Shown piece by piece: positions 1 through 64,000 of a stretch of DNA of 64,000 nt. Each line of letters begins with the position of its first letter. Position 1 is the stretch's first letter. The DNA is from Paenibacillus sp. UNC451MF. Its GTDB lineage: Bacteria > Bacillota > Bacilli > Paenibacillales > NBRC-103111. Location of the stretch: the NCBI RefSeq assembly GCF_000686845.1, contig NZ_KK366026.1:1-64000 (forward strand), read 5' to 3'. Both the position numbers and the translations under genes were made by a program. The notes beneath the pieces are model-generated. The model saw only the letters and a program-made list of their open reading frames with translations, did not search any database and was not told where the DNA came from.

Positions 1-19
1 TTTTTTGCCATAACGAAAA

Positions 20-87
20 GCACCCCCTACAGTTTTCATCGGTTATTAACACCAGGGTGTTTTACCAATGTCCACTATAAGGGGTGC
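20..87 (-). terminator. long stem-loop downstream of aspA, probable terminator
   Basis: On the minus strand GCACCCCTTATAGT (87-74) pairs with ACTGTAGGGGGTGC (33-20) over 14 positions including wobbles, and the loop holds a second hairpin AACACC/GGTGTT. The stem is followed by TTTTCGTT. It lies about 50 bases beyond the aspA stop codon, so it probably ends that transcript. The large structured loop is unusual for a plain terminator, and another structural role is possible. Confidence 0.5.
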
Positions 88-138
88 AGTTCAGATATGA
101 GGGGGTTTAATGATGCTTCCTTACAGTGCAATCTTCTA

Positions 139-1560
139 TTAATTCTTGTCCAGCAAAGACGCACCGGCGATGCCCGGATGTGTCATTTCAAAAGGATCAA
201 GGATTAGATCCAGCTCTTCTTCTGTCAGCACGTTGTAAACCAAGCACAGCTCACGCACCGATTTACCCGTTAAAGTCGCTTCGCGGGCAATCCGTGCCGC
301 TACTTCATAGCCAAGATGCGGATTTAGTGCCGTAATGATTCCGATACTTCGGTCAACATATTCTTTACATTGTTCTGCGTTCGCTTCGATTCCGTCAACG
401 CAATGGATTTTAAACACTTTGAAGGCCTGATTCATAATGCTGATCGATTGCAGCAGGTTGAATACCAGAACCGGCTCCATTACGTTAAGCTCCAATTGGC
501 CAGCTTCCGAAGCAAGACAAATTGTATGGTCATTACCGATGACCTGGAAGGCCACCTGATTAACGACTTCGCACATAACCGGATTGACTTTACCAGGCAT
601 GATCGACGAACCCGGTTGGCGGGCCGGAAGCTTGATCTCGTACAAGCCTGCGCGAGGACCTGATGCCATCAAGCGAAGATCATTGGCAACCTTGGACATG
701 TTGATCATACATACCTTCAAGGCAGCCGATACCTCGGTGTATGCATCCGTATTTTGCGTAGCATCGACTAGATCCTCCGCATTCTTAAGAGGGAAACCGC
801 TCCATTGAGCAAGCAGCTCGACTACACGTTTAATATACCGTGGGTCAGCATTCAGACCGGTTCCTACGGCCGTCGCCCCCATATTGACCTCATACAAATG
901 AGCGCGGCTTTGTTGAATCCGCTTGATATCGCGCTCCAATACTCTCGCATAGGCGGCAAATTCCTGCCCAAGCCGAATAGGCACCCCATCCTGTAAGTGG
1001 GTACGCCCCATTTTGATCACACTATCGAATTCTACTGCTTTTGCAGCGAAAGCACCGTGCAGCTCTTGCGCTGTCTCCAGTAATTTATCCATAAGCGATA
1101 GTACAGCAATATGAATGGCAGTTGGAAAAGCATCGTTGGTAGATTGCGCCATATTCACATGAGAGTTCGGGCTGACCTTGAAGTAATCTCCCTTGGTTCC
1201 TCCCAGCAGCTCAATCGCCCGGTTGGCGATGATTTCATTGGCATTCATGTTGATGGATGTTCCCGCTCCACCCTGGATCGGATCAACGATGAATTGGTCA
1301 TGCCATCTGCCTTCGATCATTTCATCGGCAGCTCTGACAATCGCTTCAGCCAATCCAGGCTGCAGACGGCCTATTTCCATGTTAGCTGTGGCCGCTGATT
1401 TTTTCACAATCGCCATAGCTTGAATTAATTCCTCATGAACCCGGTAGCCGGTAATCGGGAAGTTCTCTACAGCCCTCAAAGTCTGTATGCCATAGTACGC
1501 GTCAATGGGAACTTCCTTAGAACCTAAGAAATCTTTTTCAATTCGTACCGTTTCCGTCAT
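139..1560 (-). CDS. aspA: aspartate ammonia-lyase (aspartase)
   Basis: Catalyses reversible deamination of L-aspartate to fumarate and ammonia in the cytoplasm, as a homotetramer of the fumarase/aspartase superfamily. The 473-residue product carries the superfamily signature GSSIMPGKVNPV, which holds the mobile active-site loop, and the conserved GRTHLQD and AQSTNDAFP segments; the length fits AspA. The start chosen is ATG at 1560, preceded by AAGGGGAAAGCAAG; an in-frame start ten codons upstream lacks a ribosome binding site. It is a single gene, with no asparaginase or dicarboxylate carrier next to it. Fumarase class II is the main alternative, but the sequence reads as aspartase. Confidence 0.93.
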   Translation of the reverse strand: MTETVRIEKDFLGSKEVPIDAYYGIQTLRAVENFPITGYRVHEELIQAMAIVKKSAATANMEIGRLQPGLAEAIVRAADEMIEGRWHDQFIVDPIQGGAGTSINMNANEIIANRAIELLGGTKGDYFKVSPNSHVNMAQSTNDAFPTAIHIAVLSLMDKLLETAQELHGAFAAKAVEFDSVIKMGRTHLQDGVPIRLGQEFAAYARVLERDIKRIQQSRAHLYEVNMGATAVGTGLNADPRYIKRVVELLAQWSGFPLKNAEDLVDATQNTDAYTEVSAALKVCMINMSKVANDLRLMASGPRAGLYEIKLPARQPGSSIMPGKVNPVMCEVVNQVAFQVIGNDHTICLASEAGQLELNVMEPVLVFNLLQSISIMNQAFKVFKIHCVDGIEANAEQCKEYVDRSIGIITALNPHLGYEVAARIAREATLTGKSVRELCLVYNVLTEEELDLILDPFEMTHPGIAGASLLDKN

Positions 1561-1716
1561 CTTGCTTTCCCCTTTCATACCATCCAGCAAATTAATTATC
1601 CAAAGGTTAAATAAAATTGTAAGTTGAATCCGGTTTCATTGTAATCCAAATAGGTAGAAGATGCAACGTGTTGAATATTGTCGATAGAAACTCGTCTCCC
1701 GCAGGTATACGCGTAC

Positions 1717-1742
1717 AAAAGAACCCCCGAAGCCGGAGGCAT
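1717..1742 (-). terminator. terminator of the PP2C-like gene
   Basis: Read on the minus strand, CCTCCG-GCTT-CGGGGG forms a short GC-rich stem followed by TTCTTTT, about 35 bases beyond the stop codon of the gene that ends at 1775. Confidence 0.6.
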
Positions 1743-1774
1743 CTCTAATCCAGTATGTCAGTATTTAACAAGTT

Positions 1775-2641
1775 TCATTCAAACCGAATCCAAATGCCAG
1801 TCTTATCGTCAGATACCTTGAACCTCGGATAAAGCAGGCAATCCGGATCTTCTCTTTCCAACCGAACCAGCTTGTCGGCATATTCAGCCAATGACTGCTC
1901 CGCAACCTGCAGGGTTAGTTCCCTCATTGCATCATACGCCGGATTCTCTCTGGTTGCAAGCTCTGCAGGAGGGAACAACCCATCAGTTACTAATAGCAAG
2001 GCCTTTAGCTGAATCCGGTTGATTCTGCCATACTCAATGAAATCGGCTAGCTCTGGCTCACCGCTGAGGACAGAATAGCCTTCCGGCTTGTTCATTTTTG
2101 CTTTATTGCCCACAATAACCGGTCTTGCCAGTTCCCAGAGACTTTCCCGCTTTGTAATGCCTTGCCTGATCCCTTGCTCCCAGACACGCTTGGACAGTAG
2201 ATCGACATGCGCAACCTGGTCCCTGGAAAGAGTCCGAATGGCTCCATCCTTATAGACAGCTGCAATCATGCAATCGCCGGCTTGCGCAAAATCAATATAA
2301 GTGTCATGAACACGAATAAGGGCTAGTCCACTGGTCCAAAGGGAGGCTTTATCCGTGACATCAACACCGGCTTCGAGCATCTTGCTTCTTAAGCGAGCAT
2401 TCGCTTGGACGACCAACGGCTTTAAGCTGTCCTCTGGCATATCCGCCTCTTCTAGTGATTCCAAAAAGCTCTGAATGTGCCTTGAGGCAAGATGACCACC
2501 AGTCTCATTGTTTGGGCCCCTATACGGATGCAGTGAAGTAGCACCATCCAATACGCCGTACATTCGTAAACGTTCATGATTAACTAGAGCATCCTCATTC
2601 CATTCGGCCGTCCCTTGCAGAGATATCGTCTCGATTTTCAT
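1775..2641 (-). CDS. PP2C-like serine/threonine phosphatase domain protein
   Basis: A 288-residue soluble protein resembling PPM/PP2C metal-dependent phosphatases. Visible family features are NEDA near residue 16, YGVLDGATS near 28-36 (the metal-binding VxDGxG-type strand, here DGAT), AQAGDCMIAAV near 120 and LLVTDGLFPP near 218. No transmembrane segment or regulatory domain is seen. The DGAT and DGLF motifs depart from strict PP2C, as in the short bacterial phosphatases often used in signalling, so activity is inferred. GGAGGAAGAATTCAG precedes the ATG. It stands alone between terminators and no partner kinase is visible. Confidence 0.75.
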   Translation of the reverse strand: MKIETISLQGTAEWNEDALVNHERLRMYGVLDGATSLHPYRGPNNETGGHLASRHIQSFLESLEEADMPEDSLKPLVVQANARLRSKMLEAGVDVTDKASLWTSGLALIRVHDTYIDFAQAGDCMIAAVYKDGAIRTLSRDQVAHVDLLSKRVWEQGIRQGITKRESLWELARPVIVGNKAKMNKPEGYSVLSGEPELADFIEYGRINRIQLKALLLVTDGLFPPAELATRENPAYDAMRELTLQVAEQSLAEYADKLVRLEREDPDCLLYPRFKVSDDKTGIWIRFE

Positions 2642-2709
2642 CTGAATTCTTCCTCCAGTACTCCTATGAATTTTCCGACCCGATTGCTGATCATTACCGC
2701 TCTTTTGCG

Positions 2710-3138
2710 CTATAAGCGAGACTTTCTAATGACTTGATTGATAACCTCCGAGAAAATAAGTCCAATGGCTATAGCACCCGAGATCATAAACGCCTTGGCT
2801 GCCAGCTGAACTGCAAGATCGTATTGATTTTCAACAATATTACGCATCGCATCATAAGCCAGTCCCCCCGGAACGAGAGGGATAATGCCCGAGACGCTAA
2901 AGATGATGATCGGGGTTTTATATATTTTGGCTAAAAATTGGCTGATCACCGTAACGAAAAAGGCGGCGACTAAGCTCGAAACGATCGGATTGGCAGACAC
3001 TTTCATGCATGAAATGTAAAGCAGCCACCCCATCATGCCTACAAATCCACATTGCAGTAAATTACTCTTAGGTACGTTAAATATAATGCCAAAGGCTGCA
3101 GAAGCGATGAAGCTGGTTACCAGCTGTTCTATGATCAA
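2710..3138 (-). CDS. threonine/serine exporter family protein, small subunit (YjjB-like)
   Basis: A 142-residue membrane protein of the ThrE_2 (DUF3815, YjjB) family. It has about four hydrophobic segments and the family feature GIIPLVPGG near residues 84-92. In this family YjjB-type and YjjP-type halves together make a Thr/Ser efflux carrier; the actual substrate (amino acid or dicarboxylate) is not known here. The start is probably TTG at 3138, since AGGAGG lies ten bases upstream and no ATG is better placed. It follows the YjjP-like gene by about 50 bases on the same strand, so the two are almost certainly one operon. Confidence 0.85.
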   Translation of the reverse strand: MIIEQLVTSFIASAAFGIIFNVPKSNLLQCGFVGMMGWLLYISCMKVSANPIVSSLVAAFFVTVISQFLAKIYKTPIIIFSVSGIIPLVPGGLAYDAMRNIVENQYDLAVQLAAKAFMISGAIAIGLIFSEVINQVIRKSRL

Positions 3139-3188
3139 GGTTGCGAAACCTCCTGTAGGTATGTTAATTAACCGGACAACCTGCTGCT

Positions 3189-3944
3189 TCAGTAAAGAGC
3201 TATGACAAGAGCAATCCCTGCCCCGATAGCGAATGCCGTTAAGAGAGCTTCCGCCCCTTTGGACAATCCGGAGACTAGATGACCCGCCATTAAGTCACGA
3301 ACGGCATTAGTAATCAGAAGACCCGGAACCAGCGGCATGACAGAACCGATAATGATTGTGTCCAGCTGGTGACCTATGCCCTGCTTAACGAATAAAAAAG
3401 ACATCGCACCAATCATTAACGACGCTAAAAATTCGGCAAAGAACTTGATTTCGATCCACCGCTGAATATATATGAGGAATAAGAAGCCACACCCACCGGA
3501 GATGATTGCCGGCAGCACATCCTGCCATATCCCCTGAAACATGATAAGGAAGCAACCGCTGGCCAAAGCCGCCGCCGCTACTTGTACCCATACCGGATAA
3601 GCGATTCTGGCCGCATCAATTTGTTTTAGCGCCTCATGAGCCTCCGTAGCCGACAGCTCTCCTGCACTTATTTTTCTGGAAATATCGTTAACGAGAGCCA
3701 CCTTCCGCAGGTCGGTAGACCGCTCCATAATACGAATCAAACGAGTCATCGGTTCGGTTCCATCAATCGAGAAAAATATCCCCGTAGGAGTCACATAACT
3801 ATGAGAATTGTCCACTCCGAGTGCCGCTGCGATACGCATCATCGTATCTTCTACCCGGTAGGTCTCTCCGCCGCTTTGCAGCATGATTTTCCCGGCCAGC
3901 AGGCAGATTTGCGTAATTTCAAAATGTTGCTTCGATGGCTCCAT
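3189..3944 (-). CDS. threonine/serine exporter family protein, large subunit (YjjP-like)
   Basis: A 251-residue protein of the ThrE (DUF1212, YjjP) family. A cytoplasmic N-terminal half of about 115 residues, with GGETYRVEDTMMRI near residue 25 and TPTGIFFS near 55, is followed by about five membrane segments including VMPLVPGLLITNAVRD near 205, the counterpart of the PLVPG motif in the downstream gene. It is the first gene of a two-gene exporter operon. ATG at 3944 is preferred because GGGGGAG lies seven bases upstream; a TTG one codon earlier is possible. It is separated from the TOMM cluster by that cluster's terminator. Confidence 0.87.
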   Translation of the reverse strand: MEPSKQHFEITQICLLAGKIMLQSGGETYRVEDTMMRIAAALGVDNSHSYVTPTGIFFSIDGTEPMTRLIRIMERSTDLRKVALVNDISRKISAGELSATEAHEALKQIDAARIAYPVWVQVAAAALASGCFLIMFQGIWQDVLPAIISGGCGFLFLIYIQRWIEIKFFAEFLASLMIGAMSFLFVKQGIGHQLDTIIIGSVMPLVPGLLITNAVRDLMAGHLVSGLSKGAEALLTAFAIGAGIALVIALY

Positions 3945-4123
3945 CAAGCTTCTCCCCCGGAATGTGTTTGCAATTTCGACTGTTCTCAGTATTCCTAATT
4001 TTGTAACTTTATAAAGAAAACGCTACGGCTTCGTAAGCCTTTCAGTTCCAAAGCCTCCCATGTCTCCAATGTAACGCAAAATGTAAGAAAAGCATAGTGG
4101 ATGACAGCAAGATTCTGGTTGAA

Positions 4124-4148
4124 TAAAAAAAGCAGCCTCACGGCTGCT
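4124..4148 (-). terminator. terminator of the TOMM operon
   Basis: On the minus strand AGCAGCC-GTGA-GGCTGCT is followed by a run of seven T, a textbook rho-independent terminator about 50 bases after the SagB-type gene. It separates the TOMM cluster from the exporter operon. Confidence 0.85.
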
Positions 4149-4196
4149 TCCTGGTCTGTCGAGAAGCTCAACTTTTCCTACAAACCAAAAGCCAAT

Positions 4197-5786
4197 TTAG
4201 CCATGCAAGCCTGCCGTCAAACGAGGACTAGGGCGATAAGGGCCGACAGGAATTTGGATCAAGCTGCATAGTCCCTTCTCTGATATCCCATAAATGCTGT
4301 CGCTCAACCTGGTATCATATCCGAGCAGCGGATGGCCCCCTAACCCGAGAGCGGATGCCGTCAACAGCAGCCGCTGCACGAGCATTCCCGCCTCCATCTG
4401 CTGTATCCTGAAGCCTCTGTAGCCAAGCGCTGCTGCAAGATGCCGTCTATCTCCCGCCACATGAAAGCAGAGCGGAACCTGAAGCACATTCACATTGTCG
4501 GCGGGCATTCCCTGCTGTATCCATAGCCGCTGATCACCGCTCCGTGCCAGCTGCAGTGTGTGCTTCGCTCCGTCGTAACCATAAGCTCCGTCCGGCAGGT
4601 CTTCCACCTTATGTGTACATACATGCAGCGATACACGTGGTAACGCATGCTCACTGGAAAAGTCCAGATCATTCTGGTAAGCAAAAGAAGCCACGGTCTC
4701 CCTCAGCAGTATGGCAAGCTCTTGTCTGCTCACTTCACCGAATATAAAATCACCGTCCGGCGAATAACGATTCCGGCTCACTGCTGCAAAATCGTACGTT
4801 AGCCGCTCCGGGGAAGGCAACGACATGGATCTTTCTTCCCCGAAGATCGAAGTCCTACCTGTTGCAAAAGGGAGCAAGGGCTCTATAGAGTTAAGCATTG
4901 CGGCCTCATTCATCTCAAGCAGCAGCGGAAATGGTTGGATCGTGCGCGACCGCACATAGTGCACATGCTGCAATGTAGGAAGCTCCCGACTTAGTGAGGA
5001 GGAGACATCAAGCCGCTCCCGGGTTTCATTCATGCCGGGTGCATTAAACCATGCGGCTGCAGGCTTCGCTGACAGCGCAATCGCTGCATACACGCTTTCT
5101 TCCTGTTCCGATAAGCCCAACAGATGGTTTACCGCCCGGTCCAAAAACCTGAAGCACACACCGGCATCGTAACCATAACGTTTGGCTGCTTCCAGCAGCT
5201 GGCCGATCATTGCCCCCGCATCCAAACCCTGCAAACGGTAGGAAAAACTGCTGTATTTAAAAAGGTTTTTCCAAAACATAGCCGTCACGAAGACAACCGC
5301 GAAGCATTCTTCTACATCACAAGAATAGCCCAGCGCACGCTTTAAATAACTGTCAAAGCAGCCTTCGCGAAGCTGCACGAGACGATGATGGGCCGCGTCG
5401 TAATGGTACACTCCCTTAGACAGCCCCTCGATATTCAAATACACGTAGCACTCATTTGGATACAACGCCCCTCCGGATGGGGCAAACCTGCGGTACATCT
5501 GGAACAAGTCTCGTTCCGACTCCTTACCAGGAAGAATGCAATGACTTAATTGCGCCAAACCGCAAGAATACCATAAAAAGTGGCCGAGAGTCTTGAGATC
5601 AGGAGGCTTCCTCTGCTTCATCCCCTCTGTTAGTGTCAATGGGATGTCGGCAGAAAGAGGCACAGCAGGTAAGCCACGGTAAAGCTTATAGGGAAGCGGT
5701 CCATCCTCCCAATCCACGACACGCTCCGGCGGCTTGGTTTTGTCGATGTCGTATAACAGATCGTACAAAAATGAGTCAAGGCTCAT
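4197..5786 (-). CDS. SagB-type azoline dehydrogenase with two nitroreductase domains
   Basis: Expected to oxidise thiazolines or oxazolines to aromatic azoles with FMN in maturation of the Cys-repeat peptide encoded at 9994. The 529-residue protein has two SagB/nitroreductase-like domains. The first (about 40-265) contains RRFAPSGGALYPNECYV, the family's phosphate-binding PSxGaLYP segment; the second (about 320-520) has an RNRYSPDGDF segment and the helix EAGMLVQRLLLTASALGLGGHPLLGYD. It is the last gene of the TOMM operon, 66 bases after the YcaO gene. ATG at 5786 is preferred over an upstream GTG because GGGGGGAAAAGG precedes it. Tandem domains are known in heterocycloanthracin-type clusters; whether both bind flavin cannot be seen. 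Confidence 0.85.
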   Translation of the reverse strand: MSLDSFLYDLLYDIDKTKPPERVVDWEDGPLPYKLYRGLPAVPLSADIPLTLTEGMKQRKPPDLKTLGHFLWYSCGLAQLSHCILPGKESERDLFQMYRRFAPSGGALYPNECYVYLNIEGLSKGVYHYDAAHHRLVQLREGCFDSYLKRALGYSCDVEECFAVVFVTAMFWKNLFKYSSFSYRLQGLDAGAMIGQLLEAAKRYGYDAGVCFRFLDRAVNHLLGLSEQEESVYAAIALSAKPAAAWFNAPGMNETRERLDVSSSLSRELPTLQHVHYVRSRTIQPFPLLLEMNEAAMLNSIEPLLPFATGRTSIFGEERSMSLPSPERLTYDFAAVSRNRYSPDGDFIFGEVSRQELAILLRETVASFAYQNDLDFSSEHALPRVSLHVCTHKVEDLPDGAYGYDGAKHTLQLARSGDQRLWIQQGMPADNVNVLQVPLCFHVAGDRRHLAAALGYRGFRIQQMEAGMLVQRLLLTASALGLGGHPLLGYDTRLSDSIYGISEKGLCSLIQIPVGPYRPSPRLTAGLHG

Positions 5787-5852
5787 CCTTTTCCCCCCGG
5801 TCAGAGCAAGATGGGTCACACATATTTATACTCATCGTGTCACCCGTTACGG

Positions 5853-7793
5853 CTACGGAAACGGGTGAGGATAGGGATTCAGTTGTTCAGGTGTTAACGT
5901 ATGCTTCGCATAGCCAAGCTGCACCGGCACCTTGAATATCCTTTCCAGCCCGGTTACACGAGTATAATGATGACCGAACGTCATCGGAAGCAAGCCCGGT
6001 ATCAGCACTTTGACGCAATAGAGTCCGTTGCGTTCGATTTCCGGAGCTGTCACATCCACTACGACTACATCAAGGTCGCAACGGCGAAACGCCTGAATGA
6101 TATCCTTCACATCCTCTGTCAGGTCAGCATGAACAGTCCTGCTCTTGAACTGTTCGTCGAACCTATGGAGCGGACGTTGGCCACCAAGCAAAAAATGCAG
6201 CCGCTCCTCAGCCTGCGGCAATCCGTACAGCAGAGCGTGGTCATCCATCGACCACACGAGTGAAGAGTCGTGAAGCATGCTCTCACACGCCTCCCGCTTC
6301 GCCTCCAACTTCGAATCCAGATTAATCACCATCCCTGCCAATTCATGAAGGGAACCTTTGACAGCCCGGATGGGATCAAGGTGTGCTCCAGCGGCACAGA
6401 TGAGATTCATTCCACTTTGCTTGCGATTCTGCGCGACCCCCCACACGCTTGGAATTCCATGCTCCATCGTTGAATTAAAAAACCTTACGTCAAACCCAGA
6501 GATAGCCCGCAATCGTTCAACCATCCATAGCAGCTCCGTATCATCGGAAGAAGAGAGATCCAGCTCCGGAATAGGAAGACGGCCATACCAGGTCATCAGG
6601 AACGAGTCTCGCTCGACCACTTCCAATATGCCGTACAGAGCTGCTTCTACCAAGCTGCCACCCAACGCGCAGCCGTTAGACGATTCGAACACATAAGGAT
6701 TACCGGAAGTCATGCTGTAATACGCTAACTGCTCCGGAACCAAGATAGGACGCTCCTGCGTCAACGAATACCCCCAAACCCAAGAAAGCGAGGCTTCTGG
6801 ATCGAATGGCTTAAACGGGAAGCCATCCCGAGCATATTGCTCCTGCGAGTGAACCCCTACGGAGAACGGGTTCAGTGCATGATGGGACAGCTCCCTATAG
6901 CTGCCGCTAATGACTGTCCGTTTTGCCCGGGGCTCCAAGCTGGAGTACCGTTCAACGCCCTCCAATATAGCCGTGAAATGACTTAAATCAAATGAGTGTG
7001 TTCTTCCCGCAGTGCCTACGTCCTCATTTATTAACGGCAGGTTCACGCTGGCATCGGCAAAAGGCGAAACCAGATCGGTCATTTCCCCATTCAGCAGGCC
7101 GGTACGATAATCCAAATAATCGGCATTCAGAGTGTGCTTCAGGTCATTCATGGTTCGGGTACGATAGCTATCCGCACTTAGTTTGGGACATGGCTCTAGT
7201 ACAAGAAGCGCGGCTTCTGCAGTATCATCCGCAGCTAGACTGCAGAGCGGACAAAGCGAATCCGGTAGAACGAAATGGCGAGTGCATTCCAGCGTTGACA
7301 AGTTGAGCAATACGAGGCTGCCTTCCTTGTACTTCGAACTTAACAACATGCTCCTGATCTCAGCCCCGAGCAAATACGCAGCGTGCCGCAGCCCTGTTCG
7401 CGATGCCCATGCGTCGCCAGAAGAGCCTCCCGACTCCACCAATTGTGTCCGCAGCTGTGTCATTTCCCATCGCTCTTGTCCTGCACGGATTCGCCTCCGT
7501 TCAGCGCATTGGGAGCATCCGGGAACACCTGGGCGGACAAGGGGGCCCAGAACTGCATCTCCAAACGTTACAAAGCCTCCAAACCAAGGGATTCCAGCTG
7601 GCTGCAGTAATTCTTCTGTCCTAAGCTGAAGCGAAGGGTCCCAGCCATCGCTTAATACGATGACCAGCTGGGCAGCCTCAGGAATGCCGACTTCCCAATC
7701 CTCCTGCCGGGAGACCTCGAATTGGGATGCTAGATCCTTAGACACATAATCTGCCAGCTGTCCGGCACCTACTATGGTAACGACAGCGTTCAC
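5853..7793 (-). CDS. TOMM cyclodehydratase: leader-binding/ThiF-like domain fused to YcaO (SagD-type)
   Basis: The central heterocyclase, installing azolines by ATP-dependent cyclodehydration of Cys (or Ser/Thr). Residues 1-250 resemble the E1/ThiF-like domain of cyclodehydratases and carry two CxxC pairs, CSQC near 95 and CPLC near 180, probably a structural zinc site. Residues 265-646 are a YcaO domain with the ATP-binding helix AALYGILEVVERDSF, a later helix GSLHELAGM and the C-terminal PYPHPFP, matching the PxPxP tail important for YcaO activity. The GTG start overlaps the stop of the upstream gene (GTGA) and follows AGGAGGAGGTAGA, so translation is coupled. The 646-residue length fits fused TOMM cyclodehydratases. 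Confidence 0.93.
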   Translation of the reverse strand: MNAVVTIVGAGQLADYVSKDLASQFEVSRQEDWEVGIPEAAQLVIVLSDGWDPSLQLRTEELLQPAGIPWFGGFVTFGDAVLGPLVRPGVPGCSQCAERRRIRAGQERWEMTQLRTQLVESGGSSGDAWASRTGLRHAAYLLGAEIRSMLLSSKYKEGSLVLLNLSTLECTRHFVLPDSLCPLCSLAADDTAEAALLVLEPCPKLSADSYRTRTMNDLKHTLNADYLDYRTGLLNGEMTDLVSPFADASVNLPLINEDVGTAGRTHSFDLSHFTAILEGVERYSSLEPRAKRTVISGSYRELSHHALNPFSVGVHSQEQYARDGFPFKPFDPEASLSWVWGYSLTQERPILVPEQLAYYSMTSGNPYVFESSNGCALGGSLVEAALYGILEVVERDSFLMTWYGRLPIPELDLSSSDDTELLWMVERLRAISGFDVRFFNSTMEHGIPSVWGVAQNRKQSGMNLICAAGAHLDPIRAVKGSLHELAGMVINLDSKLEAKREACESMLHDSSLVWSMDDHALLYGLPQAEERLHFLLGGQRPLHRFDEQFKSRTVHADLTEDVKDIIQAFRRCDLDVVVVDVTAPEIERNGLYCVKVLIPGLLPMTFGHHYTRVTGLERIFKVPVQLGYAKHTLTPEQLNPYPHPFP

Positions 7794-9763
7794 TCTACCT
7801 CCTCCTCTCGCAGTACAACGCCGAATACTCCGGCAAGCTCTTCCTTCAGAAACGGCTCTACGGCCAGATTGAATACCTCAAGTCTCAATCCGTGGCTTTC
7901 CAATCCTTGCACTGCCGATTGCAGCAGATCCAACGGAACCGCTGTGCCGCTTGCAGCAATTTCAAGGCGAAGGGGTTCATTGGCTTCCACCCTGACGTAG
8001 GATGATTCCAGTGCTTGAGCGAGTGAATGCTCGATACCATTCTGCTCATACAGCAGTGCTTGCTGCAGTGCCCTGCGCAATGCGAAGGTCAAGTTCAAGC
8101 CGACGCCGGCAAACCAGCGTGAGTGATGACCTACCCAAGCTACGGGGAAACCGAATAGTTCCTCCCCTAGCCCAATGATTGGTGCGCCTTGTTTCACCGA
8201 CAGAGCTTGAAAATAAAACCGGCAGCGTGTATCGTCTATTCCCTCCAGCTGGACTAGGCGAATGGAGGGCATCTGCTCCTGATGTCGCCGAACCATTTCG
8301 GCAAGCAGCTGTTGATGCAATCCCCGCCCTACAGCTTCAGCTACCGTTTCGCCTGCTCCGATACTAACCTGATGGCTCGTTTTGCCAATGTTATTTTCTT
8401 CATCAAGCCGAACTGTCCATCTCTCAAGAAGATGCTCCGCCAACCGGGCTGCATATGCTTCCAAACCGGCTAACCCGGCTTCCCGCCTCGCCTCCTCATG
8501 CGTTAAGCCCGAACCTATCATTTCAGGGAGCAGCTCTGCAGGTCCTTCCGTTAATGGATCGACGGCCTGAACACAGCATTGAGCCAGCGGAAGCTGAATA
8601 AGCTCTTCTTCCTCCCACTTGTGCAAAATACCGGTATGTGAAGAAGTCAATCCGCTGAGATGGGACATCAATCGACTGTCCTCCTGCTCTAGGCTATCGT
8701 CTTGATCCAACGGGAGCTTTACTGCACCAGCTCCTTGCTCTAACATCGCCTCAGTCGCCAAAGGGTGTGGCCAATAGGAATGCCAGCGTCCTTCCAGGGT
8801 TTCTAAGTTCAACAAGTATAGCTGGCCGTTTCGCCCGGTCGGAGATACTCCTGTTATTTTTTTGAATAGCTCAAATACGAGCACGTTCACCAGCAGCGCC
8901 CCTGCCGTTGTGGAGAAAGCCTGTTGATCGTTCTTATTGCCCAGCACAGTAGAATGAATTCTACGCCAGGCTGACTCCCACCCGCCTTCAAGCTCAGGAT
9001 GGACGAGCGGGCCTGCAATACCCGTTTGCTGAACCATCATGGCGGGAGCAAACCATTTACCCTCTCTTCGGCAAGCCTCATGTATTGTCTTAAGCTCCTG
9101 AACGTCCTCCTCTCTGGATACGTAAGCGACAATGTCATAGGATTGAAGCGTTTCTCGCCAGAAATCCGTCTCTCCCTCCGGCTGAGATAACTCCATAACT
9201 TCAAGTGCCACCTCGGAATCGTTCTGGAGGGCATGCCCGGCTAGCTCCATCAATCTTTCTCGATCTGTAGGCTCTGTTGTTGTTAGCAGCACATGAAGCT
9301 TAGGTAAGCCTGATTCCAGCAGAGCGGCCAATAGCGAGACCATCAATGGCCCTGAACCGACCGCTAGCAGCCGGGTTCCACGATAGCTTTGAAACCGATA
9401 ACCTCCCGAATGACCGAGCTGATCTAAAAATTCGATCTGCGAAGCGTACCTGAGGGCTACAGCTTCAGGCAATTCATGGGGAAGATCCGTGCTTACATCC
9501 CGAACGAAGCCGTTGTCATACAACACTTGCGCAATATCGTACATTTGTTTCATGTAGGCATCAGGCAGCCCATCACTTAATTCGTCCATCGTATATTCGC
9601 CGTTGAACACCGGGAGCAGCCGCTCAACCCACTGATCGATCATATTGCCCTCTATGCGAAATGAGCTCACATTGTTGCGAAAATACACACTGCCTTGGGG
9701 CTCAGGAAGAAAAAAAGTGTCCCTCTTCACTTTGAGACGCATTGAAGGATGAATTTGACTCAT
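7790..9763 (-). CDS. thiazole-containing bacteriocin maturation protein (RRE plus ThiF-like)
   Basis: A 657-residue protein matching the 'putative thiazole-containing bacteriocin maturation protein' family found with heterocycloanthracin. Residues 1-90 have the look of a RiPP recognition element: GSVYFRNNVSSFRIEG, WVERLLPVFNGEYTM and VLYDNGFVRDVS. Residues about 115-330 form a ThiF/E1-like Rossmann region starting at TRLLAVGSGPLM; the rest is family-specific with no other domain recognised. It probably binds the leader peptide of the precursor and presents it to the YcaO enzyme. AAGGAGGGATAGT places the start at ATG 9763; an upstream in-frame ATG has no such site. It is the first enzyme gene after the precursor, and its stop overlaps the next gene. 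Confidence 0.9.
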   Translation of the reverse strand: MSQIHPSMRLKVKRDTFFLPEPQGSVYFRNNVSSFRIEGNMIDQWVERLLPVFNGEYTMDELSDGLPDAYMKQMYDIAQVLYDNGFVRDVSTDLPHELPEAVALRYASQIEFLDQLGHSGGYRFQSYRGTRLLAVGSGPLMVSLLAALLESGLPKLHVLLTTTEPTDRERLMELAGHALQNDSEVALEVMELSQPEGETDFWRETLQSYDIVAYVSREEDVQELKTIHEACRREGKWFAPAMMVQQTGIAGPLVHPELEGGWESAWRRIHSTVLGNKNDQQAFSTTAGALLVNVLVFELFKKITGVSPTGRNGQLYLLNLETLEGRWHSYWPHPLATEAMLEQGAGAVKLPLDQDDSLEQEDSRLMSHLSGLTSSHTGILHKWEEEELIQLPLAQCCVQAVDPLTEGPAELLPEMIGSGLTHEEARREAGLAGLEAYAARLAEHLLERWTVRLDEENNIGKTSHQVSIGAGETVAEAVGRGLHQQLLAEMVRRHQEQMPSIRLVQLEGIDDTRCRFYFQALSVKQGAPIIGLGEELFGFPVAWVGHHSRWFAGVGLNLTFALRRALQQALLYEQNGIEHSLAQALESSYVRVEANEPLRLEIAASGTAVPLDLLQSAVQGLESHGLRLEVFNLAVEPFLKEELAGVFGVVLREEEVE

Positions 9764-9860
9764 ACTATCCCTCCTTTGCACTTGGTTTTGCTCCGTATGC
9801 ATTACAAATTATTTTATGTATGCCTAGTTGTCCTTCATGTCACGTGAAAATGCCGGAAGA

Positions 9861-9904
9861 AGCAGAAAAGCCCCTGCATTCAAATGAATGTAAGGGCTTT
9901 TGCT
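9861..9904 (-). terminator. internal hairpin between TOMM precursor and enzyme genes
   Basis: On the minus strand AGCA-AAAGCCC pairs with GGGGCTTTT-CTGCT around an inner CATTC/GAATG stem, leaving a U-rich 3' side. It sits between the precursor stop (9994) and the first enzyme start (9763). A leaky terminator or processing stem here would yield much more precursor than enzyme transcript, as is usual in RiPP operons. Confidence 0.55.
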
Positions 9905-9993
9905 GCGGAGCATTCGGTTCCTTTCATTATGCAGCCATGGGCGTACCGGTATGGCAGCGCCTTTTGGCGGTTAGCTTAATCGGAGACTTGCTC

Positions 9994-10293
9994 TTAACGA
10001 TGTCCTTGACCACCGCCATGATGGCAGTTATGACAGTTGTGGCAGTTGTGGCAATTATGATGACAGTTATGGCAGTTGTGGCAGTTGTGGCAGTGGTGGC
10101 AATTATGACAGTTATGGCAGTTATGACAATTGTGGCAGTTGTGACAGTTAAAACAGTTATGGCAATTAAAACAGTTATGACAATTTAAAAATGTACGATC
10201 GCTTTGTTGGTCCGTTACCTTCCAGGAATTCACCTCTCCGGCTTTCAAATCGGAAACATTCAGCTTTTGTAAATCCTTTTTAAAATCACCCAT
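9994..10293 (-). CDS. TOMM precursor peptide with Cys-His-Asn repeat core
   Basis: A 99-residue peptide. Residues 1-36 form a leader-like segment beginning MGDFKKDLQKLNVSDLKAGE, recalling heterocycloanthracin/sonorensin leaders (this comparison is from memory). Residues 37-92 are a near-perfect three-residue repeat with 18 Cys, mostly N-C-H with three Phe or extra-His variants, and the tail is GGGQGHR. There is no Ser or Thr in the repeat, so only Cys can be cyclised. AGGCGGAGG lies nine bases before the ATG at 10293. The adjoining RRE/ThiF, YcaO and SagB genes on the same strand support the role. Known relatives have Cys-Xaa-Xaa cores rich in Gly; the His/Asn core is the oddity. The mature structure and activity are unknown. 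Confidence 0.88.
   Translation of the reverse strand: MGDFKKDLQKLNVSDLKAGEVNSWKVTDQQSDRTFLNCHNCFNCHNCFNCHNCHNCHNCHNCHNCHHCHNCHNCHNCHHNCHNCHNCHNCHHGGGQGHR
10018..10185 (-). repeat. 9-bp tandem repeat encoding (Asn-Cys-His)n
   Basis: Eighteen consecutive units of nine bases (minus-strand type AACTGCCAC/AACTGCCAT with synonymous changes) encode the precursor core. Codons vary between TGC and TGT and between CAC and CAT, so the amino-acid pattern is held more strictly than the DNA, which argues for selection on the peptide. The array could gain or lose units by slippage. Confidence 0.9.
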
Positions 10294-10490
10294 GTATATC
10301 ATCCTCCGCCTAGTTAATTATGCTGGCAGGATATACCGATACAGACCTTTATGCCTGCTCCATGTTCCGCCAACGTCATGAATACCCCATGACAACATAT
10401 GTAACGGATTCCGCTCTTGTTACTGATTTGGACACCTAATTTTTATGGTATAAGCCTACAGTGGTTAGACGTAATTGTTCTTGCAAACAA

Positions 10491-10529
10491 AAAAAGCCTG
10501 TCTGCGGGAATGCCGCTGACAGGCTTTTT
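10491..10529 (-). terminator. terminator of the Gly/His-rich gene
   Basis: AAAAAGCCTGTC-GCGG...CCGC-GACAGGCTTTTT makes a strong stem with one T/T mismatch. On the minus strand it ends in a T run (TTTTTTTG), about 175 bases beyond the stop at 10704. It insulates that gene from the TOMM precursor, whose promoter must lie between about 10300 and 10490. Confidence 0.85.
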
Positions 10530-10703
10530 CGACCGGTGCTTCCGGATTATTGATATTAGATTACCATATTACGCATCTATCGTCTACCATTATTTGCTAG
10601 TGACTTCTTTATAAAATCATTCTCCAAAGCCGATACTGGCTAAGTATCCCCTTTAACCCAGAAGGATTACCCAATCGGCAGCCGCGGTGCATACAACAGC
10701 AGC

Positions 10704-11351
10704 CTAAGATTTTTTGCTGCGGCTTTGCCCTGATCTGTGGCCGCCCTGACCTTGTCCGTGACCGCCCTGGCTTCCACCGTGACCTCCTTGACCTCCCCAG
10801 TGGCCTCCTTGTCCGCCACCATGTCCGCCGTGGCCTCCACCATGTCCGCCTTGGCCTCCCCAGTGGCCTCCTTGTCCTCCGCCATGTCCGCCGTGGCCTC
10901 CACCGTGACCTCCACCGTGACCTCCACCGTGACCCCCACCGTGGCCTCCATGTCCGCCTTGGCCTCCCCAGTGGCCTCCACCGTGACCTCCATGTCCGCC
11001 TTGACCTCCCCAGTGGCCTCCACCGTGACCTCCATGTCCACCATGGCCTCCCCAGTGGCCTCCGCCTTGACCCGGCCACATGCCGCCCCCGCCTTGACCC
11101 GGCCACATGCCGCCCCCGCCTTGACCCGGCCACATGCCGCCTCCGCCTTGACCCGGCCACATGCCGCCCCCGCCTTGACCCGGCCACATGCCGCCTCCGC
11201 CTTGACCCGGCCACATGCCGCCTCCGCCTTGACCTGGCCACATGCCGCCTCCGCCTTGACCTGGCATCATGCCACCTCCGCCTTGGCCTGGCCACATGCC
11301 GCTACCTTCTTGACCTGGCCACATTTGGAAAGAGCGTTTATTTTTACTCAT
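10704..11351 (-). CDS. Gly/His/Trp-rich tandem-repeat protein, function unknown
   Basis: A 215-residue protein with no recognisable enzyme domain. After MSKNKRSFQ come about nine units of a nine-residue repeat of the type MWPGQGGGG (to about residue 95), then units of the type HWGGQGGHGGHGGG that make the C-terminal half rich in His and Gly, ending in SRSKKS. There is no Cys, signal peptide or membrane segment. GAGAGGGATGGGATGAT precedes the ATG. Several frames stay open across the repeat; this one is chosen for its ribosome binding site and coherent repeat. A sigma-K-like -10 upstream and the composition suggest a spore-coat or metal-binding protein. It lies upstream of the TOMM precursor on the same strand, but a link is only inferred. 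Confidence 0.7.
   Translation of the reverse strand: MSKNKRSFQMWPGQEGSGMWPGQGGGGMMPGQGGGGMWPGQGGGGMWPGQGGGGMWPGQGGGGMWPGQGGGGMWPGQGGGGMWPGQGGGGMWPGQGGGHWGGHGGHGGHGGGHWGGQGGHGGHGGGHWGGQGGHGGHGGGHGGGHGGGHGGGHGGHGGGQGGHWGGQGGHGGGHGGHGGGQGGHWGGQGGHGGSQGGHGQGQGGHRSGQSRSKKS
10770..11335 (-). repeat. two blocks of coding tandem repeats (27-bp and about 42-bp units)
   Basis: From about 11060 to 11335 a 27-bp unit recurs almost identically, encoding MWPGQGGGG; from about 10770 to 11060 degenerate units encode HWGGQGGHGGHGGG-like sequence. The near identity of the 27-bp units points to recent expansion or gene conversion. Confidence 0.85.
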
Positions 11352-11388
11352 ATCATCCCATCCCTCTCTTTTTCCTCGTAGTTCACAT

Positions 11389-11397
11389 TAGACTATG
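11389..11397 (-). promoter_or_regulatory. possible sigma-K -10 element
   Basis: CATAGTCTA on the minus strand matches the sigma-K -10 pattern CATANNNTA, 38 bases upstream of the Gly/His-rich start codon. The expected AC at -35 is not clearly present, so this is only suggestive of mother-cell expression. Confidence 0.3.
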
Positions 11398-11488
11398 TCG
11401 GAAAATGAAAAATGGATGCTTGCCATCCAAGGATAGGCTTCATTTTAGGCATATGACAGAATAAAAATTCTATCTTGCGAGATTCATT

Positions 11489-12508
11489 TTAATAGGCTCT
11501 CTCGTACTGTTTGGGCGCTGAAATCTGTCCGGATACAGCTTGAATGGCATGTGTCGCCCAATAGGGGTCGCGAAGCATTCCACGGGCCACAGCTACAAGA
11601 TCTGCCTCTTCGTTGGCAACCGTCGCTTCTGCCAATTTGGCGTCATCCAACAGACCAACAGCTATAACAGGAACATCGAGTGCTTGCTTGACAGCCCTTG
11701 CAAACGGCACTTGATATCCCGGATGGTTACCCGGCTTTCTTGTACCTACAGGACCTTCACCGCCGCTGCTCACATGGAGTATATCAACTCCGGCTTCTTT
11801 ATATCGCCTGCTTATTTCAATGCCATGTTCAAGGTCGTACCCGCCATCCATGTATTCTACTGCGGAGATTCTTAAAATGAGCGGCATGTGCTCCGGCATA
11901 ACGCTTTTGACCGCTTGAATCACTTCAACGCCGAACAGCGCCAAATCTTGACCGTATTCATCCTCGCGATTATTGATCGCTGGAGAATGAAACTGATGAA
12001 TCAAATATCCATGAGCCCCGTGAAGCTCAATCGTATCGACACCAGCTTCAATAGCTCTGATGGCCGCATCCTTGAATTTGACTACCATTTGTTTCACTTC
12101 CTCGGTAGAAAGGGCGCGCGGCTTCTTGAATTCCGGACTGACCGGAATGTCGGAAGGTCCCACAGGTACCTTCGCATCTTCTGCCTTACGGCCTGCATGA
12201 GCTATTTGAATGGCGACTTTTGCACCATATTTGTGTACCTCAGAAATAATTCGCTTGAATGCAGGGATTTGTTCATCCGACCATAATCCCAGATCATAGT
12301 CGGTGATACGTCCATCCGGCTCAACGTCCGTCATTTCCATAATGATTAATCCGGCTCCGCCGACCGCTCTGGATACGTAGTGAACAAAATGCCAATCAGT
12401 CGGTTTGCCGTCTTTTGACTCTACCGAATATTGACACATCGGCGGCATCACGATCCGATTTTTTAAATTCAAGCTTTTCAATGTAAATTCCGAAGATAAA
12501 TGAGCCAT
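11489..12508 (-). CDS. namA: NADPH dehydrogenase NamA (YqjM-type old yellow enzyme)
   Basis: An FMN-dependent ene-reductase that reduces activated C=C bonds of unsaturated aldehydes, ketones and nitro compounds with NADPH, probably in electrophile detoxification. The 339 residues match YqjM length. MPPMCQYS near residue 22 holds the Cys and Tyr characteristic of the YqjM class, IQIAHAGRKAE and ELHGAHGYLIHQF hold the His and Tyr contacts to substrate, and the barrel end VAVARGMLRDPYW is conserved. AAGGAGAGAACCCT precedes the ATG. It is divergent from an HxlR regulator that is the likely controller. Confidence 0.95.
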   Translation of the reverse strand: MAHLSSEFTLKSLNLKNRIVMPPMCQYSVESKDGKPTDWHFVHYVSRAVGGAGLIIMEMTDVEPDGRITDYDLGLWSDEQIPAFKRIISEVHKYGAKVAIQIAHAGRKAEDAKVPVGPSDIPVSPEFKKPRALSTEEVKQMVVKFKDAAIRAIEAGVDTIELHGAHGYLIHQFHSPAINNREDEYGQDLALFGVEVIQAVKSVMPEHMPLILRISAVEYMDGGYDLEHGIEISRRYKEAGVDILHVSSGGEGPVGTRKPGNHPGYQVPFARAVKQALDVPVIAVGLLDDAKLAEATVANEEADLVAVARGMLRDPYWATHAIQAVSGQISAPKQYERAY

Positions 12509-12598
12509 AGGGTTCTCTCCTTATATTTGAATTTCATTATTTTGCTGTTACCTTACCCACGATTATTATATACAGACAGACTTTATTTATGGAAGTAG

Positions 12599-12612
12599 TG
12601 ATAATATTATCA
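12599..12612. promoter_or_regulatory. palindrome TGATAATATTATCA in the namA/hxlR intergenic region
   Basis: A perfect 14-bp palindrome lies centrally in the 175-bp divergent intergenic region, a sensible place for the dimeric HxlR-family protein to control both genes. Nothing else in the sequence identifies the binding protein. Confidence 0.45.
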
Positions 12613-12683
12613 TATAGTTTCTCAAAAGTTAGTTTTGTGCTATATTAGGCTTAATTCATCCTAGAGCAAAGGAAAGATGTGCT

Positions 12684-13022
12684 GTGAGTTCCCATGAGCC
12701 GCTTATATTAACGAAAGGCTTACCTGATGAAGTATGCCCCATCGCCAAAGTGATAGATATGATCGGAACCAAATGGACTTTTTTAATCCTTCGGGATTTG
12801 CTTATTGAAGGAACGATGCGGTTTAGCGATTTGCTAAGATGCTTGGATGGCATCAGCCCAAAGACACTTTCCTTACGGCTGAAAGAGCTGGAGGACCATG
12901 GCATCTTAACCCGCACCGTGTACCCTGAGGTTCCCCCAAGAGTAGAATACACATTAACGGAAAAAGGTAAACAGCTGGAGGGCGTATTTATCGAGCTGAA
13001 ACGATTCGGGCTTACGCTGTAG
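12684..13022 (+). CDS. HxlR family winged-helix transcriptional regulator
   Basis: A 112-residue DNA-binding protein of the HxlR/YodB family. The family core is evident: CPIAKVIDMIGTKWTFLILRDL near residues 19-38, with Cys19 at the position used by thiol-sensing members such as YodB, then FSDLLRCLDGISPKTLSLRLKELEDHGI as the recognition region and a PPRVEYTLTEKG wing. With only one Cys in the N-terminal region, redox or electrophile sensing is plausible. The start is GTG at 12684 behind AAAGGAAAG. Divergent from namA, which suggests it responds to electrophiles handled by NamA. Confidence 0.9.
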   Translation: MSSHEPLILTKGLPDEVCPIAKVIDMIGTKWTFLILRDLLIEGTMRFSDLLRCLDGISPKTLSLRLKELEDHGILTRTVYPEVPPRVEYTLTEKGKQLEGVFIELKRFGLTL

Positions 13023-13333
13023 TGTAAGATGAATTATTAAAAACACGTTGACAATGGCATCGGAAAAACATAGATTGCCCGATCACCCAACATTTTTATC
13101 CAACAAGACCTTCCCGCACCGAGTGCGAAGAACGGTCTTTTTTTATTTTGCATCATGAAAAATTAATCCTATAAAGATCAAAAGTCCTGAGTTATTTTTT
13201 CCATTTTTTGGTCATCAGAAAATCAAATAGATGTCTCTTCGCTGTTCCTTGATAGCCTAAAAAACCCAGATAAATCAACGGTTTTCAGTATTTTCATGTG
13301 AATCAAACGACCAAAAACTGCATAATTCCTGAA
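13023..13333. other. non-coding gap holding only the hxlR terminator
   Basis: The first part of the roughly 600-bp gap before the NEAT genes contains the terminator at 13105-13146 and AT-rich sequence. I see no open frame with a ribosome binding site and no structured RNA I recognise. Confidence 0.5.
13105..13146 (+). terminator. terminator of the HxlR gene
   Basis: AAGACC...CGCAC-CGA-GTGCG...GGTCTT forms a two-part stem followed by TTTTTTATTTT, about 80 bases beyond the hxlR-type stop codon. Confidence 0.75.
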
Positions 13334-13361
13334 TTGACAAAATTTAGTTTCCAAATATAAG
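13334..13361 (+). promoter_or_regulatory. possible sigma-A promoter upstream of the Fur box
   Basis: TTGACA (13334-13339) and TATAAG (13356-13361) are 16 bases apart. A transcript from here would run through the Fur site at 13466 into the NEAT genes. Confidence 0.4.
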
Positions 13362-13463
13362 ATAAGTGTGTCGATAGTTGGTGCACACATTATCGGCATT
13401 CTGAAGAAGGGGTACTGTTAACCAACAGCTACCTTGGGCCGCAGATTTTTTTTAACAACACGA

Positions 13464-13491
13464 TTGATAATGATTATCATTATCGTATAGC
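13464..13491 (+). promoter_or_regulatory. Fur box overlapping a promoter
   Basis: GATAATGATTATCATTATC (13466-13484) matches the 19-bp Fur consensus at 18 positions. It lies between a possible -35 TTGATA (13464-13469) and -10 TATAGC (13486-13491), 16 bases apart, so bound Fur would block RNA polymerase. It predicts iron-repressed expression of the two NEAT-domain genes downstream, with a 5' leader of about 140 bases. Confidence 0.88.
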
Positions 13492-13639
13492 TCGGCTTTC
13501 TGTGGCATCCAATTTACTTTGAGGGGAGGAATGAGAACCACATCGTCTTGTCCCGTGTAAAACAGTTGCTTTAAGTCATATTCATGGTTTCACAGAAGTA
13601 CAACCCTAATTATACCTATCCTAAGGAGTGTGTTTATTC

Positions 13640-14044
13640 ATGAAATTATCATTCAAAAAATCGTTTTCCATGATGCTTTTGGTGTTTATGCTTGCTCTTG
13701 CTTTCGCAATTCCAGCTTCCGCTGCCAGCCAATCCTATGAATTCTATTACAATGGCAGCGCGACTTCTCCTTATAATGCTCACGTGAATCCGTTCATTGT
13801 TGGCCCTGCTGACGTAACTGGCACTTCCGTTACAATTACATTGGACGACGAATATTATGGCTACCTGCAAGCTGACAATGGTTCCGGTACCTTCGTAACT
13901 GCTACGCAAGGTCTGGATGCAAACGGCGATACAACGTTCACTTTCACTAACTCCAACCCATCCAACGATATTAATGTAAAACTATTTGTTGAAGTTCCTG
14001 GCCAACACTCCGCTCTTTATCCTTTAACTATTCACTGGAACTAA
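13640..14044 (+). CDS. small secreted single-NEAT-domain protein (hemophore-like)
   Basis: A 134-residue protein with a signal peptide (KKSFSMMLLVFMLALAFA, cleavage near ASA-A) and one domain of about 105 residues with NEAT-like features: NPFIVGPADVTGTSVTITL at the N-terminal strands and LFVEVPGQHSALYPLTIHW at the end. The end corresponds to the haem-binding YxxxY strand of NEAT domains, here HSALY, so the first Tyr is His. No anchor is seen, so it is probably released and could carry haem to the surface protein encoded next. ATG at 13640 follows AAGGAG by 11 bases. It is first behind the Fur box. The NEAT assignment is by pattern only. Confidence 0.7.
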   Translation: MKLSFKKSFSMMLLVFMLALAFAIPASAASQSYEFYYNGSATSPYNAHVNPFIVGPADVTGTSVTITLDDEYYGYLQADNGSGTFVTATQGLDANGDTTFTFTNSNPSNDINVKLFVEVPGQHSALYPLTIHWN

Positions 14045-14079
14045 TCGTTTAGCTTAACCCAATAAAATTATTGCCCTAG

Positions 14080-14114
14080 CGAAAAGTGGTCTTACCAGAC
14101 TGCTTTTCGTTTTG
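14080..14114 (+). terminator. hairpin between the two NEAT genes
   Basis: CGAAAAGTGGTCT-TACC-AGACTGCTTTTCG with two wobble pairs is followed by TTTTGG, about 35 bases after the small NEAT gene. It is probably a partial terminator that allows more of the secreted protein than of the large surface protein. Confidence 0.6.
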
Positions 14115-14153
14115 GCATTTGGTCCAGGACCGAGAAGAAGGAGTGTACATAAA

Positions 14154-17100
14154 GTGTTAAAAAGCAATTTGAAGCAGTCCATAGCCTTTTGCCTTTCTTT
14201 GGCATTATTTCTATCTTCTTTATTTACAGCCTTGCACTTCCATGTAACGCCAGCCGAGGCGGCCGTAACGCTCCCGGATAATGTGTACCAGGTTAGCTAC
14301 CTGTATGTGAAGGACGGTACCAGCAGCGATTCCGCTGCAAATCTGTATTTATCCGTTCATAATTCAGGCAAGCTTATCGTTCAGAATGGCAAGATCACAT
14401 TTGAGCATGAAATAACCCCTCAATATTACGGGTATTTCCAATATCTCGCTTTTCGTAATCCAGGGGCAGCTAAGGCGGTTATTAACACTTCAACCAATAC
14501 AGCTCAAGGAACGGAAGGCTATACGCTCTTCCCTGTTCGACCCGCCAACAACGGCACCGGTAATTTGATTACTACGATTCATATTGAAGATATTACAAAA
14601 AAACAAGACGTGCTTATGCATGTCGTTATTAAGGATGCTCCCGAATTCGGCAACGGTTTTCATTATGATTATTGGTACAATGTTCAGTTGGACATTAATA
14701 CGAAGGATCTGCCTTTGGAAGGCAATAACGGTGGAAATACGGGCGGTGAGACCGAACAACCGATAACGCTCGCTTCATTACAGGAGCTAGTGTCCGTCTC
14801 CAAGTCAGTGTACCAAAGCACATATGAAGGAACCAGTCTGGGAGACGCACCAGCAGGGACCATGCTTCCGTTCTATACCAAGATCGTTCAAGCGGAAAAT
14901 TTCATAGCAACCGGAAATACCTCACCTGAGGCAATCAAGGCTGCCTTTAATGAATTGACAGCAGCTCTGAATACCTTTCAATCCTCAAGATATTCATCGG
15001 ATAAGCGGGTTCTTGCTTCCTTAATAGCAGTAGTAACCGAATTCAGAGACGGAATTAAAGAGATTGGTTATACAGACGATCAGCTTGGCTCCTCTCTCGC
15101 CCCTGCTTCACCAGGAGAGTTCATAGTAGGTCCCAAAGTCAGTTTATCGACCCAAATTGAGCGTGCGCAAACCGTGTACAATGAGCCCAAGTCTACGCAA
15201 GCTGAAGTGGACAATGCTGTGAGAATATTGACCGGAGAATATAACTCTGTTAAGGATTCGTACTACATCATCAGCGATGATTCGGTAAGAGTGATTGCTC
15301 TGGATTCGCTTAATCCGACGAACGTTCCTTCAGTTAATGCGCCGGAAATCTCAGGTACAGCCTCGTTTACTACACTTAAAGGAGCGGATCTTGGTACAAG
15401 AGCCAACATTACCTTTAACACCTCTTCTGCGATCACTGATGTGATGCAGCCGAATGTTTCCAGTAATGGCGGCTACACTGCAGTGGAGTATCGCACTCCT
15501 CAGTTCATCAAGAGCTCTAACGGACAGACAAAGGTGTTTCAGGCAACCATCCGAAGATCAAATGTTAACGAGGATACCAAATGGCTGGGACAATCGTATC
15601 TCCGCTACAAACTCGACGGTGTGACCAAGGTCGTTTACCTCAGCTTCAACGCTGACCAGCTTGATGCATTAAATGCGTCTGCTGAAGCTGCGCAAACGCT
15701 ATCCGAATCCGCTACAGCCTTACCGGGAGCGGAATCAGCTTATAGCACTGCCAAGACTGCGCTGCAAAGTAAAATCGATGCAGCGAAAGGCACAGCCCAG
15801 AATTTAGCAAGCACCCGGCCTCAAATCAATACAGCCAGTACGGCACTGCAGCAAGCGGTGGATACTTTTAAAGTAAGTGCAGCCTATCCGCTATACTTCA
15901 CCACCACCCATGCAACAAGCGATACGTTCTCTGCTGTAGAAAGCTACTTTTTGAAACCGGCTACCGTTACGACAGAGGGCGGCGCTGTTTATGTGTCTTT
16001 TACAATAAAAGATAGCGCGGTCATTAAGGAATTCCAAGTTAAGACTGGCGGTCAATATGTGGATGCAGCTGTCGTTAGCGAGAATACAACGGATAATACG
16101 AGAGTTGTCAAATTTAAAGCAGATAGTCTGTCAGCTCTGCTCGACGCTAAGGTGCACATCTCCATTCCTGCACAAAATTATGACCGCACGCATGATATCC
16201 GTCTGAATCTGAATAATGTGGATAATAGCGCTCTGGCACAAGCGGTTGCGGATGCGAACACACTTTACCGGACGTCGGTAGCCGGCACTGAGCCTGGCCA
16301 ATATCCGCAAGCTTCCAAAGCGGCCCTTCAGTCAGCGATCAATACCGCAGGTGCGGAAGCAACGCGCTTAACAGGCACAACCGAACGGACGGCTGCTGCT
16401 TTGCAAACGTTACAGCAGGCTGTGAATGCGTTTAAAGCATCTGTCATTGTAGAACCGACGAATCCGGGGACGATTAAGGACGGCGAGTATCCTATCGGCT
16501 TTACGATCTATAAGAAAGGCACCGACGAGAAATCGGTTATGTATGATTATGTCGATCCACAAAGCGGTAAGCTAACCGTAATTGGCGGTAAAAAGTACGT
16601 AACATTTACAGTTAAGCAGAATGCCGAAATCAAATCGTTCAAAACCGAACGCAACGGCGTCTTGACTGAAACTGAGACGGTTAGCACTGATGCCGCCGCC
16701 AATACCCGTATCGTTAAGTTTGAAGTAACAGACCTTGAAGCTCGTTTAAACGGATGGGTCAAAATTTATTGGGTGCTTCCCGCTCCAATCGGTATTTATG
16801 ACCATGAATATGAAGTAGAGCTAGGATTTGATTTCCAGCTGCCAACAGCAGCAGATAAGTCGCAGCTAACAGCTGCAATAGACAATGCCAAAGCCAAGCT
16901 GGCCGCAGCCGTTGAAGGCAGCTCCGCCGGACAATACGCCATAGGCTCCAAGGCTGTATTGCAAACAGCTATTACTGCGTCTGCAGCCGTAATAGATAGC
17001 TCTTCGGCTACGCAGCAGGCCGTCGACGAAGCATTGAAGGCTTTGAAAAAATCAGTTGCTATTTTCCTTGCATCCGTCACATTGGCAGACGCCAATTACA

Positions 17101-18500
17101 GCTTCAACTGGCCGTCTACAATCAAGGATGGAGCCGGCACGCCGATGACGAACTTCATCTTATCTGGCGCGAGCATGAAAGTGAGCGGTGGGAAGCAAGT
17201 AGTCACCCTCCAGCTCGTTAGTGGCGTTACATTCAAAAAGCTTCAAATGAAAAAAGCAGACGGCGCTCTTGAGGATGTTTCAACGGTTGCCGCCGCCAAG
17301 CAAGCAGGCATTGTTAAAGTTTTAGATACTAGCAGCGCAGCTGCATCTGTTAACTTTGAAATCAAGGACCGCTCGGCAGTATATGTGCTTAGCCTATCGG
17401 ATGCTGCGCAAACAGAGCATGCCTTCGAAATTGATTTCTCCGAGATCAGTCTGTCACCGGTAACGGATCCAGGAACCGATAACGGCTCCGGTAAAGGAAG
17501 CTCCGGTCGCGGTGGCGGCGGCGGTGCAGCAGTCATAATCAAGCCACTGGCTGAAACACTTGAAGCTGGGAAGTATACCATCGATTATGCTCTATATTCC
17601 CGGGGAACAGCCCAGACTTCAGTTGCAGACCCATTCGTCAAGCATCCAGCCAAGCTGGAAATTGCAGACGGCAAGAGCTACATCTTATGGACGGTATCAG
17701 GTAAAGAGGTTACCGGGCTAAAGGTGACGGATACGAGCGGTGCTTGGACCGATGCTCAAGTTGTTGCAGCAAATGACAAACTGAATGAACAAACCGTACG
17801 ATTCGAAATTCAGAATGCGCAAACCAAAGTTCTAACCCAGTTCAAATTGTCAGTTCCCGACAAATACAATGGGGAATATGAGGCGGACATCGTATTTAAC
17901 GAAGCCAGCATTCAACAAGACAAAAGCTCAACCGATATTCCAAGCCAACCTGATGGGAACGCAGCCATCACGGATGTACAAAATCACTGGGCTCAAGCCT
18001 CCATCGAGCAAGCGGTAGCCTTGGGAATCGTAAACGGGTACGAAGACGGTACCTTCCGTCCAGACTCGAATATCAACCGCGCAGAGTTTATTACGCTGCT
18101 GAACAAGGCTCTTAAGCTCGGACAAAGCTCTAACGAGCTCAGCTTTACCGATTCGGCAACCATTCCTCAGTGGGTGAAACCGTATCTTTCACCGGTTGTA
18201 GAGGCAGGAATCATTACCGGGTATGAGGATGGCGCTTTCCGGGCTGATCGCCAAATCAGCCGGGCAGAATTGGCCGTCATTATCGTTCGAGGCATGAAAC
18301 TGAAGGTGGATGCCGATGCCCGTGCCAGCTTCTCGGATGCGGACAGCATACCTCAATGGGCGCAAGCAGAAGTAGCAGCTGCGCATAACCAGGGTATCAT
18401 TAGCGGTCGCGATAACAATCGGTTCGAACCTACACAGAATGCAACGCGCGCTGAAGCCGTATATCTTATTTTGTCTCTTTACAAAGCAGCTCATCAATAA
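14154..18500 (+). CDS. S-layer-anchored multi-NEAT-domain haem-binding surface protein
   Basis: A 1448-residue protein. It has a signal peptide (cleavage near AEA-A, residue 37), about six NEAT-like domains separated by helical FIVAR-like spacers, a Gly/Ser linker near residue 1120, and three SLH domains (about 1270-1448; HWAQASIEQAVALGIVNGYEDGTF is the first motif). NEAT-type terminal strands are YDYWY (domain 1), YDRTH (domain 3), YDHEY (domain 4) and YNGEY (domain 6); YxxxY is the haem-iron motif, so domains 1, 4 and 6 look competent, while domains 2 and 5 lack it. GTG at 14154 follows AGAAGGAG; the TTG farther upstream falls in the preceding hairpin. Likely role: haem capture at the S-layer under Fur control. 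No membrane haem transporter lies nearby. Confidence 0.88.
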   Translation: MLKSNLKQSIAFCLSLALFLSSLFTALHFHVTPAEAAVTLPDNVYQVSYLYVKDGTSSDSAANLYLSVHNSGKLIVQNGKITFEHEITPQYYGYFQYLAFRNPGAAKAVINTSTNTAQGTEGYTLFPVRPANNGTGNLITTIHIEDITKKQDVLMHVVIKDAPEFGNGFHYDYWYNVQLDINTKDLPLEGNNGGNTGGETEQPITLASLQELVSVSKSVYQSTYEGTSLGDAPAGTMLPFYTKIVQAENFIATGNTSPEAIKAAFNELTAALNTFQSSRYSSDKRVLASLIAVVTEFRDGIKEIGYTDDQLGSSLAPASPGEFIVGPKVSLSTQIERAQTVYNEPKSTQAEVDNAVRILTGEYNSVKDSYYIISDDSVRVIALDSLNPTNVPSVNAPEISGTASFTTLKGADLGTRANITFNTSSAITDVMQPNVSSNGGYTAVEYRTPQFIKSSNGQTKVFQATIRRSNVNEDTKWLGQSYLRYKLDGVTKVVYLSFNADQLDALNASAEAAQTLSESATALPGAESAYSTAKTALQSKIDAAKGTAQNLASTRPQINTASTALQQAVDTFKVSAAYPLYFTTTHATSDTFSAVESYFLKPATVTTEGGAVYVSFTIKDSAVIKEFQVKTGGQYVDAAVVSENTTDNTRVVKFKADSLSALLDAKVHISIPAQNYDRTHDIRLNLNNVDNSALAQAVADANTLYRTSVAGTEPGQYPQASKAALQSAINTAGAEATRLTGTTERTAAALQTLQQAVNAFKASVIVEPTNPGTIKDGEYPIGFTIYKKGTDEKSVMYDYVDPQSGKLTVIGGKKYVTFTVKQNAEIKSFKTERNGVLTETETVSTDAAANTRIVKFEVTDLEARLNGWVKIYWVLPAPIGIYDHEYEVELGFDFQLPTAADKSQLTAAIDNAKAKLAAAVEGSSAGQYAIGSKAVLQTAITASAAVIDSSSATQQAVDEALKALKKSVAIFLASVTLADANYSFNWPSTIKDGAGTPMTNFILSGASMKVSGGKQVVTLQLVSGVTFKKLQMKKADGALEDVSTVAAAKQAGIVKVLDTSSAAASVNFEIKDRSAVYVLSLSDAAQTEHAFEIDFSEISLSPVTDPGTDNGSGKGSSGRGGGGGAAVIIKPLAETLEAGKYTIDYALYSRGTAQTSVADPFVKHPAKLEIADGKSYILWTVSGKEVTGLKVTDTSGAWTDAQVVAANDKLNEQTVRFEIQNAQTKVLTQFKLSVPDKYNGEYEADIVFNEASIQQDKSSTDIPSQPDGNAAITDVQNHWAQASIEQAVALGIVNGYEDGTFRPDSNINRAEFITLLNKALKLGQSSNELSFTDSATIPQWVKPYLSPVVEAGIITGYEDGAFRADRQISRAELAVIIVRGMKLKVDADARASFSDADSIPQWAQAEVAAAHNQGIISGRDNNRFEPTQNATRAEAVYLILSLYKAAHQ

Positions 18501-18509
18501 AGAATGTTT

Positions 18510-18545
18510 AAGCCGGGCGGCCATCTAAGATGGCTTGCCCGGCTT
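18510..18545 (+). terminator. terminator of the NEAT-SLH gene
   Basis: AAGCCGGGC...GCCAT-CTAAG-ATGGC...GCCCGGCTT forms a long stem followed by ATCTTTTTA. Confidence 0.85.
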
Positions 18546-18648
18546 ATCTTTTTACTCGTGCCTTATGTCCGTATCCACCATCTTGTTGAATACTTCAAAT
18601 CCTGCTATCTTTAAAGCAAAAGATCATGAAATCGGAGAGACAAATAAT

Positions 18649-19431
18649 ATGAGCGACATACTGACATTCTGGGGGACAGGCGATTCGATGGGAGTTCCAC
18701 GGGTCTACTGCCCGTGTGATATATGTACGGAAGCCAGAACAACTGGACACAACAGACGCTTCCGTTCTTCGGTAATGCTAAATGCAGGAGGGCATGAGCT
18801 ATTAATCGACTGCGGACCGGATTGGAGAGCTCAGATGGAACGATCCGACAAAAGGTTCATTGAGCATGTGCTTATTACGCACGCTCATTTCGATCATATC
18901 GCAGGGCTGCCTGAGTGGGCCGATGCCTGCCGTTGGCTTGGACGCAAAGCCCATCTCTACGCTCCGCACGATGTGCTGCATACGATTACGCAGCAGTTTC
19001 CTTGGCTAGAACGCCATCTGAACCTCCATGATTGTATTCATGGCTTGACATGGGAGAACTGGCATATTACACCTTGGAAAGTGTGCCATGGCAAAAACGG
19101 CTTTTCCTACGCGTACAAGTTCACCCGGGCAGCTGCTTCTCCCTATCATTGGGTATACTGCTCCGATGCGATTAATTTGAATGCAGAAGAAAAAGCCCCC
19201 ATGTTCGGACTGCAGCTGCTTGTTCTGGGAACAAATTTCTACAAAGAAGAGGCCGAGCTTAAGACCCGCTCCGTCTATGATATGGTGGAAGCGCTAGAGC
19301 TGCTTGAAGAGGTTCAGCCCAAACAGGTCCTGTTTACCCATATGTCACACGGAGTCGATGTACATCGCGACTATCGTCTGCCTTCTTTCATTACATTGGC
19401 ACAGACCGGTATGCAGGTCCCGCTAGAATAG
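18649..19431 (+). CDS. PhnP-like metallo-beta-lactamase-fold hydrolase
   Basis: A 260-residue MBL-fold protein close in pattern to PhnP-type phosphodiesterases. WGTGDSMGVPRVYCPCDIC near residue 7 has the GTG...GVP opening and a Cys cluster seen in PhnP (structural zinc); HAHFDHIAGLPE near 84 is the HxHxDH metal motif; HGKNGFSYAYKF and VYCSDA near 180 complete the site, and FTHMSHG near 235 has the last His. It lacks phn neighbours, so it is more likely a general cyclic phosphodiesterase than part of C-P lyase. ATG at 18649 follows GGAGAGACAAATAAT; a longer frame to 18535 has no ribosome binding site and overlaps the terminator. Confidence 0.87.
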   Translation: MSDILTFWGTGDSMGVPRVYCPCDICTEARTTGHNRRFRSSVMLNAGGHELLIDCGPDWRAQMERSDKRFIEHVLITHAHFDHIAGLPEWADACRWLGRKAHLYAPHDVLHTITQQFPWLERHLNLHDCIHGLTWENWHITPWKVCHGKNGFSYAYKFTRAAASPYHWVYCSDAINLNAEEKAPMFGLQLLVLGTNFYKEEAELKTRSVYDMVEALELLEEVQPKQVLFTHMSHGVDVHRDYRLPSFITLAQTGMQVPLE

Positions 19432-19509
19432 GAATAAATGGCTTATCGCGAAGCATGGCCTGCCCTAATGTGCTTATTAGTTAACCATGTCGTTCATTTA
19501 TATAGCTAA

Positions 19510-19542
19510 TAAAAATAGCCTGCTCCCCCTACAAGGAAGCAG
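19510..19542 (-). terminator. terminator of the DapA-family gene
   Basis: On the minus strand CTGCTTCC-TTGTAGGG-GGAGCAG is followed by GCTATTTTTATT, just beyond the stop codon at 19550. Confidence 0.6.
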
Positions 19543-19549
19543 TCCTTGC

Positions 19550-20464
19550 TTATAGCTCCTTAATTATTCCCGCCAGCAGCTCCAGCTGCTCAACCTCCAA
19601 TCGGTGATTCGGCTTGAAAGCAGACGCGTCTCTTGACCTGCAATACGTCGTTATGGGCAAACCCAGCTGTTGAAGATGAACCTTCGCATTCACTGGGTAC
19701 ATTTGCAGCTCAATAAAGGAAGCTACGGTTAGAAATGCCTGCAGCTTCTCTGCCCCCTTCTCATCGTTCTTCCACTCCTCTACAAGCTTTACATAGAGCG
19801 ATGGATGAAAGTTAGCCATAACTCCGCTAAAGCCGGAGGCCCCTTGTCTTAACGAGGCAAGAAGCGTTGTCGAATTAGCGTTAAACAGCTTCAGTCCGCT
19901 CCCCGCGACCGCTTTCAGCTTATCGTTGATTTGCTCTGTATCGCAGCTTGTATCTTTCAGAAACAAGAATCTCCCGGAAGCAGCGCACCACTTCAACACC
20001 TGAGGTGAAAGAAGTCTTTTATATGGATAGGGACATTCATATAGACCAAATGCAGTATCCGGTAGAGCATCCAGCAGCTTCTGAGCACGCTCAAGCCACA
20101 CCTCTTCGGATTCATTCTCCTTGGCCAACCGATTCGTAACCAGAACGACTGCATCGACTCCAGTCGAAGCGATCTGTGCCAGTTCGTGGATCTGCTCTTC
20201 CAGATCATCGGAGGTATGGCCGGAGGCTATGACTTGAATGCGCCCAGCGGCTTTTTCCTTTACGAAACGGGCAATTCGTACACGCTCCTCTAGTGTTAAG
20301 AAGAACATTTCGCTCGACTGACATACAGCAAACAAACCATGAACGCCTTGATCCATATACCACTCGATCAAAAGCTCCAGAGCTGCATAATCCACCTCGC
20401 CAGTCAACTTAAAGGGAGTAATCATCGTCGGCCAGACTCCATCCGAAATCGCCGCAGCTCTCAT
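19550..20464 (-). CDS. dihydrodipicolinate synthase/N-acetylneuraminate lyase family aldolase
   Basis: A 304-residue class I aldolase of the DapA/NAL family. FLKDTSCD near residue 170 has the Schiff-base Lys and LYECPYPYK near 143 the catalytic Tyr; CQSSEMFFLTLEER near 48 replaces the usual GTTGE loop, so this is not DapA itself. Given the neighbouring sialidase-like, sugar isomerase and dehydrogenase genes and the shared operator, it probably cleaves or forms a 2-keto-3-deoxy sugar acid; the substrate is unknown. GAGGCGATGGG precedes the ATG. Two copies of a 17-bp inverted repeat lie just upstream, predicting control by the nearby IclR regulator. Confidence 0.85.
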   Translation of the reverse strand: MRAAAISDGVWPTMITPFKLTGEVDYAALELLIEWYMDQGVHGLFAVCQSSEMFFLTLEERVRIARFVKEKAAGRIQVIASGHTSDDLEEQIHELAQIASTGVDAVVLVTNRLAKENESEEVWLERAQKLLDALPDTAFGLYECPYPYKRLLSPQVLKWCAASGRFLFLKDTSCDTEQINDKLKAVAGSGLKLFNANSTTLLASLRQGASGFSGVMANFHPSLYVKLVEEWKNDEKGAEKLQAFLTVASFIELQMYPVNAKVHLQQLGLPITTYCRSRDASAFKPNHRLEVEQLELLAGIIKEL

Positions 20465-20490
20465 CCCATCGCCTCATTCCCACTGTATTG

Positions 20491-20507
20491 ATTCTCTATA
20501 TTAGAAC
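20491..20507. promoter_or_regulatory. 17-bp inverted repeat, operator copy 1
   Basis: ATTCTCTATATTAGAAC fits RTTCYNTAWWANRGAAC, shared with sites at 20534, 25081 and 25151. It lies 27 bases upstream of the DapA-family start codon. Confidence 0.6.
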
Positions 20508-20533
20508 ATAATTCTAATACAATAACACAATTT

Positions 20534-20550
20534 GTTCCGTAATAAAGAAC
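20534..20550. promoter_or_regulatory. 17-bp inverted repeat, operator copy 2
   Basis: GTTCCGTAATAAAGAAC begins 43 bases from the start of copy 1 in the same intergenic region and matches copy 4 at 13 of 17 positions. GTTC/GAAC arms of this kind are typical of IclR-family sites. Confidence 0.6.
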
Positions 20551-20694
20551 TATGTTCTTAAATAATTGTAATATAGGATTCATGAGATTACAATTATTTT
20601 TTCCAGATGACGGAAAAAATCTGTAACCTTCTCTGCTCTATTTACGTTATTCAATCAACATCATCAAATACCACTCAAAAGAGGGAGTATGGTT

Positions 20695-21192
20695 ATGAAT
20701 CATAACGTCTTCAAAGGACTGTTCATCGGAATGATGCTAATCCTCGTTTGCCTCATTGGCTGTAGTAAGGATGTGACCGGAGACGAACTAACTGCTTCGC
20801 AGTTTGTGAAGTCGCATGGCTATGCGGTAACTGAAAGCAGCGGCCCAGTTCATACCTACGAGCTGAACAAAAGCAAGCTGTACGGCAGCCCGGAAGCAAC
20901 GCCCTATATGCAAATGTGGGCGGTTCAAGCTTCGGAGCCTGACCGCTATTTCGGGCAGCAATTGACAATATATCGTTTCACAGTTAAAAACCATCCTCTT
21001 GAACCCATCTACAAAAAAAGGACCCATGTTTATATTATGATGTCGGAAGGCAAGGTGATCGGAGGATATTCATTTCCAGATGCCGATTTGGCGGGAGCCG
21101 TCTACTCCTTAGACGGTAGAACACTAGAAGAAGTCACGGGGATGAGCTATGCGGACTGGTTGGAAAAGTGGAAAAGGAAGTACTCGGAGTGA
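20695..21192 (+). CDS. uncharacterised lipoprotein
   Basis: A 165-residue exported protein with a lipobox (MLILVCLIGC, Cys near residue 24), so probably anchored to the outer face of the membrane. The mature part has one compact alpha/beta region (ASQFVKSHGYAVTE... HVYIMMSEGKVIGGYSFPD ... YSLDGRTLEEVTGMSYADW) that recalls small Bacillus lipoproteins of the DUF4830 type, but I am not sure of that. GAGGGAG seven bases before ATG 20695 decides between two adjacent ATG codons. It faces the IclR gene tail to tail and has no clear functional link with the sugar genes. Confidence 0.75.
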   Translation: MNHNVFKGLFIGMMLILVCLIGCSKDVTGDELTASQFVKSHGYAVTESSGPVHTYELNKSKLYGSPEATPYMQMWAVQASEPDRYFGQQLTIYRFTVKNHPLEPIYKKRTHVYIMMSEGKVIGGYSFPDADLAGAVYSLDGRTLEEVTGMSYADWLEKWKRKYSE

Positions 21193-21210
21193 CTCCCTCC
21201 CCCTGTTGCG

Positions 21211-21963
21211 TTACAATTTCCCTTCAATTGACCGGACGGCTTCGCCTAGCTTCACCGCGTATTCCTTAATCTTATCCTCTTCGAAGCGCAGCGAGGGTCC
21301 GGAAATACTGATACCGGCGACGACCTGCCGCTTCGTGTTAAGAATGGGCATCCCGATGCACTTGATCCCGAATTCATGCTCCATGTTATCGATAGAGTAT
21401 CCACGCAGACGGATCGCTGCCAGCTCTTCCTTTAATTTTTCAGGATCAGTCAAGGTATTATCCGTATGTTGCTTTAAGCCTCTTGCCACAACGGTATGGA
21501 GGACTTCCTCCGGCAAGAACGCAAGCATCGCTTTCCCGATCCCCGTGCAGTACATCGGGGCTTTGACACCAAGCATTGATCTTGTGGAGAGCTGGCTTTT
21601 GGGCGAGGAGGAATCAAGGTAAATAACCTCTCCTTCACTCGGTGTTCCCAAGTAGACGGTCTCATTGGTAAAATCAGCAAGCTCCTGCATGAAAGGCAGC
21701 ATGATTTGGCGAATATTCATACGGCTTGAGATGACATGGCCAAGCTCAAGAATTTTCATCCCCAGCCTGTACTTCTCGTTATCCGGATTCTGCTCCAAAT
21801 AACCTGCCTTCACAAACGTATCTACGATATTGTGCACATTGCTTTTATACAATCCAAGCATCTCGCTGATCTCGGTAATTCCCAATTCCGGCTGATTCAC
21901 GGTAAAGCAGTCCATGATGCGAAGCGCTTTATATAAGGATTTCACTTTGATTTCTTCCGACAC
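21211..21963 (-). CDS. IclR family transcriptional regulator
   Basis: A 250-residue regulator with an N-terminal winged helix (KALRIMDCFTVNQPELGITEISEMLGLYKSNVHNIVDT, about residues 10-47) and a GAF-like effector-binding domain (about 70-245, with YCTGIGKAML and FGIKCIGMPI). Members usually repress or activate small carbon-catabolic regulons in response to a pathway intermediate. GTG at 21963 follows GAGGTCGGTAGT and gives normal family length; the longer frame to 22041 has no ribosome binding site. The gene follows the isomerase and dehydrogenase genes on the same strand. The four GTTC-GAAC inverted repeats at 20491, 20534, 25081 and 25151 are its likely targets. Confidence 0.92.
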   Translation of the reverse strand: MSEEIKVKSLYKALRIMDCFTVNQPELGITEISEMLGLYKSNVHNIVDTFVKAGYLEQNPDNEKYRLGMKILELGHVISSRMNIRQIMLPFMQELADFTNETVYLGTPSEGEVIYLDSSSPKSQLSTRSMLGVKAPMYCTGIGKAMLAFLPEEVLHTVVARGLKQHTDNTLTDPEKLKEELAAIRLRGYSIDNMEHEFGIKCIGMPILNTKRQVVAGISISGPSLRFEEDKIKEYAVKLGEAVRSIEGKL

Positions 21964-21991
21964 ACTACCGACCTCATTATCAAATAAAGTG

Positions 21992-22005
21992 AGGGCTTCA
22001 GCCCT
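21992..22005. promoter_or_regulatory. inverted repeat AGGGCT-TC-AGCCCT before the IclR gene
   Basis: A six-base inverted repeat with a two-base centre lies 29 bases upstream of the GTG start of the IclR gene. It could be an operator or a small hairpin in the leader; it does not resemble the GTTC-GAAC sites. Confidence 0.25.
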
Positions 22006-22092
22006 GTTCCCTATCCGGTAACAAGGTTCTGAAACTCTCACTTTAGTGTAATGGTTCTTATTCTTTTTTACAATATGCCGAGCCGTATTCCC

Positions 22093-22950
22093 TTATACTT
22101 CACTCCATAATCTGCGAACCGTTTCCAAGCCAAGCTTCGAGCCTGTATAGCAATCCTCCATGCCTTCGAACTCCACCGAAATATATCCGTCATATCCGGA
22201 ATTCTTGACGACGGTAAGCACCTGACGCATATCGATATCACCATGACCAACGATAGCTCCACGCAGATGGTTGCCGCTTGCCGTTGGGAACCATCCGGTT
22301 CCCGGGTTCAGACTTGCAGGACGAAGGTAGAAATCTTTGACATGCACCATAGAAGCGTAGGAAATGTTTTTCTTCACAGCTGCAACGGAATTCTCATCCG
22401 CACACATGAAGTTACCGACATCCAGCGTCGTCCGGAAATTCGGACGGTCTACCGCATGGATCAATGCTTGAACCCTATCGCTCGCCTGGATGTAGTAGCC
22501 GTGATTCTCAACGCTCGTCACAATATTAAACTGTGCCGCATAATCGGCAACTTGTCTGCAAGCCGAAGCGAGCTTCTCCAAGTCTTCCTGGAAGCGGATC
22601 ATAGAGGTATCCTTGCGGGACGCTACGTCATGGCGCATCCGTTTGACCCCGAGACGATGTGCAATATCGACCTCACGCTTGACGCGCTCAATCTCATTCT
22701 CATACTGTTTTTCAGTTTCGGTAATAAAGTTGGCCCCGATCGCATAGTTGGATACATCGATCCCGACCGCTGCCGCTTTATTCCGGATAGCATCAATCAG
22801 CTCCGGATTTTCCGTTAGATTAAAGCCGATAGGAACGATCTCTACATGCTCCCCGCCGTTCTCAGCGATCCAATCGATAGCACCGAGAATATCCAATTCT
22901 TGCGATCTGATTGCGCGCACCAAGCTATAAGAGCTTAATCCAAGCTTCAT
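22093..22950 (-). CDS. sugar phosphate isomerase/epimerase (xylose isomerase-like TIM barrel)
   Basis: A 285-residue AP endonuclease 2-fold TIM-barrel protein of the IolE/TIM-barrel isomerase group. Metal-binding positions expected of the fold are visible as VENHG near residue 165, TTLDVGNFM near 190, HVKDF near 218, GHGDIDM near 242 and VEFEG near 260. Substrate is not predictable; the paired Gfo/Idh/MocA gene 21 bases upstream suggests a dehydrogenase-isomerase pair acting on a sugar or cyclitol, as in inositol-like pathways. AGGAGGATCAGCAGTT precedes the ATG. Cytoplasmic. Confidence 0.88.
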   Translation of the reverse strand: MKLGLSSYSLVRAIRSQELDILGAIDWIAENGGEHVEIVPIGFNLTENPELIDAIRNKAAAVGIDVSNYAIGANFITETEKQYENEIERVKREVDIAHRLGVKRMRHDVASRKDTSMIRFQEDLEKLASACRQVADYAAQFNIVTSVENHGYYIQASDRVQALIHAVDRPNFRTTLDVGNFMCADENSVAAVKKNISYASMVHVKDFYLRPASLNPGTGWFPTASGNHLRGAIVGHGDIDMRQVLTVVKNSGYDGYISVEFEGMEDCYTGSKLGLETVRRLWSEV

Positions 22951-22971
22951 AACTGCTGATCCTCCTATCGG

Positions 22972-24036
22972 TTATTCGTAACGAACTTCACGGCCCGTCT
23001 CAGCCGATTCGTAAATACCGCACAAAATTTTCATCAATTCCACGCCGTCCTCTACTGGACTGATCGGCTCGACGCCTGTCGTGCAGCTTTCAATGAAACA
23101 ACGAATTTCATTTTGGAAGGCCGCCGTAACATTAAGCCCCTTCTGGTCCGTTTGCGGTGTGATGTTCAAGATCGTATCATGCTTCTCCGAGACGAGAGCC
23201 AGAGCTGGCTCCAGCTCCAATCCGCCCTTATCTCCGAACAGCTTGACTACGGTTTCGTCCTGCTTCGCATGCAGCGTAAAGCTCACATCGACCATTAAGG
23301 AGGCTCCGTTATCAAAACGGACGAGTGCATTAGCCATATCCTCGACGGAATTTTGGCTTGCGTCATAATCGGCTGCTTTATAGAACGACAGGTTTTTCAC
23401 GTTGCCGCGGTTTCCAAGCTTTTTGTAAGTGTTACCGGTGACAGAAACAACTTTAGGACGCCCCATCAAATACCAGCAAATATCGATAACATGGACTCCG
23501 ATATCAATCAACGGTCCGCCGCCTGAACGTTCTTTGTCAGCGAACCAGCCTCCCGGATTGCCCAATCGGCGTATGCAAGAAGCTTTGGCATAATAAATAT
23601 CGCCGAATTCACCATTCTCCACGAACTTCTTCACCAGCTGCGCATTGGCATCGTAACGACGGACGAAGCCAACCTGAAGCACCTTGCCAGAATCGCGAAC
23701 CGCCTGCTGAACGTTAAGCGCTTCCTCCACCGTACGGCATAGCGGTTTCTCTACTAGTACATGCTTACCAGCCTTCAGCGCGGCAATGCTAATCTCAGCA
23801 TGAGTATTGTTCCAAGTGCAGATGCTAACAGCATCGATAGAGGGATCAGCCAACAGCTGATGATAATCTTCATATACTTGTGAGGCGCCGTATTTATCCG
23901 CTTTCTCCTGTGCCCTTGCCCGATTCAAATCACAAACAGCAGCAATTTTCACCGTTTGCCCCAGCTTTTGGTACGCCTGAAGGTGTAAATCCGAGATCGA
24001 TCCTGCTCCGATAATTCCTATGTTCAGCTTGTTCAA
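22972..24036 (-). CDS. Gfo/Idh/MocA family NAD(P)-dependent oxidoreductase
   Basis: A 354-residue dehydrogenase. The N-terminal Rossmann fold begins IGIIGAGSISDLHLQAY; the family motif EKPLCRTVEEAL near residue 96 carries the conserved EKP, and GGGPLIDIGVHVIDICWYLMG near 170-190 holds the catalytic D-x-x-x-H pair. It probably oxidises a sugar, sugar acid or cyclitol hydroxyl. The start is TTG at 24036 with GGAGG eleven bases upstream; no ATG is better. It is the first gene of the minus-strand operon with the isomerase and IclR genes, and divergent from an AraC regulator 101 bases away. Confidence 0.93.
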   Translation of the reverse strand: MNKLNIGIIGAGSISDLHLQAYQKLGQTVKIAAVCDLNRARAQEKADKYGASQVYEDYHQLLADPSIDAVSICTWNNTHAEISIAALKAGKHVLVEKPLCRTVEEALNVQQAVRDSGKVLQVGFVRRYDANAQLVKKFVENGEFGDIYYAKASCIRRLGNPGGWFADKERSGGGPLIDIGVHVIDICWYLMGRPKVVSVTGNTYKKLGNRGNVKNLSFYKAADYDASQNSVEDMANALVRFDNGASLMVDVSFTLHAKQDETVVKLFGDKGGLELEPALALVSEKHDTILNITPQTDQKGLNVTAAFQNEIRCFIESCTTGVEPISPVEDGVELMKILCGIYESAETGREVRYE

Positions 24037-24137
24037 TTTGAATCCGTCCTCCCTTAAGTCGGTTTGATCGTTGAGCTATTGATGAATGCACTATATACTC
24101 AAATTATCACGTATCCAACAAAGAAGGAATGTATGCC

Positions 24138-24986
24138 ATGATCAGTTACATGGACTATAAGATCAGTCGACAACCTATTCGGATCGTTGATCTGATGGTG
24201 GATAAAAGCATATTGAAGGTGCAATCGCTAAGGGTCATCAACGTCGGTCACATTCCGGCCAGAATACACTACCGAAGCCATGCCCGTTTTACCTACTGGG
24301 CGGTCGTTTATATATCCAAAGGCTCAGGGACCTACCAGGTGAATAACGGGGAAAAGCAGAAGGTAAAACAAGGGAGTTTTTTCCTTTTATACCCTGGCGC
24401 TGTGTTTCATTACGGCCCCGGAGAAAATGAGTTCTGGGATGAGCATTATTTTACGATCGAGGGGCCGCGCATTCAAGAATGGCTTGGGACCTGGCTTACC
24501 GATCCAGGTAAGGTAAAGCAAACAGAAGAAGAACAGCTGACGCGGATTAATCGTATCTTCATGCTGATGGAAAGCGGAATTCCAAGCAATATCGACAGAG
24601 CTGCACTATCGGTCGAAGCGATGCTGCTTGAATTCGTTATGAGCTCAGAGTCCGTGCCTAAAATCACGAAAGCGGAAAATGCACTCGCGCTGATCGAAGC
24701 GATAGCCGACTATATTTACAGCCCCTTCGATCCCAGACAGCTATGTGAACAGCACCACATTTCATTTCCGACGCTTAGGCGAACCGTAAGTAAATATACC
24801 GGCTATCCACTGAACGAGTACGTACACCGCTTGAAGATGGCCGAAGCTAAGAATATACTCCTCAATACCGATCAATCGTTGAAGGAAATTGCATCCGCAT
24901 TGGGGTACCAGGACGTATTTTATTTTTCTCGGCTGTTCAAAAAAATCGTCGGCGTGTCACCCAAGCTATTCCGCAGTACGATGTGA
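24138..24986 (+). CDS. AraC family transcriptional regulator
   Basis: A 282-residue regulator with an N-terminal cupin-type sensor domain (YISKGSGTYQVNNGEKQKVKQG and YPGAVFHYGPGE, about residues 60-105) and a C-terminal double helix-turn-helix (about 190-280, ending LGYQDVFYFSRLFKKIVGVSPKLFR). It is divergent from the dehydrogenase-isomerase operon and upstream of the sialidase-like gene, so it probably activates one or both in response to the sugar. ATG at 24138 is placed nine bases after AAGGA; an ATG three codons earlier abuts the ribosome binding site. Confidence 0.92.
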   Translation: MISYMDYKISRQPIRIVDLMVDKSILKVQSLRVINVGHIPARIHYRSHARFTYWAVVYISKGSGTYQVNNGEKQKVKQGSFFLLYPGAVFHYGPGENEFWDEHYFTIEGPRIQEWLGTWLTDPGKVKQTEEEQLTRINRIFMLMESGIPSNIDRAALSVEAMLLEFVMSSESVPKITKAENALALIEAIADYIYSPFDPRQLCEQHHISFPTLRRTVSKYTGYPLNEYVHRLKMAEAKNILLNTDQSLKEIASALGYQDVFYFSRLFKKIVGVSPKLFRSTM

Positions 24987-25080
24987 TAGGGTGATTCAAA
25001 TCGTTGGAAAAGAGTAAAAAAAGTATTGATATATCAGAAACAATCCCTTACTATACAGATAGATGGTTTTTTTGAACGAC

Positions 25081-25097
25081 ATTCTCTATTACAGAAC
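25081..25097. promoter_or_regulatory. 17-bp inverted repeat, operator copy 3
   Basis: ATTCTCTATTACAGAAC, matching the first twelve or so positions of copy 1 closely, lies 92 bases upstream of the sialidase-like start codon. Confidence 0.6.
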
Positions 25098-25150
25098 ACA
25101 ATGCTACTTATGTATTCTTTTCTCTTTTTTTCAACTTTATATAGAATATC

Positions 25151-25167
25151 GTTCTTTAATAAGGAAC
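25151..25167. promoter_or_regulatory. 17-bp inverted repeat, operator copy 4
   Basis: GTTCTTTAATAAGGAAC is the most symmetrical of the four copies and begins exactly 70 bases after copy 3, about seven helical turns. It lies just before the ribosome binding site of the sialidase-like gene, a repressing position. Confidence 0.6.
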
Positions 25168-25188
25168 ACATACAAAGGAGGAATAGAA

Positions 25189-26667
25189 GTGAAACTTACG
25201 AAGGAATCCTCATGGGGCTTTAAAGATCCTCGAGAGCTGCATCTGGCCGCACAACTGCCTGCTGAGCAGCCTTTCAGCGCTCTCCACATTACCAGGCTAG
25301 CCCCAGGTAGCGCCTGCTTGGAGATGGATTGGAACCATTTTGATTGTTCCTCTTCTTGCAGTGCATCCTACAGGGTACATTACCGATTGCGTGACAGCGG
25401 CCCGTTCGTCCAGTTCAACGTGACAGGTCCCATGGGGACCACGAAAATACAAGGGCTGGAAGATGGCCAAGATTACGAAATTTATGTAAGCGCTTTACAA
25501 AATGGGGAATCTCTGCCGACCATTCAAAGTCCTGTTAGGCTCTTCCGCCCCGGAGAGGTACCCGGCACCGTAGTTAATTATATTCATCCCGACGATTACA
25601 CATATGGCTTCTCCGGTCGCTCGCCGGCCAGCCCCTCCATCGTGCGGCTCCCCAATGAAGACCTGCTTGCTTCGCATGACGTTTACTGGGGAAACGAAGG
25701 GCAAAATCTCAGTCTTCTCTACCGTTCCAGCGATAACGGCTATACATGGAGCTTCGTTACTTTCCTGTACCCATGCTTCTGGGGGAAGCTGTTCGTTCAT
25801 CAGGAACGACTCTACATGCTGGCGACCAGCACGGAATATGGCGCCCTTTTAATCGGACGTTCCGATAACGGTGGTGAAACTTGGAGCCAACCAACGGTGC
25901 TTATTGAAGCTGGAAGCAGAGAAGCAGGAGGCCCGCATAAAGCGCCAATGCCCGTCACCGAGCACAACGGACGCCTGTGGACTGCAATCGATTATGGCTC
26001 ATGGACTACGGGAAGCCATGCTTCCGGGCTGATCTCAGTGCCTGTCGATGCCGATCTGCTGGATAGCGCCAATTGGACGAAGATGCCCTTTCTGCCTTAT
26101 AACAAGGATTGGCCGGGCACAGTCATGGGGGGGAAACGCAGCGGTCTGCTGGAAGGAAATGCGGTAGTCCTCCCCAGCGGCAAGCTGGTCAACCTTCTGC
26201 GCTACCAAACCAACGGCGGTACGCCGGATCACGGCAGAGCCATTATGTTAGTTGCAGACGCAGATCATCCGGAGCTGCCGCTTAAGTTCGGCAAGGTGAT
26301 AGACTTTTACGGCAATTTATCAAAGTTCACTATTTATTATGACTCTGAATCCGGGAAATATTGGTCTTTGGTGAACCGAGTCAACCCTCCCACTACTGGG
26401 CAAAGAAACATTCTAACGCTTGTATCATCGGCGGATTTGGAGCATTGGGAAATCGTTAAGGACGTGTTGGACTATGAACACAATGGTTGGCCGGAAGATA
26501 GCAAAAAGGTAGGCTTTCAATACGTGGATTGGATATTCAGGGGCAGCGACATTTATTTCTTGTCGAGAACCGCCATTAACGGAGCCTATAATTATCACAA
26601 CGCGAATTATATCACATTCCATCGGCTGGAGCAGTTCAGAAGATTGGAGTGTACGGACCAAGCTTAG
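25189..26667 (+). CDS. sialidase-like (BNR repeat, six-bladed propeller) protein with N-terminal Fn3-like domain
   Basis: A 492-residue protein. Residues about 40-130 look like a fibronectin type III domain (YRVHYRLRDSGPFVQFNV ... YEIYVSALQNG). Residues 150-480 resemble a sialidase/neuraminidase propeller, with Asp-box motifs SSDNGYTWS and SDNGGETWSQP and an SPSIVRLPNEDLLASHD segment like the first-Arg strand of sialidases. There is no signal peptide with this start, so it appears cytoplasmic, unlike most sialidases, and may act on imported oligosaccharides or a different glycoside. GTG at 25189 is set by GGAGGAATAGAA; upstream frame extension lacks signals. Operator copies 3 and 4 precede it, linking it to the DapA-family gene. 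Confidence 0.8.
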   Translation: MKLTKESSWGFKDPRELHLAAQLPAEQPFSALHITRLAPGSACLEMDWNHFDCSSSCSASYRVHYRLRDSGPFVQFNVTGPMGTTKIQGLEDGQDYEIYVSALQNGESLPTIQSPVRLFRPGEVPGTVVNYIHPDDYTYGFSGRSPASPSIVRLPNEDLLASHDVYWGNEGQNLSLLYRSSDNGYTWSFVTFLYPCFWGKLFVHQERLYMLATSTEYGALLIGRSDNGGETWSQPTVLIEAGSREAGGPHKAPMPVTEHNGRLWTAIDYGSWTTGSHASGLISVPVDADLLDSANWTKMPFLPYNKDWPGTVMGGKRSGLLEGNAVVLPSGKLVNLLRYQTNGGTPDHGRAIMLVADADHPELPLKFGKVIDFYGNLSKFTIYYDSESGKYWSLVNRVNPPTTGQRNILTLVSSADLEHWEIVKDVLDYEHNGWPEDSKKVGFQYVDWIFRGSDIYFLSRTAINGAYNYHNANYITFHRLEQFRRLECTDQA

Positions 26668-26742
26668 TGTAACCGGCTATTATTGGATTCAGCATGATGC
26701 GAAAGTGACGGAAATCAACTATCCCAGGATGAGGTGGTCGTG

Positions 26743-28080
26743 ATGTTTTCGCATACTAAAGTACTGCTGTCCGCGCTGCTCTTAAGCTGCTCCTTCTTTG
26801 CCGGCTGCTCCAGCGGGTCGAATTCCGCGGTTGAACCGACAACACCGCCCAAGAATGATACTCCCGCTGTCACCCAAGCACCTGTAACCATCCAATTGTA
26901 TGCAAGAACGCTGCTGTTAAACGAAGATTTCGAGAAATATATTCAAAAGCCGCTTAAAGAAAAATTCCCGTACGTAACTATTAACAAGATAGACAATGAA
27001 AAGGGAAAAACCATTCAAGATTTGCTGACTGCAGGACAGGTACCAGACCTCATATGGGAAGGCTTGACGAACATTCAAACTTTAACCGATCTCAACCTCC
27101 CGCTCGATCTAGATCCTCTTGTCAAAAAGCATGCATTCGATCTGAACCGAATCGACCCTCAATTAATCAAAAGCGTCCGATCCTACTCCAGCAAAGGACA
27201 GCTCATCTACTTGCCGTTTCGCGAATTTGCGTTTGGACTTCATTATAATAAAGATATTTTTGACAAATTCGGCGTTGAGTATCCCAAAGCGAATATGACT
27301 TGGGACCAAGCCGTTGAATTGGCGCGCAAAGTGACTGGAACCCGTGACGGCGTCAATTACCGTGGACTTCACTCAGGCATCAGTATCAATCGGATACAGA
27401 CCCAGATGTCACTCCCCTATGTCGACACGAAAACCGAGAAATCCCTTCTGGGGTCAAATGACCGGTGGCAGGCGCTGTTCCGCACCTTCAAAGACATTTA
27501 TTCCATCCCGGGCAATTGGCCCGCTGGCTCTACCTTTGGCGATGGACGCAAGGCTTTTCTTGAGACGAGGAATCTAGCGATGTTCCCTCATCTGATTTTG
27601 ATCGGGGATGCAGATTTTGCCGACTCGGTTGGCAAGGGGCTGAACTGGGGAATTACCACCTTCCCTGCTATGAAGGATAAGCCCGGCGTAGGTCCTGGGG
27701 TCTTCTCGGACGGTTTTATTGTTCCTGATGGCGGAAAAAATCAAGATCTGGTCTTCCAGCTCATTGCTCATCTACTATCAGATGAAGTCCAGTCCCAAGC
27801 CGCCAAGCTAGGCAATCCAACCGCTCTCGTGAATCCTGAAGTCAAGAAAAAGCTGTACGAGAGTAACCCTCTCGCAAAAGGCGTCGACTTAGCTCCCGTG
27901 CTTGCATTGAAGTCCGCCGATCCATTCGCCAGAACTCCTTATGACGCCAAAGCTCAGGGCATAGCCCAAAAATATTTGGAGCAATATTTCACGGACAAAG
28001 CCGATCTTAACGAGGCGCTGCGCGTGGCTGAGGATGAAATGAACAAGATGATCGATCAGGAGAAATTGAGCCGTAAATAA
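26743..28080 (+). CDS. extracellular solute-binding lipoprotein (family 1, sugar type)
   Basis: A 445-residue ABC importer binding protein of the sugar family (SBP family 1). The signal peptide ends in the lipobox FFAGC near residue 22; VPDLIWEG near 98 and YLPFREFAFGLHYNKDIFDKFG near 150-170 are typical. Permease genes do not follow; the terminator at 28111 closes the transcript, so it must rely on permeases elsewhere or act as a sensor. It follows the sialidase-like gene by about 75 bases and probably shares its transcript, which suggests it binds a product or substrate of that module. ATG at 26743 lies five bases after GATGAGGTGG. Confidence 0.88.
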   Translation: MFSHTKVLLSALLLSCSFFAGCSSGSNSAVEPTTPPKNDTPAVTQAPVTIQLYARTLLLNEDFEKYIQKPLKEKFPYVTINKIDNEKGKTIQDLLTAGQVPDLIWEGLTNIQTLTDLNLPLDLDPLVKKHAFDLNRIDPQLIKSVRSYSSKGQLIYLPFREFAFGLHYNKDIFDKFGVEYPKANMTWDQAVELARKVTGTRDGVNYRGLHSGISINRIQTQMSLPYVDTKTEKSLLGSNDRWQALFRTFKDIYSIPGNWPAGSTFGDGRKAFLETRNLAMFPHLILIGDADFADSVGKGLNWGITTFPAMKDKPGVGPGVFSDGFIVPDGGKNQDLVFQLIAHLLSDEVQSQAAKLGNPTALVNPEVKKKLYESNPLAKGVDLAPVLALKSADPFARTPYDAKAQGIAQKYLEQYFTDKADLNEALRVAEDEMNKMIDQEKLSRK

Positions 28081-28110
28081 GTTGAATTCTTCATTTCTTC
28101 TTATATGAAA

Positions 28111-28172
28111 AGAAAACGTTTGGAGTGGCTGCATCCATCAGGATAAGCTGCACCAGGCGTTTTCTTTTTTTC
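28111..28172 (+). terminator. terminator after the solute-binding protein gene
   Basis: AGAAAACG (28111-28118) pairs with CGTTTTCT (28158-28165) around an inner TGG...CCA stem and is followed by TTTTTTT. Confidence 0.75.
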
Positions 28173-28253
28173 ATGATCCTGCACTATATGGAGCATTCTA
28201 TTCTTATCTGCGTAAAAATGGGTTCTTCCATTCGACAATCGGGCCATTTGTTA

Positions 28254-28308
28254 TTGACAAAAACATCCTTTATAGAATACTATATGAACATATACTCATA
28301 TATTCATA
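28254..28308 (+). promoter_or_regulatory. promoter and ArsR/CzrA-type operator
   Basis: A -35 TTGACA (28254-28259) is followed by AATACT/TACTAT near 28276-28283 as -10. Overlapping it, TATGAACATAT (28283-28293) and ATATATTCATA (28298-28308) form an imperfect inverted repeat with the TGAA...TTCA arms of CzrA/CadC-type operators. The metal sensor encoded next should repress here and release on zinc. Confidence 0.75.
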
Positions 28309-28332
28309 CGCTCATTTTTGGAGGTAGTTTCT

Positions 28333-28665
28333 ATGGAATCTTTCGATCGCCCGCAAGGTCCGGATGTTACAGTCCGGTCATTAGATGAAGAAACCTTGTT
28401 TATGGTGTCTCAAACATTCAAAGCTTTATCCGATACAACACGAATTCGCATTCTATACTTGCTGTCACAAAAAGAATGTTCGGTCAATGAAATTGCCGAT
28501 GAGCTCTCGCTTCTGCAATCGACCGTATCCCATCAGCTTCGGTTTTTGAAAAACTTGCGATTGGTTAAGTTCAGAAGAGCCGGCACCACCTTATATTATT
28601 CCCATGATGACGAACACGTGATGGATTTGCTTAGCGAAGCGATTCACCATGCGAATCACGATTAG
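28333..28665 (+). CDS. ArsR/SmtB family zinc-type metal sensor (CzrA-like)
   Basis: A 110-residue winged-helix repressor. The DNA-binding helix is [28 protein letters not shown]. The C-terminal helix has the alpha-5 metal site exactly as in CzrA: Asp-x-His (DEH) followed by His at +11 and His at +14 from that first His. Cys ligands of the CadC alpha-3 site are absent (the single ECSVNE Cys is not a CVC motif), so zinc or cobalt rather than cadmium/lead is the likely signal. ATG at 28333 follows GGAGGTAGTTTCT. It is first in an operon with the metal-exporting ATPase. Confidence 0.92.
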
Positions 28666-28727
28666 CTGATTATGGAGAGCCGGGATGGAGAGCAGACCGG
28701 AGACAAGCGTGAAATGAGGGGAAAACC

Positions 28728-31106
28728 ATGCTGGAATACAGAGTAAAAGGTTTAAGCTGTGCGAACTGCACCCGGGAGATGGAAGAACAGATTCAACGAC
28801 TCGACCACGGGAAAAATGCAACGCTCAATTATAATAACGGCAAGCTGAAGATCGATCCTAACGTAGCATTGCCTGAAGTTCAAAAAATATTGCGCTCTGA
28901 CGGGGCATTTATCGATTCACTAGCCCCACGCTCCATCCGGGCAGGCGCAGCTGGAAAAGTTACACAGCTCGCTCGTGGGCACAATAACAGCCTTGCTGAA
29001 AGCAAGGAACAGGTAAGCGCAGCAGTCGAGCACGAATGCACGGATTGCGGTACCGGACATCACCATACCCATGTCCATACATCTGCTGATACTAATCAGG
29101 GGCTCGGAGATAAAGCTTCCCGTGCGGTTCAGCATATGCATCGGGACAATGCGTCTCATAGCACCCATAATCATGTTCATTCACCTGACCACGATCATGC
29201 TCATGACGACGATGACCATGGACACGACCATTCCCATTCCCACGGGGGCTCATCGATGATCAAGCAATTGATCGTTTCAGCTGTACTGTACGGAGCTGCG
29301 CTGCTTCTTGAAGACCGTGTCCCGGGATTTGTCGGAATTATTCTTTACCTCGCTGCCATTGTGCTGAGCGGATACGGAACGTTCATTAAAGGCTTGAAGC
29401 GCCTGGTTCGCCTTCGCTTTAATATGGATACATTAATGACGATTGCTCTAATAGGAGCCGTAAGTATCGGTGAATGGAAAGAAGCGACGATGGTCGCCAT
29501 CTTGTTCGGAATTAATGAGCTGCTCGAAGGCATTGGGATGGAGAAAGCGCGGCGCTCCATAGAAACACTGCTGCAGGTAGCACCTAAGCAAGCGCTCCTG
29601 GTTCAAGATGGCAAAGAAACTCTTGTGCCTATCGAAAGTTTAGAGGCGGGAGATGTGGTTCTCGTCCGGGCAGGGGAGAAAATCCCTTCCGATGGACGCG
29701 TGCTCGAAGGCGCGAGCTCCGTAAATGAAGCCGCAATAACGGGTGAATCGCTGCCTCTAGAGAAAGCCCCTGGGGATCGCGTATTCGGCGGCAGCATCAA
29801 CCATGATGGTGTGCTGCGCATTCATATAGAGAAAGCCTACGAAGACTCGTCGCTTGCACGTATATTGCATTTGGTGCAGGAAGCCCAAGAGACGAAGACG
29901 CCAACCGAGCTGTTTATTAATCGGTTTGCCAAATATTATACTCCTGCTATTATGATTATCGCTCTGCTTGTCGCTATCTTCCCTCCACTCTTCTTGCAAG
30001 GAGACTGGAAAGAATGGTTGTATCAAGGACTTGCCGTATTGATCGTCGGCTGCCCATGCGCTCTCATTCTTGCATCACCGATTGCGATTGTTGCCGGTAT
30101 TACCCGCAACGCACGGCATGGCATTCTCGTCAAAGGCGGTGTATTCCTTGAACAGCTAGGCCGTATCGACACGCTTGCCTTCGATAAAACAGGAACATTA
30201 ACCCGTGGGGAGCCGCATGTCGAGCAAATGGCGGTTTACACTAAAGACGAGCGGAATTTTTACCAGGTCGCAGCGAGCATCGAGCAGTCCTCGACCCACC
30301 CATTAGCCAAAGCGATCCTGCGTGAAACGGCTAAGCACGGTATTCAGGCCGGGCAGCCCGATGAGGTCGTCGCTGCCTCAGGCGTAGGTATTCGCGCTGT
30401 ACTGAATGGCAAGCGCTACTGGCTTGGCAACGAAGCCAGCGTCAGCCATCTCTCCCTGCCGGAAGCGGTGCAGCAAGACATTGCACGCTTCAAAGCGAGC
30501 GGTCTAACGCTGGTGCTCGTAGCTGACAGCGACGAGGTTCTCGGACTATTCGGCATTGCTGACGAGATTCGTCCGGAGAGTGCCGATGTGATCGCCTCGC
30601 TGCATCGCCGCGGTATCCGTCGTACCGTCATGCTGACAGGAGACCATCCGCAAACGGCGGAAAAGGTCGCACGGGCCGTCGGCGTCACCTCCTTCTTCGG
30701 AGGTCTACTGCCAGAGGATAAGGTCGAGAAAATACGTGAACTCGGCCGCGAAGGTCGGGTCGCCATGGTCGGCGACGGTATCAACGATGCACCGGCGCTC
30801 GCTACTGCCGAGCTTGGAATCGCGATGGGCAAAGGCACGGACAGCGCCATCGAGACGGCGGACATCGTGCTGATGCAGGATCATCTCGGCAAGCTGCCAG
30901 ATGCGATAGCTATCGCCCGCAGCACGAACCGAATTATCGCTATTAATATTACGATTGCGATGGGGCTTAAGCTGGCTGCGCTGCTACTCACAATCCCAGG
31001 AATGCTTACCCTCTGGTTCGCTATCTTGTCGGATATGGGGGCGACGATCATTATCAGCTTGCTCAGTCTGACGATGCTCATTGAACGTAAAGCATCGACG
31101 GATTGA
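28728..31106 (+). CDS. P1B-2 type Zn/Cd/Pb-exporting ATPase with His-rich domain
   Basis: A 792-residue inner-membrane efflux pump. It has an N-terminal metal-binding HMA domain ([12 protein letters not shown]), then a very His/Asp-rich stretch (about residues 103-172), the transport motif [12 protein letters not shown], the phosphorylation site [12 protein letters not shown], and the hinge [10 protein letters not shown]. The last membrane helices follow the P1B-2 signature exactly: Asn, seven residues, Lys (NITIAMGLK), then Asp-x-Gly (DMG) 21 residues on, which predicts divalent zinc, cadmium or lead rather than copper. GAGGGGAAAACC precedes the ATG. Co-transcribed with the CzrA-like sensor, 62 bases downstream. 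The His-rich insert is longer than in typical CadA. Confidence 0.93.
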
Positions 31107-31144
31107 TTGCTTCATTTAATGCATGTTAAGAATGGATCATTTGC

Positions 31145-31171
31145 ACCCCTTGCCACCACGGTCAAGGGGTG
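31145..31171 (+). terminator. terminator of the metal-resistance operon
   Basis: CACCCCTTG-CCACCACGGT-CAAGGGGTG is followed by TTTGTCTT, 39 bases beyond the ATPase stop. Confidence 0.8.
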
Positions 31172-31318
31172 TTTGTCTTATACTTATGGGACTAAAATCT
31201 CTAATTAATAGACTTACTGGCTGTCTCCTCATCTTATTTCTATTTTATTCTAATATGGGCAGCCAACCCATAATATGGTACGATGAAGATAATTCACTAA
31301 TAAGGGAGTGGTTCCCGC

Positions 31319-31939
31319 ATGAATCCTTTACTTTTGGCCATACGACAAGCTATGGTATTTTCAGGCCAGCTGGAGAATGACGTGAACCGCCTGCTGCATG
31401 TGTACCATTGCCCCAAAACGGCCGAGCATAGTGCACGAGTCGGCGCAGAAGCCGAGAAGTTGGCCGCTATATTCGGTGGTGATAAGGCCGCTGCAAGAAC
31501 TGCGGGTTGGCTTCACGATATAAGCGCTATCATTCCGAACAGCGAAAGAATCCCCTCAGCCGAGAAGCTCGAAATCGACATTCTACCTGAAGAAGCCATG
31601 TTCCCCATGATCATTCATCAAAAAATTTCCCGCGCCATAGCCCAAGATGTTTTTCAAATCCGCGATCAAACCATTTTGAGTGCCATTGAATGCCATACAA
31701 CCTTAAAATCCCATCCTTCCCAAATGGACCTGATTGTTTTCATTGCGGATAAAATCGAGTGGGATCAGCCCGGAAAGCCTCCATATTTGGACGAGCTTCT
31801 GGCAGAGCTTGAGTACTCTCTTGAGCGAGGAGCGTTCGTCTACATTGAGTACTTGTGGAATCAGCGGAATCAGCTGAAGGTTGTCCACCCCTGGCTTATT
31901 GATGCTTACGAGTATTTGAAACCGAAATGTATGCACTAA
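31319..31939 (+). CDS. yqeK: HD-domain phosphohydrolase, YqeK-like
   Basis: A 206-residue HD-superfamily protein close to YqeK, the symmetrical diadenosine tetraphosphate hydrolase of Firmicutes. Metal ligands are visible as H in CPKTAEHSARVG, HD in AGWLHDIS, HH-region AMFPMIIHQK, H in SAIECHTTLKS and D in IVFIADKIEWD. In most Bacillales yqeK lies in a cluster with yqeH, aroE, nadD and rsfS; here it is alone, so it may be a paralogue. AAGGGAG ten bases before the ATG marks the start. It heads a run of four small same-strand genes with no obvious common pathway. Confidence 0.75.
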   Translation: MNPLLLAIRQAMVFSGQLENDVNRLLHVYHCPKTAEHSARVGAEAEKLAAIFGGDKAAARTAGWLHDISAIIPNSERIPSAEKLEIDILPEEAMFPMIIHQKISRAIAQDVFQIRDQTILSAIECHTTLKSHPSQMDLIVFIADKIEWDQPGKPPYLDELLAELEYSLERGAFVYIEYLWNQRNQLKVVHPWLIDAYEYLKPKCMH

Positions 31940-31971
31940 CTGAAACTATATAGAAACGGAGAGCTTGAGCG

Positions 31972-32496
31972 ATGAATAAAGTGGTTGTTATCGGCTCCGG
32001 CGGTGCAGGCAAATCAACGTTCTCAAGGCAAATGGGCGAGCGCACCGGGCTTCCCGTCTACCATCTGGATGCGCTGAACTGGCGTCCCGGCTGGGAGCCA
32101 ACACCGAAGGATGAATGGGATGCTCTCATGAAGCAGTTGGTCGGTAAAGAAACATGGATCATTGACGGCAATTACGGTAGAACGATGGAAATCCGTTTGC
32201 AAGCGGCAGATACGATAATCTTCCTTGATATGCCGCGTCACCTGTGTGTCTACCGCCTCTTTAAGCGAAGAATTATGTTCCATGGCAAGACGCGGCCGGA
32301 TTTAGGCGAAGGCTGTCCAGAGCATTTGGATTTGAAATTCGTCAAGTGGGTGTGGTGCTATAAGAGGGACAGTCGGCCCGCTTTATTACAAAAGCTGAGC
32401 ACTCTCACAGGTCAGAAAACCATCTTCATCCTGCGATCTCCCCGTGAAGTCAGGCAGTTCCTTGAGCAGCTGCCCGCGGCGAAATCCACCGTTTGA
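31972..32496 (+). CDS. FlaR-like P-loop NTPase ('DNA topology modulation protein' family)
   Basis: A 174-residue P-loop protein of the adenylate-kinase-like group annotated as FlaR/topology modulation. Walker A is GSGGAGKSTFSR at residues 8-19; HLDALNWRPGWEPTP (29-43) and WIIDGNYGRTMEIRL are family hallmarks, and the lid-like segment YRLFKRRIMFHGKTRPDL carries basic residues. It probably phosphorylates or hydrolyses a nucleotide; the substrate is unknown and the historical name is weakly supported. It starts 32 bases after the YqeK-like gene. Confidence 0.82.
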   Translation: MNKVVVIGSGGAGKSTFSRQMGERTGLPVYHLDALNWRPGWEPTPKDEWDALMKQLVGKETWIIDGNYGRTMEIRLQAADTIIFLDMPRHLCVYRLFKRRIMFHGKTRPDLGEGCPEHLDLKFVKWVWCYKRDSRPALLQKLSTLTGQKTIFILRSPREVRQFLEQLPAAKSTV

Positions 32497-32538
32497 CTTC
32501 CAGCATTCACATTCAAAAAAAGAGGGAGTTCTGCAGCC

Positions 32539-33216
32539 ATGAAAGCCGTCATGTTCGATTTGTTCGAAACCTTAATTACCGAATTTGCAGATGGAGTGCG
32601 TAAAGTTCCGAGAATCAACGATTTCGATGAGCAATGGGGACTGACCAAGCAGGAGTACGATGAGGAATGGAGGGCGCGTCAGGATCGGAGAATGAACGGT
32701 ACCTTTGCCGATTATCCTTCCGTTCTCCGCGATATGTGGCACAGCAAAGGAAAGATTCTGGATGAAGCCTGTATTCAAACGCTATACGATTCTCGACTCT
32801 ACGCTAAGTCCATCCCCTTCCAATCCATCTCTCCGCACGTTATTTACATGTTGAAAAGACTAAAAAGCCGCGGTATTCGTATCGGACTCATTAGCAACTG
32901 CACGGAGGAAGAAATTCGCGCTTGGGAGCGCTGTGACCTGGCTCCTTACTTCGACGAGGCTGTCTTCTCTTTTGAAACCGGCTATGCCAAACCTGATCCA
33001 CAGATTTATGCATTAGCTTGTGACCGCTTGCAGGTACAGCCTGACGAAGCTGTATTTGTTGGCGACGGCGGCTCTAGAGAGTTGGAAGGTGCTACAGCAT
33101 ACGGGATCAGAGCCTATCGGGCTGCATGGTTCACTCTCAAATCGGGCGATAGGTTCAAAGATTTCGAGCAGCTTATACAGCCACAGGATCTGTTAGATCG
33201 TCTGGGTATCGATTGA
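32539..33216 (+). CDS. HAD family hydrolase
   Basis: A 225-residue haloacid dehalogenase-superfamily phosphatase. Motif I is MFDLFETLI near residue 4 with Phe-Glu in place of the second nucleophile Asp (DLFET instead of DxDxT), motif II is GLISNCT near 117, motif III the Lys in GYAKPDP near 148, and motif IV VFVGDGGSRELEGA near 174. The DLFET variant occurs in dehalogenase-like and pyrimidine nucleotidase-like members; the substrate cannot be predicted. GAGGGAG ten bases before the ATG. Third of four same-strand small genes. Confidence 0.87.
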   Translation: MKAVMFDLFETLITEFADGVRKVPRINDFDEQWGLTKQEYDEEWRARQDRRMNGTFADYPSVLRDMWHSKGKILDEACIQTLYDSRLYAKSIPFQSISPHVIYMLKRLKSRGIRIGLISNCTEEEIRAWERCDLAPYFDEAVFSFETGYAKPDPQIYALACDRLQVQPDEAVFVGDGGSRELEGATAYGIRAYRAAWFTLKSGDRFKDFEQLIQPQDLLDRLGID

Positions 33217-33247
33217 GATAGTTTCCAAATAAGGAGGATGAAGCCTT

Positions 33248-33622
33248 ATGGCAACACTTGTCAGGCATAAGGAAAGCGGTAAAACCTATGTGCTCATCGG
33301 CACCGGATATGGAGCTTATAAATCGATGCTGCCAGGCGTCATTGGCGGAAGCTTATTCCCTCATGAAGAAGCGGCGGAAATCCCTTTAGCTGCTTTGAGC
33401 GACCGTTACGGGAATATCACCTGGATGCTCACCCGGGATTTGCAGGTGATAAAAGTCGATGGTCAAGCTATAGGCGATTACTTCACTGCCGAATCAGATC
33501 AAGGATTTCCTTCCGTCATTGAGGAATCATGTCCTGCTTGCGGCTTCAGAGTGGCCTCCAATGCAAAAGAATGTCCCTCCTGCGGCCTTACTTTAATAAT
33601 AGAAGAGCATGAAGACTCCTAG
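33248..33622 (+). CDS. small zinc-ribbon protein, unknown function
   Basis: A 124-residue cytoplasmic protein. The first 80 residues form a beta-rich domain (TYVLIGTGYGAYKSMLPGVIGG, then ITWMLTRDLQVIKVDG); the C-terminus has two CxxC pairs, CPACGF and CPSCGL, 14 residues apart, making a treble-clef/zinc-ribbon. No function is recognised. AAGGAGG precedes the ATG, and it follows the HAD gene by 31 bases, so the two are probably co-transcribed up to the terminator at 33675. Confidence 0.75.
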   Translation: MATLVRHKESGKTYVLIGTGYGAYKSMLPGVIGGSLFPHEEAAEIPLAALSDRYGNITWMLTRDLQVIKVDGQAIGDYFTAESDQGFPSVIEESCPACGFRVASNAKECPSCGLTLIIEEHEDS

Positions 33623-33674
33623 GTCCTTTCTGAACATCCATGGTGCATTCTCTACAAACCGTTCCTTATAGTGA

Positions 33675-33725
33675 AACCCCCGAGGGCGCAACCGTATTCC
33701 GGAGCAGCGTACTCGGGGGTTCTTT
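33675..33725. terminator. bidirectional terminator between convergent genes
   Basis: AACCCCCGAG (33675-33684) and CTCGGGGGTT (33712-33721) form a ten-base perfect stem. It lies between the plus-strand zinc-ribbon gene and the minus-strand glycosyltransferase gene. Confidence 0.8.
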
Positions 33726-33746
33726 GCTTATCCAATCAAAGCCCTT

Positions 33747-35210
33747 TTAATCGGTTCCACCTGTCTCCGTTCCGTCTAGCAACCTATGGATGATTCCCTC
33801 CAAATGCTGCTGCGCCGTCTGCAACGCCTCTACATCGGGATATCGTTGCGCGTAATATTCGAGCAGCTTCTTAGCTTCTGCCAATTTACAGCTGCGCACT
33901 GCCAGCTCTGCCATATGAAGCCCAGCTTTCCAAGCCTTCAGCTCCGGATCAGGTGTCGTAGCTCCTCGATAAGAGATTATCGCTTCGTTATAGGCTACCA
34001 TTTCTTTTTTTGCCTGTTGAACAAGTGCTCTCGCCTTTCCAACCTGTGCCTGAGCCAAATGGTAATGAGCGTCGGGATAATCAGGCGATTGCCATAATAT
34101 TTTGGTACAAAGCCGCATAGCGGCCTCCCACTCTTGACGCTGCAAGTGGATTTTTACCATAAACAGACGAACCGTGTCTATTGCGGAAAAACCAGGCGCG
34201 TCTTGCGCCAGCCTCTCTGCCTCCTGTAGATAGGTGAAGGCGCGTTCTTGTTCTCCATTGCTGAAGCATTCCCTTCCATAAAAAAACCAGCCTGACGGGT
34301 TCAGCGGCTCCTCCTCTACCATGAGCTGCAAGAGCTTCATGGAACGATCGCTTTTGAGTCGGCTTTTCCAAATCGCCGGATCATAGCCGTCGTGAATCAA
34401 ACGGATTCTTACTTTACGACTGATCGTGTTTACACGCTCCTGCAGCCCACCGGGCGGAACAATCTGCTCATGGATTCGGCCGAAATAACGAAGTCCGTGA
34501 CGCAGTGAGAACATTCTTGATTGGGAGAAATCCTGTTGATAATGACGTCCGTATTGATTGGCCATCCATACTTGCAATATAACAGGCTGCTTGGAATCGT
34601 CGAATATGCCGGCAATTTCGCGAAGATGCCTTGCATCATCCTGATGAAGTACTTCATCTGCATCGACCCAAAGAACCCAATCGCTCGTTAGCAATGGAAG
34701 TATCTCATTGCGCAGCTGTGAGAAGCTATCCTGCCATTCCGTCTCATACAGCTTCACCTCTGGGAACTGCCGTACAATGTCCAATGTACGGTCTGTGGAG
34801 CCAGTATCCATTACAACGATCTCATCGACGGCGCCTATCAAGCATCGTAAGCAGCGTTCGATACAACGCTCCTCATTCTTGACCATAATCGCTGCTGTTA
34901 CCGTTACTAGCTTTATCTTAAGCAGCTCTATGATGTCTTGTCTTACAGGCCCACTTTGCGATTGTTTAAGTGCCGCATAGACGGATTGTACCCAATTGGC
35001 CTCTGGATCAAGAAGCCATGCCCGTTGAAAAGCCAGCTGTGCCATCGCCCCGTGATGACGCTCCAGCAGCGACTGAGCCAAGAAAAACCAGCCTTGTGCT
35101 ACGGCAGGGAAAGCTTTGACATACTGGATGGATAGCAGCTCCGCCGTGTCAAAATCGCGACGGTGCAAGCTTTGAACGATTCGTTCAGCCCCCAAAGCAG
35201 CCTCATCCAT
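33747..35210 (-). CDS. TPR-containing family 2 glycosyltransferase (copy A)
   Basis: A 487-residue protein with N-terminal TPR-like helices (1-100), a GT2 domain (about 108-270) and C-terminal TPR-like helices (320-480). GT2 features are TAAIMVKNEERCIERCLR, DEIVVMDTGSTDRTLDIV and the metal-binding WVLWVDADEV (DxD as DADE). This architecture is known from Bacillales transferases that glycosylate peptides or proteins, but the acceptor here is unknown. Its start overlaps the stop of copy B by eight bases and follows GGGGGAGACGCCCC. The gene upstream in the same direction encodes a large secreted repeat protein, a possible acceptor. Cytoplasmic, no membrane helix. Confidence 0.88.
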   Translation of the reverse strand: MDEAALGAERIVQSLHRRDFDTAELLSIQYVKAFPAVAQGWFFLAQSLLERHHGAMAQLAFQRAWLLDPEANWVQSVYAALKQSQSGPVRQDIIELLKIKLVTVTAAIMVKNEERCIERCLRCLIGAVDEIVVMDTGSTDRTLDIVRQFPEVKLYETEWQDSFSQLRNEILPLLTSDWVLWVDADEVLHQDDARHLREIAGIFDDSKQPVILQVWMANQYGRHYQQDFSQSRMFSLRHGLRYFGRIHEQIVPPGGLQERVNTISRKVRIRLIHDGYDPAIWKSRLKSDRSMKLLQLMVEEEPLNPSGWFFYGRECFSNGEQERAFTYLQEAERLAQDAPGFSAIDTVRLFMVKIHLQRQEWEAAMRLCTKILWQSPDYPDAHYHLAQAQVGKARALVQQAKKEMVAYNEAIISYRGATTPDPELKAWKAGLHMAELAVRSCKLAEAKKLLEYYAQRYPDVEALQTAQQHLEGIIHRLLDGTETGGTD

Positions 35211-36660
35211 GGGGCGTCTCCCCCTTCCTGTCGTTCATAAACACGGATCTCTGTTCCTGTATCGCAGTGCGCCTTCGCTTGAGCTCATCCCACTCAGGAA
35301 ACAATTGCAGCAGCTTCCCATACTCGTCATCCGCTACCGCCAACTGCCCTGAGTCCAATGCAAGCTCGGCTAGCATATAACTGCTCTTCCAATCTACAAT
35401 ATCGTGATCGGCCGGATCAGGCCCTCTGTAACTGGAGAACCCTTGCAGTGCCCGACTCAGGCTCTGCTCCGCTTCTTTATAAAGCTGCTCTGCCTTGCGG
35501 ATATGGATTTGACTCAAGTAGTACGAGAAGTCAGGGAACTCTGGAAATCGAAGGAGCGCCGATAGGACTGCCTGCTCCGCTTCTTCCCAACGGCTCAGCT
35601 CCATCAGGAGGCGAATATGGAGCGAATTGAGCTCCAAACGATGGGGAAAATCCGGCATCTCCCCCACTCGCTTACCCGCTTCGTTTGCATAGCTCAAAGC
35701 CTCCTCCCAACGGCTATGCTGAGCCAGCTCCTGCGAGTAGTGAAAGAGCCAAATCGGACTGTCCGGTTGTTCCTGCAGCATCCGCTGCAGCAGCTTCAAA
35801 CGGGTTTGCTCCCTATCGCTCTCTATGGCGGGATTCGCTATGGAAATCAGCCTTGTCCTAATTTTCCGGCTAATAATAGGCATAGCGGAGCTCTCTGTTA
35901 ACCCTCCCACTAACCGTTCATAAACGCCCCCCTCAAAGGAAAGCCCCCTTCGGAGCGGATAAACCCGCGATTTCGCTGAGGTTTCCAGCATTGCTCCATT
36001 CTTTCTCTGCACCAAGATCAAATCAAGTGCTACCGATACCTCGCTCCAATTGAATATTGACGCAGCTTCTTTCAGTTTACGAGCGTCTGTCGGATACAAT
36101 TGTTCATCGGCTTCAAGCCAAATAATCCAATCCCCTGTTAAATGCGAGTGTGCCTCATTACGTATTTGCGCAAAGCTATCCTGCCAGGCAACCTGCATAA
36201 GCTTCACCTGTGGTACGCTGCTGACTATTTCCACTGTCCGGTCCGTTGAGCCATAATCTATCACTACAATTTCGTCTACGGCGTTTGACAGACTTCGGAT
36301 ACACGACTCGATCGTCTCTTCACCGTTTCTTACGATGACGGCGGCACTTAGCCTTATAGGCTTCGTGAGCAGCAGCAGCTCAATATCGTATCGCTCCGTA
36401 CCTGCTTCCCGCTTACTGAGCTCCGACTGGATACGTGGCATCCACATAGCATCGGGATCCAGCAGCCATGCGCGTTCAAAGACCATGCGGGCAGCATCAC
36501 CATATCCGCGATGCATTAACGCCTCGCCTAAGGATGTCCAGCTCTGTGCATCCAGAGGGTCTTCCTCCAGTCGCGTCTTAGCTAATCGTTCAGCTAGTAT
36601 ATAGTCTTGCTGCTGCAGCGCTACCTTGATTGGATGGTAGGTATCCTGGTTCTCCCTCAT
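35203..36660 (-). CDS. TPR-containing family 2 glycosyltransferase (copy B)
   Basis: A 485-residue paralogue of copy A with the same order of TPR, GT2 and TPR parts, so the pair arose by tandem duplication. GT2 features are SAAVIVRNGEETIESCIRSL, DEIVVIDYGSTDRTVEIV and WIIWLEADEQ. The last shows Glu in place of the first Asp of the DADE motif in copy A, which may alter metal or donor use. GGGAGGCCTGAGTCAGC precedes the ATG. It follows the secreted repeat-protein gene by about 95 bases with a terminator between, so it either has its own promoter there or is reached by readthrough. Confidence 0.87.
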   Translation of the reverse strand: MRENQDTYHPIKVALQQQDYILAERLAKTRLEEDPLDAQSWTSLGEALMHRGYGDAARMVFERAWLLDPDAMWMPRIQSELSKREAGTERYDIELLLLTKPIRLSAAVIVRNGEETIESCIRSLSNAVDEIVVIDYGSTDRTVEIVSSVPQVKLMQVAWQDSFAQIRNEAHSHLTGDWIIWLEADEQLYPTDARKLKEAASIFNWSEVSVALDLILVQRKNGAMLETSAKSRVYPLRRGLSFEGGVYERLVGGLTESSAMPIISRKIRTRLISIANPAIESDREQTRLKLLQRMLQEQPDSPIWLFHYSQELAQHSRWEEALSYANEAGKRVGEMPDFPHRLELNSLHIRLLMELSRWEEAEQAVLSALLRFPEFPDFSYYLSQIHIRKAEQLYKEAEQSLSRALQGFSSYRGPDPADHDIVDWKSSYMLAELALDSGQLAVADDEYGKLLQLFPEWDELKRRRTAIQEQRSVFMNDRKGETPHG

Positions 36661-36715
36661 GCTGACTCAGGCCTCCCTTTTTAATGCAATGCTGCACTCC
36701 TGATGGAAAAGAAAA

Positions 36716-36737
36716 AGGTCAACCCGTGAGTTGACCT
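36716..36737 (-). terminator. terminator of the secreted repeat-protein gene
   Basis: On the minus strand AGGTCAAC-TCACGG-GTTGACCT is followed by TTTTCTTTTCC, directly after the stop at 36756. It sits between the repeat protein and the glycosyltransferase pair. Confidence 0.75.
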
Positions 36738-36755
36738 CATCTAATCCCATTATCG

Positions 36756-39614
36756 CTACACTGTTGGAATGATAGGGAATACATCTAGCGTTAACGTATG
36801 ATCTACCTTATTTACATAATGCAAGTTAATAGTTGCTGGATAGTTTAATGAGGCACCATTCATTATATTTACATAATTATCGTTAGACATGTGATAGGCA
36901 TTATAGGTTAAATTATTCAGATTGTTCATGTCTACCAAGTAAATAGCTTTTGACTTGTCACTGGTGTTTGCTGGCAGCGCCGGAAGTATTGTATCAGGGT
37001 ACATGACCGTCATCACCGCATTTGAGTTTACAAAATCAACATTGCTGCTGCCGAGCGGTGAGTTTTGTACTGATATAGTTTTACTAATGACATGGCCCGC
37101 CTTATCCTGAGCAGAGACTTTAACTGTGGCACCCATATCGATGCTTGAGCCGCTAAGAGTCATATAGTGATCGGACGTAATGCCGCCCTGGATAGAGTTC
37201 GTCACTTCAAGGGAATAATTCAGTTTATCTCCTATATCGGTATCCATATCTGTAAAAAGTCCGAGTAGGTTCAAATCAATTAGATTACTTCCATCTCGAT
37301 TATCAAGATAGATTGTGTCTATACCATCAGCATCTAATACTGGTGCGCTATTGGGATTTACCGTAACAGGGATTTGAAGATGCGCTGTCTGATTGAATTT
37401 GTCTACAGCCTTAACCTTAACCGGGAACGTCACTGCCTGAGTGTTCCCAATGGGAGACACAATTTCAAAATATAGATTTGCCCCATCCATAGATGCTCTT
37501 GCATGGTACAAATTCTGTAATTCATCCGAATTCTCGACTTCCAGGTCCAGATTGTCCTTGGTGAAATAGGAGCTTAAAAAGTCCACTTCAAACTGAGTTT
37601 TGACTCCATCAAGAAGAGGTTCTATTACTGGAACACTCCTTACCTCTGGTGCAGGTGCCGCTTCCACCGTCACCGGAACTTCCAGTACAGCACTTTTGCC
37701 GTACATATTCGTGCCTTTTACTTTGACAATGGTTGAAGTGGTTACATTGTCTGGATAGTAGGCCCCAATAAATTCAATCCATGTGTTTTCTCCGCTTCCT
37801 CGTAGCTCTGCAAAGATCTCTCCGGAAATATTCGCGTCTTCTACGATACTGTACTGGAGTCCCTCAGGATTACTAAAGTATTGATTTAAAACGAGTGGAT
37901 ACCCTTCTCCCCACTCACGGCCGTTAGATACCGTCACATGCTCTGCCTCTTGGGTAATAGTTGGCGCAGCATAATCCGTAACGAAGCGGATCTTGACCTC
38001 TTTTGAAGTGCCGTTTGCTGGGTTTCTTCCTACTACAGTAAACTCTGTATCTCCTATAATCCCACCAAATACGAGTTGAGCTTGATCCGTTTGGTTACCT
38101 TCTATTGTAACTGTGACATTACTCTCCCTAGGTGGTGAAGAAAGCTCAAAATCCGTTGCCCCTGTCCCATCAAAAATCGTCGATAACTTAACAGAATAAG
38201 GATTAGGATAATTTTGAACGTCATCCTTCTTCCAATTAATCGTATAAGAGGAGATTACATTCACTTTTACATTTAAAAGAGCACTTTTGCCGAATTTATT
38301 CGTTGCTTTTACTAGAATCACTTCAGAACCGTCCGTCGTTGTCTGTACACCTTGTATGACTAGCTTGTCCTTATTAATGGAAGCAGTAATTTTTGGGGGC
38401 AGATTTTCTATACTATAAGTTAAGCCCGAAGCTCCCTCCATCGTGTCATGGAAAAACTCAGATATAGTCAACACTTTGGATTCCGTAGCCCCAATAATCC
38501 ATTCAATCGGGCTAGGAGTAGACGTGACTCCCGGTGTTGGATACTCTATTAGGACAGGAATATCAATACTCGCGCTATTTTTATCTGAATTGGTTGCCAA
38601 TACTTGTATAAATGGCGGAGTAGGCGGCAGTGATGAAGGATTAACGCTATTAATGGTTAATATGCCTTCGTTTTTATCTATCGAAGCATTGATATAACTT
38701 GGCAGTTTATCTTCATTGATCGTATACGTTAAGCGAGATTCTGAACTGAAATAGGTAGCCATGGACACCGTTTGAGGCTCTGACAATCCAAGCTTCCAGT
38801 TAATAGGGTTTGGAGTGCCATTAATCATCGGAACTGCCTGAATAGTAACCGGAACATTCAGCGTCGCGCTTTTTCCATACTGATTCGTAGCCGTAACCTG
38901 GATTTCTACCGTTGTCCCTACATATTGACCGAGTGTGGCTGTCCCCGTAAGCTTCAATACGCCTTCCTGATCAATGTCAGCCTCGATATAGCTATAAGAG
39001 CTGCTAGCTTTGAAACTCAAAGTCTCTTCAGCCGTTTTCGTAAAATAAGAAGCCACAGGCAGCGTCTGCGCTTGTGTCTGCCCCGCTGCTAAAACAACGG
39101 CATTCGGCTTTCCGTTCACACCAGGCGTCGGCGATACTGGAGTACTAGAGTTGCTTATGGGTTCAATACCGCTCAATAATGTCCTTACATCAGCAGCTTG
39201 CGTCACATCTGCAGGATGCGCTGCCACATACTTGGTCACATCTCCGATATCGATACGCTTGTCCGCCCCAGCGTCCAATACATGAACTTTGAATTCCTCC
39301 AGCTTGCCGGAAGCGTCAGAAATTGTCACCATGGAAGATCCGATCTGGTCCCCTCGCAGACTCAAGGGATTATTAGCTGAATACGAATAGGTGGCGTAGA
39401 CGACACCGCTGACAGACTGAGAAGTTACTTTGTAAGAGCTAAGATTGCTTAAATAGTCGTTCAAATAAATCGTTTTTTCCGTTCCTTGTGCGATCGTCAT
39501 ATCTTGAATAGGGTTCAAAATGGCGGTTGGAGCAGCCATTACGGAAGGCACAGCAATAACAGACATGACCGCCGCTGCGGATGCCGCTTTTGTGACCGAG
39601 CTTTTGGATACCAT
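36756..39614 (-). CDS. secreted protein of tandem cadherin/Ig-like domains
   Basis: A 952-residue exported protein. The signal peptide ends near VMA-A (residue 27). The rest is about eight beta-sandwich repeats of some 95 residues. Several end in the same strand pattern: VTATNQYGKSATLNVPVTI, VKATNKFGKSALLNVKVNV, VKGTNMYGKSAVLEVPVTV and VKAVDKFNQTAHLQIPVTV, typical of cadherin-like/putative-Ig modules. Between repeats 1 and 2 a stretch of about 40 residues (DKRIDIGDVTKYVAAH) looks helical and dockerin-like. No SLH, LPXTG, GW or transmembrane anchor is seen. GAGGTGGAATTCC precedes the ATG. The two TPR-glycosyltransferases downstream suggest it may be glycosylated; its role (surface layer, adhesion, matrix) is unknown. 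Confidence 0.85.
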   Translation of the reverse strand: MVSKSSVTKAASAAAVMSVIAVPSVMAAPTAILNPIQDMTIAQGTEKTIYLNDYLSNLSSYKVTSQSVSGVVYATYSYSANNPLSLRGDQIGSSMVTISDASGKLEEFKVHVLDAGADKRIDIGDVTKYVAAHPADVTQAADVRTLLSGIEPISNSSTPVSPTPGVNGKPNAVVLAAGQTQAQTLPVASYFTKTAEETLSFKASSSYSYIEADIDQEGVLKLTGTATLGQYVGTTVEIQVTATNQYGKSATLNVPVTIQAVPMINGTPNPINWKLGLSEPQTVSMATYFSSESRLTYTINEDKLPSYINASIDKNEGILTINSVNPSSLPPTPPFIQVLATNSDKNSASIDIPVLIEYPTPGVTSTPSPIEWIIGATESKVLTISEFFHDTMEGASGLTYSIENLPPKITASINKDKLVIQGVQTTTDGSEVILVKATNKFGKSALLNVKVNVISSYTINWKKDDVQNYPNPYSVKLSTIFDGTGATDFELSSPPRESNVTVTIEGNQTDQAQLVFGGIIGDTEFTVVGRNPANGTSKEVKIRFVTDYAAPTITQEAEHVTVSNGREWGEGYPLVLNQYFSNPEGLQYSIVEDANISGEIFAELRGSGENTWIEFIGAYYPDNVTTSTIVKVKGTNMYGKSAVLEVPVTVEAAPAPEVRSVPVIEPLLDGVKTQFEVDFLSSYFTKDNLDLEVENSDELQNLYHARASMDGANLYFEIVSPIGNTQAVTFPVKVKAVDKFNQTAHLQIPVTVNPNSAPVLDADGIDTIYLDNRDGSNLIDLNLLGLFTDMDTDIGDKLNYSLEVTNSIQGGITSDHYMTLSGSSIDMGATVKVSAQDKAGHVISKTISVQNSPLGSSNVDFVNSNAVMTVMYPDTILPALPANTSDKSKAIYLVDMNNLNNLTYNAYHMSNDNYVNIMNGASLNYPATINLHYVNKVDHTLTLDVFPIIPTV

Positions 39615-39939
39615 GGAATTCCACCTCGAAGTTCCAATTTAATGTAATTAAACTTTATTTTATCATATGAATTATTAAAAAACAGTAGTTTTGCCATGTA
39701 AATCCGCGGAAAATGTGGACCTTTTCCCCTACTATCTATTATATCAGCCAGCCAAACGAAGCTACCAGCCATTTCCTCTCAAAATATTAATCTTATATGA
39801 AGCTTTCTGCTCTTCTCAATAAAACCTTTAGATCCCCCTAACTCCCGCTTTACAACTGAGACTTATACTGAACGAGTCAGATGAGATTCGGTACACCGCC
39901 GTGTGCTCTCTGTGATAACCGTTAGGGGTGAAACCAAAG
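39615..39939. other. divergent intergenic region, promoters not resolved
   Basis: This 325-base region lies between the divergent secreted repeat-protein gene and the Ugp operon and must hold promoters for both. It is AT-rich near 39640-39700. I see no clear paired -35/-10, inverted repeat or small ORF with a ribosome binding site. Confidence 0.4.
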
Positions 39940-40899
39940 ATGAGTCTTATGCCAAAAGAGATCAGGATGCCTTCTGCTGCTTCGTCCAAGCCCATTCGCA
40001 TAACGCGTATCCGAAGCCTGCACCCATTGCGCTGGAAGGAAAATCTGTTAGCCTACTTATTCATGGCTCCGTCGCTGCTGCTGTTCGGCATCTTTCTTTT
40101 TTATCCATTGGTCAAATCTGTTTATCTAAGTCTGCATCTGACCGATCCTCGCGGACGGGTTGCGGCTTTCGCCGGACTGGACAATTTTCAAGAGCTGCTA
40201 ACTTCGGAAAAGTTCTACCAGAGCCTGAAGGTTACATTCTCCTTCACCTTGCTTACCGTGCCTACAGGCCTTGTGATTGCCCTTCTATTTGCTGCTCTGT
40301 CGCACAATAAGCTGCGGGGGATACGTGTGTTCCAATTCGTGTTCTCGCTGCCTATCGCGATTTCGGTCGGAACGGGCTCCGTCATCTGGATGATGCTGTA
40401 TCACCCGAGTGTCGGGATTTTAAATTATGTTCTCAGCTTATTCAGTGCCGCTCCAGTAGGCTGGCTAACCGACCCGGCTGTAGCTCTTCTCTCCGTATCG
40501 ATCATGACCGTATGGATGAATCTCGGCTTCAACTATATTGTGCTGCTAAGCGGATTGCAGGGTGTTCCCGAAGAAATCTACGATAGTGCCAAAATCGACG
40601 GCTCTGGTCCTATCCGTACCTTTGTCCAGTTGACGCTCCCTCTCATTTCACCGACGATCTTTTTCTCTGCCATCGTCTCTGTCATCGGCGCATTCCAATC
40701 GTTCGGACAAATGCACATCTTGACCAGAGGGGGCCCTATGAATACAACGGACGTCGTCGTTTATAACATTTATCAGGATGCTTTCGTCAACTTCCGCTTC
40801 GGTATCGGCAGCGCGCAAGCGCTCTTGTTGTTCGCCTTCATTCTTGTGCTGACGCTTATTCAATTCAAATTTTTCGAAAAGAAGGTGCATTACCAATGA
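39940..40899 (+). CDS. ugpA: ABC sugar/glycerol-3-phosphate importer permease, UgpA/MalF type
   Basis: A 319-residue integral membrane protein with six helices. The conserved cytoplasmic EAA loop is seen as EEIYDSAKIDGSGPIRTFVQLTLPLISPT near residue 215, and the first periplasmic part GLDNFQELL is typical of the family. With the next two genes it makes an importer; the partner binding protein is UgpB-like. There is no ATPase gene, so a shared MsmX/UgpC-type ATPase elsewhere is likely. ATG at 39940 is chosen because AGGGG lies eleven bases upstream; an in-frame GTG at 39928 has no separate site. Confidence 0.88.
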   Translation: MSLMPKEIRMPSAASSKPIRITRIRSLHPLRWKENLLAYLFMAPSLLLFGIFLFYPLVKSVYLSLHLTDPRGRVAAFAGLDNFQELLTSEKFYQSLKVTFSFTLLTVPTGLVIALLFAALSHNKLRGIRVFQFVFSLPIAISVGTGSVIWMMLYHPSVGILNYVLSLFSAAPVGWLTDPAVALLSVSIMTVWMNLGFNYIVLLSGLQGVPEEIYDSAKIDGSGPIRTFVQLTLPLISPTIFFSAIVSVIGAFQSFGQMHILTRGGPMNTTDVVVYNIYQDAFVNFRFGIGSAQALLLFAFILVLTLIQFKFFEKKVHYQ

Positions 40900-41717
40900 G
40901 CTCCCGTCTGCAGCAAACACTGCTCTATATCTTGCTATGTATTGCAGCGGCTCTGGTCCTGTATCCCGTTTTCTTCACCTTGTCCGCAGCCTTCATGACG
41001 CCTGCCGAATCCTCGGCTTATCCGCCCAAGTTCATTCCCGGCGGTTTATACTGGGACAATTTCATTAAAGTGACGCAGACCGTTCCTATCTTCAAATTCA
41101 TTATCAATAGTCTGTTCGTTTCGACCGCTATCATGATAGGGCAATTACTTACAGCAAGCTTGGCCGCTTACGCGTTCGCTTATTTAAGATTTGTCGGCAA
41201 AAGCGTCCTGTTCGCCCTCTTCCTCTCGACGATGATGATCCCGTGGGAAGTGACGATGATACCTAACTATTTGACAGTCAAAAGCTGGGGCTGGCTGGAC
41301 ACCTACGAAGGACTGATCGTGCCATTCCTTGCCACTGCGTTCGGCACATTCCTGCTTCGCCAATTTTTTCTGCAGCTGCCCGCTGGGCTATTCGAAGCTG
41401 CTCGTATTGATGGATGCGGCCATATTCGCTGCTTCTTCCGCCTCGTGCTGCCGCTATCTCGCCCAGCCTTGGCAACCTTGGGAGTGTACTCATTCCTGAC
41501 GCATTGGAATATGTACCTGTGGCCGCTATTGATCACCAATGGTGAAAAAATGCGCACTGTCCAAATCGGTATCAGCATGCTGCAATTTGAAGAAATGACC
41601 TCGTGGAATCTGGTGCTTGCCGGCGTCACTATCGTGCTGCTGCCATCGCTTCTGCTTCTCGTACTGGGCATTAAGCAGCTGGTTGGCGGCTTAACTGCTG
41701 GGGCTTTGAAAGGCTAG
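40896..41717 (+). CDS. ugpE: ABC sugar/glycerol-3-phosphate importer permease, UgpE/MalG type
   Basis: A 273-residue six-helix permease, partner of the preceding gene. The EAA loop reads GLFEAARIDGCGHIRCFFRLVLPLSRPAL near residue 165, and MMIPWEVTMIPNYL is typical of MalG/UgpE. Its ATG overlaps the stop of the previous gene (ATGA) with GAAGGTG upstream, so translation is coupled. Substrate is inferred from the binding protein; other phospho-sugars or sugars remain possible. Confidence 0.88.
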   Translation: MSSRLQQTLLYILLCIAAALVLYPVFFTLSAAFMTPAESSAYPPKFIPGGLYWDNFIKVTQTVPIFKFIINSLFVSTAIMIGQLLTASLAAYAFAYLRFVGKSVLFALFLSTMMIPWEVTMIPNYLTVKSWGWLDTYEGLIVPFLATAFGTFLLRQFFLQLPAGLFEAARIDGCGHIRCFFRLVLPLSRPALATLGVYSFLTHWNMYLWPLLITNGEKMRTVQIGISMLQFEEMTSWNLVLAGVTIVLLPSLLLLVLGIKQLVGGLTAGALKG

Positions 41718-41886
41718 CTGAGTGACGCTAGATACTCGATTTCCCGTAATCTGATTCAATCTTAAGTTCGCTCGTTTGAACATAGCTTGTCCTTGTAGTC
41801 ACTGGGACACCTATCCTCAAATAAATAATACAGCATGTGCTCAACATCCGGTTGAAGCACATCCAAAAAAAGGGAGAGAAGTAGTA

Positions 41887-43260
41887 ATGAAGAGCTTTAT
41901 GAAAAAAAGCCTGATCCCGCTTTGCATGGCATCGGTCATGGCCTTATCCGCTTGCGGCAGTAACGCAGCTCAACAAGGCTCCGAAGGCGGCAGTGCTTCT
42001 CAGCCAGCAGCACCTGCCAAGAGCCAGGAGCCGGTTAAGGTTGTATGGTGGCACTCCATGAGCGGAGAGCTTGGCAAAGCGGTGGATAAGCTCGTATCCG
42101 ACTTCAACGCATCCCAGAAAAACGTCGTGGTAGAAGCGGTATTCCAAGGAACCTACGATGAAAGCTTGAATAAAATGAAGGCTTCAATGGATTCCAAGAG
42201 CGGTCCTGCACTTATCCAAGTTTTTGAAGTGGGCAGCCGCTTCATGATTGACTCCAAAGCCATCACCCCTATGCAAAAATTCATCGATCAAGATAAATAT
42301 GATCTGTCCCAGCTTGAAGAGAACATCCTCAACTACTACCGAATCGACGGCAAGCTGAACTCCATGCCATTCAATACGTCCAATCCGGTTCTTTATTACA
42401 ATAAGGACATGTTCAAAGCCGCAGGCCTTGATCCTGAGAAGCCGCCTGTAACCTACGAAGACATATCCAAGGCAGCTAAAGCGATGACCAAGGATGGAAA
42501 AACAGGAGCTTCCTTCGCAATCTACGGTTGGTTGATGGAGCAGTTTTTTGCCAATCAAGGTGCAGAGCTGCTGAATAACGGTAACGGCCGCAAAGCGGTG
42601 GCAACCGAATCTATGGTCAACAGCGACGCAGGTGTTAAAACATTGACCTGGTGGAAGCAACTGGTTGACGATAAGGTCGCCTTGAATCTCGGACGCAAAA
42701 CCGATGATACGAAAAAAGCGTTCCTCGCCGGCCAAATCGGTATGACACTGGACTCCACTGGTTCACTTCGCGGTATTGTGGACGGAGCTCAAGGCAAATT
42801 CGAAGTCGGTACGGCGTTCCTGCCTAAGCCTGCTGACGCTAAAGACGGCGGCGTGATCGTTGGCGGCGCAAGCTTGTACATCCTGAACAACCGCAGCGAA
42901 GCTGAGCAAAAGGGCGCTTGGGAGTTCATCAAGTTTCTAGCAGAACCGAAGCAGCAAGCTTACTGGCATGTTAACACCGGCTACTTCCCTATAACGAAGA
43001 AAGCTTATGATGAACAAACCGTCAAAGACAACTTAAGCAAATATCCTCAATTGAAAACAGCGGTTGAACAGCTTCACGCTACCAAAGCAAATACCGCTAC
43101 TCAAGGCGCAGTCATGGGCGTATTCCCTGAAGCACGCCAATTGACCGAAACGGCAATTGAGGAAGTATTGAACGGCAAGAAGCAGCCGAAGGAAGCGCTC
43201 GACGCCGCAGCGAAAGAAATCAGCAGTAAGCTCGCCGCTTACAACAAAACCGTGAAGTAG
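41887..43260 (+). CDS. ugpB: UgpB-like substrate-binding lipoprotein
   Basis: A 457-residue lipoprotein (lipobox MALSAC, Cys near residue 20). The opening VWWHSMSGELGKAVDKLVSDFNAS and the later FQGTYDESLNKMKA are close to UgpB, the sn-glycerol-3-phosphate/glycerophosphodiester binding protein. AGGGAGAGAAGTAGTA precedes ATG 41887; the longer frame to 41776 lacks a site and would hide the signal peptide. It follows the permease pair by about 170 bases and is closed by the terminator at 43285. Regulation by phosphate is not evident in the sequence. Confidence 0.88.
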   Translation: MKSFMKKSLIPLCMASVMALSACGSNAAQQGSEGGSASQPAAPAKSQEPVKVVWWHSMSGELGKAVDKLVSDFNASQKNVVVEAVFQGTYDESLNKMKASMDSKSGPALIQVFEVGSRFMIDSKAITPMQKFIDQDKYDLSQLEENILNYYRIDGKLNSMPFNTSNPVLYYNKDMFKAAGLDPEKPPVTYEDISKAAKAMTKDGKTGASFAIYGWLMEQFFANQGAELLNNGNGRKAVATESMVNSDAGVKTLTWWKQLVDDKVALNLGRKTDDTKKAFLAGQIGMTLDSTGSLRGIVDGAQGKFEVGTAFLPKPADAKDGGVIVGGASLYILNNRSEAEQKGAWEFIKFLAEPKQQAYWHVNTGYFPITKKAYDEQTVKDNLSKYPQLKTAVEQLHATKANTATQGAVMGVFPEARQLTETAIEEVLNGKKQPKEALDAAAKEISSKLAAYNKTVK

Positions 43261-43284
43261 TACAGCCACAGCCACTTACAATAA

Positions 43285-43336
43285 AGAGTGACAGACCCTT
43301 ACGAGAAACAAGTACAGGGGCTGCGCTCTTTTTTCC
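43285..43336 (+). terminator. terminator of the Ugp operon
   Basis: AGAGTGACAG...CTGCGCTCT with an inner CC/GG pair set forms an extended stem followed by TTTTTTCC, 25 bases after the ugpB-type stop. Confidence 0.65.
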
Positions 43337-43473
43337 TTTTTAGTATGAATAAACTCATTGGTAAAAAGTACCTGCAAATAGGTTTGTTTGCGCTTATAAT
43401 GATGAAATAAAGATAATTACGTATACATTTTGAACTGCAACCCCAATACATAGCAAAGGAATGATGAAGAGGC

Positions 43474-44685
43474 ATGGCAGTTTCATTCATAGCGTATGGC
43501 ATCCTATTCTGGCTAGGATTATATATAAGCAACCGGGATACGCGAAATGTCCGTTTGCTGCTCTGCGGAATCAGTTTAATTCTTAGCGCTTTAGGCATCG
43601 GAGCTTCCTTAGTGCTTTCCATCACAGAGTCTTCGATAACCTTGCTGATTGGACTAATACCTGCTTTATTCCTATGCTTGTCATTTGCCGCATGGTTGAT
43701 CACAGTGATTTGGGGCTATTTCTCTAATCAAGATGAGGTGCAGCAACCTTCCTATAAATGGAATAAACTTTCAGGAATCGGTCGTATCACTTCAGTATTG
43801 CCACTGCTCTTTGTAGTCGTTAACGTCGTAGCAGACTCGCTTCATTGGTGGAACTATGCTCACACGTGGGTGATTGCATCATTCGGAGCTACCTTGGCCT
43901 TGTTCGGTATCCATCGTTTAATTAAGGAAGTGGAGGCCCAGGGGGAAGCCTGGCTCCCCGACTTTCTCCGTTCCTTTGATTATTCCGTTATCTTTACTGC
44001 ATTGTTCTCCGGACAAGTAGCTGTCGTCATCCTTCTTGGAACAGGCTGGAGCATAGTGACCGTAATGCTCTTGCTGCTGAGTATAGTCGTATCGATTGCT
44101 TTCCAGGTCTATGTGTACCCGGTACGGGCATTATTGGACCGTATAGCATTCGCCACATTCCCGAAGCTACGCGAAGACAGAGCGCGGTTGAGATTGGTTG
44201 AAGATGTACAAGTGCGTGTGGATGATCAGGCTGAACCGGAAGAAATGGACGAAGAAGAGCTATATAGACATACCCGCCGTGCCCTAAGCCAATTTGGGGA
44301 TCTTCAGCGAATCGCTGCCAGCCCGCTCACGCAGCTGAAGCTGATCGACCGAAGATTGCAGCAGCGCGGGGCCGAGGATGAGGTTGTCGAACGAGCGATC
44401 GAGTTGAAGGCCGTTCTCCTTGAAAGCGTTGGGCAGTTAAAGCCGAGACAAGATGAATCGTTCGGTACAGCTGATGAATGGAGGCACTATAATGCGCTCT
44501 ATTTCCCTTATATTATTGGCATCAAGCCCTACAGTCTCCGCTACTCGCCTGACAAATTAGATCCATCATCCTTGGAAGCCTTCGAATGGTTTAGAACCTA
44601 TATACCGGAACGCACCTATTATAATTGGCAAAATGCAGGCGCCAAATTAGTCGCACTTATGCTCAAGGAAAAAAACGCAAGCTAA
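43474..44685 (+). CDS. polytopic membrane protein of unknown family
   Basis: A 403-residue protein I do not recognise. Residues 1-220 hold about seven membrane helices; one loop carries HWWNYAHTW. Residues 225-403 are soluble, charged and mostly helical: an acidic EPEEMDEEELYRHTRRAL stretch, then LTQLKLIDRRLQQRG, and a C-terminal aromatic-rich part EWRHYNALYFPYIIGIKPYSLRYS. The membrane-plus-soluble layout suggests a sensor or regulator, but no kinase, cyclase or HTH motif is visible. GAAGAGGC lies just before the ATG. It is a monocistronic gene closed by the terminator at 44695. Confidence 0.7.
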   Translation: MAVSFIAYGILFWLGLYISNRDTRNVRLLLCGISLILSALGIGASLVLSITESSITLLIGLIPALFLCLSFAAWLITVIWGYFSNQDEVQQPSYKWNKLSGIGRITSVLPLLFVVVNVVADSLHWWNYAHTWVIASFGATLALFGIHRLIKEVEAQGEAWLPDFLRSFDYSVIFTALFSGQVAVVILLGTGWSIVTVMLLLLSIVVSIAFQVYVYPVRALLDRIAFATFPKLREDRARLRLVEDVQVRVDDQAEPEEMDEEELYRHTRRALSQFGDLQRIAASPLTQLKLIDRRLQQRGAEDEVVERAIELKAVLLESVGQLKPRQDESFGTADEWRHYNALYFPYIIGIKPYSLRYSPDKLDPSSLEAFEWFRTYIPERTYYNWQNAGAKLVALMLKEKNAS

Positions 44686-44694
44686 ACAATGGAT

Positions 44695-44738
44695 ACGATC
44701 GTTTTCCCAGAAATAAGGGAAATCGGTCGTTTATTTTT
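44695..44738 (+). terminator. terminator after the unknown membrane protein gene
   Basis: ACGATCGTTTTCCC-AGAAATA-AGGGAAATCGGTCGT is a long stem with wobbles followed by TTATTTTT. Confidence 0.75.
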
Positions 44739-44849
44739 AAAAAATGACTGTTTGGCAGTGAATTGCAGTGAAATGTATGGTTATGGCAGTTCTTTTCAAG
44801 CTAGGATAGGGCTGTGAGAACCACCAATACCCTTTAGGAGGAATGTTCA

Positions 44850-45320
44850 ATGTCACAAGCAATCATTAAAAATGGTGTAACGGTTCGTCAATTGGTTCTG
44901 GGCTCCGTCGAGGCGATTCCAGAGGAATGGTACGATAAACAGCCCCATGGATTTAACCATACGATTAGATGGAACATTGGGCATATGCTAACCATGATGA
45001 ATTGGTTTCTTGCGAATCAAGCGGCATTCGAATATAAGCTCCCTGAGCAGTACCTTTCCTTATTTATAAGCGGGACGAAACCGGATGACTGGTCTGACAC
45101 GCCGCCGACGAAGGAAGAATTGCTGTGCCACCTATCCGGACAATGCGAAGCACTGGCAAAGATACCTGTGGAATTGCTAGAACAGCAGCTGGAACATCCT
45201 TTCGAAATGGGGCCCTTAAGTTTTATGAGCATAGCGGAATTACTTAATTTTGCCGTGGCTCATGAAGCCGTGCATCTCGGAATGATCTCCGGCTTGGTCA
45301 AAGTCATCAAGGTGAGCTAG
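44850..45320 (+). CDS. DinB family protein (putative metal-dependent hydrolase)
   Basis: A 156-residue four-helix-bundle protein of the DinB/YfiT superfamily. The metal-binding His set is visible: HTIRWNIGHMLTM near residue 37-49 and AVAHEAVHLGMI near 139-150, with the E/H spacing usual for the family. Members include thiol transferases (bacillithiol S-transferases) and unknown hydrolases; bacillithiol use would fit a Bacillales host but is not shown. AGGAGGAATGTTCA precedes the ATG. Confidence 0.88.
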   Translation: MSQAIIKNGVTVRQLVLGSVEAIPEEWYDKQPHGFNHTIRWNIGHMLTMMNWFLANQAAFEYKLPEQYLSLFISGTKPDDWSDTPPTKEELLCHLSGQCEALAKIPVELLEQQLEHPFEMGPLSFMSIAELLNFAVAHEAVHLGMISGLVKVIKVS

Positions 45321-45428
45321 TTTAGCTGCCATCCCTGTGAGCTAATCTTTTCAAAAGGATGCATTCTTTCCCAACTATCCGTCCATACTAACTGAGGTTT
45401 TCAATTTTAAGGTAGGAGGTACACAGGA

Positions 45429-45611
45429 ATGCCCACTAGTAGAGGACATCAAGGCGCTCACGGGATTGGACAGGTGGAGGAACAGTTGAACGAACAAGCT
45501 CAAGCCGCTGCCGAGATTCAAGGCGAAAGCGAGCTGGATCAAGCTGTTTCAGCACAAGCTAACCAGCAAGAAACCGAGCTTGACGAAATCATCCCGTCGG
45601 AGCAAGACTAA
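45429..45611 (+). CDS. small acidic hydrophilic protein, unknown
   Basis: A 60-residue protein, very rich in Gln, Glu and Ala, with no Cys, aromatic residue or hydrophobic segment; probably helical or disordered. GGTAGGAGGTACACAGGA precedes the ATG and a strong terminator follows the stop, so the gene is almost certainly real. The composition recalls small spore or stress proteins, but no family is recognised. Confidence 0.7.
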   Translation: MPTSRGHQGAHGIGQVEEQLNEQAQAAAEIQGESELDQAVSAQANQQETELDEIIPSEQD

Positions 45612-45621
45612 TATAAGTACA

Positions 45622-45661
45622 GCAAAAAACAGATACCCATAGAGCGGTATCTGTTTTTTGC
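45622..45661. terminator. bidirectional terminator
   Basis: GCAAAAAACAGATACC-CATAGAGC-GGTATCTGTTTTTTGC is a perfect 16-base stem with T runs on both strands, between the plus-strand small gene and the minus-strand ger operon. Confidence 0.9.
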
Positions 45662-45667
45662 TGTATT

Positions 45668-45808
45668 TTATGGCCTTTTCCAGGGCGGGTCCCCATACTT
45701 ATGAATCAAATCCGAGACCGTATAGAAGCAAATCGGAATCACGACCGTAAAAATAGTACAAACAATAACCATTCCGGAAGGTAGTCGCCTTACAATCATT
45801 TCCCACAT
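45668..45808 (-). CDS. 46-residue membrane peptide at the end of the ger operon
   Basis: A short gene: MWEMIVRRLPSGMVIV, a single hydrophobic helix to about residue 33 (CTIFTVVIPICFYTV), then a short tail ending HKYGDPPWKRP. Its ribosome binding site AAAGGAG lies inside the last codons of gerC, and its ATG begins two bases after the gerC stop, so it is translationally coupled. Small membrane 'D subunits' are known next to some GerA-type receptor operons; this one is shorter than those I know of (usually two helices). A role as a receptor accessory is inferred from position only. Confidence 0.72.
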   Translation of the reverse strand: MWEMIVRRLPSGMVIVCTIFTVVIPICFYTVSDLIHKYGDPPWKRP

Positions 45809-45810
45809 AT

Positions 45811-47037
45811 TTATCGGCTCCTTTCCGACTTCAATATACTGCCACTCCTTTGGACCTCAGTATCAACTGTAACCTCAATTTTAGCTTTAGAGAACAGCTT
45901 CTTCCCTTCCTCCCAATCATCTTTAATTTTCTTCCATGTTGGGTAATGCTCCTGATATAAGAAAAGCTCTAAATCAAAGACATCTCGGACATATTCCTTC
46001 TGTAGCTTGTGAATGACATGATCCGTTATTCGTTTAACCTCTTTTGATATCCCTTCCTCCAGCTTCGTTATGGTTTCTTCCTTCGTCAGATCCAGCTGCT
46101 CCAAGCTCTGATCAATAGTTCCTTTTGTCTTAATGTGAATATGGAATACTAAGCGCTCCGGATTACTGACATCTACCCGTGTGCTTCTTTTCTCCCAATT
46201 AATTTCATAACCGATTAACTGTTGATCTACCTCGGCATTCACAACCCCGCCCTTAATATTTTCTTTGATGAAATTGATACCTGCTGTATCTTTGCCTCCG
46301 ATAATACCAATCAGATTGTTGGTTTGGCCATCAAATAAGGCGCTTCCTACTATCGATATATCCTGCATATCCTTCGTCGCTGATATGACTTGAATCAAAT
46401 AACTTTCACGCTTCAGCAATTTCTCATGAACCTCACCCAGCCTGGATTCGGCCAGCATCCGCGAGCTTTTCCTTGTGTTTTCCGCTGCCGATGAGATGAA
46501 TTTGACAGGTAGTTTCTCATTAGGCGGATTCACTTCCAACACTTGCTTCGCATCTCCTTTCACTACCAAGACTTTGAGAGATCTTCTCATTTCACTATCC
46601 CTCAAAAAATAATCGATCACATCTGCGAAAGCCCCTTGCTTTCTGGCAACCTCCTCCGAAATGAGGACAACTTGAAGATGCTCGAAAAAAGGAGCACGGC
46701 TCGTTTTGGTCGATAATTTCGCTGCTATCGAGGTTAATGTATCTCCTTCAAGCGTCATGTTGAAAAACGCTTTTGACCCGCCGCCAGCTACACCGCTAGT
46801 GCTCCCGCCTTGCTTCAAGCCTGAGGGAATAACCAATTGATAAGTGACGACAAATTTCCCCCTTTTCTTCTTATTGTTAGAATCCCCTTCACTGCCTTTC
46901 TCAGGGACCTCCTTTATCGCATCGATAGCAAGACCGATAACAAATCCTCTCTCGTCAATTTCTATGCGATCCCAACACCCCGTTGTGAGAAAAGAAATAA
47001 TAATGATAACGACCATTGCACCTATTCTGTTAGCCAT
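45811..47037 (-). CDS. Ger(x)C family spore germination lipoprotein (GerC subunit)
   Basis: A 408-residue lipoprotein C subunit of a GerA-type nutrient receptor in the spore inner membrane. The signal peptide ends in the lipobox FLTTGC, followed by WDRIEIDERGFVIGLAID, the family's WD-x-x-E opening. Domain features include the GDAKQVLEV segment and the C-terminal helix region YVRDVFDLELFLYQEHYPTWKKIKDDWEEG. ATG at 47037 is chosen behind GTGGGG; an in-frame GTG five codons upstream lacks its own site. It overlaps the gerB end by eight bases. Confidence 0.93.
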   Translation of the reverse strand: MANRIGAMVVIIIISFLTTGCWDRIEIDERGFVIGLAIDAIKEVPEKGSEGDSNNKKKRGKFVVTYQLVIPSGLKQGGSTSGVAGGGSKAFFNMTLEGDTLTSIAAKLSTKTSRAPFFEHLQVVLISEEVARKQGAFADVIDYFLRDSEMRRSLKVLVVKGDAKQVLEVNPPNEKLPVKFISSAAENTRKSSRMLAESRLGEVHEKLLKRESYLIQVISATKDMQDISIVGSALFDGQTNNLIGIIGGKDTAGINFIKENIKGGVVNAEVDQQLIGYEINWEKRSTRVDVSNPERLVFHIHIKTKGTIDQSLEQLDLTKEETITKLEEGISKEVKRITDHVIHKLQKEYVRDVFDLELFLYQEHYPTWKKIKDDWEEGKKLFSKAKIEVTVDTEVQRSGSILKSERSR

Positions 47038-48136
47038 TTTCTGTAACCCCACGGACTTTCGCTACAATTAGAAGCATAGTAGGCACAACAGCCGCAAACA
47101 AAACTCCCGAGTAGCTTATTATATTGCCGAGCATGGCAAACTCCACTTGATCCTTAGGAAACATGCCGAGCAAATAAACCAATGGACTAAGAATCAAAAT
47201 ACATGTTCGTTTGGACATTTTTTTAAACACCGAGGTTAAACAAATGCGTGAAACGTCCATAGCCATGCTTGTCGTATTAAAGATGGTCATCATCCAAATG
47301 ACAAAGAAAACGGATTCGAATCTTTCGAAAAATTCACCGGGAATTTCTATTTCTTTAGCTATTTCAATAGCAGGAAACATAATATTCACTGTCCCGGCGT
47401 GCGAGAAAATACCTATCCCGAAGATGAAAATAATCAGGTAAAAAATAACGGGAATAGCAATCCCGTATACCATAGCTTTTGTCGTTTCTTTCGGACGTCT
47501 CATTAAACTGATATAGAACAGCACGATCTCGAAGCCTAGCATCGAGTACATCGCTTGTTCCGATCCTTTCAATATTCCTAACGGCGGTGTTATAAAGAAG
47601 GGTTTTAAGTTACTGAATTCAAAAATTCCAATGCTGAGAGCCAGCATTAATAACGCAATCGAAAGAACGAGTGGCAAGAACATGACATTCAACCGAATCA
47701 ATCCTACACTAGAACCCGAAACCGCATAGATGATAACAAGAAGGAAGGACAGCGCAACAAACTCAATAGGCGTTCGATCAAATAAGTACTGTTTGGAAAT
47801 ACTGGCAATCGCCCTCATTTCATAAGCGCAGAACAGAAAAAAATAGATGCTTTGCAGAAAGGTCAGAACATAAGCCACTGGCTTAGAAGCAATGATGCTG
47901 GTATATTCGAAAAACGATTTTTGATTGAAGCGGCTACCCAGCTTAGATACGATAATGCCAAAAAGCAAGGTCACCGCTCCGGCTAAAAGGATGGAAATCC
48001 ATCCGTCCGAGGAACTCGTTTCATGAGCCACAAGTCTCGGCAGGGTCAACACTCCTACTCCGATCAACATGGAGGCTACCGTCATGATCATTTCTTTTTG
48101 TCCGATTTCATCATCTGCATATTTGAAAACACTCAT
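47030..48136 (-). CDS. GerAB/ArcD/ProY family germination permease (GerB subunit)
   Basis: A 368-residue integral membrane protein with about ten helices, of the APC-superfamily spore germination permease family that forms the germinant-binding subunit. The opening IGQKEMIMTVASMLIGVGVLTLPR matches the family's first helix with its GVGxLxLP break, and AMYSMLGFEIVLFYISLM near 195 is also typical. GGAGAGGGGAAACGTTC precedes the ATG. It lies 24 bases after gerA. The germinant cannot be read from the sequence. Confidence 0.94.
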   Translation of the reverse strand: MSVFKYADDEIGQKEMIMTVASMLIGVGVLTLPRLVAHETSSSDGWISILLAGAVTLLFGIIVSKLGSRFNQKSFFEYTSIIASKPVAYVLTFLQSIYFFLFCAYEMRAIASISKQYLFDRTPIEFVALSFLLVIIYAVSGSSVGLIRLNVMFLPLVLSIALLMLALSIGIFEFSNLKPFFITPPLGILKGSEQAMYSMLGFEIVLFYISLMRRPKETTKAMVYGIAIPVIFYLIIFIFGIGIFSHAGTVNIMFPAIEIAKEIEIPGEFFERFESVFFVIWMMTIFNTTSMAMDVSRICLTSVFKKMSKRTCILILSPLVYLLGMFPKDQVEFAMLGNIISYSGVLFAAVVPTMLLIVAKVRGVTENG

Positions 48137-48160
48137 GAACGTTTCCCCTCTCCATTACGA

Positions 48161-49654
48161 TTATGTGCGCTTCTTGTCCTGGGTCTCCAACATTTCAAGG
48201 CGATTGTCCAATTGCGTTACAGGCACACGCATCAACACCTGCTTCCAATCCTTAATGAACATCGGTGCTACAGGTGTGGAATAAGGCAAACCGAAGCTTT
48301 TCAGGTTCACAATATGAATAGATATTATGATGTAGGCTAGAACAATCCCGTATATTCCAAATATACCTGCCGCAAGCATAACCGCAAAACGAATCATCCT
48401 CAGCGAGATGGCGAAGCTGTAAGTCGGCAGTGTAAAAGATGAAATCGCGGTTATCGCAACGACAATGACCATGATCGGACTAACGATACCGGCCGAAACA
48501 GCAGCTTCTCCGATGACAAGGCCACCGACAATTCCAATGGTTTGCCCAATCGGCTTGGGCAGACGTATCCCAGCTTCCCGCAGAAGCTCGAGCGTTCCCT
48601 CCATCATGAAAGCTTCGACGACAGCCGGGAACGGAACGCCTTCCCGTGCACCGGCAATTGAAAAAGCCAGTTTCGATGGCAGCATTCCATGATGAAATTC
48701 GGTCAAGGCGATGTACAAGGCAGGCAAAAAAGTAGTCATAAAAGCCGCTGCAATCCGCAGAAAACGGATTAGACTGGATATCATCCAATTCTGATACAGA
48801 TCCTCCGGCGAATGAAAGGAGGATACGAAACTAATTGGCATGATCAACTGGAAAGGCGTACCATCGACCAATACAGCCACTCTGCCCTGTAGTAATGCAG
48901 TGGATACTTTGTCCGGTCTTTCCGTATTTAAAATTTGAGGGAACGGAGACATGAAGTTGTCCATAATCCATTGCTCAATAAAGCCTGATCCATCCGTATC
49001 ATCCCGTTTGATGGATACTAATCTTCTTTTGACCTCATCGACAAGCTTGGGATTTACAATGCCTTCGATATAAGCAACAATAACTTCTTTGGGAATGCGC
49101 TCACCAATTTTATAGGTATCGAATCTTAAATTCGGATCGGGCAATCTTCGCCGAATCAACGACGTCGTCGTACAAATATCTTCGGTAAAACCGTCTCTCG
49201 GGCCTCGAATAAGGGCTTCAGTCTGCGGCTCCTCTATTCCCCGGCTTTTCCATCCCTTCGTTCCGATGACCAAAGCCTTACTGCTGCCATGAATTAAAAG
49301 TACCGTGTCTCCAGAGAGAACGGCACTCAGAACCTCATTCATCATAAATACTTCAACCATAGCATGCATTGGAAGCAATTCCGATCGCATAAAGGAGACG
49401 AACTCGTCCCCCTTAACAGGAATGATTTTGTTCGATTCTCCCAGGTCGATCAGCATGCTTTTTAATATCTGCTCGCTAATTAAGTCTCTGTTGACTAATC
49501 CATCGATGCACACGATTGCACAGGAATGACTCCCGCCAACCTTAAATTCTTTAATAATGAGGTCGCTGGGAAAGCCCAATATATTTTCGATATGATTTAT
49601 ATTGACGTTGAGATCTACAGACAGCTTGGTTGCGTTCTTCTCTGGATTCGTCAT
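48161..49654 (-). CDS. GerA family spore germination protein (GerA subunit)
   Basis: A 497-residue A subunit of a GerA-type nutrient receptor. The N-terminal cytoplasmic domain (1-280) contains the conserved EPQTEALIRGPRDGFTEDI segment; the C-terminal half has about five helices with ALTEFHHGMLPSKLAFSIAGAREGVPFP, PKPIGQTIGIVGGLVIGEAAV and the family end region. ATG at 49654 follows AAGGCGGTG; the longer frame to 49687 starts in what would be the leader. It is the first gene of the A-B-C-small operon. Expression in the forespore under sigma-G is expected from the family, but I cannot assign the promoter. Confidence 0.94.
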   Translation of the reverse strand: MTNPEKNATKLSVDLNVNINHIENILGFPSDLIIKEFKVGGSHSCAIVCIDGLVNRDLISEQILKSMLIDLGESNKIIPVKGDEFVSFMRSELLPMHAMVEVFMMNEVLSAVLSGDTVLLIHGSSKALVIGTKGWKSRGIEEPQTEALIRGPRDGFTEDICTTTSLIRRRLPDPNLRFDTYKIGERIPKEVIVAYIEGIVNPKLVDEVKRRLVSIKRDDTDGSGFIEQWIMDNFMSPFPQILNTERPDKVSTALLQGRVAVLVDGTPFQLIMPISFVSSFHSPEDLYQNWMISSLIRFLRIAAAFMTTFLPALYIALTEFHHGMLPSKLAFSIAGAREGVPFPAVVEAFMMEGTLELLREAGIRLPKPIGQTIGIVGGLVIGEAAVSAGIVSPIMVIVVAITAISSFTLPTYSFAISLRMIRFAVMLAAGIFGIYGIVLAYIIISIHIVNLKSFGLPYSTPVAPMFIKDWKQVLMRVPVTQLDNRLEMLETQDKKRT

Positions 49655-49756
49655 GTTGCACACCGCCTTATCATGCTGAAATCCCATTAATTACTATTGC
49701 CTGAAATAGCAGCGGTTATCCAATAGATGGCTGAACTGCGGTTTCAGAGGTTGAAA

Positions 49757-49804
49757 TAAAACAGCCCGTCATACTGCATCTGCTGCAGCATGACGGGCTG
49801 TTTT
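49757..49804 (-). terminator. terminator of the chemotaxis receptor gene
   Basis: AAAACAGCCCGTCAT...ATGACGGGCTGTTTT forms a 15-base stem around an inner CTGCA/TGCAG element, just beyond the receptor stop at 49818. Confidence 0.88.
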
Positions 49805-49817
49805 CTCTTTTTACCAG

Positions 49818-51602
49818 TTATGCGGTTTTAAACTGGGACAGAAGCTGTTGAAGCTCACCAGCCATGTTGGACAATGACTGCGCTGAGGTTTGCACCTCTT
49901 CCGTCGTATGAAGCTGGCCTTGAGCGGAGGCAGATACGTTTTGCGACGAAGAAGCGGTTTCTTTGGCAATGTACGCCACTTGCTGGACAGCAGCCGTAAT
50001 TTGTTGCGCCCCGGCTGAAATTTCCTCGGAAGTTGCAGCCATCTCCTGAATTTGTGAAGCGATGTGTGAAGTCGATACCAGAATATGATTGAAGTTTTGC
50101 TCGGTTTCTTTGACCAGCTCGATCCCCATCTGCACTTCGTCCTTCACTTTTCCCATCGACTGACCGGATTCGCGAATGCTTGATTGAATCTCGTGGAGCA
50201 GCTTCGCGATTTCGTCGGAGGAGCTGCCGGACTGCTCGGCAAGCTTGCGCACTTCTGCTGCAACGACAGCAAACCCGCGTCCCTGCTCGCCTGCACGTGC
50301 AGCCTCAATAGCAGCATTCAGCGCCAACAGATTGGTCTGTGCTGCAATCTCTTGAATCGCCTGCAAGATGCTGCCTATTTGTTGCGATTTATTTTCAAGC
50401 ATATCTATGACCTGATCGGTATGATGAACTGAAGTATGGATGGACTGCATTTGATTCACTGTATTTTGAACAAACGCTTCTCCGCTTTCCGCCTGCTGCT
50501 TCGTCCATTCTACCGATTCAGCAATAGAAGATGCACTTTCTGCCATACGGCTGATCCCTTCGCCCACTTCCTCCATGGAACGGGAAGTCTCTTCCATCGT
50601 TAACGTTTGCTGATCCGCACCGGTTGCTACTTCCTTAACCGTTGCAGCAATTTCCGCCGATGCATGCTGCATTTCACCCGAGCTCGACTTCAGCTGTTCT
50701 GCTGACACCGTGACGAGCTGAGCATGCTCATTGATGGTTTCGATCATTTGTCTCATACTGTCGGTCATTTGTACGAAAGCAATACTAAGCTCTCCAATTT
50801 CATCTTTCCGGCTTAGAGCAACGGCTCTTTCCGATAAGTCTCCTTCTGAAATCCGCTTAGCCGCGCTGCTCATCTCTTTAAGCGGTTTGGACACATTTTG
50901 AGCCATAATGAAGGAGACGGATAAGCCTGCCAAAACAGCTAAAATACTAAGAACAATAACCCAAGTTACACCGGACCTATTGGAAGCTTCCAGCTCTGAC
51001 GCCCATTCATCTGCGTGAGTTTGAATGTTGCGAGTAAGCACATCGATAATCATGCTGCAACCGCTTATGAATTCATCTGCCTGCTGTATCAGTCTCATCC
51101 CGTCAGGACCATGCTGTTGGGCAGCACTTAGAATCGTGGGAAATAGATTCTCGTACGATTCCCATTGTTTTGCAAATAACTTTTGAAGCGTAATATCTTT
51201 ATCGGTAATAGCAATCTTCTCCAACTGCTTCGCTTTGGATTGAATTTCTACGAACAGTGCCTTCGCTCTATCCGGCTGTGTAACGACCTCATCCGTTATC
51301 CCCATGCTGGACATGTCGCCTGAGTTTTTCTCTGGCATATTAAGCTGAATACGAAGAATCAGATCATCTAATTCTTTAATATCGTGGTTCAAATTACCCA
51401 GTAAAACAACGCTAGGAAGCCCGGTTTGCGTCATTTGCTTTGACTTCTGACCCATTGTGTTCATTTTAGTCAATGAGGTTGCACTTAGAGCTGATAAAAG
51501 CAGTAGCACAACCAAAAAACTGAAGAATAGCTTTTTGTACAACGATAACTGCGACAGTTTCATAATTATGTCTCGCATGGCCCGTAAAAGTTTCTCTTTC
51601 AT
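49818..51602 (-). CDS. methyl-accepting chemotaxis protein
   Basis: A 594-residue transmembrane receptor. Helix 1 is at about residues 24-44 ([19 protein letters not shown]), an extracytoplasmic four-helix-bundle sensor at about 45-205, helix 2 at about 212-233, HAMP at 235-288 ([17 protein letters not shown]), and a C-terminal signalling domain with the hairpin tip [22 protein letters not shown] and [16 protein letters not shown]. It passes ligand signals to CheW/CheA. GGAGGAAAACGGA precedes the ATG. It is monocistronic. Several Spo0A-like boxes lie upstream, suggesting shut-off or timing at the onset of sporulation. The ligand is unknown. Confidence 0.95.
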
Positions 51603-51696
51603 TCCGTTTTCCTCCGATTCTGTCTGTTTTGCAGGGTCTTTTTCTATTTTTTGAAAGCGTTTTTTCCTTTCATTGGCATTTCATCCCCACTTTTAT

Positions 51697-51776
51697 TTCG
51701 ACAGGATAGGTACAATACTTTATAGGTTTTGTCGAAATTTATTGGTTTTTTCGAAAAAATGTTGCTATTTTTCGAA
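51697..51776. promoter_or_regulatory. cluster of Spo0A-like boxes upstream of the chemotaxis receptor
   Basis: TGTCGAA occurs on the minus strand at 51703-51697 and on the plus strand at 51730-51736 (as TTTTGTCGAAAT), both perfect 0A boxes; two further TTCGAA cores are at 51750 and 51771. They fall 95-175 bases upstream of the receptor start codon, where a promoter would lie. Confidence 0.45.
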
Positions 51777-51807
51777 ACAAATAGGTACTTTGGCCTAAAA
51801 CTCAATT

Positions 51808-51851
51808 AAAAAAGCCCTTTCAGCCAATAGGATTCGACTGAAGGGCTTTTC
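51808..51851 (-). terminator. terminator of the GreA-like gene
   Basis: On the minus strand AAAAGCCCTTCAG pairs with CTGAAAGGGCTTTTT (one-base bulge), followed by TAATTG, 25 bases beyond the stop at 51876. Confidence 0.82.
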
Positions 51852-51875
51852 TGCTCAACGTATGATTGTAAGATG

Positions 51876-52325
51876 CTATATTCTATGTTTATCGTAAGGC
51901 TCTCCCATATTGACATACTTCACCTGGCGCACTTGTACGTTCGAGCAGCCGATCGGGGTTTCGATAGCTCTGCTCTCGTCTTGAGCCGCCAGCAGCAGTT
52001 GAAAGCCGAATGGAGCCAAAAAAGATATTTGATTGCGATCCGGATCAGCTTGATGCGGAAATACGATCGTATAGCAATCTTCGAAGCCTTCGTCCAACGT
52101 TTGGATTCGACTGCCTATAAGCGCAACGGAATGAAGAGTATCTTCCTCGAAATTAGCGATAATATTCTCTAAAGTCCGGGTGTAATCCTCGACGAATTGC
52201 TCCCCTTTTTTCTTCGTACGCTCATTAGCAAAGTAATTATCCAAAATATGGAATCTTTCTTCATCAAAGTAAACGAGCTGATGAATCAGCTGCAGTCGGG
52301 CGGATTGGAGTAAACTATGGTTCAA
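51876..52325 (-). CDS. GreA/GreB-like C-terminal domain protein
   Basis: A 149-residue protein. The C-terminal half (about residues 68-149) resembles the FKBP-like domain of GreA: SVALIGSRIQTL, CYTIVFPHQADPDRNQISFLAPFGFQLL and VRQVKYV follow the V-x-GS-V, Y-x-IV-P-x-EAD, ISxxSPLG, V-x-I pattern. The N-terminal half is helical, charged and shorter than the GreA coiled coil, and lacks the usual acidic tip, so transcript cleavage may be lost; binding to RNA polymerase is inferred. The start is probably TTG at 52325 behind GGAGGTGATCC, overlapping the 24-codon leader ORF. An attenuator-like hairpin lies upstream. Confidence 0.7.
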   Translation of the reverse strand: MNHSLLQSARLQLIHQLVYFDEERFHILDNYFANERTKKKGEQFVEDYTRTLENIIANFEEDTLHSVALIGSRIQTLDEGFEDCYTIVFPHQADPDRNQISFLAPFGFQLLLAAQDESRAIETPIGCSNVQVRQVKYVNMGEPYDKHRI

Positions 52326-52389
52326 AATAAGGATCACCTCCGCTGCGAACAATTTCGCCTTCCGTAAAATAGCCGTATAACGCTTTCAT
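52315..52389 (-). CDS. 24-codon leader ORF overlapping the GreA-like gene
   Basis: ATG at 52389 follows the strong site AAAGGAGGTTATTTAAA and encodes MKALYGYFTEGE plus twelve more residues, ending at a TAG inside the first codons of the GreA-like gene in another frame. The ribosome binding site GGAGGTGATCC for the downstream TTG start lies inside this ORF, so ribosomes ending here would restart downstream. It is either a coupling leader or a real small protein. Confidence 0.6.
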   Translation of the reverse strand: MKALYGYFTEGEIVRSGGDPYFEP

Positions 52390-52405
52390 TTTAAATAACC
52401 TCCTT

Positions 52406-52440
52406 TGTAAAAATAAGACCTCTCCGAGTAAAGAGGCCTT
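52406..52440 (-). terminator. attenuator-like terminator upstream of the leader ORF
   Basis: On the minus strand AAGGCCTCT-TTACTCGG-AGAGGTCTT gives a nine-base stem followed by ATTTTTA, lying only a few bases after the expected transcription start and before the leader ribosome binding site. Most transcripts would stop here after about 45 bases. Confidence 0.62.
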
Positions 52441-52446
52441 GACGCT

Positions 52447-52476
52447 ATATTACCAGATTCAGGCTTGTATGCCCAA
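52447..52476 (-). promoter_or_regulatory. sigma-A promoter for the leader and GreA-like gene
   Basis: On the minus strand TTGGGC (52476-52471) and TAATAT (52452-52447) are 18 bases apart, placing the start of transcription at the foot of the attenuator hairpin. Confidence 0.5.
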
Positions 52477-52580
52477 CCCCATCCATCGAAATAGCAACAA
52501 AAGCATCTGATCCGAAGGGAAACGGCCGTTCCGTGTAGAATGATTATAAGCATAAAAAAATGAACAAGAGGAGAACAACG

Positions 52581-53492
52581 ATGACGAAATCTGTAACTGT
52601 ACAGGATCTGGTGAACCGCTTCTCCTTGGAAGTGCTTGCCGGCGAGAAAGAGCTGCATCGACCGATTGAAAAACCTAAAACCCACCGCCCCGGACTGGAG
52701 TTTGTTGGGTACTTTGAATTTTTTCAACAAGCCCGTGTACAGGTTCTGGGAAGCAAGGAAATTACTTATTTGCATACGCTGAGCGAAGAAGAACGGAATG
52801 AAAGAATCGGCAACATTGTGAAATACCATCCCCCCTGCTTCGTCGTTACCCGAAATCAGGAAGGGCTCAAATATTTAATGAAATATTGTGAGGAAGAAGG
52901 CATTCCTCTGCTGAGGACCCATGAGCCAACACCTAAATTTATAGAATTGGTAGACGGCTTTTTAACCAAAGCATTAGCGCAAGAGATCACGATCCATGGT
53001 GTTATCGTCAACGTATCGGGAATAGGAATCCTGCTGCGAGGGAAATCCGGTGTCGGCAAAAGCGAGACCGCCCATACATTGATTCGCCGAGGCCATAGGC
53101 TGGTAGCTGACGATATTGTTGTGCTGAAAAAAATCAGTCCGGAAACGCTGATCGGAACTCATAACGGAAAAAGCAAAGAGTTCCTGGCTCTGCGCAGCAT
53201 CGGACTGATTAATGTATCGCGTCTGTACGGACGGAGAGCGTTTCAGGATGAAACGCGCATTGTGCTAGATATCGAGTTGACGCAATGGAAGGATAATGCG
53301 TTAAATAATGAATTGGAGCTGGAGCACACCTTCACGGATTATATGGATGTGCGTATTCCTCATATCGAAATCCAGCTCCAACCAGGAAGAGATGTGGCAG
53401 GACTGATCGAGGCGGCTGCGAACAATTGGTATCTTCGCCAGCAGGGCTACAGTGCGGTGGAAGAATTCATGAAACGGCTGGAAGAGAACTAA
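52581..53492 (+). CDS. HPr kinase/phosphorylase homologue, probably a divergent paralogue
   Basis: A 303-residue HprK-family protein. The N-terminal domain (1-130) has the family opening VTVQDLVNRFSLEVLAGE, RPGLEFVGYFEFF and PPCFVVTR; the kinase domain has the P-loop GKSGVGKSE near residue 155, RGHRLVADDIVVL and the LQPGRDVAGLIEAAANN C-terminal part. The HprK fingerprint LLEIRGLGIINV reads FLALRSIGLINV here: the conserved Glu is Ala and Gly is Ser. Canonical hprK is followed by lgt; this one is not. So it may be a second HprK with altered activity, acting on HPr/Crh or another protein. GAGGAGAACAACG sets the ATG at 52581. Confidence 0.82.
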   Translation: MTKSVTVQDLVNRFSLEVLAGEKELHRPIEKPKTHRPGLEFVGYFEFFQQARVQVLGSKEITYLHTLSEEERNERIGNIVKYHPPCFVVTRNQEGLKYLMKYCEEEGIPLLRTHEPTPKFIELVDGFLTKALAQEITIHGVIVNVSGIGILLRGKSGVGKSETAHTLIRRGHRLVADDIVVLKKISPETLIGTHNGKSKEFLALRSIGLINVSRLYGRRAFQDETRIVLDIELTQWKDNALNNELELEHTFTDYMDVRIPHIEIQLQPGRDVAGLIEAAANNWYLRQQGYSAVEEFMKRLEEN

Positions 53493-53509
53493 CCTTACAT
53501 TTCATTGCG

Positions 53510-54403
53510 CTAAGACTGCGGATGAACCGTCTCTGCTTCAGGAGGCGGTTCCCGATGCAGCCAGTCCTTCAAGGGAAATATTTCTTCCACAGGCGGTTCT
53601 TCCCCCACAACTTTAGACGCCGATAGTGGCGTCAATGCCGGATCAGCCATCCATAAGCGGATCAGCTCACCCATTTCACGTGGGTTCTTGGTTGGAATTT
53701 GATGCTGTGCACCAGCAATCAAATGATACGTACAGTGAGGCACATGCCTCTGAATCAGACGGGCATAACGGTGGAAGCCCGTATCCTTCTCCCCATAAAT
53801 AAGAAGTACCGGTTTATGAATACGATGAAGCTTATGTGTGCAGTTGTAACCATAGCTGCAGTCAAAGTATTGCCGCATACTGCGGATCTGCCCCTGCACC
53901 GCTCCAGAGTACAGCTTTTTGAATGTAGACATCATATCGGCATTGCCCATAGCTATCGCAGCGGACAATAGCCTTTTGCTTGACAGCTTGCACAGCTGCC
54001 TCGCCGTCCATATTCGGCTCTTGTTGTACCAGTCGCTCAACTCGGACATGGTGCTGATCAGGACTCCCCCAAGAAAACGCTCCGGATAGGCAAGCATAGC
54101 TTCCAAGGCTACAGCTCCCCCAGTCGAATAGCCGCATATCACTGCTTGGGGTATATTCAGTGCGTTAAGCAGCTGCCATATATCGTCAGCTATGAGCTCA
54201 TAGGTTACTTTTTCTTCTGAGTAGCCACTTTTCCCATGCCCGCGAACATCGAACGTAATGACCTGAAACGTGTCCGAAAGCTGCTGTCGCTGATAGGCAA
54301 ACACTTCTCCTGTCAGCAGCGGTGGGTGGATGAATACAATCGGCACCCCGCTTCCGGTCTTTTCATAGAACAAACTAACCCCGTTACTATCTACCATCGG
54401 CAT
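53510..54403 (-). CDS. alpha/beta hydrolase
   Basis: A 297-residue alpha/beta-fold hydrolase. The oxyanion region is PIVFIHPPLLTGEVF, the nucleophile elbow GYSTGG near residue 93 (GxSxG), with Asp in LLIYGEKDTGF and His in GAQHQIPTKNP completing the triad. No signal peptide. The substrate cannot be told; such proteins include esterases, lipases and C-C hydrolases. ATG at 54403 follows GAGGTGAACAAC. The C-terminal 40 residues are Pro/Glu-rich and look unstructured. It is convergent with the HprK-like gene, only 17 bases apart. Confidence 0.9.
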   Translation of the reverse strand: MPMVDSNGVSLFYEKTGSGVPIVFIHPPLLTGEVFAYQRQQLSDTFQVITFDVRGHGKSGYSEEKVTYELIADDIWQLLNALNIPQAVICGYSTGGAVALEAMLAYPERFLGGVLISTMSELSDWYNKSRIWTARQLCKLSSKRLLSAAIAMGNADMMSTFKKLYSGAVQGQIRSMRQYFDCSYGYNCTHKLHRIHKPVLLIYGEKDTGFHRYARLIQRHVPHCTYHLIAGAQHQIPTKNPREMGELIRLWMADPALTPLSASKVVGEEPPVEEIFPLKDWLHREPPPEAETVHPQS

Positions 54404-54501
54404 GTTGTTCACCTCATTACGGTTTCCATTTTTACCCGATAGTTTCTCCGCATTTGCCCAATCAATACATCATTTACATGTATAGAGTCTGCACTGTCTT
54501 C

Positions 54502-54999
54502 TTAAGTGGCCGCCGAATTATTTTGTCTTTTTTGAATAGCGTGCACACCCATAACGACTAAAATAAGCTCTTCAATCGGAAGGGCGGAGTAATTGGATAA
54601 TGCGAAGGCTCCTGAGGCAAAAAATCCATCGGTTCTTCTGAATTCCGCGGCTACTTCTCCACCCATCGAACGTACCGTATATTCCCGTGAAAATGCCGGC
54701 GATTCAATTTCGAATGATCCTTGACGGCTCTCGTACCAATACCGTTTGGAGAAGAAGGACACTTTTGCCTTGAGCACGCCGATCTCCTCGCCATATCGGT
54801 CGAACACCAACCAAGCATTGGAAAAAAACCGGAATTTGCCGCTGTTAGATATGTTTCCTTGATTATCGAGTAAATGAATGCCTGCTGTGAACATACTTTG
54901 CAGATCAAGCTCTCCGATTTTGCCATTGTACTCGTCCACGATATCCGTGAACCCCGTTGAAAAAAAACGATCCGAGAAATAGACCGTATTGGTCTCCAT
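54502..54999 (-). CDS. LURP-one/YxjI-like (tubby-fold) protein
   Basis: A 165-residue protein with a run of beta strands typical of the LURP-one-related/YxjI family: YFSDRFFSTGFTDIVDEYNGKIGELDLQSMF, AWLVFDRYGEEIGVLKAKVSFFSKRYWYE and VRSMGGEVAAEFRRTD. The family adopts a tubby-like barrel around a central hydrophobic helix, here ALPIEELILVVMGVHAI at the C-terminus. Function in bacteria is unknown. ATG at 54999 is eight bases after GAGGAGG. Monocistronic. Confidence 0.72.
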   Translation of the reverse strand: METNTVYFSDRFFSTGFTDIVDEYNGKIGELDLQSMFTAGIHLLDNQGNISNSGKFRFFSNAWLVFDRYGEEIGVLKAKVSFFSKRYWYESRQGSFEIESPAFSREYTVRSMGGEVAAEFRRTDGFFASGAFALSNYSALPIEELILVVMGVHAIQKRQNNSAAT

Positions 55000-55192
55000 A
55001 TGCACGACCTCCTCTGTCTTCTTTCCATCTTTTTTCCAAAAACACTTCTCTTCTTATTACGACTTCAAGAGGAGAAATGTTTCGTTCAATCCTATCTATT
55101 CCATATAAAACCATTTTCCATCTTCGATACCTGGTTGGTTCGTGCTATTCTATTATTAAATCCGCAAAACTCAAGCCTATGCTTGCGAAGAT

Positions 55193-55213
55193 AGTTTTGC
55201 CTTCGGCAAAACT
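55193..55213 (+). promoter_or_regulatory. hairpin just before an AraC gene ribosome binding site
   Basis: AGTTTTGCC-TTC-GGCAAAACT is a perfect nine-base stem with a three-base loop, five bases before AGGACGG. There is no T run after it, so it is more likely a leader-RNA structure affecting translation than a terminator. Confidence 0.35.
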
Positions 55214-55230
55214 CTTAGGACGGTGAACCC

Positions 55231-56094
55231 ATGTATCCACCAATCGACTCCCTATTAACCGCGCAGTTTCAACGCAGCCACAATACAGGAAAGGCACGCT
55301 GCGAGCCGAGCTGGCATTGGAAGCCGCAGCAGCCATTACATGACTATGATTTATGGTACGCCATGTCCGGTACGGGAAAGATGACGATCAACGGGAAGAC
55401 TTATCCCATAGAAAAAGGAACCTGCTTCCTTATCCGTCCCGGAGATCATCCTGAGGCGATTCAAGATCCTGATGATAGGCTGACGGTCATTTTCATTCAT
55501 TTTTCAATCATAGATCCGCTTAACGGTCAGCCCATACAGCCTTCAAGCATGCCGGAGCGCCATACGGTGGTGGGGGATACCTTGCTGCTCGAAATGCTGC
55601 TGAATCGGCAGCTGCAAATGATCCATACTCAGGAACCCTGGCAGGAAACTGAATTCGACTTGATGATGAAGCAAACCATGCTCCATCTGCATCGCTGGCA
55701 GAAGACGGATGACTCTCTATCCACAGGTAAGCATAAGCAGCTGATTGCCCGTGTCATCAGCTATATCCGTGAGAATCCCGGGAGGCGCGCCTCCCACCAG
55801 GACATAGCCGATCAAGTTCAACTGTCTCCAGAATATTTGAGCATCCTTTTCAAGAAATATACAGGTACCTCCATTAAAGAATACATCACTGACGTTCGTT
55901 TGGAGCGAGCCATGCACCTGCTGATGGAGACACCCATGAACGTATCTCAAGTTGCAGAAGCTTTGGGCTACGCTAACGTTTACTTGTTCAGCAAGCAGTT
56001 CAAGGAGCGTTATGGAACGCCGCCCTCCCTCTGCAAATGGAAATCAGAGCCTTCCCAAGCGCACGCGCGACTGGAACCAAATCCAAATGAATGA
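55231..56094 (+). CDS. AraC family transcriptional regulator
   Basis: A 287-residue regulator. The N-terminal cupin part (about 20-110) shows WHWKPQQPLHDYDLWYAMSG, GKTYPIEKGTCFLIRPGDHPEA and VIFIHFSI; the C-terminal double helix-turn-helix (175-275) shows IADQVQLSPEYLSILFKKYTGTSIKEYI and VAEALGYANVYLFSKQFKERYGTPP. It probably activates the PhyH-family gene 98 bases downstream in response to a small molecule. The ATG follows AGGACGG, a moderate site beneath a leader hairpin. A short Pro/Ala tail follows the HTH. Confidence 0.92.
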   Translation: MYPPIDSLLTAQFQRSHNTGKARCEPSWHWKPQQPLHDYDLWYAMSGTGKMTINGKTYPIEKGTCFLIRPGDHPEAIQDPDDRLTVIFIHFSIIDPLNGQPIQPSSMPERHTVVGDTLLLEMLLNRQLQMIHTQEPWQETEFDLMMKQTMLHLHRWQKTDDSLSTGKHKQLIARVISYIRENPGRRASHQDIADQVQLSPEYLSILFKKYTGTSIKEYITDVRLERAMHLLMETPMNVSQVAEALGYANVYLFSKQFKERYGTPPSLCKWKSEPSQAHARLEPNPNE

Positions 56095-56192
56095 ATATCG
56101 GTTTAAGTATAAAAAATTACGCCTTGCCCCCATTCAACGATCCCCCTTGCTCCGCTAAGATGAAATTATCAACATCCTAAGGAGGAATTAAG

Positions 56193-57068
56193 GTGAGCCA
56201 ATCGTCCACAAAGCGCACATTGCATTCTTACGACAGTCAGGATGAGAAGAAATTAGCCCAGCAGGTTGCCGAGACGTTATACCGTTATGATGCCATAGCG
56301 GCTGACCGTATCCCAACCTTGAGTGATTTAACCGAGCAGCATGTCAAACAGTTTTGGGAACGCGGTTACCTAGTCGTCGACCAGGTATTGAGCCCTCAGG
56401 AAATTAACACTTCCTTGGAAGCCGTCATGGACGTTCTGTTCGGACGCTCCGTAGGAACGAAGATTCAATTCGTGAAGCCTCGGTCCGAGCTCCATTCCGA
56501 AGAAGAAATCGAGCTGGCTGCCCGCAAGCTGTACGACTATGTAGATCACGAACCTAGGCTTAGGGACATTGCCTATCAGCCCGGCATTATGAAAGCCATG
56601 GAGGCTTTATTCGGTGAAGCGCCCAAAGTAGCCCAGGATCAGGCGATTCTGAAACCGCCTTCAGGAGGCGTCGAAAAACCATGGCATCAAGACATGGCCT
56701 ACGGCAATTTAGCTTACGATCAATCCGTTATTGGTATTTGGCTCGCATTAGACCCGGCTGAATTGGATAATGGCTGCATGCATGTAATCCCCTACTCTCA
56801 CAGACAGGGAGCTGTTCCGCACTATGCAGTGCGCGATTGGCAGCTGTGCGATGTGAGCGTCCAAGTCGAGCAGGACGTCGCCGTACCATTAGAGCCAGGC
56901 GGAGCCCTCATCTTCTCAGGCTTGCTGCATCACGGGACACCACCGAATTTTTCCGATAAAAGACGCCGTTCACTCCAGCTCCATTACGCTCCCGAATCGG
57001 CTAAAAAATTGTCGCCGCAGGAGTACAAACGGATGTTTACGAATGAAATGACCGGCGCAGAGTGCTGA
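56193..57068 (+). CDS. phytanoyl-CoA dioxygenase (PhyH) family protein
   Basis: A 291-residue Fe(II)/2-oxoglutarate-dependent oxygenase. The 2-His-1-carboxylate triad is readable as HQD in KPWHQDMAYGN near residue 168 and the distal His in GLLHHGTPPNFSDKRRRSLQ near 248, which also supplies the 2-oxoglutarate-binding Arg. It hydroxylates an unknown small molecule. GTG start at 56193 behind CTAAGGAGGAATTAAG. It follows the AraC regulator on the same strand and is closed by the terminator at 57117. Ectoine hydroxylase and other PhyH members are alternatives without support from neighbours. Confidence 0.9.
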   Translation: MSQSSTKRTLHSYDSQDEKKLAQQVAETLYRYDAIAADRIPTLSDLTEQHVKQFWERGYLVVDQVLSPQEINTSLEAVMDVLFGRSVGTKIQFVKPRSELHSEEEIELAARKLYDYVDHEPRLRDIAYQPGIMKAMEALFGEAPKVAQDQAILKPPSGGVEKPWHQDMAYGNLAYDQSVIGIWLALDPAELDNGCMHVIPYSHRQGAVPHYAVRDWQLCDVSVQVEQDVAVPLEPGGALIFSGLLHHGTPPNFSDKRRRSLQLHYAPESAKKLSPQEYKRMFTNEMTGAEC

Positions 57069-57116
57069 CGAAATCGAAGCTTATGTATCGAGATCGATTC
57101 CCTTTCTACCAAACGA

Positions 57117-57157
57117 AAAATGCCGCAGACTCCTTTATTGAGAGAATGCGGCATTTT
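57117..57157. terminator. bidirectional terminator between convergent genes
   Basis: AAAATGCCGCA (57117-57127) and TGCGGCATTTT (57147-57157) form an 11-base perfect stem between the PhyH gene and the oxidoreductase gene. Confidence 0.88.
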
Positions 57158-57181
57158 CTATGAAAGCCTAATAGACTGGGC

Positions 57182-58171
57182 TTACAGTTCGACAATAACT
57201 CTTCCCTTGATCCGTCCATGCATGATTTCCTCCGCATAATGCGGTGCTTCGTCAAGACGGATGCGTTGTGCTATCCGGCTCAGATGGCCTGTTGGCAGCA
57301 GGTCGTCAGCCGTTCTCTTCCACAGCTCGTAACGGCGTTCCGCCGGATACTGTACCGAATCAATTCCGAGCAGGTTAACGCTACGGAGAATGAAGGGATG
57401 CACCGAGGTTGGGATCGCCCCACCACCGGTGAGACCGCTCACCGCTACGGATCCTCCGTAGCGGATAGAAGCGAGCACATACGCTAGCGAGCGTCCGCCG
57501 ACCGGATCGACCGCTGCCGCCCAGCGCTGCTTCTCGAGCGGCCTGATGGTCTCCGGGCTCAGCTCGCTGCGCTCGACGATCTCCTGCGCACCGAGCGAGC
57601 GCAGATAGTCGTGCTCCGCAGCTTTGCCCGTGCTGGCCGCGACATGATAGCCGCGGGCCGCGAGCAGCGCCACGGCGAAGCTGCCGACGCCGCCCGTTGC
57701 GCCGGTAACCAGCACGGGGCCTTGCCCCGGCTGCAGCCCGTTATGCTCTAGGCGGTCGATGGACATCGCCGCCGTTAAGCCCGCCGTACCGATAGCCATC
57801 GCATCGTGCGGCTCCAGACCTGAAGGCAGCGGAACGACCCAGTCCGCTGGAACTCTCGCCATTTGGCTCAAGCCCCCGAAATGCGATACTCCAAGATCGA
57901 ACCCCGTGACGAGCACCGCTTGTCCCGAGTGAAAACGAGCATCGGTCGAAGAAACGACCGTCCCTGCCAAATCGATGCCTGGAACATGAGGATAGGTACG
58001 GACAATGCTGCTGTTAGGGAGGCAAGCAAGCCCATCCTTATAATTAATACCAGAGAAGCTTACCCGGATGAGCACCTCTCCTTCCGGCAAGTCATCCATC
58101 GTTAATTCCCTTACACCGATCTCAAAGCGCTCCCCTTGTTTATCAACAACCAAAGCCTGGAACGTGCTCAT
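57182..58171 (-). CDS. YhdH/AcuI family zinc-free medium-chain oxidoreductase
   Basis: A 329-residue NADPH-dependent medium-chain dehydrogenase of the YhdH/AcuI (acrylyl-CoA reductase) group. SFSGINYKDGLAC, YPHVPGIDLAGTV, GLTAAMSIDRLEHNGL, VLVTGATGGVGSFAVALL (cofactor-binding Rossmann) and SVNLLGIDSVQYPAERRYELW are family hallmarks; Cys/His zinc ligands are absent. It may reduce acryloyl-CoA or act as a quinone/enone reductase. ATG at 58171 follows GGGAG by nine bases. The GC content of its middle (about 57500-57850) is visibly above that of neighbours, with long runs of GC-rich codons. Confidence 0.9.
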   Translation of the reverse strand: MSTFQALVVDKQGERFEIGVRELTMDDLPEGEVLIRVSFSGINYKDGLACLPNSSIVRTYPHVPGIDLAGTVVSSTDARFHSGQAVLVTGFDLGVSHFGGLSQMARVPADWVVPLPSGLEPHDAMAIGTAGLTAAMSIDRLEHNGLQPGQGPVLVTGATGGVGSFAVALLAARGYHVAASTGKAAEHDYLRSLGAQEIVERSELSPETIRPLEKQRWAAAVDPVGGRSLAYVLASIRYGGSVAVSGLTGGGAIPTSVHPFILRSVNLLGIDSVQYPAERRYELWKRTADDLLPTGHLSRIAQRIRLDEAPHYAEEIMHGRIKGRVIVEL

Positions 58172-58266
58172 CTTCACTTGCTCCCTTCATTCATTTGATT
58201 CGATCTCATCCATAGGGTGCATCCATAATATGACTGCCACTACCTGACCCTCAGCTTGCGACTGAT

Positions 58267-58746
58267 CTATTTTAACCCTAACAAGCTTTTATGTATTTTG
58301 ATAACGACCTTTCTAATGGGCTGGTCCTGAGACACGCTGCAGCACGGCCGATGAATATCGCCCGGAAAAAACACAGCAAAGGAGCCTGGACGAAGCACCA
58401 AGGAGCTTTCAGCTCCGACCTTCTCATAGAAAGCGATATCCCTCGTATCGAATGACTCTTCCGAAATCACCGCTTCATCCGACAATGGAGCGACGCGAAT
58501 CATTTCTTCCCCCGACAACAGGAACTGAATATCAGTATGTGTACGATGCGACTCCGGACGCTGCTGTTCCCAATCCTTCGTGGCCGCTTCTTGCAGCAGA
58601 GCGAACATGAGGTCTCCTTCAATCTCACATTTCCCAAGAGGCAGTGTGCTGAAATCCGTGCTGCGAATGTATTCTATCCCTCTGTTAACCGCTTCGGGAT
58701 ATACCGCTTTTTCTTTTTCCCAGTTCGTCAAATCGCTAAAAATCAT
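58267..58746 (-). CDS. YhcH/YjgK/YiaL family protein
   Basis: A 159-residue cupin-like protein of the YhcH (DUF386) family, linked in other bacteria to sialic acid and other sugar catabolism, possibly as an anomerase. Family markers are HTDIQFLLSGEE, with the metal-binding H-x-D-x-Q, ARDIAFYE-like DTRDIAFYE, FAVFFPGDIHRPC (second H and P-G-D-x-H) and KVVIKI at the end. The start is taken as ATG 58746, the usual MIF opening, with AAAGG ten bases upstream; a GTG three codons earlier is possible. No sugar genes adjoin it, although the window holds a sialidase-like module 32 kb away. Confidence 0.9.
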   Translation of the reverse strand: MIFSDLTNWEKEKAVYPEAVNRGIEYIRSTDFSTLPLGKCEIEGDLMFALLQEAATKDWEQQRPESHRTHTDIQFLLSGEEMIRVAPLSDEAVISEESFDTRDIAFYEKVGAESSLVLRPGSFAVFFPGDIHRPCCSVSQDQPIRKVVIKIHKSLLGLK

Positions 58747-58859
58747 CTGCTGCACTACCTTTCCTTATAATAGAATGAAACTGACTATTTCTCCCTCCAG
58801 TATACTCCTTAACAGATCAAAAGAAAAAGCCGATTGGCACACGGGCTGTCGATTACTCC

Positions 58860-58895
58860 AAAAAGCCCGCACTCCATTCTGGACTGCGGACTTTT
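58860..58895 (-). terminator. terminator of the sigma/anti-sigma operon
   Basis: On the minus strand AAAAGTCCGCAGTCCA-GAA-TGGAGTGCGGGCTTTTT makes a long stem with few mismatches, 16 bases after the anti-sigma stop. Confidence 0.82.
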
Positions 58896-58910
58896 ACTAT
58901 CAGGCTATTT

Positions 58911-59891
58911 TTACTTGAGGCTATTGGCCACTGCCAGCAGCTCATCTTTCGTTACGTTGGCCGATGACGTCATGACGTGGTATAGTATGGTTCTTCCATC
59001 CACCGAATCCATCCAGCTCACATCGCGGGCCGCGCCATTATCGGTGAATATGGACTGTGGATTTACCGTATAATATCCTTCTTTGCCGGCTACAGAAACC
59101 TTCTCTCCCGTTGTCTTATCTCCTGTAGTAAGCTTCAGATCCATATGCTCTTCTGATGCAGGCAACAGCTGATATCGAACCTCGATTTCATCATTATGGG
59201 TATTTGCATAAATTAACCCAGGGCTATAAAACCCGTCTGCGCTGATTGAAGGAGCTTCTGCTTTTTGCCATACGATCGTTTGCTTCGTTTCTTTGGCCTG
59301 CTGCTTTAATTTTTTTTCATATTTTGCATAGCTTTCAGCATCTAGCATTCCGACCAGCGGCTGCAATTCTCCTCTAACATAGTAAAATCCTTGCGGCAGT
59401 ACTGTAGGAGTTTTAAGCTGTGTACCCGCTTGCTCCACCTGCTGCTTCCAATGCTGAATGTCTGTGTAGGCGGCCGGGTGGACTAGCATCGTCACGGCAG
59501 GAAGCTTCCGCTGCTCTAATGGCTGTACGTAGACAACTGCGGCTTCCCCAGGAGACAGCTGGCTTCTGACCTCCCGGAAGGTGCCTCTGATTTGCTCGTT
59601 CAAACTATCCGGCAGCTGCACGGCTGCATTCTTGGACACTTCAAGTTGAACCTTATTCGTTTGCATGGTGTAGAGCAAATTCGAAGCATAGGCAACACCC
59701 GAGAACAGTAAGATGCATGCCGCAATAAGCGCAATCCGTGCTCTTTTGCTGTCCCTTAAGAATGTTCTTCGCTGTTTCTTCGCCGCATAGGCGTTGAATA
59801 CACGTTCCACTCGACCGTCGAGCTCACGGGGAAAAGTCATTTGCCCCGCATATTGCTGGAGCTCGGATTTCAGTTGATTTTGGATGGACAT
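58911..59891 (-). CDS. membrane-bound anti-sigma factor-like protein (DUF4367 type)
   Basis: A 326-residue single-pass membrane protein. Residues 1-50 are cytoplasmic and charged, residues about 51-70 (ARIALIAACILLFSGVAYA) form the only membrane helix, and the extracytoplasmic part of about 255 residues has a DUF4367-like region (LPQGFYYVRGELQPLVG, VAGKEGYYTVN, VDGRTILYHVMTSSANVTKDELLAVANSL). Its start overlaps the sigma factor gene by 22 bases, so it is the likely cognate anti-sigma factor. No zinc-finger (ZAS) motif is seen. GGAGGCTTTTCCAC precedes the ATG. The inducing signal is unknown. Confidence 0.82.
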   Translation of the reverse strand: MSIQNQLKSELQQYAGQMTFPRELDGRVERVFNAYAAKKQRRTFLRDSKRARIALIAACILLFSGVAYASNLLYTMQTNKVQLEVSKNAAVQLPDSLNEQIRGTFREVRSQLSPGEAAVVYVQPLEQRKLPAVTMLVHPAAYTDIQHWKQQVEQAGTQLKTPTVLPQGFYYVRGELQPLVGMLDAESYAKYEKKLKQQAKETKQTIVWQKAEAPSISADGFYSPGLIYANTHNDEIEVRYQLLPASEEHMDLKLTTGDKTTGEKVSVAGKEGYYTVNPQSIFTDNGAARDVSWMDSVDGRTILYHVMTSSANVTKDELLAVANSLK

Positions 59892-60463
59892 GTGGAAAAG
59901 CCTCCTTCATCATCTGTTATTGGATTGGTTGATTGCTGGCGCAGCTTGTTAAGTGCCGTATGATGCCGTGACTTCACCGTTCCTACCGGAATGCCCAGCA
60001 GCTCGGCTATCTCCTCGAAAGAGTACTCATGATAATACCGCAGAACAATAACGCATCGGTGCTTGTAGTTTAGTCCTTGGACTAGTTGGATCAGCTCACT
60101 GCGATGCTCATTACGCAAATAGAGCGATTCGGCATCCACACTCGGTTCATGGAGCTCCATACGAACACTGCGTTCGTGAAGTCTAAACCTACGCCACAGT
60201 TTACGATTCCAATTATGAACCTGGCGAATCGTTAATCCCGTTAACCATGAACGAAACGGTTTGTTAAAGTCATACTTGGACAGTGACTTGCACAGCTCCA
60301 TATACACTTCATTCACGACATCGTTCACGTCCTGCTTGTTATTCACCAACAGGCTTACCGTTCGGAACACCTCCTCCTTGCTTTGGTCATAAACAATCCG
60401 AAACGCTTCCTTGCTGCCCTCTGTCATCTGGCGTATCGATTCATGCAATGCTTGCTCTGTCAT
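59870..60463 (-). CDS. ECF-type RNA polymerase sigma factor
   Basis: A 197-residue sigma-70 family ECF factor. Region 2 reads VNEVYMELCKSLSKYDFNKPFRSWLTGLTIRQVHNWNRKLWRR (about 45-90) and region 4 reads LNYKHRCVIVLRYYHEYSFEEIAELLGIPVGTVKSRHHTALNKLRQQ (about 130-176), with the usual recognition helix. It directs RNA polymerase to a small regulon, probably including its own promoter. AGGGGG lies ten bases before the ATG. The overlapping downstream gene is the anti-sigma factor. Target promoters cannot be read from this window. Confidence 0.95.
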   Translation of the reverse strand: MTEQALHESIRQMTEGSKEAFRIVYDQSKEEVFRTVSLLVNNKQDVNDVVNEVYMELCKSLSKYDFNKPFRSWLTGLTIRQVHNWNRKLWRRFRLHERSVRMELHEPSVDAESLYLRNEHRSELIQLVQGLNYKHRCVIVLRYYHEYSFEEIAELLGIPVGTVKSRHHTALNKLRQQSTNPITDDEGGFSTCPSKIN

Positions 60464-60631
60464 AGGCGGCCGGCCCCCTAATCTTTATTTCACTCTATAT
60501 TGGTCCTGCGCCCGAAAAAGGTTCATTTCACCGCTGCCCTCTCTTAAGCCTCAAAAAAAGCCGAACCAGCTTCAGGATAGATCCTTTGCTGACTCGACTT
60601 TCGATGGAAGTATTCCCTCGACTGTGGTCTA

Positions 60632-62770
60632 TTACTGCTCTAACGGCCATAGACGCTCATTGGATATTTTAGCGAGTTCCTTCTCGTTCAATGCCGTTAC
60701 AAATACTTGCTGATCTATTGCAACAACCGCAAACTGATACCCGCTGCCTGCTATCTTGGTATTGATCTTTTTCAATATGCCTACATCGATAAAGTCGTTC
60801 ATGTATTGGGGATATAAGATCACTTTATCTCCGTTCAAGATAAATTGCAGCTTCACAGGACCTTCTTCGGTATTCCACGTTTCCACAATGTCAGTTGGGT
60901 TAAAGGCACCTCTGGAGATCTGGGCCCATTGCTTCAGTACTTTGACATAGACATCATTCCCTTTTCCGACATCAGCCTCCGTATCCTCCATCCAAACCCT
61001 GCTTTTGTCCAGCTGCAATATAAACTGATCGGCAAATAGCTGGTAGTAGGTATTGTCCTGATACGGATCAAATTCTTTATCGGCCGCAAAGTCCATAGGA
61101 TAGTTGTCCAAGAAAGTCTTCTCCACTTCGCTCACGTTCATCGATTGAAAAAAGCCCATCTCTTTGTAATAAGCAAAGGTTTCATGTATTCTTTCCGCTG
61201 CGCTCTTCCCCTTGAATTTCTCTGCTACCTGTTCTTCCAGGGTGGGAATCTCCCGGAACGTTTTGGCGATGTCTAGTAATTCTGTGGAGGATTCGTCGAA
61301 GTCTTTTGCATTGGAAGTCAACAAAAACTTATATAAACTTTTTTCTCCTTTAATGATAATCATCTTTGCTCCGAACTGATAAGGTCCGCTTTCATAGGAG
61401 AAAGATCCATAAACCGCGTCAAGCCCATTAGCAGAGAATCTCTCCGCTTTGGACAACGGTTTATAATTGGTCTTGCTTAAATAAGCATTCAGATATTCTG
61501 TTAAATCAATAATATGTTCGGGTGCAACATGATCCTCCAAAAATATGAATCCCTTACCCTCATTCGAAATTGCACTGACATCAACCGACAGCCCCGTATC
61601 CATGTGCATCCACTTATGGCTAGCCTTAAAGCTCCAAGTGTTGTCTCTAGATTTAAACTCTTGTAAATCGCTGTAGATACTTATCGTCATAGTCTCTTCT
61701 TCCCAAGAGACTTCGTAATGCAAGGCCTCGCTAATAAAACGCACAGGTACGAACGTATTCCCGTTTACCACCTTGGGTGCGGACGGCAGCGTTTGTTGAA
61801 CTCCGTTAACTACAACCGTCAGATCGTTAACTTTAAGTGTTATTTGAAGATCCTGCTTCTTACCTGTGACTACCTGATTCCGCTCGTCCCATTCGATCTG
61901 AAGTCCAAGTGCCTCAAATAATGGACGGAATTGTACCAAAGTGCTACCGTCCTCAACATACGGCGCGTCATTGAAGTTTACTTTTTTCCCGTCCAATATA
62001 ACGGTAATTTCGTTTGGAACTGTACTCATAGATGGCATTTCGTTGATCGATATCCCTTTTTTTATAAGTTCATCAATAACTGGCTTTCCCTCGTCCCATA
62101 GCGGGTTATCTTTGATATAAAGCGTTTTTAATTTTGGGATAGATAAAAGCGGGTGAATATCCTGAACTTTATTTTTATTGAGAAATATTGTTTCTAATGT
62201 TGGATGTTCTTTTAAAGGATCAATATCAGTAATTCGATTCTTCTCTAAACTAACCCATCTTAAAGGCAAATGGACCAGTGCTGTTATGTCTTGAATTTCA
62301 TTATCACCTATCAATAGATCAGTAATTTTATAATTTTGGGATAGACAGTCAATTGATTTTATTTTGTTGTTGAATATCACTAATTGCTGCAACTGATACA
62401 AATTAGCAAGGGGACAAATATTCTCTATCTGATTGCTGTATAAACCAAGTCTGGTGATGCCGGTTAAATGTTCTAGTGGAGAAAGATCCTTAATTTCCTG
62501 ATCTGGAGCGTACAATGCCTCAAGGTTTGTCGCATATTCCAGTCCCTTTAAACTTCTTATTTTCCCTTCCCCACGCGGATACAAGGAAGTAAGTTCAAGT
62601 AGGTGCTCTTCGGTCAGTTCCTCATCCGTCTCAAACTTCAATTGTTGTTTAATAGCCTCCTCCAACACCGGATCTTCGATCAGCTTTCCTTCGGCATAAG
62701 CATCTCTTAATGGAATCAATAAGAGAAACAACATGCCCACAATCAATGTAAACCATGCCCACCTTTTCAT
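60632..62770 (-). CDS. secreted leucine-rich repeat and stalk (copper amine oxidase N-terminal-like) domain protein
   Basis: A 712-residue exported protein. The signal peptide is residues 1-26 (end AYA-E). Residues about 30-225 are leucine-rich repeats of internalin type (ITRLGLYSNQIENICPLANL, LVIFNNKIKSIDCL, LLIGDNEIQDITAL, VSLEKNRITDIDPL, IFLNKNKVQDIHPL). Residues about 245-360 are a stalk domain as in copper amine oxidase N-terminal-like modules (ILDGKKVNFNDAPYVEDGSTLVQFRPLFEALGLQIEWD; NGNTFVPVRFISEAL). Residues 375-712 match no family I know. AAGGGG precedes the ATG. Likely a surface-binding or peptidoglycan-associated protein; no anchor is visible. Confidence 0.87.
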   Translation of the reverse strand: MKRWAWFTLIVGMLFLLLIPLRDAYAEGKLIEDPVLEEAIKQQLKFETDEELTEEHLLELTSLYPRGEGKIRSLKGLEYATNLEALYAPDQEIKDLSPLEHLTGITRLGLYSNQIENICPLANLYQLQQLVIFNNKIKSIDCLSQNYKITDLLIGDNEIQDITALVHLPLRWVSLEKNRITDIDPLKEHPTLETIFLNKNKVQDIHPLLSIPKLKTLYIKDNPLWDEGKPVIDELIKKGISINEMPSMSTVPNEITVILDGKKVNFNDAPYVEDGSTLVQFRPLFEALGLQIEWDERNQVVTGKKQDLQITLKVNDLTVVVNGVQQTLPSAPKVVNGNTFVPVRFISEALHYEVSWEEETMTISIYSDLQEFKSRDNTWSFKASHKWMHMDTGLSVDVSAISNEGKGFIFLEDHVAPEHIIDLTEYLNAYLSKTNYKPLSKAERFSANGLDAVYGSFSYESGPYQFGAKMIIIKGEKSLYKFLLTSNAKDFDESSTELLDIAKTFREIPTLEEQVAEKFKGKSAAERIHETFAYYKEMGFFQSMNVSEVEKTFLDNYPMDFAADKEFDPYQDNTYYQLFADQFILQLDKSRVWMEDTEADVGKGNDVYVKVLKQWAQISRGAFNPTDIVETWNTEEGPVKLQFILNGDKVILYPQYMNDFIDVGILKKINTKIAGSGYQFAVVAIDQQVFVTALNEKELAKISNERLWPLEQ

Positions 62771-62903
62771 TGTGCGACTTCCCCTTTTTCTTTGTTGTCA
62801 TGTAGACCTTCCCCTATGTTTAAAATTGGAAAATAGTCCGCTAGACTTATTCCACAAGGAGATGTATTTTCCTTTTTTCGACAGCATTTTCATCTTGTTA
62901 CCA
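62771..62903. other. leader region of the LRR-stalk gene
   Basis: AT-rich sequence upstream of the minus-strand LRR gene. No coding potential is seen; the promoter should lie here but is not resolved. Confidence 0.35.
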
Positions 62904-62948
62904 ACATAAAAAGCCATCTCCCTGCCATAGCGGCAGCAAAGACAGCTT
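62904..62948 (-). terminator. terminator of the GH127 gene
   Basis: On the minus strand AAGCTGTCTTTGCTGCC-GCTAT-GGCAGGGAGATGGCTT is a long stem with wobbles and one bulge, followed by TTTTATG, 15 bases after the stop. Confidence 0.7.
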
Positions 62949-62962
62949 CTTTCGTAATAACC

Positions 62963-64000
62963 TTATTTCTCTCGAATCCACACCGTCATTTCACCTTGTT
63001 TCCGGTTTCCCCATAAAAAGTATGGGATAGCTTGCAAGCGGTGGGGGACCGTACGTTGAATCACAGGACGGTATAATTCTTCTTCGTTCCATGCACTTTC
63101 ATCTTCACGTAAAGCAGCCGCCTCTACAACCACAATACCTCCCAGCAAATCGGCATCGAACCGCTCGGTTAGATCGGCTTCCGCACCAAATGTGATAGCT
63201 GTCAGAAGCTCACCGTTATCTTCTTCCTCTAGACAATACACGAGAGGCCCGCGTTGGATAGCTGCTTTGCCTGCGTTTGCCCGCAGCTTTGGATTCGATC
63301 GAACTCGCTGTGCGGTCATAGGCAGTTCCAGCTCCACGACATCTCCTGCCTGCCACAATCTGCTGATATAAGCATATCCATCTACAACAAGGGGTTCAAC
63401 CGTTATTGGTTCTCCGTTCACTTTCAGTTCAGCCTCGCGGCACCATCCGGGAATGCGTAGCGCTAATGCGAAATCCGCTGCTTCTGCTGGAGTCACCGCC
63501 AACCGAATCCGGCCTTCCCAAGGATAGTCGGAAGCTTGCTTTAACTGCACTCGCGTGCCCGCAACCTCTAAATGAGCTTCGCTTCCAATATACAAATGCG
63601 TATAGATGGTATTATCGCTGCAAGTGTAGATGTATCCACCAAGCGAAGCCAATAACCGCGCCACGTTAGGTGGGCAGCAGGAGCAACCAAACCAAGGCTG
63701 TCTAACCGTCTTCACGTGCTTGCAGGAAGGATTGTGGGCACTCGCCTTCGGCCATACTTCCAACGGATTTACGTAGAAGTAATGTTTACCGTCTAACGCC
63801 ATGCTTCCTGCTACGTTATTATAGAGTGCCCGCTCCAATACATCGGCATATTGTCCATTGGCTTCCAGCTGGAGCATACGATTGGCAAAAAAGATCAGCC
63901 CTATCGACGCACAGGTTTCCGCATAGACCGTATCATTAGGAAGGTCGTAGTCGAAGGTAAATGCTTCCCCATGTGCCGTTGAGCCGATACCGCCAGTAAT
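62963..64000 (-). CDS. GH127 beta-L-arabinofuranosidase, 5'-truncated by the window edge
   Basis: The C-terminal 345 residues of a glycoside hydrolase family 127 (DUF1680) enzyme. The visible part begins ITGGIGSTAHGEAF, then YAETCASIGLIFFANRML near the window edge and WFGCSCCPPNVARLLAS downstream. In HypBA1-type enzymes the Zn ligands are the Glu and Cys of ETC and the paired CC, and the first Cys of CC is the nucleophile; all are present. It releases L-arabinofuranose from plant arabinans or extensin-type glycans, probably inside the cell. The reading frame is open to base 64000, so the start lies outside the window. Other arabinose genes are not seen. Confidence 0.93.
   Translation of the reverse strand: MTGGIGSTAHGEAFTFDYDLPNDTVYAETCASIGLIFFANRMLQLEANGQYADVLERALYNNVAGSMALDGKHYFYVNPLEVWPKASAHNPSCKHVKTVRQPWFGCSCCPPNVARLLASLGGYIYTCSDNTIYTHLYIGSEAHLEVAGTRVQLKQASDYPWEGRIRLAVTPAEAADFALALRIPGWCREAELKVNGEPITVEPLVVDGYAYISRLWQAGDVVELELPMTAQRVRSNPKLRANAGKAAIQRGPLVYCLEEEDNGELLTAITFGAEADLTERFDADLLGGIVVVEAAALREDESAWNEEELYRPVIQRTVPHRLQAIPYFLWGNRKQGEMTVWIREK

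Follow-up and report, generated by a model that had tools for sequence, protein, structure and literature searches.

A histidine-rich, heterocycloanthracin-type precursor peptide of Paenibacillus sp. UNC451MF with a SigK/GerE-like control region

What is a peptide for when its core repeats Cys-His-Asn almost without interruption and its gene stands beside those of azole-forming enzymes, and when would the cell make it? The question is raised by a short minus-strand ORF in the window, that is, the whole stretch of 64,000 nt from Paenibacillus sp. UNC451MF analysed here. In our reading, the peptide is probably a His-rich azole peptide that belongs to the heterocycloanthracin (HCA) family and is expressed in the mother cell at a late stage, the product then being deposited on the spore or set free when the cell lyses. 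The features on which this reading is built are collected in Table 1.

Table 1. Features of the precursor, its control region and the adjoining enzyme genes in the window
Feature	Position	Strand	Basis
TIGR03601-type precursor peptide gene, 99 aa	9994..10293	-	ORF, profile match, residue counts
Precursor leader, 37 aa, without Cys	10183..10293	-	residue count; invariant positions with four relatives
Precursor core, 62 aa, 18 Cys, 13 exact CHN units	9997..10182	-	residue count
Shine-Dalgarno GGAGG	10303..10307	-	read from sequence
SigK-like -10, CATATGTTG	10393..10401	-	8/9 identical to the bclA -10 in PMC4750369
Conserved AGTAACAAGAGCGGA containing SigK-like -35 (AC)	10410..10424	-	upstream alignment, pattern scans
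GerE-like box, AATTAGGTGTCC	10430..10441	-	exact match to the consensus
Second conserved element, ACATGAAGGACAA-N-ACATA, before F gene	9815..9840	-	pattern scans
Possible terminator/attenuator hairpin, precursor-F interval	9866..9901	-	by eye; not among program-reported sites
F protein (TIGR03693), N-terminal leader-binding domain	7790..9763	-	673.8 bits; structure match
Fused cyclodehydratase (TIGR03882 + YcaO TIGR03604)	5853..7793	-	profile and structure matches
SagB-type dehydrogenase, two TIGR03605 stretches	4197..5819	-	202.7 bits

Two start codons are available to the precursor, at 10302 (MIYMGDF) and at 10293 (MGDF), the second being preferred since GGAGG sits 9 nt ahead of it and the upstream ATG overlaps this motif. 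Besides its Cys, the core contains 20 His and 16 Asn, and it can be divided into 18 units (13 CHN, 2 CFN, one CHH, one CHHN and a C-terminal CHH tail), with a Cys-Cys spacing of three residues in 16 of the 17 intervals and of four in the other. A sequence-only reading of this DNA, whose coordinates agree with the start at 10293, had described 18 Cys in a strict three-residue C-H-N period; the number of Cys holds, the strictness does not. The core DNA is a diverged 9/18/27-bp tandem array. When its 16 three-residue units are compared with their own consensus, 17 synonymous and 5 non-synonymous differences are found, as the earlier claim of synonymous codon drift had implied, and 3 of the 27 single changes possible in the consensus are synonymous. 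The probability of at least 17 synonymous changes in 22 lies between 9e-13 and 1e-6 for transition weights of 1 to 8, to be taken as a rough guide only, because the repeat units are not independent. Selection thus appears to act on the repeat at the level of the peptide. In its own genome the precursor ORF matches nothing but itself. A plus-strand ORF over the same DNA (9742-10188) was set aside, since the leader homology, the enzymes and the upstream element all fit the minus strand.

Among NCBIfam models the precursor matches TIGR03601 (heterocycloanthracin/sonorensin) and no other; its score of 34.0 bits (E 3.3e-8) falls one bit short of the cut-off of 35, which a CHN relative (L038) clears at 38.1 bits. 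The gene order is precursor-F-YcaO-SagB, and each of the three enzyme genes scores above its family cut-off, the cyclodehydratase reaching 414.9 bits with TIGR03604 and 124.4 bits with TIGR03882; this is the gene set published for the HCA family (PMC4603692, PMC7470986). Residues 12-90 of the F protein match the leader-binding domain of PbtF (8t19; E 3.7e-7), and the YcaO part can be aligned with LynD and TruD up to their C-termini. According to the chemistry of the family, F would bind the leader, YcaO would close the X-Cys amides, mostly Asn-Cys, to thiazolines, and SagB would oxidise these to up to 18 thiazoles, mostly with His-Asn between them. Within the genus, TIGR03693 and TIGR03601 both exceed their cut-offs in 12 of 13 genomes, and the source genome holds three precursor loci. 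Nine genus genomes also encode a second F-like protein (L019-L027; L025 in the source genome), with a TIGR03693 match starting at profile position 126-131 and without the N-terminal leader-binding part; elsewhere, L157 has an additional YcaO gene (16696-18588, plus strand) that shares 55% identity with that of the window and is separated by about 6 kb from the cassette of class N (defined below).

Of the systems described before, heterocycloanthracin from the Bacillus cereus group shares the TIGR03601 leader, a Cys-X-X core with tripeptide indels, and F, fused YcaO and SagB (PMC2674419). Its core, however, is built of CGG instead of CHN, and in B. anthracis and B. cereus the precursor lies far from the cassette, whereas that of the window adjoins it; the B. 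licheniformis precursor, of the same family and also next to its maturation genes, consists largely of Cys-Trp-Ser triplets (PMC2674419). The earlier statement that known cores are dominated by Gly fits the published CGG and CWS triplets and is correct in part only. Sonorensin belongs to the same family, and antibacterial activity has been reported for it (PMC4544038). The leader-binding domain is shared with PbtF, a thiopeptide F protein, and F-dependent cyclodehydratases are common to HCA and most thiopeptide clusters (PMC4603692); unlike these clusters, the window has a linear, repetitive core, and F, YcaO and SagB are its only common neighbours. The account of heterocycloanthracin in PMC2674419 makes no mention of sporulation control. 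In the literature searched, which fell short of most subscription journals, neither a CHN core nor a tie between HCA and a sporulation promoter was found, and the window peptide would be new as a CHN/His-rich form of a family which is itself already known.

For a wider comparison, 69 distinct precursors were recovered by regular expression from the collected loci (matches in 59 of 104 family genomes, genus loci and named contigs of an exact CHN scan), a set in which CHN types are somewhat over-sampled because the contigs of that scan are included, and from which the expression missed, among others, L043, L108, L110 and L112. Class N, defined as having at least 30% of the Cys preceded by Asn, comprises 28 of the 69, the remaining 41 lying outside it. 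The scan of genome contigs for CHNCHNCHNC returned 31 loci, of which 18, by our own reading, have a Paenibacillus leader of HCA type and the other 13 lack one; a one-off CHN core is thereby ruled out. By tblastn, F, YcaO and SagB were present in all 20 class-N contexts fetched besides the window, the ORF-based neighbour count having missed F in one context and SagB in two. The sequence-only reading, which had taken the ORF for a TOMM precursor beside its maturation genes, is borne out on this point, the precursor being of TOMM/LAP type, and the search it had proposed, for precursors with C-H-N repeats next to YcaO genes, does find them. A tree built from 42 F proteins groups 20 of the 21 class-N rows with a support of 90/94 (not starred) and pairs the window with RC67 at 100/100. 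Among these sequences, CHN cores make up a Paenibacillaceae subclass. Class-N cores typically carry CFN, hydrophobic, in front and CHN behind: over successive core terciles the residue after Cys is His in fractions of 0.12, 0.43 and 0.74, and hydrophobic in fractions of 0.72, 0.25 and 0.06. The window core is His-rich throughout. The window core follows the order general to the family, hydrophobic residues first and basic residues last, with His occupying nearly all of its length.

This leaves the time at which the peptide is made, on which the DNA upstream of the precursor bears; this SigK/GerE-like control region is absent from the sequence-only reading. When the upstream DNA of 21 class-N precursors is aligned, a block of about 60 nt is better conserved than its flanks. 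The SigK-promoter-like element AGTAACAAnnGCGGA-N-CATA, counted wherever no more than 4 positions differ from AGTAACAAGNGCGGA, occurs in 66 of the 69 precursors, of all core types and often behind a GerE-like box, although such counts are not independent, since the promoter sequences are related by descent; L044, L100 and L101 are without it (6 mismatches each). In all 66, CATA follows AC by 16 or 17 nt, mostly by 17, one more than in bclA; the -10 reads CATATGTTG in 27 and CATAAATTG in 14, and the element lies 70-214 nt from the start codon. The full consensus RWWTRGGYNNYY, which we take to be the GerE-binding site, stands within about 25 nt upstream in 38 of the 66 (mean 0.15 and maximum 2 in 500 shuffles) and is lacking in 28; no occurrence of this string was found in the literature searched.

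In the window, AC-N17-CATATGTTG occupies 10424-10393, the gap being 14 nt with AACAA as the -35, and the last base of the consensus CATANNNTA is unmatched. With AC in the -35, a CATA-type -10 and a gap in keeping with the 14-16 nt that separate the 5-nt from the 10-nt element in B. subtilis SigK promoters (PMC517825), the window promoter fits the SigK type. Moreover, its -10 resembles that of the B. thuringiensis bclA promoter (CAC-N16-CATATGTTA), the activity of which drops in a sigK mutant (PMC4750369); both have AC at the -35, and a GerE-like box stands upstream. GerE was reported to bind the bclB promoter and not that of bclA (PMC4750369). In most HCA precursors, in contrast to bclA, AC and CATA are 17 and not 16 nt apart, and an extra GCGGA is conserved. 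This GCGGA, between the SigK-like -35 and -10, is nearly constant in Paenibacillaceae precursors and lies outside the described SigK promoter; a further regulator may bind it, as neither SigK nor GerE accounts for it. The likeness of the window to SigK/GerE-controlled spore-surface genes such as bclA and bclB lies in promoter sequence. The exact pattern GTAACANNNGCGGA-N4-8-CATA has 16 sites in the 13 genus genomes, all 16 before HCA precursors, and the reversed control pattern has none, the genus variants G002:C42 and G010 and the element-less L044 (G005:C11) being missed by it; a longer class-N pattern (at most 3 mismatches) has a single site in the source genome, that of the window. Two other candidates were discarded, namely a SigA-type promoter, of which both predicted sites lie inside core DNA at chance level (2 found, 1.8 expected), and a structured RNA leader, for which RNAalifold predicted no fold when 17 elements, each 60 nt long, were analysed together (0.0; z 0.48 relative to shuffled columns).

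The source genome encodes a GerE ortholog, a 74-aa ORF matching 1FSE (E 1.9e-31). HCA-type precursor matches are found in 67 of 398 genomes of the class, and a GerE match (E 1e-20) in 64 of these 67 as against 183 of the 331 HCA-negative genomes, a comparison confounded by phylogeny. Three HCA-positive genomes are without a GerE match (G186, G208, G230) and six have a weak one (G267, G339, G352, G369, G387, G457), which may reflect split or diverged gerE genes, or fragmentation. Upstream of 25 precursors from the best class-level loci, a SigK-like match was found in 8 and a GerE-like match in 12 (shuffled means 1.5 and 1.6). The joint motif, a GerE box followed by AC-N15-18-CATA, was found upstream of 17 class-level precursors out of 60, against a mean of 0.02 and a maximum of 1 in shuffled DNA, and was absent from the other 43. 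These 60, a few mis-parsed ORFs included, are those with enough upstream DNA among 61 distinct precursors from 70 class-level loci, themselves part of all matches in the 67 genomes. In the family set, of which a stricter parser kept 52 upstreams, the joint motif was found in 28. All loci collected contain 61 distinct matches to it, 41 in precursor upstreams and 20 elsewhere; 17 of these 20 bear the AGTAACAA-GCGGA element (by eye), the other three being L004 (plus strand), L206 and L253.

A second element precedes the enzyme genes. GGACAA-N6-12-CATA stands ahead of F in 20 of 21 class-N loci, and ACATGANGGACAA-N5-10-ACATA has 8 sites in 5 of the 13 genus genomes, 7 of them immediately before F genes, so that the enzymes would be transcribed from a conserved promoter of their own. 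GGACAA resembles what we take to be a SpoIIID site, from which it would follow, by a weaker step, that the enzymes too are mother-cell products.

Taking these elements together, SigK, in this case from a promoter with a GerE-like box, would drive the precursor at a late stage in the mother cell, and we consider such late expression likely. A control region like that of late spore genes suggests a role of the peptide in or around the spore. Since the mother cell lyses, a dedicated exporter would be unnecessary, and late expression with release by lysis would account for the missing common exporter. The product could be laid on the spore, for which the chances seem nearly even, or freed at lysis as an antimicrobial, a plausible but somewhat weaker prospect, the first being rated slightly above the second. 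A bolder extension, rather doubtful at present, is that the HCA family as a whole is primarily developmental and not bacteriocinogenic, its members being SigK/GerE-controlled mother-cell polyazoles that are incorporated into the coat or exosporium of the spore or attached to it, where they might act as a UV screen, a cross-linker or a metal-holding layer, with the CHN subclass as its His-rich, metal-capable form. HCA-type precursors are common and are named bacteriocins, though the literature consulted describes few studied products. The SigK/GerE-type element, found across several core types, points to sporulating cells and spores, not growing cultures. With this clue as to timing, the purpose of HCA peptides can be put to a direct test, which could bring to light a spore-surface material of a new kind, and the CHN core would offer chemistry an unusually regular Thz-His-Asn template.

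The best-surviving rival is an ordinary bacteriocin, in which the matured polyazole kills competitors, is membrane-active through its hydrophobic-to-basic gradient, and has its release timed with lysis by the late promoter. The family name and the activity of sonorensin (PMC2674419; PMC4544038), reported to damage bacterial membranes (PMC4544038), speak for it, as do the raised HCA genes reported for B. cereus biofilm cells (PMC6962202) and the composition of the cores themselves, the last third being more basic than the first in 26 of the 28 precursors of class N and in 38 of the 41 outside it (where Arg is the leading basic residue). Nevertheless, most of the hydrophobic front has been lost from the window core, and no immunity or export gene is shared by more than 10 of the 21 class-N loci. 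In fact, no family but those of the three enzymes exceeds that count; the commonest non-enzyme family is found in 10 contexts and the others in at most 5, as counted without HMM annotation of these families, and a conserved exporter, immunity or metal gene was rejected on this basis. The bacteriocin is a credible, if minority, reading. The neighbourhood of RC67 is syntenic with the window, matching neighbours being 78-99.6% identical and the three enzymes 70-83%; the ThrE-like genes at 2710-3947 are kept there and are not among the families common to at least 3 of the 21 contexts.

The multidentate metal ligand put forward by the sequence-only reading fares less well. In the form considered here, each Thz-His unit would offer its azole nitrogen, a backbone amide and the imidazole to Cu or Zn, and the peptide would serve as a metallophore or as a metal store of the spore. 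The idea draws on the 20 His among the 62 core residues and on a core His fraction of 0.30-0.33 in three related precursors, those of the window, RC67 (L015) and P. doosanensis (L018), the next class-N core having 0.26. Against it, relatives swap His for Phe, Ser, Thr or Gln with the enzymes unchanged, and the cores of L135 and L152 contain no CHN unit at all. The L135 core is served by the same enzyme cassette, seen complete in L167, and His is therefore not needed by the enzymes; a different precursor adjoining the same enzymes, named beforehand as evidence against the idea, was in this way found in part. Moreover, the enzymes alone recur in more than 10 of the 21 loci, no metal gene was recognised near the precursor among the window ORFs scanned (nine against NCBIfam, six against Pfam), and the same scans found no maturation enzymes of the methanobactin or bufferin type. 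The literature searched also yielded nothing that brings thiazole, YcaO, copper and metallophore together. As a general account, the metal ligand is therefore improbable; metal binding stays conceivable for the His-only group of the window, RC67 and P. doosanensis.

It is still less probable that the core acts unmodified, as a disulfide-cross-linked, Cys/His-rich spore-surface protein, the adjacent enzymes having another target. The spore-type promoter would suit such a protein, but precursor, F, YcaO and SagB are adjacent in 20 of 20 contexts, the N-terminus is of leader type, and an HCA cyclodehydratase has been reconstituted in vitro (PMC4603692). Lastly, a spurious low-complexity ORF, as the tandem DNA array might suggest, was rejected, given the synonymous excess among units and the fact that many species share the leader, the upstream element and the order of the genes.

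Some observations on the surroundings of the precursor may be added. On the plus strand, at 13628-18500, two ORFs resemble cell-surface proteins with heme-type NEAT repeats, the match being sub-threshold (E 0.038) in the 138-aa ORF that was scanned. Directly upstream of the precursor, on the same strand, a 215-residue repeat ORF (10704-11351) carries MWPGQGGGG and GGH/GGHWGGQ repeats, with 117 Gly and 23 His, and CATAGTCTA is located 46 nt ahead of its start; it may be a further spore-surface protein, the counterpart repeats of which are split over two frames in RC67 (L092). Two CHN precursors, L084 and L086, end in a GGGH-repeat tail like the Gly/His repeats of this neighbouring ORF.
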